Positions 1-29,089 of a stretch of 29,089 nt of DNA are shown piece after piece. The position numbers were made by a program, and so were the translations under genes. The number at the start of each line of letters is the position of its first letter. Positions within the stretch are counted from its first letter, which is position 1. The notes under the pieces are model-generated. The model searched no databases, was not told the DNA's origin, and saw nothing but the letters and a program-made list of their open reading frames with translations. Source of the DNA: a virus; IMG/VR virus record IMGVR_UViG_3300027784_000022, positions 1 through 29,089 of that record; one strand, given 5' to 3'.

Positions 1-117
1 CCAAGCCACCAGTCTAATAAACCATTTAGGAAAAAAACCAGCAAAATGATAAATAAACCAGTTTCCACTAACCTCATAGGAAATTAATATACTATATAAC
101 TCTTCATCAAACTTCAT
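1..117 (-). CDS. hypothetical protein, N-terminal part only
   Basis: Partial gene: 39 codons are visible before it runs off the left edge of the window. It begins MKFDEELYSILISYEVSGNW and continues with an aromatic, hydrophobic stretch (FIYHFAGFFPKWFIRLVAW). The ATG at 117 overlaps the TGA stop of the preceding minus-strand gene by four bases (ATGA), the same arrangement as elsewhere in this operon, so the start is well supported and translation is probably coupled. No family is recognised. The hydrophobic segment could be membrane-associated, but too little of the protein is visible to decide. Confidence 0.6.
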   Translation of the reverse strand, partial: MKFDEELYSILISYEVSGNWFIYHFAGFFPKWFIRLVAW

Positions 118-329
118 AATTGGTTTACGATTTGTTTAATCTCATTACGTAATTTATCAAAATCCGGTAATGGGCGATTATCAATGGAATTTAATTGAAT
201 CCCAAAAGGTAATAATATTTTACCATTCCCATCCTTTCCATGTAACCAAGCATATAAGATATCATAAGTTGCCGGGCTAACAATCGTAACATCCAAAGTA
301 ATTGTTTTAGGAACAGGACTAGGTGCCAA
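114..329 (-). CDS. hypothetical protein (71 aa from TTG; probably the 3' part of an interrupted gene)
   Basis: Unknown small protein of 71 aa if it starts at TTG 329, which has no convincing ribosome-binding sequence. In the same frame an ATG lies at 404, one base after the TAA of the upstream gene (TAACATGG), exactly where a coupled start is expected. That reading frame gives MEEKYLNDIHILLRQ and then meets TAA at 357-359. If that stop were a sense codon, one 96-residue protein would run from 404 to 114. So either the gene is broken by a nonsense mutation or sequencing error, or the TTG is a real alternative start. The C-terminal half (IVSPATYDILYAWLHG...) matches no family I recognise. Its stop overlaps the next gene by four bases. 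Confidence 0.5.
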   Translation of the reverse strand: MAPSPVPKTITLDVTIVSPATYDILYAWLHGKDGNGKILLPFGIQLNSIDNRPLPDFDKLRNEIKQIVNQL

Positions 330-405
330 TTTTAAGAGGCCTTTTGAATATTGTCCTTATTGTCTCAATAAAATGTGGATGTCGTTTAAATATTTCTCTT
401 CCATG

Positions 406-735
406 TTAAATATGTTTGTGTTTGTTATTAAACTCTCTTTCGTAAAGTGCCCTTAATAAGAGCAAATAAATAATCCCATCATCGATTTTTTCATTAAGAA
501 TAGTTCGATCTACTTCTTTTTCCAGATCAATAATATCGATAATACTAATCAAATGCTTCATTAACATTCCCAGAAGTGCTTGTTGGGGAGTATGGCCTCT
601 AGCTGCAGCAGCACGATCAAAATTATGAAATGGAGCTCCTTTTTTTGAATATTCCTTGTTTTTGGACTGGGTTTTATCTTTAATCCTATCCAAAGTTTCC
701 TTTATAGCGGAATGATAAATCTCTTTATCGGTCAT
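406..735 (-). CDS. possible DUF1599 / MazG-like nucleotide-metabolism protein
   Basis: 109 aa, predicted all-helical. It has the pattern K-x-x-E-Y-S-x-K-G-A-P-F-H-N-F-D-R-A-A (about residues 27-45), then GMLMKHLISIIDII (56-69) and a late DDGIIYLLLLRAL segment (85-97). This resembles the 'nucleotide modification associated' DUF1599 proteins of phages, which have a conserved K-x-x-x-Y, N-F, a K in the next helix and D-x-x-x-Y-L. Members of that group are thought to act on nucleotides, related to all-alpha NTP pyrophosphohydrolases, but the reaction is not established. The start overlaps the stop of the DnaA-like gene by four bases (ATGA). The family call is from memory of the motif pattern and is tentative; the coding call is strong. 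Confidence 0.6.
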   Translation of the reverse strand: MTDKEIYHSAIKETLDRIKDKTQSKNKEYSKKGAPFHNFDRAAAARGHTPQQALLGMLMKHLISIIDIIDLEKEVDRTILNEKIDDGIIYLLLLRALYEREFNNKHKHI

Positions 736-1217
736 GATTGAAGGTCTTTTATATTAAATTTAAACAGGGGGTGTTTCTTTATGGACCAGGGAACCTGAAA
801 ACCTTGTTTCTTAATTTCATTCTCATACATTTCTACCTTTAATTTCACGGTACTCTTATAGGTTAATTCATTTTTAAAGCGAGCTAACCCTTCAGAAACA
901 GTGGCATTATGCTTTATATTAAAAAATTGACCCATTTTCTTTTGAGTGAGTGTTCGATGTAAATAATAATCCATTAAGAAAATGGCTGCCTCACGTAAAG
1001 GAGTGAAAGTGAACCTTTGATTTGCATGAGTAATGTTAAGCGATTCCCTTGGTACACGTTCTACTTTACAAATAGAATGGATGATCAATTCAAATACATC
1101 CTGTGGTCCTTTACTGGGATCGGGTTGTATTCTACGTTTTAGTGAGATCCAATCTGAATTATGAGTTAGATCCGGATTTGTATCCTCAACTTTTTTGATT
1201 AAAGTCTTTATTGTCAT
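732..1217 (-). CDS. DnaA domain IV-like DNA-binding protein
   Basis: 161 aa. Residues about 41-115 read like the C-terminal DNA-binding domain (domain IV) of the replication initiator DnaA: VFELIIHSICKVERV (helix), REAAIFLMDYYLHRTLTQ (helix), then MGQFFNIKHNATVSEGLARF, which parallels the DnaA signature IG..F..[RK]-[DH]-x-[ST]-TV..A. No AAA+ ATPase domain is present, so this is a stand-alone DNA-binding protein and not an initiator ATPase. A charged helical C-terminus follows (120-161). It could bind DnaA-box-like sites in the phage or host origin, or act as a repressor; both are inferences. It overlaps its upstream and downstream neighbours by four bases each. The coding call is strong and the domain call is fairly confident. 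Confidence 0.72.
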   Translation of the reverse strand: MTIKTLIKKVEDTNPDLTHNSDWISLKRRIQPDPSKGPQDVFELIIHSICKVERVPRESLNITHANQRFTFTPLREAAIFLMDYYLHRTLTQKKMGQFFNIKHNATVSEGLARFKNELTYKSTVKLKVEMYENEIKKQGFQVPWSIKKHPLFKFNIKDLQS

Positions 1218-1546
1218 ACTACTTCAATTTCTGGTTTTTCTAAAGGGGGATAAATCTGATCTACCTTTACTGATTTATACCAATTACCGTGTATTTTGCT
1301 AAGTCTTAAGGTAATTTTACCATTATGGTGATTTGCATAAACCGTATATTCACCTTGGTAACCTTCTACTCTTACTTTATCATATTTTCTTAGGTTTTTT
1401 CTCCATTTTTCCAATTCCTGGTGTTCTTTAAATTTATCATATATCATGAACCCCATGGTGGTTAAACACGCTACCCCTAAAATACCAATACCAATAAAAA
1501 AACCTAATTGTTCAGTTTCTAAAGGATAATTCATTTTAAATTGCAT
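1214..1546 (-). CDS. single-pass membrane protein with small soluble domain
   Basis: 110 aa. A hydrophobic segment (GFFIGIGILGVACLTTMGFM, about residues 15-34) is preceded by an acidic N-terminus and followed by a basic stretch (KFKEHQELEKWRKNLRKYDK), suggesting one transmembrane helix with the C-terminus in the cytoplasm. The remainder (DKVRVEGYQGEYTVYANHH... to DQIYPP) looks like a small beta domain of SH3/KOW type. The function is unknown. The ATG at 1546 is the first of two in-frame starts; another Met follows at residue 5. It is separated from the next upstream gene by about 100 bp, so it may begin a separate transcript of this operon. Its stop overlaps the DnaA-like gene by four bases. 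Confidence 0.65.
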   Translation of the reverse strand: MQFKMNYPLETEQLGFFIGIGILGVACLTTMGFMIYDKFKEHQELEKWRKNLRKYDKVRVEGYQGEYTVYANHHNGKITLRLSKIHGNWYKSVKVDQIYPPLEKPEIEVV

Positions 1547-1648
1547 TATAAGTTGATTAAAAGCGAAATTAATTAATTAAAATAGGCAACCATCTAGTAA
1601 TTAACTATGCTTAGTAGTATACTTTTACTTATGTAATAAACTAGTAGC
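1547..1648. other. intergenic gap with repeated TAGTA words
   Basis: The only sizeable gap within the minus-strand operon. It is very AT-rich and contains the words CTAGTA (1594-1599), TTAGTA (1611-1616) and CTAGTA (1641-1646). They could be operator half-sites for the downstream minus-strand genes, but the spacing is irregular and short AT-rich words recur by chance. I see no convincing promoter of the Bacteroidota type (TTG, then TAnnTTTG). Confidence 0.2.
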
Positions 1649-1840
1649 TTATTGCATAATCTCGAGAGATGCCTGATCTTTGCCTGCTTCAAAACAATCA
1701 TTAACTTTTTCGGTTAAAACATGTTTAAAAAATCGGTGGTATTTATAGGTCAGTTTCATAAACTGATCCCTATCTGCTTCTGTCATACATTCACCAATTT
1801 CTGAATAAACTTCATGTACTGAAAAACTTTCTGTTGTCAT
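1649..1840 (-). CDS. hypothetical protein
   Basis: 63 aa, mostly helical by composition, with an acidic N-terminal half and a YKYHRFFKHVL basic-aromatic segment in the middle. No family is recognised. It starts at an ATG that overlaps the stop of the preceding gene by four bases (ATGA), which supports it being a real, coupled gene. About 100 bp separate it from the membrane protein gene downstream. Confidence 0.5.
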   Translation of the reverse strand: MTTESFSVHEVYSEIGECMTEADRDQFMKLTYKYHRFFKHVLTEKVNDCFEAGKDQASLEIMQ

Positions 1841-2187
1841 AATTCATCTTTTTTTGTGATTATTAGTTTACCTGATTTATCGTTAGTATATTTAAAGACC
1901 CCTTTTAATCTAATGTCCTGGTCTTCAATATGTCCCTTTAACTTACGGATAAGTCGGTAAATTACCCTTAATCGTTGATGAACCGACAACTTATTTAATC
2001 GTTCAGTGAATTTTTCATAACCGGGGGATTGTGTCGAAGAAAAAGCAACCCCTTTTCCATAAGAGGGAGAGGAATGGATTGTATAAACTATAACTAGCCA
2101 ATTAGGTCCTCTTTTATGGTATACAATTTCAACAGGAACCTGTATATTGTCATAATATTCGATATGTATTTTAGGTAACTTTAACAT
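1837..2187 (-). CDS. hypothetical protein, first gene of the leftward operon
   Basis: 116 aa from the ATG at 2187. An in-frame TTG at 2232 would add 15 residues (MPRIILINKQFNRLY), but the ATG is the better start and keeps the divergent spacer longer. The first half looks beta-rich (VEIVYHKRGPNWLVIVYTIH) and the second half is helical and basic (RLRVIYRLIRKLKG), ending with a short strand (GKLIITKKDEL). I do not recognise a family. It is the promoter-proximal gene of the minus-strand set and diverges from the DNA methyltransferase gene. Confidence 0.5.
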   Translation of the reverse strand: MLKLPKIHIEYYDNIQVPVEIVYHKRGPNWLVIVYTIHSSPSYGKGVAFSSTQSPGYEKFTERLNKLSVHQRLRVIYRLIRKLKGHIEDQDIRLKGVFKYTNDKSGKLIITKKDEL

Positions 2188-2259
2188 ATACAACCTGTTA
2201 AATTGTTTATTTATTAATATGATCCGCGGCAATACCAGTACTTCTTAATTAAAAAAACT
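2188..2259. promoter_or_regulatory. divergent intergenic region between leftward and rightward genes
   Basis: This 72-bp, mostly AT-rich spacer lies between the first leftward gene and the rightward methyltransferase gene, so promoters for both directions are expected here or in flanking coding sequence. I cannot find a clear TTG / TAnnTTTG pair on either strand. An A-rich run directly before the rightward ATG at 2260 is the kind of start context seen across the window. The regulatory role is inferred from gene orientation only. Confidence 0.4.
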
Positions 2260-3276
2260 ATGAAAGTTCTGGGAGTAAATGCTGGAAATGGGGTTCTTTT
2301 ATACCCATTTCTACCTGAAGTTATTGCTAATATTGAACTCCGCAGTGTATTCCATACTACTGGGGATTATCAATGGCAGTTAAATTTTCCAGGTATACCA
2401 TTGATTAAAAAGCTTAATAGTGATCTCAATAATCTCCCTGATTTTACTGATGTTTCAATTATTATCTCTCATCCAGACTGCGGACATTCATCTATTCTTG
2501 CATACTCACGAGCCAAGAAATTTGGTAACCCAAAAGAGAATAAAAGTCTTACATTATTCTTTAAATCAGTGAGTTATTATCAGCCAGAGTTATTCTTAAT
2601 GGAGAATTTAACGGCATTATTAGATACCTATGGGGAAGAAGATCTGATAAATGCTTTACCCAACTATAACTTGGTTTTCCATCACTTATCCGTATCAGAA
2701 TTGGGTAACTCACAAATTAATCGAAAGCGCTTGATACTTATAGGTATAAGACGGGATTTACCTAAATTTATCCCAAAAATCTTTCACAACATCTACCCTG
2801 TTAACCAGTTACAATTTTCCGGAGCATTATTGAAAGGGTTAAATGACCTTAATCCACATATAGGACATATAAGAGAGGATGAAAATGATATAATTACTTT
2901 GTATGCTGGTTATAAAGATGTTATAAGCAATATCCGTAATGAATGGGTAACTAAAAGGGCTTCTGAAAAGCGTTGGAAAACTCCGGATAAAAAATTCACT
3001 ACAGCACCAGGAGTATATAAAAACCTGGAGTTTGAGTACCCTGCTACAGTAAGGCCTACTAATCGACAATATAACCACAAAGGAGAGATGATGAGTCCTC
3101 GTGAATTGGCTCGTATTCAAGGGATTCCAGATGATTTTGAGCTTTACTACGACACCAATAAACATAAATACTGTATAAATAAGGGCCGAGTGACGGTGAC
3201 AAAAACACCTCCTTATGAGGTAGGTATTTGGTTCTTTAGGCAAGTGATGAAAATAAGAAAGTTTTTATGGCCTTAA
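2260..3276 (+). CDS. C5-cytosine-specific DNA methyltransferase (phage PDC type)
   Basis: 338 aa; transfers a methyl group from S-adenosylmethionine to C5 of cytosine in DNA. The motifs appear in order: motif I-like VLGVNAGNGV (3-12), motif IV HPDCGHSS with the presumed catalytic Cys74 (71-78), motif VI MENL (114-117), motif VIII QINRKRLILIG (152-162), and motif IX MMSPRELARIQGIPDDF near 3088-3140. In motif IV the residue before the Cys is Asp, where PCQ enzymes have Pro; I recall a phage subgroup with PDC-x-H-F-S, and this fits it. The C-terminal motif X is degenerate (TKTPPYEVGIWF, without GN-x-V). It lies on the late strand just before terminase, so it may modify DNA shortly before packaging or protect it from restriction. 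No partner restriction gene is seen. Confidence 0.88.
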   Translation: MKVLGVNAGNGVLLYPFLPEVIANIELRSVFHTTGDYQWQLNFPGIPLIKKLNSDLNNLPDFTDVSIIISHPDCGHSSILAYSRAKKFGNPKENKSLTLFFKSVSYYQPELFLMENLTALLDTYGEEDLINALPNYNLVFHHLSVSELGNSQINRKRLILIGIRRDLPKFIPKIFHNIYPVNQLQFSGALLKGLNDLNPHIGHIREDENDIITLYAGYKDVISNIRNEWVTKRASEKRWKTPDKKFTTAPGVYKNLEFEYPATVRPTNRQYNHKGEMMSPRELARIQGIPDDFELYYDTNKHKYCINKGRVTVTKTPPYEVGIWFFRQVMKIRKFLWP

Positions 3277-3306
3277 ATCCCCTTTTAAAGTATTAAGGAG
3301 ATAGAT

Positions 3307-3363
3307 AAAGGGATATATGCACTATATATATTAAAAATATATAGTAGCATATATATCCCTTTT
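3307..3363 (+). terminator. large AT-rich hairpin, probable terminator after the methyltransferase
   Basis: AAAGGGATATATGC followed by ACTATATAT pairs with ATATATAGT and GCATATATATCCCTTT, with small bulges (an extra A and an extra AT on the 3' arm), and ends in TTTT at 3360-3363. The stem exceeds 20 bp but is AT-rich. The position, 30 bp after the methyltransferase stop and before terminase, fits a rho-independent terminator or an mRNA 3'-end stabiliser. Confidence 0.6.
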
Positions 3364-3366
3364 ACT

Positions 3367-3383
3367 CTATTTCTTCGAAATAG
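3367..3383. repeat. short perfect inverted repeat upstream of terminase
   Basis: CTATTTC (3367-3373), loop TTC, GAAATAG (3377-3383): a perfect 7-bp inverted repeat immediately after the larger hairpin and 35 bp before the terminase ATG. It could be an operator or part of a 5' untranslated structure. The function is not known. Confidence 0.35.
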
Positions 3384-3418
3384 TAGTTTATATAAATTAA
3401 TTGTAGGTACCAAGGCGA

Positions 3419-4921
3419 ATGAAATCAACTTTAAATCGGAGAATGGTAGTAGCCTCAACTCAACAATTGGATGAGTTAATGAGGGTAATGAATGATATTT
3501 TTTATTTTGCTACTTTCGTATACATTGTTCACCCACTTAGGGGAAGAGTTAAATTCGATTTATATCCTTTTCAAAAATCAGTTTTATGGCAATTTCTAAA
3601 TAACAGGTTCAATATTGTCCTTAAATTCCGTCAGGCAGGGCTTACAGAACTTATTGCCCTTTACTGTTTATGGAGAGCCTTATACAACGATAATCAGAAT
3701 ATCCAGATTATTTCTATCAAGGATAAGGTTGCTAAGAGGGTTTTAAGAAGAATTAAGTTTATGTATAAAAACTTACCCACTCATCTGCAGTTACCTATTG
3801 TAAACGGGACTTCAGGAAAGCTGGGTACTTCTGAGGAAGTTGAATTCGAGAATGGATCAACAATCACATCTATACCAACTACTGAAGATGCGGGTAGGTC
3901 AGAGGCTGTATCCCTCCTTGTAATTGATGAGGCGGCGATTTTACGGTGGGCTTCTACAATCTGGGGGGCAGCCTTTCCTACCCTTAGTACAGGAGGGTCA
4001 GCTATTGTTAATTCTACACCTTACGGAATTGGGAATTGGTACCACCAAACTTGGGTAGATGCATGTGCTGCAGGTAATGATTTTAATCCTATTCGATTAA
4101 CATGGACCATGCACCCAGAAAGAGATCTTCATTGGTATGAAGAAATGAAAAAGATTCTCGGGCCTAGAAGAACTGCTCAGGAGATCGATGGAGACTTTCT
4201 CACTTCTGGGGATTCGGTTTTTGATCTTTTAGATATCAAAGCAATTGAAGATACTTTATCGGAATTCCTTCCTATTGATATACGATATAATGGTAACTTA
4301 AGGATTTATGAAAAACCTTTAAAGGGTGAGAAATATGTAATCGGAGCAGATATTTCTTCAGGTAGAGCTCGAGATTATTCCACATTTACCGTAATGAAGC
4401 GGTCTGGGGAAGAGGTAGCTTGTTTTAAAGGAAAGATCCCTATTGAACAATTTGCTAAACTCTTGAACTTAATTGGAAGGGAATATAACAATGCTTTATT
4501 AGCTCCCGAAGCCAATGATATCGGTCAAGGTGTAATTAAGTTGTTACAAGAATGGAATTATCCCAATCTATATTATACCGTACAGTTTATCAAAGAGAAA
4601 GGGGAATCTAAGCCGAAGAAAGCTAAAATACCAGGTTGGGTTACTACCATGAAGAACCGTCATACCATTATCATGGAACTTGAGGCGGATATTCGAAATG
4701 ATAGTATTATCATTAAAGATCCTTTCTTTATACAAGAAGCTTATACCTTTATTTATAATGAACAAAATAGACCTGTAGCACTCGGTAAGGATAAAGTAAA
4801 GGGTGATACGGGGGATGAGTTATTTGATGAAGTTTATACTGATGATGCCATTATGGGTAAAGCAATCACTAATTTTGTTAGAAAAGGTAAAGTAAACCAT
4901 GTTATTGTAACACCAAGATAA
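3419..4921 (+). CDS. terL: terminase large subunit
   Basis: 500 aa; the ATP-driven motor and nuclease that packages DNA through the portal. The ATPase domain shows a deviant Walker A, LKFRQAGLTE (68-77), where the usual GKT is GLT and a Lys sits at the start of the loop; Walker B LLVIDEA with D170/E171; and coupling motif NSTP (198-201). The C-terminal RNase H-like nuclease domain has GADISSGRARD (D311, D319), APEAND (E364) and YTDDA (D475/D476), the expected acidic cluster. Length and domain order are normal for the family. It is followed within a few bases by the portal gene. No small terminase subunit is recognisable next to it. Confidence 0.95.
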   Translation: MKSTLNRRMVVASTQQLDELMRVMNDIFYFATFVYIVHPLRGRVKFDLYPFQKSVLWQFLNNRFNIVLKFRQAGLTELIALYCLWRALYNDNQNIQIISIKDKVAKRVLRRIKFMYKNLPTHLQLPIVNGTSGKLGTSEEVEFENGSTITSIPTTEDAGRSEAVSLLVIDEAAILRWASTIWGAAFPTLSTGGSAIVNSTPYGIGNWYHQTWVDACAAGNDFNPIRLTWTMHPERDLHWYEEMKKILGPRRTAQEIDGDFLTSGDSVFDLLDIKAIEDTLSEFLPIDIRYNGNLRIYEKPLKGEKYVIGADISSGRARDYSTFTVMKRSGEEVACFKGKIPIEQFAKLLNLIGREYNNALLAPEANDIGQGVIKLLQEWNYPNLYYTVQFIKEKGESKPKKAKIPGWVTTMKNRHTIIMELEADIRNDSIIIKDPFFIQEAYTFIYNEQNRPVALGKDKVKGDTGDELFDEVYTDDAIMGKAITNFVRKGKVNHVIVTPR

Positions 4922-4928
4922 TTTGCAA

Positions 4929-6404
4929 ATGAACCTATTTCAACGGATATTTGGGCCAAAAACCAAACCATTAAAGCAAAGGACCCAACCTGTAGATGAT
5001 TTTGAGGAAAAAAAGAAAATCTATGGCGGTCCTTTACCTGGACGTGTTTCTGAAGCAGATACAGGTAATTATGTGGAATTCCTAAAAGGAGAATATCACT
5101 TTGTTACTCCCGAATTTGTATTTGAGGTAATTCCTTTAATTAGGCGATTATCCATTTATAATGAGGATTTTGGGCAAGCTATTTTTGACCTTGTTCAGTT
5201 ATGCAATACAGGTTATAACATTAAATTTGATAAAAATGTTAAACCAGATCAAGTGGATAAAATGAGACGCCACTTGTTAAATAAATCTCGGGTTTGGAAT
5301 GATGGTGTTGCAGGATTGTCTGGTTTAATCAATAAATTAATTGCTCAGATTTTTATTAGCGGAGCGCTATGTAATGAGTGGGTAATTAACAAACAGATGG
5401 ATGGTATTGACAATATCTTTTTGGTTAAACCCGAAACTATCCGTTGGAGATACAATAAACGTAAACTACGTTATGAACCTTATCAAAAAATCACTAATCC
5501 AAGAGATTCGAAGGATGTTTATCGTAAATTAAATCAATTTACCTTTAAATATTATGGTTTATTGGGTGATGGAGAATCTCCTTATGGTATACCTCCTTTT
5601 ATCCCCGCTTTAGAGGGATTAAAGAAGAAAAAGACCATGGATAAGAATATCGACCATATTATGGAACAATTAGGTATTCTGGGGTTCTTTGAAACTAAAT
5701 TAGAAAAACCTGACCAAAAATTACAAGAAAGTGATAACGCATATACAAAACGATTGGAAAATCTGTTAACAACCACTAAGAATAATCTAAAGGGTTCATT
5801 AGCTGATGGTTTAACAGTTGGGTTTAAGGATGACCATGAATTTGAATTTCATTCAACAACCAAGAATCTTAGTGGTATTAGTGAAATTTATACTCAAAAC
5901 TTAATTCAATTTGCTAAAGGCTTAAAACACCCACCTGCTTTTATGGGTATTCAATCTGATAAATCAGAAACCCATATAAATATTATTTTCACCAAAATGT
6001 TGGCTCAATTATCCAATGTTCAAGAAATATTAAAACAAAACCTGGAATTCGGTTTTCAAATGGAATTGAGGTTAGCGGGGTTTAAATTTGACTTTTTAGA
6101 TTTAGAGTTCAAACCTTCTACTATTACCGATGATTTAAAATTACAACAATCCCGGGAAATTAAAATCCGTAATCTTATTGCTTTGTATCAACAAGGTATT
6201 CTTTCTCAAGATGATGTAGCGGATGAAATGGGATATGAATCCCCGGATGCTAAAGAACCGAGACAATCTATTGATGGTGAAGATCCCACCGGTTCTAAAA
6301 AGAAACAAGATCGAGAAGCTGATAAAGATAAATCGGATCGTAGATCACGAGATAAAGATAAACCTCAACCAAAGCGCAAAGATCGAGATACTAGAGAAAG
6401 ATAG
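4929..6404 (+). CDS. portal protein
   Basis: 491 aa from the ATG at 4929; an in-frame TTG six bases earlier is less likely. It forms the dodecameric ring at one capsid vertex through which DNA passes. Its position directly after the large terminase, its length, and the segments QIFISGALCNEWVIN, FKYYGLLGDGESPYGIPP and LKHPPAFMGIQSDKSETH are typical of portal proteins of tailed phages. The last 36 residues are extreme in composition: 27 are K, R, D or E, rich in D-K and R-D pairs, with only S, Q, A, P and T otherwise. This disordered tail is likely to face the capsid interior or the scaffold. The gene is followed by a strong terminator. Confidence 0.9.
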   Translation: MNLFQRIFGPKTKPLKQRTQPVDDFEEKKKIYGGPLPGRVSEADTGNYVEFLKGEYHFVTPEFVFEVIPLIRRLSIYNEDFGQAIFDLVQLCNTGYNIKFDKNVKPDQVDKMRRHLLNKSRVWNDGVAGLSGLINKLIAQIFISGALCNEWVINKQMDGIDNIFLVKPETIRWRYNKRKLRYEPYQKITNPRDSKDVYRKLNQFTFKYYGLLGDGESPYGIPPFIPALEGLKKKKTMDKNIDHIMEQLGILGFFETKLEKPDQKLQESDNAYTKRLENLLTTTKNNLKGSLADGLTVGFKDDHEFEFHSTTKNLSGISEIYTQNLIQFAKGLKHPPAFMGIQSDKSETHINIIFTKMLAQLSNVQEILKQNLEFGFQMELRLAGFKFDFLDLEFKPSTITDDLKLQQSREIKIRNLIALYQQGILSQDDVADEMGYESPDAKEPRQSIDGEDPTGSKKKQDREADKDKSDRRSRDKDKPQPKRKDRDTRER

Positions 6405-6480
6405 CACGATACTATTTAATCTTATAATGATCAAATGGTTAATTCCATAGTGTTAGTAGTTTTTCGTGTTTTAATTATCT

Positions 6481-6515
6481 CCGGGCTAGATTAAGCCGAT
6501 CTAGCCCGGTTTTTT
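6481..6515 (+). terminator. strong rho-independent terminator after portal
   Basis: A perfect 10-bp stem, CCGGGCTAGA (6481-6490) with TCTAGCCCGG (6500-6509), has a 9-base loop and is followed directly by six T residues (6510-6515). It is one of the few GC-rich stretches in an AT-rich region. The next ATG is only 13 bases after the T run, so no ordinary promoter fits between them. Confidence 0.92.
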
Positions 6516-6528
6516 AAAAGTAAAAATT

Positions 6529-8013
6529 ATGCCTTACGGTACCGAACAGTTAGACTTTATGATTTGTAATGCCAGTCATGCAATCATGAATGGTAATAAA
6601 GGATCAAAAACTCCCGTTTCTGAGTTCATAATTAACCCCGAAAAAGATGTTTCTATTGATAACTCTAATTTGGGGCTTTTTAATGTAACATCCCCTAATA
6701 TGAATACCTATTACCCAGAGGTAGATGGGGAGAATGTTATTCCTCAGGAAGGGGATTTTATCTATCCTGTTTTTCGATTACTTTCAGAAGTTACGGTTAA
6801 TAAAACCTTTAGCCCGGTAGATTTTAGTGAAGCCACGGTATTAAAGGATTCTATGAGCCTTTTAAAGGGACAAACGGTTTATACCGAACACGAACAATTG
6901 GTTGGTAATCATATTGGAACCATTAAAGAACCTTTTTGGCAAGAGGCATATACCATTAATGGAGTAAAAGTACCTGCGGGTATTAATGCGGTACTTATGG
7001 TAGATGCTAAATCTAACCCTAAGATTGCTAGGGGGATGTTACAAGATCCTCCTGCTATTCACTCCGTTTCTGTATCAGTGATGTATAAATGGAAAAAATC
7101 ACATGATATGGAAAATGATGAGTTTTATGAAAAACTCGGTACCTTTGATAATAAGGGGCAAATGATTAGGAAAATAGCTAGTAATATCATTCTTTATTCA
7201 GAATTATCACTGGTTCCCCATGGTGCTGACCCTTATGCACAAATGGTTAATAAAGATGGAAAGATTACTAATCCTACTTGGGCAAAAAGGTTTAATGCTC
7301 TGGGGGAAGGTAGTTTTGCTGCTGTGGATTACAAAAATATCCTAAAAGGAGACCTTGAAGTCGAGATTAGTAACTTTAATCTATATAACCGTAACTCAAA
7401 AAGTGATAACAACAAAAACAAAAGTAACATGGATGGAATCTTAAATGCTATTGCCAAAATAGTGGGTTTTACCGATCCAGTGAATGAAGAGAATCAATCT
7501 AAACTCACTAGCCATATCCAGAAGCTTATTTCGGATAACCTGGAGAATGAAACCGGGTATTCTAAAGAAATTAAGCAACTCAAAGCGGATAAGGCAAAAC
7601 TGGAAGCGGATTTGCAAAATGCAATTACCGAATCCGCAGACCTTAAAAATAAGGAGCACTTTATCACCATTGGAGAATCACATCTTACCGACCTTCGAGA
7701 TCGTGCCGTCAATGTTTATACCACTTTGAAAGGAGAGGATAAAGATGAAACGATTGTGGAGATGATTAAAAATGCCGATGAAAAAGTGGTAAAATCTCTT
7801 TTGAGGGGTTATGAACAAGAATTGGATGATCACACTCCGCTTACTTGCCAGGATTGCTCTTCAACCAATGTAACCCGTGCTTCTTATAAGGCTGATGATG
7901 GAGATGACTCCGGAGAGAAGCCTAACACTCCTACTTTCAAATCCAATATGGAAGTTATTCAAAATCGCCGGAAGACTAGATTTTCTGTCAAACGGATCCA
8001 TGGCGAACAATAA
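6529..8013 (+). CDS. prohead maturation protease fused to scaffold-like C-terminus
   Basis: 494 aa. The N-terminal part (about 70-245) looks like a herpesvirus-type prohead protease: a His region EHEQLVGNHIGTI (120-132, H121 or H128), a Ser region IHSVSVSVMYKW (177-188, S181 or S183 the likely nucleophile), and ELSLVPHGADPYA (225-237), matching the E-x-S-x-V-x-x-x-A-x-P-x-A pattern of that fold. A low-complexity Asn/Lys/Ser linker follows (about 288-300), then a helical, coiled-coil-like region (330-385, KEIKQLKADKAKLEADLQNA) typical of scaffolds. A protease followed by scaffold in one gene is known from other phages and herpesviruses. The start context is A-rich. The gene sits between portal and capsid genes, as expected. 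Exact catalytic residues are inferred. Confidence 0.82.
   Translation: MPYGTEQLDFMICNASHAIMNGNKGSKTPVSEFIINPEKDVSIDNSNLGLFNVTSPNMNTYYPEVDGENVIPQEGDFIYPVFRLLSEVTVNKTFSPVDFSEATVLKDSMSLLKGQTVYTEHEQLVGNHIGTIKEPFWQEAYTINGVKVPAGINAVLMVDAKSNPKIARGMLQDPPAIHSVSVSVMYKWKKSHDMENDEFYEKLGTFDNKGQMIRKIASNIILYSELSLVPHGADPYAQMVNKDGKITNPTWAKRFNALGEGSFAAVDYKNILKGDLEVEISNFNLYNRNSKSDNNKNKSNMDGILNAIAKIVGFTDPVNEENQSKLTSHIQKLISDNLENETGYSKEIKQLKADKAKLEADLQNAITESADLKNKEHFITIGESHLTDLRDRAVNVYTTLKGEDKDETIVEMIKNADEKVVKSLLRGYEQELDDHTPLTCQDCSSTNVTRASYKADDGDDSGEKPNTPTFKSNMEVIQNRRKTRFSVKRIHGEQ
7429..8013 (+). CDS. possible separately translated scaffold (internal start in the protease gene)
   Basis: An in-frame ATG at codon 301 of the protease gene is preceded by a very A-rich stretch (AACAACAAAAACAAAAGTAAC), which is the translation-start context seen elsewhere in the window. 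It lies exactly at the linker between the protease and the coiled-coil region. Initiation here would give a 194-aa scaffold protein without the protease, like lambda Nu3 within gene C or herpesvirus UL26.5 within UL26. The A-rich run also encodes the Asn/Lys linker, so it may be there only for that reason. Confidence 0.35.
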   Translation: MDGILNAIAKIVGFTDPVNEENQSKLTSHIQKLISDNLENETGYSKEIKQLKADKAKLEADLQNAITESADLKNKEHFITIGESHLTDLRDRAVNVYTTLKGEDKDETIVEMIKNADEKVVKSLLRGYEQELDDHTPLTCQDCSSTNVTRASYKADDGDDSGEKPNTPTFKSNMEVIQNRRKTRFSVKRIHGEQ

Positions 8014-8041
8014 TCATTTATTAACTTAAACAATCACAATT

Positions 8042-8563
8042 ATGCCTAGAATTTTCGGAGAAGAGACTAATCATGTGATCCATAAAAGCGAGAGCCACAA
8101 ACTGCACCAACAGTTTGATGTGGATAAGCATGACACTAGTACCGGCGGTAGTGATATTCAGATCGGTATGCCGGTAAAAATGGCTGGTGACTTTACTATT
8201 GCCCCCTTTGCTGCAGGGGATAAAGTACATGAATTGATCGGGGTTGCTATCCATGACACTGACCTTGAGGGGTACCGTGAGGAGAAAACTCCTTACAACT
8301 CAATTAAAGATACTTATAGCCTTAAGAGGGTTACTGTATCTATGCGTGCATATATTATCATCGAAGGTGTTGCTGGTACTGGAAATGTAACAGCTGGTCC
8401 TGTAAAGTATGCAGGTTATTCTGCAACCGATGATATGTTTCCACACCCGGGCGTGAATGTCTTTAAAGACCTTGCAAATGCTGGAGAAGCAGATCAATGC
8501 GTAGGTTGGGCACTTCATGCAGCCGATGACGGGGAAGTTGTTAGAGTTGCCCTGGCTGTTTAA
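8042..8563 (+). CDS. head decoration (capsid cement) protein
   Basis: 173 aa, beta-rich, located between the scaffold/protease gene and the major capsid gene, the usual place for decoration proteins. IQIGMPVKMAGDF (39-51), KVHELIGVAIHD (61-72), VTVSMRAYIIIEG (97-109), GNVTAGPVKYAGY and QCVGWALHAADDGEVVRVAL resemble the 'capsid cement / DUF2190' pattern: a start value set, an 'is it still this value' strand, then a final G-x-A-L...V-x-V-x-L strand. Such proteins bind the outside of the expanded capsid and stabilise it. The family call rests on pattern and position. Confidence 0.65.
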   Translation: MPRIFGEETNHVIHKSESHKLHQQFDVDKHDTSTGGSDIQIGMPVKMAGDFTIAPFAAGDKVHELIGVAIHDTDLEGYREEKTPYNSIKDTYSLKRVTVSMRAYIIIEGVAGTGNVTAGPVKYAGYSATDDMFPHPGVNVFKDLANAGEADQCVGWALHAADDGEVVRVALAV

Positions 8564-8598
8564 TTAATCGAATCATAAACTTTAAAACTTAGTGATAT

Positions 8599-9720
8599 AT
8601 GAATAGGACTGCTTATGAAAACAGCCAATTTAAGGGTAAAATCAAAGAAACCGTTAAATTAGCTGAAGCTATTCGGTCAGATAAGGATAACCCAGAAGAT
8701 ATTACTCTGGCAGAAGTGGTAAATGATAAATTTACTACATCTATGGAATCCTTTTATCAGGACCTCGGTATTGACCCCAGTGTTGATACAATTCACAACA
8801 TTTCCACTCTGATGAGTGAAGATGAAAGATGGCTTATCCCAGAAATTTTCCGGGAAGCCCTACGTCTCGGCTATCGTAAAGCCCCAATTTGGCCAAATGT
8901 AATTGCCGCAGAAGAACAGGTTAACGGGTTGACCCAGGTATTGCCCCATATCAATATGAGTGATGCTGCTCCGAAATTGCTCGGGGAAGCCGAAACTATT
9001 CCTCTTGGAGATTTGAGTTTTGGTAAGAAAACTTTCTCTGCCTTTAAACTGGGTAGGGGTATTAAGATTTCTTATGAAATTACTCAATTTTCTTCCTTGA
9101 ATGTAGTTTCTCTTTTCCTCCAGGATTTCGGTATTAAGTTGGGTCATGCTATTGATGTTCTGGCTTTGGATACCCTTATGAACGGTGAACAACTCGATGG
9201 ATCAGAATCTGCTCCTGTAATTGGGGTTCAAACTCCCGGTACTGGAGCCGCTCAGGGCTCAACTTATATGGACTTGCTCCGTATTTGGTTGAGGTTGGGT
9301 CGTATTGGCCGTTTGCCTTCGGTAATGATCGGGGGAGAAAATATGGCTCTGAGGACTCTGATGTTCGATGAATTCCGTAAATATGTATATGGGTCTCCAA
9401 GAGAAAAACTGGATGTAAAAACTCCGGTACCTGCAACAACCAATTATTTTGTTCATGGAAATGTCCCGGATAATCAGGAAATTATTTTGGACCCTAGTTC
9501 ATCCATTATCAAAATGAATGTAAATCCTCTTATGGTTGAATCCGAGAAAATCGTTTCCAATCAAACCGAGGCATTCTATGCTTCATTAACAATGGGATTT
9601 GCTAAGATGTTTACCGAATCAGCTCTGATTTTGGATCAAACCAAAGACTTTAACGGAGATAACGGATTCCCAACTTGGTTGGATGTGGATGCTCTGCAGA
9701 ATGTCAATATTACCGAGTAA
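8599..9720 (+). CDS. major capsid protein (HK97 fold)
   Basis: 373 aa. The N-terminal helical arm (1-75) is followed by the body: PEIFREALRLGYRKAPIWPN (81-100), LGEAETIPLGDLSF (128-141), GRGIKISYEITQFSSLNV (152-169), then a long helix with a DVLALDTLMNG end, as in HK97-type capsid proteins where a beta-rich E-loop precedes the spine helix. The C-terminus ends with the usual strand-rich region. It is followed by a hairpin with T-rich loop and flank. Its position after protease and decoration proteins, and its length, agree. Codons look more G/C-ending than in neighbours, as expected for a highly expressed gene. Confidence 0.9.
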   Translation: MNRTAYENSQFKGKIKETVKLAEAIRSDKDNPEDITLAEVVNDKFTTSMESFYQDLGIDPSVDTIHNISTLMSEDERWLIPEIFREALRLGYRKAPIWPNVIAAEEQVNGLTQVLPHINMSDAAPKLLGEAETIPLGDLSFGKKTFSAFKLGRGIKISYEITQFSSLNVVSLFLQDFGIKLGHAIDVLALDTLMNGEQLDGSESAPVIGVQTPGTGAAQGSTYMDLLRIWLRLGRIGRLPSVMIGGENMALRTLMFDEFRKYVYGSPREKLDVKTPVPATTNYFVHGNVPDNQEIILDPSSSIIKMNVNPLMVESEKIVSNQTEAFYASLTMGFAKMFTESALILDQTKDFNGDNGFPTWLDVDALQNVNITE

Positions 9721-9740
9721 TCCCGTTTTATAAGATACAA

Positions 9741-9772
9741 GTAGTAGCCGGGTTTTTCCTGGCTACTATTTA
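9741..9772 (+). terminator. hairpin after the major capsid gene, probable terminator
   Basis: AGTAGCCGGG (9743-9752) pairs with CCTGGCTACT (9758-9767) over 10 bp with one G-T pair and a five-T loop; one further T-A pair extends the base. It is followed by ATTTATATCTTT, which is only moderately T-rich, so termination may be partial. It lies 22 bp after the capsid stop and about 30 bp before the next start. Confidence 0.7.
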
Positions 9773-9802
9773 TATCTTTAACCATAAAACAAAAGGAAAA
9801 CT

Positions 9803-10192
9803 ATGAGTAGATATTTGAAATTAGGGGAAAAAAGTAATTCGTTCTATGATCCCCAAACTGGCTTTGGTTTAAGCGGTAATGAAATCAAGGAAATTACTCC
9901 AGCTTTTCTTCGTAGTCCTCGGATTGCCCGGTTTCTTAAAGGCGGCGGTTTACAACATGCCCATAAGGAAGAATATAATGAATATATGGCTTCCTTAAAA
10001 GGTGAAGTAATTACTGAGAGCCCCGAAAAATCGGAAGATGAATTGGAGGATATGACAGTTGCTGAATTAAAAAATTACGTTACCGATTTGAAATGGGAAG
10101 AAGAAGATGTTGAAAAAGCCCAGTCAATCAAACGTAAATCCGAACTTATTGATTTTATCCGAAAAACCGAAGCACTTTATGAACAAGAATAA
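9803..10192 (+). CDS. small neck-region protein with SAP/HeH-like C-terminus
   Basis: 129 aa. The N-terminus (KLGEKSNSFYDPQTGFGLSG) resembles short phage proteins found between capsid and connector genes. The middle has GGGLQHAHKEEY. The C-terminal DMTVAELKNYVTDLKWEEED...KRKSELIDFIRKTEALYEQE (about 83-129) resembles the HeH/SAP/Rho-N helix-extended-helix fold, in which 'T-V-A-E-L-K' begins the first helix and 'K-x-E-L-I-x-x-I' the last. Such domains can bind nucleic acid or act as assembly partners. The precise role is unknown. It has one of the few start sites with an AGGA-like sequence (AAAAGGAAAACT before ATG). Confidence 0.6.
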   Translation: MSRYLKLGEKSNSFYDPQTGFGLSGNEIKEITPAFLRSPRIARFLKGGGLQHAHKEEYNEYMASLKGEVITESPEKSEDELEDMTVAELKNYVTDLKWEEEDVEKAQSIKRKSELIDFIRKTEALYEQE

Positions 10193-10201
10193 AACTTAGT
10201 C

Positions 10202-10993
10202 ATGGGTGCTCAATTTGAATTTACCAAATCGGGGTTAGTTGTAGATTTTACTAATAAGTCCACAAATAACCCCGATTCTTTTTTATGGGATTTTGGAGAT
10301 GGGAATACTTCTAATCTTGAAAACCCGCAACATACGTATGCAAGTACAGGTTTTTATACTGTAACCTTAACTACCACTTTAGGTGAGGTTACTGAAGATG
10401 TATCTCATACAGTTGGTGTAAATGAGGATGAAACTTTATTAATTACTGATGATCCTCTTATCGATTTGGTAAAACAATATCTACCAACAGAAATTAGTGA
10501 TTCTAATGAGACTTTTGGATTTGAGATTAACTCAGCCATTAAAAAATGGCAATTATTCTTACAACCGCTAGTTAATCGAGAGATATCCAATGAGCAAGTT
10601 TATAATCAATCAGCTTTTATTGCACTAGAGAATTACCTGATTGCTTCATTAGTTGCCCGAGAGTTAATAATTAATGCAAGTAATCAATACTTGTCTACGT
10701 TAAATCAACATGCAGTTGATAAAGGCTCCGAACAAGGTGCTGGACAAGAGGTAAAGAGTATTCAAACTGGTCCCTCTAGAGCTGAATGGTTTTCTTCTTC
10801 CGAATTATGGCAAAATATTTTAAAAGAAGGAGGACAATTGCACCTTCTTACAAATTCGATTTGTTCATTAGCTCGTAGATTAAGTATTTACCTCCATTTT
10901 TGCGGGGCTCCGGCTAAACCTACAATTGTACCCAGAGTTTATAGGGACCCAGATCCTGTAATTACTAATCCTTTTGATAAAACCCGGTACTAA
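10202..10993 (+). CDS. head-tail adaptor protein with N-terminal PKD domain
   Basis: 263 aa. Residues 1-73 form a clear PKD (polycystic kidney disease) immunoglobulin-like domain: FLWDFGDGNTSN (27-38), ENPQHTYASTGFYTVTL (40-56). Residues about 80-263 are helical (DPLIDLVKQYLP, INSAIKKWQLFLQPLVN, FIALENYLIASLVARELI, SICSLARRLSIYLHFCG) and by position act as the head-tail adaptor of the SPP1 gp15 / HK97 gp6 type beneath the portal. PKD domains usually lie on surfaces and bind carbohydrate or protein, so here the domain would decorate the neck. The PKD call is confident; the adaptor role rests mainly on gene order. It overlaps the next gene by one base (TAATG). Confidence 0.75.
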   Translation: MGAQFEFTKSGLVVDFTNKSTNNPDSFLWDFGDGNTSNLENPQHTYASTGFYTVTLTTTLGEVTEDVSHTVGVNEDETLLITDDPLIDLVKQYLPTEISDSNETFGFEINSAIKKWQLFLQPLVNREISNEQVYNQSAFIALENYLIASLVARELIINASNQYLSTLNQHAVDKGSEQGAGQEVKSIQTGPSRAEWFSSSELWQNILKEGGQLHLLTNSICSLARRLSIYLHFCGAPAKPTIVPRVYRDPDPVITNPFDKTRY

Positions 10994-11463
10994 TGAGTGA
11001 ATGGGCTAAATTCAAACATGTGATGGATACCTTATCTTTTGATATGTTTCATCAAAAGGAAATTACTTGGTACCGATTAGTTAATAGTTTGGATCCACAT
11101 GGTGAAAAAAATACATTAACTGATTACCAACCTCAAACTCTTAAGTGTTTATTGAGTTATAATGTAATGAGAACTTACCCTATTGGTAGTGATACAAAAG
11201 CGGGGACAATAGATACTCAACACATTACCGTGATATTAAATAAACAATACTTAGATGACAATGGGTTTTTAAATCCCGATGGGTATTTTAACTTCAATCC
11301 GGGTAATGATTACTTTATGGTTGATGGTATTAAATATTATGATTCTGGAGATACACAAGCTTCTCAAGTTAGTACAGATAATCTGTCCTTTTTTGTAGTT
11401 CTTAAACGAGCTGAATACCCTACTGGAAGGCATATACATGGTGAACCTCCAATTCCCGAATAA
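10993..11463 (+). CDS. head-tail joining (stopper) protein
   Basis: 156 aa, beta-rich. The central stretch ITVILNKQYLDDNG to FNPGNDYFMVDGIKYY and the final strand NLSFFVVLKRA are like stopper proteins (SPP1 gp16 type), which close the connector channel after packaging. The order adaptor, stopper, tail completion, terminator, sheath supports this. It is coupled to both neighbours through TAATG junctions. No direct family signature was recognised, so the name is position-based. Confidence 0.55.
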   Translation: MSEWAKFKHVMDTLSFDMFHQKEITWYRLVNSLDPHGEKNTLTDYQPQTLKCLLSYNVMRTYPIGSDTKAGTIDTQHITVILNKQYLDDNGFLNPDGYFNFNPGNDYFMVDGIKYYDSGDTQASQVSTDNLSFFVVLKRAEYPTGRHIHGEPPIPE

Positions 11464-12122
11464 TGGCAAAATTATATACCCATGGGTTTGATAATACAGG
11501 CGGTTCATTAGGAGGCGGGTTTGGAGTTTCTCCAGATGTGCACTTAAATTATCGATTAGTGGGAGAATGGGAAAGAGCAAATTATATGTTCCGTCGTTTT
11601 CCCACTGATGTGAAACGGGGGGTAAATTTAGCCACTCGAAAAGTTGCAAGGAAATATCGTCGAAAGGTTATTGAAAATATTCGTAACCAAGGGGCAGCTA
11701 TTGGATGGGAACCCATTACTTCGGAAAAATATCGGAAATTTAAAGAATCTAAAGGTGAATTTTCTGTAGATACCCCCTTACAGTTTTTTGGGTCATTATT
11801 ACAGAATATAAAAACCTTTAAACACGGTCAAATGGGTTGGTCTGCCGGTATTAAAGCCGGAATAAGAAATGAAAAAATGGATCACTTAAGAAAAGGTAAT
11901 TCTTTAAGTGTTTCAGAGTATGCAGGGGTTCTTGAACACGGATCAAAAACCCGTAATATCCGCCCTCGTCCTTTATGGACTCCAAGTTGGCGACATATTG
12001 GCGGTAATAAGCAATTAGTTCAAGAAGTTGCTAATACCTTAAGAGCATTATACCCAAGTAGGAGACTTAAATTACCAACGAGAATAGGTAGAGCTAAGGC
12101 TATGCCTACAGCTAAATTATAA
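11463..12122 (+). CDS. tail completion protein, HK97 gp10-like
   Basis: 219 aa, strongly basic. Helical part RFPTDVKRGVNLATRKVARKY (45-65) is followed by SVSEYAGVLEHGSKTRNIRPRPLW (about 149-172), which matches the 'Y-A-x-x-x-E-x-G-T...R-P-x-x-x-P' pattern of HK97 gp10 / SPP1 gp17-like and P2 gpS-like tail completion proteins. These sit at the head-tail interface and allow finished tails to join. It begins with the TAATG overlap. The C-terminal tail (YPSRRLKLPTRIGRAK) is basic and longer than usual. Confidence 0.7.
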   Translation: MAKLYTHGFDNTGGSLGGGFGVSPDVHLNYRLVGEWERANYMFRRFPTDVKRGVNLATRKVARKYRRKVIENIRNQGAAIGWEPITSEKYRKFKESKGEFSVDTPLQFFGSLLQNIKTFKHGQMGWSAGIKAGIRNEKMDHLRKGNSLSVSEYAGVLEHGSKTRNIRPRPLWTPSWRHIGGNKQLVQEVANTLRALYPSRRLKLPTRIGRAKAMPTAKL

Positions 12123-12127
12123 TAGAT

Positions 12128-12802
12128 ATGAGTGTTTATGATGTACCTTTATTAAATACTCAAGAATTGGTAGAGAGAACCATTTACCACTCTATGAGAA
12201 AACACTGTGTATCTAGGGGATACTTACCAGATATTTATTCCTTTGATCAAAATGCTCAAGGTTATAGGGAATATCTTGAGGCTTTTTCGGCAATTGTTGA
12301 TGATAAAGGATTTGCCATTGAGGTATTTAATAGTGGACCTCCTACTGAAAGAGAGATGAAGCAAGTCCCTCGATTAATTTTAGATATACAAGGATTTGTA
12401 CCCGGTTCTATTGGAGGAGATCAAAGTCAACAATATGAATGGAGCGAAGAACACAATAAATATTATGGATTTATAGCTCCCCCTACTACTTCAGATCTTT
12501 ATTTCAATATCCATATTGTTGCTAGCAATGCAACTCAGGATCGTATAATGAATGCCTTAGTTTCATTAGCCGTTCCTAGAAGAGGCTATTTACCATTATA
12601 TAACGCAGAAGATAATTTTTTATTTACTAATTTTTTAACTTATGTTCCTGTAAATGAATATAAGACCCCAGGTATAATGGAAACCATGATACGTTATGTT
12701 TGCCCTGATTTGATTGAAGTTGCTGATATTCCAAATACTGATCCAATCATTCCGCCTTTAACCTATTTCCAAATTGATCTAGAAGAGGGCGATAAACCTT
12801 AA
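12128..12802 (+). CDS. probable tail terminator protein
   Basis: 224 aa, mixed alpha/beta. It begins with a helix (NTQELVERTIYHSMRKHC), then strands (RLILDIQGFVPGS, LYFNIHIVASNATQDRIMNALVSLAVP) and ends with METMIRYVCPDLIEVADIP. Position between gp10-like and sheath genes fits the tail terminator, which caps the tube and sheath and joins the head; the strand-helix pattern DLYFNIHIVASN followed by a helix with R-I-M-N-A-L is like terminator folds. I do not recognise a specific family, so the name is partly inferred from gene order. Confidence 0.5.
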   Translation: MSVYDVPLLNTQELVERTIYHSMRKHCVSRGYLPDIYSFDQNAQGYREYLEAFSAIVDDKGFAIEVFNSGPPTEREMKQVPRLILDIQGFVPGSIGGDQSQQYEWSEEHNKYYGFIAPPTTSDLYFNIHIVASNATQDRIMNALVSLAVPRRGYLPLYNAEDNFLFTNFLTYVPVNEYKTPGIMETMIRYVCPDLIEVADIPNTDPIIPPLTYFQIDLEEGDKP

Positions 12803-12807
12803 TTATT

Positions 12808-13032
12808 ATGGCACACATTGAAAAAAGAAAAATCACGTTAAAAACCCAACCCCAAGCTCCTAAGAAAACAGAGAAAAAAGAGGAAGAGTTCATTGAGTCA
12901 ACTCATGAAATTATTCCCAGGAAAACTAAAGGGTGGTACGATGTCGTTGATCAGGATGGTAAATTGGTTAATGATCAAGCCCTTAGAAAACAGCAAGCTG
13001 AGCAGTTAAAATTAGACATGCGTAAGACCTGA
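12808..13032 (+). CDS. small charged protein upstream of the glycosyltransferase/ATP-grasp gene
   Basis: 74 aa, rich in Lys, Glu and Gln. The N-terminal part (KTQPQAPKKTEKKEEEF) looks disordered; the middle GWYDVVDQDGKLVNDQALR may form a beta hairpin; a helix rich in Gln and Lys ends it. No family is recognised. Its TGA stop overlaps the ATG of the following fusion enzyme by one base (TGATG), so the two are probably translated together. Whether it is a partner, a substrate, or an unrelated tail factor cannot be told from sequence. Confidence 0.6.
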   Translation: MAHIEKRKITLKTQPQAPKKTEKKEEEFIESTHEIIPRKTKGWYDVVDQDGKLVNDQALRKQQAEQLKLDMRKT

Positions 13033-14567
13033 TGTTAAAGGTAGTTTGTTTTAAATGGAAACATACAAGTGGCTATAAGTTGGCTTCTTTGTATAATATT
13101 GAAGGGTATACTGCTGGCCATGTTAATAATTTACACAAGGCTGTTTCATTGAATTTATCCATACCTCATGAATTTATCTGTATTACGGATGATCCAACAG
13201 ACATAAATTGTAAAACTATCCCTTTATGGGATAAATGCCGAGAATATGGAGGTTGTTATAACCGATTATATGTTTTCAGTAAAGATATGAAGGATATAAT
13301 TGGGGATCGGTTTGTTTGTATTGATTTAGATTGTGTAATAACCGGAAATTTAGATCCTTTATTTGATCATGATTTGGATTTTGTAATAAATTCATATTAT
13401 GGACCTCAACCTAAACAATACTATAACGGAGGGTTATTTCTGATGGATGCTGGGGTTCATGATAATGTATGGACTGAATTTGAGAAAGATATACCAGGTA
13501 ATATTGAATTACTTGAAGAAGAGAGAAAACAGGGAAACTTACTGGGTACTGATCAGGCTTGGATAAGCCATATTTTGGGGCCGGAGAAAGCCGTTTATGA
13601 GTGTGAAGATGGAGTTATTCCTTATCGTTTATTAAAAAGGCGGGGTAAACAATCTATTTTACCCGACCATGCAAAAATGGTATTTTTTGCTGGAAATGCC
13701 GATCCTAGTACGGTTCAGTTTACCGATAAATGGGTAAGAGAGTATTGGAGGTGTAATTACATTATAAAAGAAAACGGTTTTGACCAATTAGAAACCTTGA
13801 GTCAAAAGGTCCAATGGTTAAAACATTTCTATTATAATCCCATTATGCCCGATATTGTGGATAAAATAAAAGTGAATGATTATGTCATTGAAAAGCTGGG
13901 AGAAGAAGTAGCTAATTCACTTTTTATACCCACTTTGTCAGTTGGTAACAATGTACATGAGATACCATTTGAAGATATACCTCAACCGTACATTGTTAAA
14001 CCAACTCATTTATCAGGTGCTTTTATTCGGGTAGATGGGGATTTAAAGAAAAAGTTACCTTTTATTAAACATTACGGACATAAATGGTTAAATACAACTT
14101 ATGGCCATAAAAGTAATGAATGGGTTTATTATAACCTTAAACCCCAATTAATGGTACAAAAACATTTACCATTAAACAACGGGTATTTACCCGAAGATTA
14201 TAAACTTCACATGATTAACGGTAAATGCGAGTTTATTCAAATTTATTCTGAAAGACCTTTAGTAGGTAAAGGAGAAGCGAAGCAACTAAATTATACCCCT
14301 GACTGGGAGTTAATTCCCGTTTTAAATCATAAATATGAAGCCGGGAAACCTTTACCCAAACCCCCTGCTTTAAATAGGGCGATTGAAATTGCTGAAAAAT
14401 TGGCTGAACCCTTTGATTATGTAAGAGTAGACTTATTTTTATTTGATCACCAAATATACTTTGGGGAGCTTACCTTTTTTCCTCATGGAGGTCATTTTAA
14501 CTTTACACCAGAAACATTTGATTATGAGATGGGAAGTAAGTTAAAATTGATTAAATCCGTAAGTTAA
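13032..14567 (+). CDS. bifunctional glycosyltransferase (GT8-like) / TupA-like ATP-grasp ligase
   Basis: 511 aa, two enzyme domains. Residues 1-245 resemble a retaining GT-A glycosyltransferase near family GT8: VNNLHKAVSLNLSIPHEFIC, FVCIDLDCVITGNLDPLF with the DxD metal site D98/D100, YNGGLFLMDAG (131-141), GTDQAWIS (172-179) and MVFFAGNADP (216-225). Residues about 265-511 resemble the TupA-like ATP-grasp family: DKIKVNDYVIEKLGEE (277-292), PYIVKPTHLSGAFIRV with K323, MVQKHL, DYKLHMINGK (389-398), and VRVDLFLF...FGELTFFPHGG with likely Mg ligands D467 and E479. ATP-grasp enzymes join a carboxylate to an amine via an acyl-phosphate; TupA works in teichuronopeptide synthesis. The gene is coupled to its upstream neighbour and lies just before the sheath gene. 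The target is unknown: virion proteins, host surface or DNA are all possible. Codon use is like its neighbours. Confidence 0.85.
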   Translation: MLKVVCFKWKHTSGYKLASLYNIEGYTAGHVNNLHKAVSLNLSIPHEFICITDDPTDINCKTIPLWDKCREYGGCYNRLYVFSKDMKDIIGDRFVCIDLDCVITGNLDPLFDHDLDFVINSYYGPQPKQYYNGGLFLMDAGVHDNVWTEFEKDIPGNIELLEEERKQGNLLGTDQAWISHILGPEKAVYECEDGVIPYRLLKRRGKQSILPDHAKMVFFAGNADPSTVQFTDKWVREYWRCNYIIKENGFDQLETLSQKVQWLKHFYYNPIMPDIVDKIKVNDYVIEKLGEEVANSLFIPTLSVGNNVHEIPFEDIPQPYIVKPTHLSGAFIRVDGDLKKKLPFIKHYGHKWLNTTYGHKSNEWVYYNLKPQLMVQKHLPLNNGYLPEDYKLHMINGKCEFIQIYSERPLVGKGEAKQLNYTPDWELIPVLNHKYEAGKPLPKPPALNRAIEIAEKLAEPFDYVRVDLFLFDHQIYFGELTFFPHGGHFNFTPETFDYEMGSKLKLIKSVS

Positions 14568-14613
14568 TACGAGATTACCAATTACTATTATATAACACTA
14601 AAATGAAATAATT

Positions 14614-16095
14614 ATGTCAACTCCTGCTCCACGTGTACAGCATACCTTAGTCGATAGGACGCAAACTACTCCAGATCTTGTTTCTGGAATAGCTTTTGTG
14701 CAAGGTATTACTAAGCGGGGTCCCATAAATGATCCAAAACATTTGATTTATAGTTGGGATCATTTTGTTACCTTGTTTGGTGGATTAATATCTACCTCTG
14801 ATTTTCCTCTTCATTGTAAAGAGATGTTAGATCGCGGGGTAATTCTTAGAGTTAACAGTATTAAAGTTAATGCTGTAAATGCCTCTGTAGATATCCAAAA
14901 TTCCGATAGTATAGCTCCAAGTACCCTGTTTACTTTGGAGAGTAAATACCCGGGTGAGGATTATAATAATCTTTCAATCACTACTAGTGAACCTACGGAT
15001 AGTGAACTTGGGGATTTTAATATGGAGATCTCATTTAATAACGGTGAATATGTGGAAACATATGAAAATGTAACCGTGGGAGAAGATGAGATCATTACCA
15101 CCCTTGCCAATTCTAAATGGGTTCAATTACAATCAATGGGAGATCTATCTGGTTTATCAGGTTCAGATTTAATTCCCGCTTTCTCAGAAACGGCCTTTAC
15201 TTCTGGGGATGATGGGGATGCTGAATTGGATACTGCATTAGCGGATTTTTCTGCCTTTGATGAATATGAGGATAGTATTTTTCTATCCAATATTTGTGAT
15301 TACCCTGCTGATGCTGTGGTTTTAGCCACAGCAGGAGAGGCTTATGCTGCTTCAAGAAAAGACCTTCGGTATTATCATAGTATCCCCACTTCAGAGGATT
15401 CCAATACTATTATTACTGCACGAAAAGATCTTCCTTATTCACGGTGGATTTCTTATACTTCCGGAGGTTGGGTGATTAGCCACCCTGAAACAGGTGAACA
15501 AGTGGCTATTAGTGAAGTTTCTCACTTCATTGCCAATGGCGTCCAAACAATTAACCTGGAGGATTGGTGGCTTTCTTTTAGCGGGCCTCAAAAAACAGTT
15601 CCTGGAGTACTTAAGCCGGAAGTTAATTTTGGTGGAAAGGCTAAGTTCCAAGAATTGGATATGTTAAACCGGGCAAATGTTAACATGGCAATTAACCGGT
15701 ATGGGTCCAACATATTCTGGGGTAATTTCTCCGGTCAACGGGAAAATACCCATACTAAATTTATCAGTACCAATAACCTGATTATCTATATGAATAAGAG
15801 CTTGGGTCCGGTACTTGAAGAATATATCGAACAACCATTGGATATTCCATTGTTCCGTACTATTTATCATTCCGTTACTCCATTTTTGGATAGCCTAGTA
15901 ACAGGTAGAGCAATCTTTACCTATGATTGGTTAGGTGATCAAGATGTTACTAATTTGGATGAGCTTAAGGTTAATACGGCGGTGGATATCCAAAATGGTA
16001 TTTATAAGGTAAGACTACCTATTACCCGGATTAATCCCTTGCAAAAATTTAACCTAGTTATTGAGCTTTCTCCGGCTGGGGTAACTATTGAATAA
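14614..16095 (+). CDS. tail sheath protein
   Basis: 493 aa; polymerises around the tube and contracts to drive it into the cell. The N-terminal APRVQHTLVDRT, FVQGITKRGPINDP (28-41) and DHFVTLFGG (49-57) match the start of many sheath proteins (a 'G-x-x-x-x-G-P...P' loop and an 'F...F-G' helix). The C-terminal LVTGRAIFTYDWLGDQDVTN to GIYKVRLPITRINPLQKFNL is the conserved sheath core that interlocks subunits. It is followed by the tail tube gene, as expected. The start is A/T-rich (GAAATAATTATG). Length is normal for myovirus sheath proteins. Confidence 0.9.
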   Translation: MSTPAPRVQHTLVDRTQTTPDLVSGIAFVQGITKRGPINDPKHLIYSWDHFVTLFGGLISTSDFPLHCKEMLDRGVILRVNSIKVNAVNASVDIQNSDSIAPSTLFTLESKYPGEDYNNLSITTSEPTDSELGDFNMEISFNNGEYVETYENVTVGEDEIITTLANSKWVQLQSMGDLSGLSGSDLIPAFSETAFTSGDDGDAELDTALADFSAFDEYEDSIFLSNICDYPADAVVLATAGEAYAASRKDLRYYHSIPTSEDSNTIITARKDLPYSRWISYTSGGWVISHPETGEQVAISEVSHFIANGVQTINLEDWWLSFSGPQKTVPGVLKPEVNFGGKAKFQELDMLNRANVNMAINRYGSNIFWGNFSGQRENTHTKFISTNNLIIYMNKSLGPVLEEYIEQPLDIPLFRTIYHSVTPFLDSLVTGRAIFTYDWLGDQDVTNLDELKVNTAVDIQNGIYKVRLPITRINPLQKFNLVIELSPAGVTIE

Positions 16096-16115
16096 CCTTA
16101 AAAACCTTTTCAAAT

Positions 16116-16577
16116 ATGGCAAAAATAAGTAATCCCAGAAAACAGTTTCGGTTTTCAATTCAATTCATTGGGATGCCGATGAATCCCTGGTTAGTTCAGG
16201 ATGTAGATCATCCTGAAATTGATACCGAACAAACGTCACACGGGGATGTGAATTATGATGTAAAAACGGCTGGTAGAACGGTTGTAGGTAATGCTACAAT
16301 CAGCAAGATCATGACTACTTCAGGGCCGGATAATTTTATCTTCAATTGGAAAACCCAGTGTCAGGATCAGATTACCGGCGGTGGAGAAGTACCTGATAGG
16401 TATAAAAAGAAGGTATTGGTTACTGAGTTTGCCGAAGACGGTGTTACTATTATTAATACCTGGATTTGGGAAGGATGTTGGCCAACTAAAATTACTGGTC
16501 AAACCAATACTCGAACTACCTCAGAAAATACCATTGAATCTTTTGAACTTTCAGTAGATGTAGCGGATAAGGTATAA
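16116..16577 (+). CDS. tail tube protein
   Basis: 153 aa, beta-rich; stacks as hexameric rings to form the inner tube inside the sheath. FRFSIQFIGMPMNPWLVQDVDHPEIDTEQTSHG starts the fold. TAGRTVVGNATISKIMTTS, KVLVTEFAEDGVTIINTW and TIESFELSVDVADKV match the strands of the gp19/gpFII/Hcp-type fold. Length and position directly after the sheath gene are typical. The gene is followed at once by a strong hairpin with seven T residues, which would limit transcription into the less abundant chaperone and tape measure genes. Confidence 0.87.
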   Translation: MAKISNPRKQFRFSIQFIGMPMNPWLVQDVDHPEIDTEQTSHGDVNYDVKTAGRTVVGNATISKIMTTSGPDNFIFNWKTQCQDQITGGGEVPDRYKKKVLVTEFAEDGVTIINTWIWEGCWPTKITGQTNTRTTSENTIESFELSVDVADKV

Positions 16578-16595
16578 TAACTTTGCTTTTTACTA

Positions 16596-16645
16596 AAGAG
16601 GGACTATATAATATTAACTAAGATATTTGTATAGTCCCTTTTTTT
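16596..16645 (+). terminator. rho-independent terminator after tail tube
   Basis: A perfect 10-bp stem, AGGGACTATA (16599-16608) with TATAGTCCCT (16630-16639), has a 21-base loop and is followed by a run of T residues to 16645. The adjacent A residues before the stem and the T run can extend pairing. The ATG of the next gene lies 16 bases after the T run, leaving no room for a promoter. Confidence 0.85.
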
Positions 16646-16661
16646 AAACCCTTCGATTAAC

Positions 16662-17477
16662 ATGCATACAGAATTGCCTTTTATTCAAAAGCAAGAAGAA
16701 AGTACACTTCATGGTAAATTAGCTACTTTGTTACTACCTTCGGGTAATACAGTAACTATTCGTGAACAGAATGGAAATGATGATGATATTATTTCTTCAT
16801 TTATTTCTGGAGATGAGATGATTGGTCCGATTAATCGATTTTTAGCCGGGTTAATTGTTGATCATTCTTTTGAGGGGTTTAAAAGTAAATCCACAATTTT
16901 ACCAACAGAGATTCTGGAGTTATTGTTAAGGGATAAATATTTTATCCTAATGGCATCTAGGATCTTTTCAATCAGTGATACCATTATCTTTAGTTGGGAT
17001 TGGAAAAATGGCAAACCTCCTGTAAAATATGAAGAAGAACTTCTTCCCTATTTATGGGATTATAATAAGGAGTTTCCGCAACCAGGTGATCCCGAATATT
17101 TTAAATATCGCATTGCTCCTTATACTGAACAGAAAACTGATACTAAGGAATTGGTCCTTAAAAGTGGAAAGAAAGTTAGGTATGGGTTTTTAAATGGGCA
17201 TGGAGAAAACTATCTCTTAAATATTGCCGATGATAATCGTACTATTAATGCTGGGTTAAAAGCTAGGGGTTTAGAACTTTGGCAAGACGGGGAATGGATT
17301 AAGGTTGAAAACTTTAAGGAGTTTAAAGCTTATGAAATGGCCTCATTACGGGATAGTATTGAAAAAGAAGATAAACAATTTGATGGTCTTACGGATATTA
17401 CTAACCCTTATTCTGGTGAAGTATTAGCCGTTCCTATGTTATCCATTCAGGATTTTTTCTTTCCACGGGAGATATAG
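16662..17477 (+). CDS. tail assembly chaperone, unshifted form
   Basis: 271 aa. Located between tube and tape measure genes, the position of the gpE/gpG-type assembly chaperones, which help polymerise the tube around the tape measure and are not part of the finished virion. LPSGNTVTIREQNGNDDD (25-42) and LLLRDKYFILMASRIFSISD (86-105) follow the pattern of such proteins (a 'S-G...V...E-x-x-G-x-D' start, then a 'D-R/K-x-x-I-L-x-x-R-I' helix). The frame ends at TAG 17475-17477, just after a slippery sequence at 17453-17459. A second, longer product is made by -1 frameshifting (see the next entries). The start at ATG 16662 has no Shine-Dalgarno sequence. Confidence 0.75.
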   Translation: MHTELPFIQKQEESTLHGKLATLLLPSGNTVTIREQNGNDDDIISSFISGDEMIGPINRFLAGLIVDHSFEGFKSKSTILPTEILELLLRDKYFILMASRIFSISDTIIFSWDWKNGKPPVKYEEELLPYLWDYNKEFPQPGDPEYFKYRIAPYTEQKTDTKELVLKSGKKVRYGFLNGHGENYLLNIADDNRTINAGLKARGLELWQDGEWIKVENFKEFKAYEMASLRDSIEKEDKQFDGLTDITNPYSGEVLAVPMLSIQDFFFPREI

Positions 17478-17501
17478 AATTTGAGTACTTTTATGTCTCC
17501 C
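17453..17501 (+). other. programmed -1 ribosomal frameshift signal
   Basis: Slippery heptamer T_TTT_TTC at 17453-17459, in the correct phase of the chaperone frame (codons TTT, TTC), is followed by a 7-base spacer (17460-17466) and a stem-loop: 17467-17479 pairs with 17489-17501 over 13 bp (GGGAGATATAGAA with TTTTATGTCTCCC, two G-T pairs), 9-base loop. The heptamer, spacer length and stem fit the canonical arrangement for -1 frameshifting in tail chaperone genes. Confidence 0.9.
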
Positions 17502-17617
17502 AGTTTAATTTAAGGTTCTCATTTTCTGAATTTAAAGGCTTTCCAGTTTCTCGTAGGAAAAAGTTTATTAAACTTGCAGACGAGGAGAACGAAAGAAATA
17601 AGGAATCTCTTAAATAA
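17459..17617 (+). CDS. tail assembly chaperone, frameshifted C-terminal extension
   Basis: After a -1 shift at 17453-17459 translation continues in the -1 frame for 52 codons to TAA at 17615-17617, giving a 318-aa fusion of the first 266 residues of the chaperone with LSTGDIEFEYFYVSQFNLRF...FKGFPVSRRKKFIKLADEENERNKESLK. The stretch 'F-S-E-F-K-G-F-P-V-S-R-R-K-K-F-I' is like the T domain of myovirus chaperones ('...L...P-x-x-R-R...'). The extended form should bind the tape measure protein, whose gene starts six bases after this stop. There is no independent start codon, so frameshifting is the natural explanation. Confidence 0.85.
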   Translation, partial: LSTGDIEFEYFYVSQFNLRFSFSEFKGFPVSRRKKFIKLADEENERNKESLK

Positions 17618-17623
17618 TTTCCT

Positions 17624-19747
17624 ATGTTACTTAGTGCAGCCGCCGGTCTAGAATCCGGTGCTGTTGTTTCTGTTGGACTGGATATTTATGCAGTCAATAA
17701 CTTTTCAGGTCCTGCTGCCCAGGCTGGAATGTCTCTGAAACAACTCCAAAGTGAGTTTAGAAGGACCATGTATGAGAACCTGCGTGTAGCTAGGAATATG
17801 TATGCAGGTCTAGCTATGGCGGGTGCTGTTGTTACTCGGGGGATGCACAATATGTATAAGCGTTTTGCCGAGTTTGATTATGTAATGTCCGGTACTCAGA
17901 TTGTATCTCAAGCCACTGAAGAACAGTTTAAATCACTAAGGAATGAGGCTTTGAGGCTAGGTGAGACTACTATGTTTTATGCTGATGATATTGGAAACTC
18001 CATGAGAGAGATGGCCAAATCCGGTATGGAAGTAGATGATATTATGAATAACATTCGAGCAGCGGTTGCTGGTGCCGGTGCTTCGATGGAAACTTTGGGG
18101 GTAACTACTAAAGCTATTATTTCTACATTAGCCCAGTTCCAGATACCTAGTGAACATGCGATGGATGTAATGGATAAAATTTCTGCTGCTGCACTGGGAT
18201 CTAAATCCACAATTGCTCAATTATCAGATGCGTTAAAATATTCTGCTGCTGACTTCTATGCCTTGAACATACCGTTGGAAACTGCTCTGGGTATGTTAAT
18301 GACTATGCACAATTTTGGTATTGAATCTAGTATGGCAGGTACTGCTATGGGTAACGCATTGCGGTATATGGCAAAAGCCCAATCTGATTTACGGACAGGG
18401 AGACAGTCTTCTGCATTAAATATATTTGGTTTAACTGAACGGGATTTTCAAACAGCGCAAGGTGACTTTAAAGATATGGTAGATGTATTCGGTTTACTCT
18501 CTGAGAGAATTGCCGAATTACCTACGATTAAAGGTCAGGTTGCAATGGAGGCTTTATTTGGGATTAGGGGTAAACGAGCTGCTTTTCCAATGGCAGCAGC
18601 CACCGATCAAGTTGCTAGAAATATTGAAAGAGTGGCTAATTCTGCTGGTATGGCGGAAGAAAACCTGGAAAAAATGATGGACACTGCTCACGGTGATCTA
18701 TTGAAAATGATTTCTGCCTGGAAAACCACTGCTATTGCTATTGGAGGATCCCTTGAACCCGCCTTTCGAACTATGCACCAAATACTTAAAGGTGTAGGAC
18801 AGGCTATTACCTGGATTACTCAAACTAAGGTGGGGGGAGTTGCAGCGGGGATAATAAAATATATCGCTTCTGGTTTAGCCCTCTTTACGATGATTAAAAC
18901 GGTCGTTTGGGGAATTAAAGCAGCCGCTGCTGGAGTTATGATGATGATTACCAGTAATCGGATTAGCTTTGCCAATATGAATAAATCAATGGCTACTGGC
19001 TGGGCTATGTTAAAGCAACGGGCTTTAGGTTATAAACATGTGATTGATGGAATAACCGTAAGTCACATGCGATTAGCCACTGCTCAATTATCAGGAACTG
19101 CTGGTGCTCGAGCTTTAAGTGGGGGTTATGCTATTACTGGAGTTAAACGTTCTGCGGCAGTAGGTCATACTGCTCATGGTAGACCTCAAGCTTTAACAAA
19201 TGTTGTTGATCAAAGATCAGGTAAGTCTTATCGTAAAGGTCAATTTGTCCCTTATTATATGGCTCCCGGTACTGCAGCCAAAACTCGCGGAAGCAGAGTG
19301 TCTAGTTTATTTACCCCCGCAATGACTGCAGGTACGGGAGCCAAAAAGGGAATACTAGGGGCGATGGGGGGTTTGCTAGGTAGAGCCGGAGGTTTATTAA
19401 TGGGACCATGGGGGTTAGCCGCAATGATAGCTTTACCTGCTGTAATTACAGGATTATCCCGTATTATGAAAAAGAATACCGATGCTGTTAAAAAAAATAC
19501 AGAGACGGAACAGAGAGCTCAACGTTTGGCTGATATTGAAAGATATGATACCGAGTTCTTTAATCAAAATGTAATTATTGAACGATTACTCAGGGCTTAT
19601 AATAGACAACAGAATTATGCAACGGAAGGATTCCCTGATGCTAAGAAAGTAGAAGTAGCCTTCTTTGTGGATGGTAAGAATAAAATGAGACAAACCATAG
19701 ATAATCGAATGGCAAAACAAATCTTTAAAATGGGGTTAGGTGAATAA
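17624..19747 (+). CDS. tail tape measure protein
   Basis: 707 aa; sets tail length and passes through the tube at infection. Residues about 84-345 contain a TP901-type tape measure core: FDYVMSGTQIVSQATEEQFK, LRLGETTMFYADDIGNSMREMAKSG, IMNNIRAAVAGAGAS, TAMGNALRYMAKAQSDL. Two hydrophobic regions follow (about 405-443 and 578-612), which may insert in the host inner membrane. By the usual relation of about 0.15 nm per residue it predicts a tail of roughly 105 nm; that is an estimate from a general rule. The start ATG lies six bases after the frameshifted chaperone stop. Its stop overlaps the next gene (TAATG). Confidence 0.88.
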   Translation: MLLSAAAGLESGAVVSVGLDIYAVNNFSGPAAQAGMSLKQLQSEFRRTMYENLRVARNMYAGLAMAGAVVTRGMHNMYKRFAEFDYVMSGTQIVSQATEEQFKSLRNEALRLGETTMFYADDIGNSMREMAKSGMEVDDIMNNIRAAVAGAGASMETLGVTTKAIISTLAQFQIPSEHAMDVMDKISAAALGSKSTIAQLSDALKYSAADFYALNIPLETALGMLMTMHNFGIESSMAGTAMGNALRYMAKAQSDLRTGRQSSALNIFGLTERDFQTAQGDFKDMVDVFGLLSERIAELPTIKGQVAMEALFGIRGKRAAFPMAAATDQVARNIERVANSAGMAEENLEKMMDTAHGDLLKMISAWKTTAIAIGGSLEPAFRTMHQILKGVGQAITWITQTKVGGVAAGIIKYIASGLALFTMIKTVVWGIKAAAAGVMMMITSNRISFANMNKSMATGWAMLKQRALGYKHVIDGITVSHMRLATAQLSGTAGARALSGGYAITGVKRSAAVGHTAHGRPQALTNVVDQRSGKSYRKGQFVPYYMAPGTAAKTRGSRVSSLFTPAMTAGTGAKKGILGAMGGLLGRAGGLLMGPWGLAAMIALPAVITGLSRIMKKNTDAVKKNTETEQRAQRLADIERYDTEFFNQNVIIERLLRAYNRQQNYATEGFPDAKKVEVAFFVDGKNKMRQTIDNRMAKQIFKMGLGE

Positions 19748-20547
19748 TGGCACGTTATAGAGATTCTACGGTACAGGAGAGTTTAAGGAAATTAAAAGAT
19801 CCTCATATTAATGATCAATCTGTATATGAGGCCTATGGATTTGCTCATGGTGTGGTAACCTCTGCTATGTCTGTTAGTGAAAGGTTAGCTAGAAGAAAAG
19901 CAGAGAAGGCATATCGAGAAACTCTAGAAACCTCTAATCAGGTAGTTAAATATAGTGATACAGAATTAATATCCCCTAAACCATGGGTAGAACCGGAAAG
20001 TAAAAAGGTTACCGAAGGTAGAACAGGCCCCACTCATAAACCTGCTAGGTCAAATATTTTCCTCGTTAACCTGGAAACAGAAGAGAGAGTGAAGTTACCT
20101 TGGATTCCTCAAACTATCTCTATGGACCCCAGTTCAAAATTGGTGGCCATGCCTTCTATTGGTAGAAATACCCCTTTTTACCATTATACAGGTTCTGAAG
20201 ATACATTGGAGTTTATAATCGATTGGTTTTTTACTGATGATATATCACGTAAAGCTGCTATTCATAATGCAACTAAGATAGAAGCTTTTTCGAAATCCAA
20301 TGGGTATGAAACGGCGCCGCCTAGAATTAAAATAGTATGGGGTGGTAGTAATATCTTTAAAAATTCTATTTGGCTACTAGAACAAGCCCCTTATAGACTG
20401 TCTAATTGGGTGGATCATGTATGGAATAAAGAACTTAAGGAATTAACTTCTTATAAACTCCTTCCCCAACAAATTAATCAGGAAGTTAAGTTTAAACGTG
20501 TTAGTAAGCATAATCTATCCACTGAAGATATTGTTTTTGAAATATGA
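19747..20547 (+). CDS. baseplate / tube-initiator protein (contractile injection tube family)
   Basis: 266 aa. The N-terminal 90 residues are helical and charged. From about residue 100, ARSNIFLVNLETEERVKLPWIPQTISMDPSSKL, then YHYTGSEDTLEFIIDWFFTDD, resemble the contractile-injection-system tube-like proteins (P2 gpU or AFP/PVC-type and T4 gp48/54-like function), in which 'L...F...P-x-x-I-S...G-x-x-D-x-L-x-F-x-I-x-x-F' is typical. It would join the tube to the hub. The next gene encodes a LysM protein, a pairing common in this family. It overlaps both neighbours (TAATG and ATGA). Confidence 0.65.
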   Translation: MARYRDSTVQESLRKLKDPHINDQSVYEAYGFAHGVVTSAMSVSERLARRKAEKAYRETLETSNQVVKYSDTELISPKPWVEPESKKVTEGRTGPTHKPARSNIFLVNLETEERVKLPWIPQTISMDPSSKLVAMPSIGRNTPFYHYTGSEDTLEFIIDWFFTDDISRKAAIHNATKIEAFSKSNGYETAPPRIKIVWGGSNIFKNSIWLLEQAPYRLSNWVDHVWNKELKELTSYKLLPQQINQEVKFKRVSKHNLSTEDIVFEI

Positions 20548-20798
20548 GTGCATATAACCAATTCCTTGTAGCAAAGTTTAGTAATGGGCAACTATCTTTG
20601 GATAGGCACCCTTATCAATATCGCCCTTCTTCAAAGGATAGAACCCATATCATTGTAGAAGGTGAGAGACTTGATACCATTGCTTTTAAGTATTATGATA
20701 ATTCCACATTATGGTATATATTAGCCGATGTAAACGGGATCATTAATCCTTTTGATCTCACAATTGGTGATGAAATTCTAATCCCCGAGATCTCATGA
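20544..20798 (+). CDS. LysM-domain baseplate protein (gpX / gp53-like)
   Basis: 84 aa. Residues about 33-82 are a LysM-like domain: HIIVEGERLDTIAFKYYDNSTLWY...ILADVNGIINPFDLTIGDEILIPE, with the typical 'G-D/E-x-L-x-x-I-A-x-x-Y' start and 'N...P...I-x-x-G-x-x-I-x-I-P' end. Proteins of this size and place (P2 gpX, T4 gp53 region) sit in the baseplate hub or wedge and may contact peptidoglycan or other baseplate proteins. It overlaps the previous and next genes by four bases each (ATGA), so the three are probably translated as a unit. Confidence 0.8.
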   Translation: MSAYNQFLVAKFSNGQLSLDRHPYQYRPSSKDRTHIIVEGERLDTIAFKYYDNSTLWYILADVNGIINPFDLTIGDEILIPEIS

Positions 20799-23578
20799 AT
20801 AGTGTAATCAACCCTAAAGGATATGGTGCCCCCGTAGTGGGGCTTTTTACTATAGATGGTAAGCCTATAACATTTGCGGGGTTAAATAAGGAGGCTATCG
20901 AAAGTGAGCATTATTTAACTATTGCTGAGTGTATGTTATGGGATGATTTTGAAGAGGGGATAGAACTTTCTCTAACTCTTGAGAGTGTAAACCCCAAGTT
21001 AATTGATAGTGAATATTTTGATTATGGTAATACGATTATAATCCGCTTTGGATATATGGTAGATGAGAATATGCACTTTGGTCGAATTTACCAATTAATC
21101 GTAAAAGATCATCAAGTATCTTATGATGAGACTCAATCCTTTAGTATAGACTTTGTTGATCAAGTCACCTTTCATAGCCAAGAGAAAGATCAAAGTAATG
21201 AACCTCAAGTTTTAGAAGAAGCAAGTAAGGCGATTCTTCAGATGGAGGGGGGTGAAGATATAAATATCGATGATTACCATAAAGCCGTATTGGGAGGGGA
21301 TAAAGGTGCTCTTGAGAAATTATTTAAAGAGTTGGATAAAATTCGAAACAATTTTAAAGCTCGATCAGGGGAGTATGTTTTAAAGGTTCCAGTAAAGGAA
21401 TTTGGAGCTAGATCTTATCTTTATTTTCCGACGGTTAAAGATGTTCGAGAATATTTTACTCAAGATAGCGGAAGACAACAATATGCCGGAGAAGGTCATT
21501 GGTCTTGGTTAGTTGAAGAGAGGGAGGGAGTAAGTATGAGAAATAGGTTAACAAATGAACAAATCTTTAACCTATATGCTGTTAGAAAAGATGAAAGGAG
21601 TTTTTGGTCCAAGTTAAAGGGGCCAGTTTGGCTACATTCTAAAGATGCTGTAGATTTATATGGATATGCTATCAATAGTTCAAAAGGGGAAAAACTATGG
21701 CGGAAGGAATTAGAGAAAATTGGAATTTTAGATAAATTAAAAGAAATAAGATACTTGGGTATGCCTAACCCCAGTATTTTATATGATAGTAATGGTGAAT
21801 TTGACCCTGGTCGGTTGGATGAATTCTTAGAGGAATTTATGGATTCAGAGGTACTGGAATATGTACAAGCCGATATGAATAAATCGGGTTATAACAATTT
21901 AAAAGAGTATTTAATTAAGAAGTTTCCGGATCATAATTATGTTGATAAGGCTGATGGTAATGGGCCTGTTCTAGTTAAAAAAGACACAGAGCAACAAGCT
22001 TTTATGGATTTGGTATATAAAGGCGGTTCTGGGGATTTATTAAAAATCCGATTTGATACTGATTTCCAGGAGTCTGAAGTTTCTCAATCAGAGGCAACTA
22101 TTGTGGATCCAGAAACGGGAGAAGTTACCAAACTTTCTCAAATACACAGTAATCAAACTGGTAATGAGGAATTAAATCCTACTAAACGATATGTTGATGA
22201 TGTAGTAGATGCCATTTCTAATGGGGAAATGCCTCCGGCTCTAGATACCGAATATGAGGCGATCAATAAACCTGGTTTTACTTATGGGCATGATAGACCT
22301 GCTTATCAAGACAGAGATGGTAATTTTGTACCAGCCAGAGATAGTGCAAGGCGTATAAAACGTATAGCTCCAACAACTTTTTATAGTAAACCCGGTACGG
22401 TTGAGGAAATATTAAGGGAAATTGATAGTCGAAAAGAAGATAAAAACCTTAAAAGAATTATCGCAGATGCAGAGATACTGGGTAACCCTTATGTAAATAC
22501 GGGACAAGTGTTTAATGTAAAAGGAGTAGCTCATAGGTTTACAGGTCGATATTTTGCTCTTTCTGTTCAACATAAAATTGATCCTAATTCGGGATATGTT
22601 ACTACAATTGAATTAGGGAAAATACCTAAACAAAAAGTTCATGGAATTGTTATAGAAACTGAAGATGAGACAGAGGTTAAACGGGAAACTAAACGATGGA
22701 AGTTAAGGAAATCTAGAGCAGTACTTGTGGACGAAAATCGTCAAGATGTTAGGTCAGAGCCGATCATGAGAGTGGGAAGGGATAATCACGTATTCTACTC
22801 AACAAACGCATTGGCTCCTTTTATAATGACACCGGAAGATAAGATTATCCCTAATCATCATGTAGACTTTGATTTAGATATACTAGAAGGAGCTTTTGAA
22901 GACTTTATAAAATCGGAAAACGAAAAAGATCAACAGTTAAGGGATTGGGGTATTGATGTTTCTAAACCTTTTGAAATTAAAGAAACTCCTGAAGGTTTAT
23001 TAAAGGATGCCTCATTAGATCGTATTGAAGAAGAGGAAGAGCGGGTGGATCGCTTTAGTAAATCGTTACCTTATAGAGATTCTGTTGATGAGATGACAGA
23101 ATTTTTAGAAACTCGGAATGTGGGTTACCGGGCTCTATTAATCAGGAAGCCCCAAATACCTGATTATTTATTATTAGCGGAAACTGATTTAGCGGCTAAA
23201 CCCATCCAGGGAACTATCGTAGGTTATAAGACAATCGGAACATTAAAATTATACAAAGATACTCAAGTAGTCTTTGAATGTTATACTCTAGAACCCCCGT
23301 GGAAGAATAATCAAAGGTTTGAAAGCCGCATTCCTGGAGGTCAATATGAAGTAATGCCTCGTTTTAGTTTGAATTATGGCCACCATTTTCATATCAAAAA
23401 TGTTAAGGACAGAACGATGATTTTAATCCATAGAGGTAATCGTGTGGGAAATACTGAAGGTTGTATATTGGTGGGTATGGGGTTAAATGAAAAAGAGAAT
23501 TTGGTTGATTCGGCGAAAGCTTTAAATAAACTCAATCAACATGTTGCCGGAGTAAAATTCACAATTAATATCATATAA
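20795..23578 (+). CDS. baseplate hub protein with large insertion and C-terminal DUF5675-like domain
   Basis: 927 aa. The beginning (about 1-135) has the hub pattern: GIELSLTLESVNPKLIDSEYFDYGNTIIIRFGY and the later FSIDFVDQVTF, similar to gpD/gp27-like hubs. The matching final strands GRYFALSVQHKIDPNSGYVTTIEL lie near residues 582-605. Between them is an insertion of about 400 residues that I do not recognise, with acidic, helical and unstructured parts. After a helical linker (about 610-784), residues 785-927 match DUF5675: TIGTLKLYKDTQ, CYTLEPPWKNN, RIPGGQYEVM, MILIHRGN and NTEGCILVG. H879 and C890 have the H...G-C spacing typical of YkuD-like L,D-transpeptidases, so the domain may act on the peptidoglycan. 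The catalytic role is inferred. Confidence 0.78.
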   Translation: MNSVINPKGYGAPVVGLFTIDGKPITFAGLNKEAIESEHYLTIAECMLWDDFEEGIELSLTLESVNPKLIDSEYFDYGNTIIIRFGYMVDENMHFGRIYQLIVKDHQVSYDETQSFSIDFVDQVTFHSQEKDQSNEPQVLEEASKAILQMEGGEDINIDDYHKAVLGGDKGALEKLFKELDKIRNNFKARSGEYVLKVPVKEFGARSYLYFPTVKDVREYFTQDSGRQQYAGEGHWSWLVEEREGVSMRNRLTNEQIFNLYAVRKDERSFWSKLKGPVWLHSKDAVDLYGYAINSSKGEKLWRKELEKIGILDKLKEIRYLGMPNPSILYDSNGEFDPGRLDEFLEEFMDSEVLEYVQADMNKSGYNNLKEYLIKKFPDHNYVDKADGNGPVLVKKDTEQQAFMDLVYKGGSGDLLKIRFDTDFQESEVSQSEATIVDPETGEVTKLSQIHSNQTGNEELNPTKRYVDDVVDAISNGEMPPALDTEYEAINKPGFTYGHDRPAYQDRDGNFVPARDSARRIKRIAPTTFYSKPGTVEEILREIDSRKEDKNLKRIIADAEILGNPYVNTGQVFNVKGVAHRFTGRYFALSVQHKIDPNSGYVTTIELGKIPKQKVHGIVIETEDETEVKRETKRWKLRKSRAVLVDENRQDVRSEPIMRVGRDNHVFYSTNALAPFIMTPEDKIIPNHHVDFDLDILEGAFEDFIKSENEKDQQLRDWGIDVSKPFEIKETPEGLLKDASLDRIEEEEERVDRFSKSLPYRDSVDEMTEFLETRNVGYRALLIRKPQIPDYLLLAETDLAAKPIQGTIVGYKTIGTLKLYKDTQVVFECYTLEPPWKNNQRFESRIPGGQYEVMPRFSLNYGHHFHIKNVKDRTMILIHRGNRVGNTEGCILVGMGLNEKENLVDSAKALNKLNQHVAGVKFTINII

Positions 23579-24324
23579 TGTATAGCCGTATACCTTTTAA
23601 AAATTTCCTTCAACGTTTAATGAGGGATGGTCTGGAAGCTTTTGGAAGACATTACTCTTCTTATAGGGGTTTTGTTTTATCTAATAAAGATCCTAAAAAC
23701 CTGGATAGAGTATTTGTTTATGTACCTCATATCTCAGGTTGGAAAAAACATGGACAATGGGCCTGGCCAAAAGGTAAGTCTTATACCAATAGAGAAGTCC
23801 CTAAAAATGGGGATATGGTTTGGGTAGAGTTTGAAAGCGGAGATTATCGATATCCTATCTGGTCTTTTGCCAATCAAACAGAAGCTTTGGGTCAATCAAC
23901 CCCCCATGACCCCGAGTCAAAGAATTACCATACAGAAAAAGGTCATACAGTTTTTATGGATGATCGGAATGATGTACTTGGGTTAAAGCATGTCAATGGA
24001 TCTGAGATAAAGATTTCTAAAGACAAAATTGAGATTTTTGAAAAAGAGGGAGCCACAGTCTTTTTATCTGAAGAACAGATTGCTATTCAATCTCCCGATG
24101 GGTCAAAGATATTAATGAAAGATGGAGAGATATCCTTTAATGGAGGTAGTAATCAAGGGTTAGTTAAAGTAGAGGATTTAGTAAATAAACTTAATAACCT
24201 GGAAAATGCTCTAAATAACCATATTCACCCCTCACCTGCTGGCCCCACTAGTCCCATTACTCCTGATCATCGGATTATATTAACAAAAAAAGATGATCTA
24301 GAAAATGAAGCTATCCGACATTAA
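23578..24324 (+). CDS. baseplate spike protein (OB-fold, gpV/gp5-like)
   Basis: 248 aa. Residues about 27-98 form an OB fold (YRGFVLSNKDPKNLDRVFVYVP ... VPKNGDMVWVEFESGDYRYPIW) as in gpV, gp5 and VgrG spikes. Residues about 117-190 have strand repeats ending in I or V (EIKISKDKIEIF, TVFLSEEQIAIQS, KILMKDGEISFNG), typical of a triple-stranded beta-helix. The C-terminus (LVNKLNNLENALNNHIHPSPAGP) resembles spike ends with His-x-His metal-binding motifs; H-I-H is present. It pierces the outer membrane at contraction. It follows the hub gene with a TAATG overlap. Confidence 0.82.
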   Translation: MYSRIPFKNFLQRLMRDGLEAFGRHYSSYRGFVLSNKDPKNLDRVFVYVPHISGWKKHGQWAWPKGKSYTNREVPKNGDMVWVEFESGDYRYPIWSFANQTEALGQSTPHDPESKNYHTEKGHTVFMDDRNDVLGLKHVNGSEIKISKDKIEIFEKEGATVFLSEEQIAIQSPDGSKILMKDGEISFNGGSNQGLVKVEDLVNKLNNLENALNNHIHPSPAGPTSPITPDHRIILTKKDDLENEAIRH

Positions 24325-24350
24325 AAAACAAGCCCAGCATATCTATTAAT

Positions 24351-24743
24351 ATGGACAATTTATCATCGATATTATTGGGTAAAGGCCCTGTATTTCCTAT
24401 AAAAATAGAGGACGGAACAGTGCCTATGGATAAAGGGGTAACTCTTATCCGACATTCGATTATGAATATACTATTCTTTCCGAAACGTTTTAGATTTTTT
24501 ATGGGACACTACGGAGGAAAGATTGAACACTATCTTGAACAACCGCTTGATGAAGTAACCTTAGATTTAATCCGGGAGTCTGTGATTGACTCATTAGCCA
24601 CTTTTGAAAAACGTATTCAATTAAATCAAGTAGAAGTTAAATCAGAAAATGATACGGCTCAATTGTTTCTCAGCTATACCATTATTAAAAGCAATACCCG
24701 TGATTCCTTTATAATTCCTATGTATTCACGTATAAGACATTAA
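24351..24743 (+). CDS. baseplate wedge protein, gp25-like
   Basis: 130 aa. The sequence KGPVFPIKIEDGTVPMDKGVTLIRHSIMNILFFPKRFRFF followed by the helix and the short LATFEKRIQLNQVEV end is the gp25/gpW-like baseplate fold, the conserved wedge element that starts sheath assembly. The family's E-P-R motif is E-K-R here (E85-K86-R87). Position between spike and baseplate J is usual. Its start is AT-rich with no Shine-Dalgarno sequence. Confidence 0.82.
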   Translation: MDNLSSILLGKGPVFPIKIEDGTVPMDKGVTLIRHSIMNILFFPKRFRFFMGHYGGKIEHYLEQPLDEVTLDLIRESVIDSLATFEKRIQLNQVEVKSENDTAQLFLSYTIIKSNTRDSFIIPMYSRIRH

Positions 24744-24745
24744 AA

Positions 24746-26419
24746 ATGAGTTTACAAAATAAATGGGTTGGTTATCTTGAACGGGGGTACTTTCAAATTA
24801 AACAAAGTATCCTAAATCGTGTAAGGCAACGTCATCCAGAAATTACCGATTTTAGTGAAAGTAATATTTTCGTTATTATCGTTAGTATATTTGCTGGATT
24901 AATTGAACAACTAAATTATTATATTGACCAACTAATGAGGGAATCCTTCTTGCCAACTGCAAGAAGGTTTTCTTCTGTAGTGCGATTAGTGAATTTAATT
25001 GATTATAGGATTAAGGCAGCTAACCCTGCTTCTACTGATTTAAAGATTACTTTGTTAAATGCACAAGATGAGCCTTATGATCTCCAATATGGACAAGAAG
25101 AAACTATCCCTCAAGATACATTGATAGTGATCAACGGGATGGATTTTTATACTACTCGGGATATAACTATTAACTATCCTTATAATTATTCATCTGTACC
25201 TGTAGCCCAGTTTTCAAATTACACTCAAGATATTACTCTTTCCAGTGTATCGGCTAATATGACTTTTCCTTTAGGAACGGATTATGTTCATAATAGTTTA
25301 TCGGTATTAATTAATTCTGTAGCTTGGGAAATAGTAGATACATTTGCTAGATCAGGACCGGATGATAAACATGTGATAGCTGATATTGGTTTAGATGGTC
25401 AAGCTTATATTAAATTCGGGGATGGTACAAAAGGGGCTTTACCTAATGTAGATGATCCAGCAACTTTTTCTTGGAAAAGAACTAAAGGTCCCACTGGTAA
25501 CATACCAGCTCATTCTATTGATACAAAAACCACACCTTCTTTTACTCTTGACTATGCCAGTAAAATTCATATTGAAAGCCCAGATGATTTTACAGGGGGT
25601 ACTCTTTATGAAACAATTGAGGATGTTAGGAAGAATGCTCCATTAAGTTTAAGAACCTTAAATCGAGCAGTTACATATCAAGATTATATTGATATCGCAA
25701 AGATGCACCCAGGTGTGGATAAAGCCAATATCCATTTTGATTGTGGGAAATATGTTACGGTTTATATATCCCCTAAAAACGGTGGCCTAGCTTCTCAAGC
25801 TTTATTGGATAATATCAACAATTGGTTTGATCAATATCGTATGCTTACGACCTTTGTAGATATGAAAGCTACGGGAGAAGCCATTATCCATTTAAAACTT
25901 ACGGTTGTAGGTCGACTTCATATGAAAACTGCTGATATTGAAGCCGAAGTTAAAGATGCTTTACTTAATCATTATAATTATGACAATTCAGATGTAGGTA
26001 AAGCCGTTAGGTTATCTGATATTTATGCTTTAGTGGATAATCAACCTACTGTTGATTATGTAAATATGGATAACCTATATGCAATACCTTATTTCTTTCC
26101 GGAGAATCATAATATATCACTAAATAAAACATTTACTTTAATAGGAACTAATAAGGCTCACAATTATAGATTGAGCTTTATTAGTGGAACAACCTGGTTC
26201 CTGTATAAAGATGGTTTTTATGAAGCCCAGTTAACTACAGGTAGTGAATACGATAATGGTAAATTTAAACTTACTCCTGAAGACGGAGCCTATTCTGCTG
26301 ATAGTCATTGGAGATTTACAATCTATCCGGCTAATAGGGATATTATTATTACTGATTTTTCTATACCAATAATTAAGGAAGAGAACCTAACCTTAGTTAT
26401 TAAAGAAATTGTTAACTAA
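24746..26419 (+). CDS. baseplate J-like wedge protein
   Basis: 557 aa. The N-terminal GYFQIKQSILNRVRQRHPEIT and SIFAGLIEQLNYYIDQLMRESF helices, the central FGDGTKGALPN (near residue 224) and TKGPTGNIPAHSI, and APLSLRTLNRAVTYQDYIDIA match Baseplate_J (T4 gp6 / P2 gpJ / Mu gp47 type), which forms the wedge ring around the hub. The C-terminal 100 residues (NKAHNYRLSFISGTTWFLYKDG) look like an extra beta domain. It starts two bases after the gp25 stop and overlaps the next gene (TAATG). Confidence 0.88.
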   Translation: MSLQNKWVGYLERGYFQIKQSILNRVRQRHPEITDFSESNIFVIIVSIFAGLIEQLNYYIDQLMRESFLPTARRFSSVVRLVNLIDYRIKAANPASTDLKITLLNAQDEPYDLQYGQEETIPQDTLIVINGMDFYTTRDITINYPYNYSSVPVAQFSNYTQDITLSSVSANMTFPLGTDYVHNSLSVLINSVAWEIVDTFARSGPDDKHVIADIGLDGQAYIKFGDGTKGALPNVDDPATFSWKRTKGPTGNIPAHSIDTKTTPSFTLDYASKIHIESPDDFTGGTLYETIEDVRKNAPLSLRTLNRAVTYQDYIDIAKMHPGVDKANIHFDCGKYVTVYISPKNGGLASQALLDNINNWFDQYRMLTTFVDMKATGEAIIHLKLTVVGRLHMKTADIEAEVKDALLNHYNYDNSDVGKAVRLSDIYALVDNQPTVDYVNMDNLYAIPYFFPENHNISLNKTFTLIGTNKAHNYRLSFISGTTWFLYKDGFYEAQLTTGSEYDNGKFKLTPEDGAYSADSHWRFTIYPANRDIIITDFSIPIIKEENLTLVIKEIVN

Positions 26420-27270
26420 TGGACTTTAAGAAATATATCTGGGATTTATTTCCTTATTTTTATAAGGAGCATGACACCTATAAAGACGGTGATGGTCAAG
26501 GTGTATTGGAAAGGTTTATTAAATTATGTGGAGAAGAGTTGAATGAATATATAAACCCTTACCTTGATGAGACTTCTGAGCATTATTACATGAAGAACTT
26601 GGATCCCATGGAGGCTGAGCAGAAATTCTTAAAGATTATTTCTGAGTTTCTGGGTAATCCTCCTAATCCTTTAGGTACTTCAGAATTTAGGATACTACTT
26701 AATTTTATTTTACAACTCTATCAGATTAAGGGGACAATTAAGGGTTATGAGTTATTCTTTAGCCTATTAGGATTTGATACAACAATTACTGAATTAACTC
26801 CTTCAGATCAAAGTGCTACTAACCTTTATGATACCGAGATTTTACATGATAAACAATATATTTATGATGAGGATTCACCGACTTGTAAAACTTCTCATTG
26901 TTCATATTATACGTTGGATTTAACCCCTATTGATCCCGAGTTTACTTTAACCACTGAATTAGACACAAAACTAAAACAGATAGTTAAATTTATCGAGCCC
27001 ATTAATGCTCGGTTACAGGTAGCAGTAATGGCTCCGTTGACTAATACCCAAACTAGAAGTTTTTGTATTCAACAACATTTATCACTTAAATTGGAATACC
27101 ATATACCACCTGGTGAAAGCCCCGAAGAAGGATCTTATGATGATTACTTCTTAGCAACTTGGGATTGTGATGGGGTTATGGTAGCTTTGGATTCAGAGCT
27201 ACTTACTTTTGATAATGAAGATGTAACCTTTGATATTGAAACAGTTGAATGGTCACGAGTTTATATATAA
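26419..27270 (+). CDS. baseplate protein gpI-like
   Basis: 283 aa. IWDLFPYFYKEHDTYK (7-22), then DPMEAEQKFLKIISEFLGNPPN and RILLNFILQLYQIKGTIKGYE with the usual KGT-x-x-G-Y/F pattern, match the phage tail protein I (gpI-like) family, a wedge component that links baseplate J to fibres. A Cys-containing segment (SPTCKTSHCSYYTLDL) follows, and a C-terminal region (from about 245) rich in D and E is likely to contact fibres. Gene order J, I, fibre is conserved in myoviruses. It is coupled to the upstream gene by TAATG. Confidence 0.8.
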   Translation: MDFKKYIWDLFPYFYKEHDTYKDGDGQGVLERFIKLCGEELNEYINPYLDETSEHYYMKNLDPMEAEQKFLKIISEFLGNPPNPLGTSEFRILLNFILQLYQIKGTIKGYELFFSLLGFDTTITELTPSDQSATNLYDTEILHDKQYIYDEDSPTCKTSHCSYYTLDLTPIDPEFTLTTELDTKLKQIVKFIEPINARLQVAVMAPLTNTQTRSFCIQQHLSLKLEYHIPPGESPEEGSYDDYFLATWDCDGVMVALDSELLTFDNEDVTFDIETVEWSRVYI

Positions 27271-27273
27271 AAT

Positions 27274-28692
27274 ATGGCTAGAAAAGAGATTGCTTTAGGT
27301 ATAATTGCTGGTGATGGAACCGGTACTCCTTTAAGAGTAGGCGGAGGTAAGATTAATGATAACTTTAAGGAGTTATATAGTGGAATTGTAGAGGTAAATG
27401 ATAATCCCGCAACACCTAGTGCAGGTCATATATTAATTTATCGTCATTCAGATGGTCGGATTTTAATGAAAAATTCCGATAATCAAGTTATACAGGTTGA
27501 TCGATGGAAGATAAAAGATAATCTGGGAAATGTGGCTTCTTCTCTCTTGTATTTACAATTTGGTCAACATTTTACCTTTCAAGAAGATGGTGATAACTTA
27601 ATTATTACCCTATCAGAAGCTAATCTAATTCACGAACAAAATTCTGATACTAAATTAGCTGAAGGTACTGATAATGAAATTTCTGCTGAAGAACTTAAGA
27701 GTTTACTATCAGCAGAAAAGGATTTAGAAGTTTCATTAGGAGAAATATCAGGATGGATCTTTCCCCCCGTTAATGAAATTGTAACTGACTTTCCTACAAC
27801 TGTTGATGAAGGATATAGGGTTATAAAGGATGATAATAAAATTTATACCCTTGAAGGAAGTACCTGGGTTTTAGATACAAAAACTACTGATCTATCTCAA
27901 ATTGATGGATGGCTAATCCATATTTATGATTCCCCCGAAGGCCCTAATTATAACTATGTATATGATTATACAGAAGACAATTGGTTACCTAGTTCAGATA
28001 CTCAAGTAGAAACAGGTCGCTTTCAAACCGTTTATTCAGAAAATGGTAGAATGGCCAGACCCTTTTTCGGTGATGGTCCGGGAAGTTCAATTCGGTTAAT
28101 TAACCAATCCGGAAAATATGCTTTTTATGAGGATATGTTAGATATTCCTTCTGTTGAAAACCCCGATATTGGTGTAATTGATTGTATTGCCAGAGACTCC
28201 AATAACCTAGTCTATATTTATCACCGTCTAGCGACTGGAGAAATCTTTATTCAATTTAAACATGATCAGAATTATACCTCTTGGAAAAAATTGGTATATC
28301 ATGAAGATATTGCAGATTTGCTTAACTTAGAAGAGGAGTTATTGGCAAAAACCTACCCTCCTATGGTTAAATCTAGTGCAGCAGAAGTGCTTGTTAGCAT
28401 AGATAACTCCACTCATTTAGCAGACTGCACTAGTAATCATGTGAAATTTGTACTTCCAGACCCTTCTACCTGCATAGGGCAGACTTTTAAGTTTCGCCAT
28501 ATTAAAGGGGATTCATTTACAATGACGGTGGAAAGAACAGTTGGTAATATTGTAGTGGATGAAGTAAACTCTACTCTCATAAGTAGTGAAGGTTTAGTGG
28601 GATTTTGGTTTACTTTGGAGAGTGATGGAACTGATTTTTATTTAATCTTGGATTCGGGACTAACAACAACTAATCTGGATGTAATAACATAA
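27274..28692 (+). CDS. tail fibre protein (receptor-binding candidate)
   Basis: 472 aa. The N-terminus GDGTGTPLRVGGGKINDNFKELY matches the short attachment segment of fibre and whisker proteins ('G-D-x-R...K-I-N-x-N-F-x-E-L-Y'). Then come beta-rich modules with Trp and Tyr repeats (SGWIFPPVNE, GWLIHIYDSPEGPNYNYVYDYTEDNW), a knob-like region GEIFIQFKHDQNYTSWKKLVY reminiscent of pyocin knob modules, and a C-terminal VKFVLPDPSTCIGQTFKFRH to TDFYLILDSGL, similar to fibre tip domains. It probably binds the host surface. There is no chaperone gene visible. Its stop overlaps the next start (TAATG). Confidence 0.7.
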   Translation: MARKEIALGIIAGDGTGTPLRVGGGKINDNFKELYSGIVEVNDNPATPSAGHILIYRHSDGRILMKNSDNQVIQVDRWKIKDNLGNVASSLLYLQFGQHFTFQEDGDNLIITLSEANLIHEQNSDTKLAEGTDNEISAEELKSLLSAEKDLEVSLGEISGWIFPPVNEIVTDFPTTVDEGYRVIKDDNKIYTLEGSTWVLDTKTTDLSQIDGWLIHIYDSPEGPNYNYVYDYTEDNWLPSSDTQVETGRFQTVYSENGRMARPFFGDGPGSSIRLINQSGKYAFYEDMLDIPSVENPDIGVIDCIARDSNNLVYIYHRLATGEIFIQFKHDQNYTSWKKLVYHEDIADLLNLEEELLAKTYPPMVKSSAAEVLVSIDNSTHLADCTSNHVKFVLPDPSTCIGQTFKFRHIKGDSFTMTVERTVGNIVVDEVNSTLISSEGLVGFWFTLESDGTDFYLILDSGLTTTNLDVIT

Positions 28693-29089
28693 TGGGTTAC
28701 TCTAAATTTGATTTATTACGTAATTTACGAAAAAGGTCTGATATTGTTGTTAAAACAGTGGATGACCTTTATGCGTTAAAGCTTTGGCAAAGACGGTGGG
28801 GATTAATAGTAGCTGTTTATGATGATATTCCAGATAATATTGGGTTATATGAACTAAAGTTTGGATTTTATTCAGAGTCATTAGTTGATAATGAAAACTG
28901 GGATAAATTAGAGGAGTTTCATCTTCGCTTACACTCCCTTGTATCCCCTGATGACCACGAAACCGAAGTCGAACATGCCGGTAAACTTACCGGATGGGAT
29001 TCAGATGGTAAGCCTGCTGCAAAACCTGTAAAAGAATTACAGAAACAACAACTGTTAATTGAGTCTCTTAATGATAGGTTAGAGATAAC
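28692..29089 (+). CDS. structural protein downstream of fibre, N-terminal part only
   Basis: Partial: 132 codons are visible from the ATG at 28692, which overlaps the fibre stop by one base (TAATG), before the window ends. It begins MGYSKFDLLRNLRKRSDIVV and continues VDDLYALKLWQRRWGLIVAVYDD, then FEFHLRLHSLVSPDDHE-like charged stretches (around residues 74-92) and a Lys/Gln-rich helix (KELQKQQLLIESLNDRLE) at the right edge that may begin a coiled coil. Position and the helix suggest a second fibre or fibre-associated protein. No family is recognised. Confidence 0.55.
   Translation, partial: MGYSKFDLLRNLRKRSDIVVKTVDDLYALKLWQRRWGLIVAVYDDIPDNIGLYELKFGFYSESLVDNENWDKLEEFHLRLHSLVSPDDHETEVEHAGKLTGWDSDGKPAAKPVKELQKQQLLIESLNDRLEI

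Follow-up and report, generated by a model that had tools for sequence, protein, structure and literature searches.

The window analysed here, a 29,089-base virus record, is a fragment of a contractile-tailed phage. PHROG profiles identified in it a structural module with terminase, portal, protease, major head protein, sheath, tube, tape measure and baseplate wedge. Inside this module lies a gene for a 511-aa protein combining a glycosyltransferase (GT) with a TupA-like ATP-grasp domain. The features of the locus are the following:

12808..13032, + strand: gene of a small 74-aa protein, ending in TGA with a one-base overlap with the ATG of the 511-aa ORF
13030..13034, + strand: TGATG stop/start overlap, read in the sequence
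13032..14567, + strand: fused glycosyltransferase and TupA-like ATP-grasp protein, 511 aa, open ORF with ATG start
13032..13757, + strand: GT8-like glycosyltransferase domain, aa 1-242, DxD 98-100, GTDQ 172-175 (PHROG 1962, AF2 model, conserved residues)
13806..14543, + strand: TupA-like ATP-grasp (amidoligase) domain, aa 259-504, K323, R465, D467, E479, T481 (PF14305, conserved residues)
14614..16095, + strand: tail sheath gene, context, outside the enzyme (PHROG 23, E 4.9e-24)

A preliminary description had placed GT8-like and TupA-like motifs in one ORF, linked by TGATG to a small charged protein and situated directly before the sheath gene. All of this was confirmed. The ORF is open and carries each motif at the expected residues (DLD 98-100, YNGG 131-134, GTDQ 172-175, YIVKPTHLSG including K323, DYKLHMINGK 389-398, VRVDLF including D467 and GELTFFPHGG including E479), and the sheath gene starts 46 bp after the end of the ORF, followed by the tube gene (profile match E 9e-10). 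The TGATG overlap suggests that the small protein and the enzyme are translationally coupled. A tail terminator had also been proposed upstream; the gene at 12128-12802 has the position for it, but neither PHROG nor Pfam gave a match. PADLOC and NCBIfam gave no match. The protein has no membrane-like segment, the maximum 19-residue Kyte-Doolittle mean being 1.15.

Some other genes of the window deserve mention. A connector-region protein (10202-10993), without PHROG match, has an N-terminus resembling a PKD-type domain (WDFGDGNTSNLENPQHTYASTGFYTVTL), also present in the related myophage L008. A 927-aa tail protein (20795-23578) carries a C-terminal domain that matches PHROG 1501 (residues 813-920, E 2e-23) and looks like an enzymatic add-on. 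Directly 5' of the terminase gene, a C5-cytosine DNA methylase (PF00145, E 3e-16) is encoded at 2260-3276.

Properties of the two domains

Both halves had first been named from motifs, and profile searches now support each of them. The C-terminal half matched PF14305 (ATPgrasp_TupA) with E 6.7e-32 and 111.4 bits, against a gathering cut-off of 25, over profile positions 2-240 of 241. Residues K323, R465, D467, E479, T481 and G487 were invariant in 14 sequences from phages and including two of bacterial type. Judged from its sequence, this half is a complete TupA-like ATP-grasp domain with catalytic residues predicted to be intact. Searched against PDB chains, the TupA profile reached only E 0.2-0.7, so that by sequence there is no solved close relative. 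In two records labelled as phage (L006, L007) the TupA matches had polysaccharide genes around them, and we counted them as bacterial-type.

The N-terminal half matched the PHROG 1962 glycosyltransferase profile (E 2.5e-16, positions 12-225 of 230). Up to E 10, however, neither this half nor four relatives matched any Pfam glycosyltransferase model, GT8 included, and we therefore call the domain GT8-like and do not file it as GT8. A profile built from five GT sequences reached Skp1 galactosyltransferase and glycogenin in the PDB with E 5e-4 to 4e-3. Structure prediction was run on the GT half alone and yielded a GT8-type fold: AlphaFold2, with 70 homologues, gave a pLDDT of 96.5 and a pTM of 0.92. 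A model of the full 511 aa from a two-row alignment was discarded (pLDDT 29), and so was an alignment of 58 rows, some GT-only and some TupA-only, in which the TupA rows were misaligned onto the GT half.

The top structural neighbour of the GT model was LgtC (Z 16.5, rmsd 3.4, 210 residues), followed by Skp1 GalT (Z 16.2), glycogenin (15.9), LARGE1 (15.7), GlyE (15.6) and a GT8 from Anaerococcus (3tzt, 14.9); Foldseek ranked GT6 and GT8 together. Fold, DxD and donor-site architecture are common to the model and to LgtC, GlyE and glycogenin (Z about 15-16.5), but sequence identity to them is only 13-15%. Seven residues (D98, D100, G172, D174, Q175, G221, P225) were invariant in 70 sequences, so that, together with the TupA alignment, none of the DxD, Lys323 and D467/E479 residues was lost across homologues. 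GT8 enzymes carry a C-terminal motif HxGxxKPW. In the present family its counterpart reads FHGxxDPW by consensus, and in the window FAGNADPS (FAGxxDPS), where G and P are kept, K is replaced by D, and H and W are lost. Given the GT8-type structural neighbours and the invariant DxD, D174-Q175 and G221-P225, the model indicates that the GT half is GT8-like and that its metal/donor site is intact, while the HxGxxKPW motif is modified.

Recurrence and genomic setting

In IMG/VR, 323 relatives of the GT half were counted. TupA was missing from most of those examined, whereas the nearest ones carry it. A GT+TupA fusion of 508 aa, 49% identical by alignment, was found at L010/L011, of which L010 is a siphophage, and one of 506 aa in a siphophage contig from a Balneolales MAG (L122). 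The related myophage L008/L123 has two ORFs in inverted order, TupA then GT, between the small protein and the sheath. The two genes stand side by side at L094/L099; at L156 TupA directly follows a protein that ends in this GT; and a 948-aa protein at L019 consists of a glycan-enzyme-like N-terminus followed by GT2, TupA and GT8 segments. TupA was also fused independently to another nucleotide-sugar transferase family (PF03407 + PF14305, L095), before a terminase gene, with its TupA on a separate tree branch. The preliminary description had regarded the fusion as the window's best candidate for an undescribed system. We found no earlier account of it in the open-access papers searched, but fused, split and inverted versions do occur in other phages.

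On a tree of 74 GTs, the window, L008, L122 and L010 formed one clade (SH-aLRT 99), and the association with TupA was clustered, with 3 changes compared to a shuffled mean of 7.7. The GT tree grouped the window with L008 (97), the TupA tree with L010/L122 (81). Since the two trees disagree in this way, the split arrangement in L008 may be due to rearrangement or replacement. Order and fusion state vary while both parts stay, which argues for a joint function.

Separate GT and TupA ORFs at a further locus (L009:5998-7520) were not accepted as a true split. They differ by a single missing base from the fused copy (L122:3373-4893), reflecting either a sequencing error or a real frameshift. In L010 (659-2725), a Mu-F-like minor head protein is interrupted by an intein-like Hint domain with a DUF559/Vsr-like endonuclease.

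At 24 sampled loci, 114 proteins flank the GTs. The commonest recognised families among them were other GTs, sialyltransferase-like proteins and methyltransferases, and virion families (portal, head closure Hc1, Neck1, tail terminator) were recurrent as well; sulfotransferase genes also accompany members of this phage GT family. A named example from PHROG 1962 is TVGG_00041 of Tetraselmis viridis virus S20. It belongs to the same GT family and has a comparable location, with head closure Hc1 as its neighbour and sialyltransferase-like and methyltransferase genes alongside. It lacks an ATP-grasp partner, however, and lies at the head-neck junction and not in the interval between neck/terminator region and sheath.

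Relatives of the TupA half occurred in 38 viral loci. Only part of them lie beside this GT family and many are in glycan clusters, including phage clusters not visibly beside virion genes. Several adjoin identified virion or packaging genes, namely baseplate (L144), head morphogenesis (L151), terminase (L137 and L095), Neck1 (L093) and tape measure (L091). At L093 (3319-7178), TupA is grouped with LicD-like, GT2-like and cytidylyltransferase genes adjoining the Neck1 gene, a set which hints at, and would be consistent with, a phospho-amine decoration.

The small 74-aa protein is charged at its N-terminus; its C-terminal domain reads KGWYDVVDQDGKLVNDQALRK...AE and has the consensus GWxDVV..GK..NEKALR..A..LL. 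No Pfam or PHROG family covers the protein, and tblastn retrieved nothing from 50,697 phage records. In other phages the same domain forms the end of proteins of about 95-165 aa encoded downstream of the major capsid protein (MCP), and its G, N, A and R positions were invariant in 14 sequences. In the two myophages the cassette is at the sheath junction and the small protein is reduced to the C-terminal domain only. The next gene was part of a glycan cassette (MptE-like/sialyltransferase-like, GT8 or TupA) in 18/18 distinct loci with a readable neighbour, a count not free of ascertainment bias because the search pattern was built from cassette-linked members. From these sequence patterns, the GWxDV/NxxALR protein would be a dedicated cassette partner, with a possible role as adaptor or acceptor.

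A conserved hotspot for glycan cassettes was observed at the head-neck junction, where MptE-like/sialyltransferase-like genes directly follow the major capsid and GWxDV proteins (L106:4122-4814, with equivalents in L107-L116 and L177). In L106 this gene was assigned by PHROG 4603 (7.6e-27), in the rest of the group by visible sequence similarity. Methyltransferase, sulfotransferase and, in some cases, radical-SAM-like genes come after it.

Proposed function and alternatives

The closest precedent for the architecture is Cj1438, a capsule enzyme of C. jejuni with a GT2, a linker and a TupA-like amidoligase on one chain (PMC11800379). Its TupA-like domain uses ethanolamine-phosphate or serinol-phosphate to form an amide at the C6-carboxylate of glucuronic acid, ATP-dependent amide formation having been demonstrated for Cj1438C, and amidation must come before the fused GT adds the next sugar (PMC11800379). 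Like Cj1438, the window protein is a single polypeptide that begins with a glycosyltransferase and has its TupA-like ATP-grasp domain in the C-terminal part; unlike it, the protein has a GT8-like and not a GT2 domain, lacks the 127-aa middle domain and is encoded in a phage virion operon instead of a capsule cluster.

We propose that the 511-aa protein is a soluble enzyme with two activities that belongs to a phage module for glycan decoration. It would add a sugar and amidate a sugar carboxylate, and its target would most likely be a virion protein. We give this reading a probability of about 0.45. In a first step, the GT8-like half, with its computed fold and active site, would take a sugar from a host-supplied nucleotide sugar and transfer it. 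In a second step, the TupA-like half would use ATP to join an amine to the sugar carboxylate, as Cj1438 does, leaving a capped, amidated sugar. Candidate amines, by the same analogy, would be ethanolamine-phosphate or serinol-phosphate, and an amino acid might serve too. The sugar added by the GT half would be the very acid amidated by the TupA half, for example glucuronic acid, a single common sugar being the simplest reason for the fusion. The two-enzyme chemistry of a sugar plus an amide-linked adduct, as first suggested for this locus, is supported by folds and active-site residues that hold across homologues and by the Cj1438 precedent. Where the adduct would be placed had been left between virion and host surface. 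The most likely target appears to be a virion protein (capsid, tail tube, sheath or fibre) encoded in the same late operon, as phages that are unrelated to each other carry this GT family within their head-neck-tail operons.

The target could also be the virion while the two halves work on different sugars, the GT extending an already amidated residue like the GT2 half of Cj1438 and the host supplying the uronic acid. The reaction order in C. jejuni, with amidation preceding the next sugar from the fused GT (PMC11800379), would agree with this, as would the presence of several GTs in many cassettes. The window, however, has a single cassette enzyme, so that at least the first sugar and its acid would have to be provided by host proteins or by genes that lie beyond the 29-kb fragment, and we consider this scheme rather unlikely.

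Another alternative, weaker than the main reading and in our view unlikely, is that the enzyme acts in the cytoplasm on host capsule or LPS precursors and alters the receptor, such that other phages are excluded or rebinding of progeny is stopped. A host-surface target would fit as well, given the TupA domains in glycan clusters without visible virion neighbours. TupA-GT enzymes are known from capsule clusters (PMC11800379), TupA was found within polysaccharide clusters at L006, L007 and L149, and polysaccharide clusters of jumbo phages and cyanophages have been interpreted as host-surface modification (PMC7824862). Against this stand the GT relatives, which occupy comparable sites (portal/MCP-neck) across diverse phages, the lack of a membrane segment in the 511-aa protein and the odd placement that a late structural operon would be for an exclusion gene. 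Moreover, gtr serotype-conversion clusters typically hold a flippase and a membrane GT, whereas the 511-aa gene lies between virion genes, apparently without either, and neither flanking gene (12808-13032 or 14614-16095) is a membrane GT according to Pfam and PHROG.

Decoration of modified bases of the phage genome by GT and ligase is highly improbable: phage GTs can hypermodify DNA (Pyle 2024, as cited in PMC12619734) and the methylase gene at 2260-3276 would suit such a role, but reading the ORFs of the incomplete 29-kb window by eye brought up neither a gene for hydroxymethyl-pyrimidine synthesis nor a TET-like oxygenase, the GT-TupA pair is linked to virion and not replication genes, the partners of GT relatives are sialyltransferase-like, sulfotransferase and LicD genes, and the TupA precedents act on sugars.

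Returning to an enzyme that decorates the virion, phage precedents exist. Mycobacteriophages use GTs of their own to glycosylate capsid and tail-tube proteins (as cited in PMC12363180, PMC12619734 and PMC11256854), the work on Che8 and Corndog being that of Freeman 2023 (as cited in PMC12363180 and PMC12619734). The window protein shares with these that it is a phage-encoded GT. No homology to Che8 gp110 was found (different PHROG, hhalign probability 0.1); Che8 gp108-110 belong to PHROGs 8858, 1721 and 854, not 1962, and no TupA partner is annotated in the Che8 region that we read. The parts themselves, the GT-TupA fusion in capsule synthesis and the glycosylation of phage virions are already known. 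The combination of a GT8-like domain with TupA, recurrent in virion operons together with a dedicated small protein, may be new: the open-access papers searched contain no description of it, a weak sign that none exists.

A wider reading, tentative and somewhat doubtful, is that diverse tailed phages share a self-contained module for virion glycosylation. In it, a dedicated small GWxDV/NxxALR protein would act as acceptor or carrier, and enzymes that can be exchanged for one another (GT8, sialyltransferase-like, GT2, methyltransferase, sulfotransferase, TupA amidoligase) would furnish the particle with a glycan that is amidated or sulfated; the window would contain a minimal two-gene version, moved from the head-neck to the tail-sheath junction. 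Phages that differ widely have relatives of the enzyme pair among their particle-building genes, a recurrence suggesting that self-decoration of the particle with elaborate sugars is common to many phages. Virion glycosylation of bacterial viruses was described for a few mycobacteriophages in 2023. If the module indeed decorates virions, the phenomenon would be far more widespread and, with amide-capped and sulfated sugars, chemically richer than in those cases. The known means by which phages modify their particles would then include an amidoligase, and a compact enzyme pair would be at hand for testing how phages alter the recognition, stability and adsorption of their particles.

Separately, a glycan cassette with a GWxDV-type small protein was observed at L124 (832-6830), on a contig binned to a Nanohaloarchaea MAG that is possibly a misbinned phage contig.
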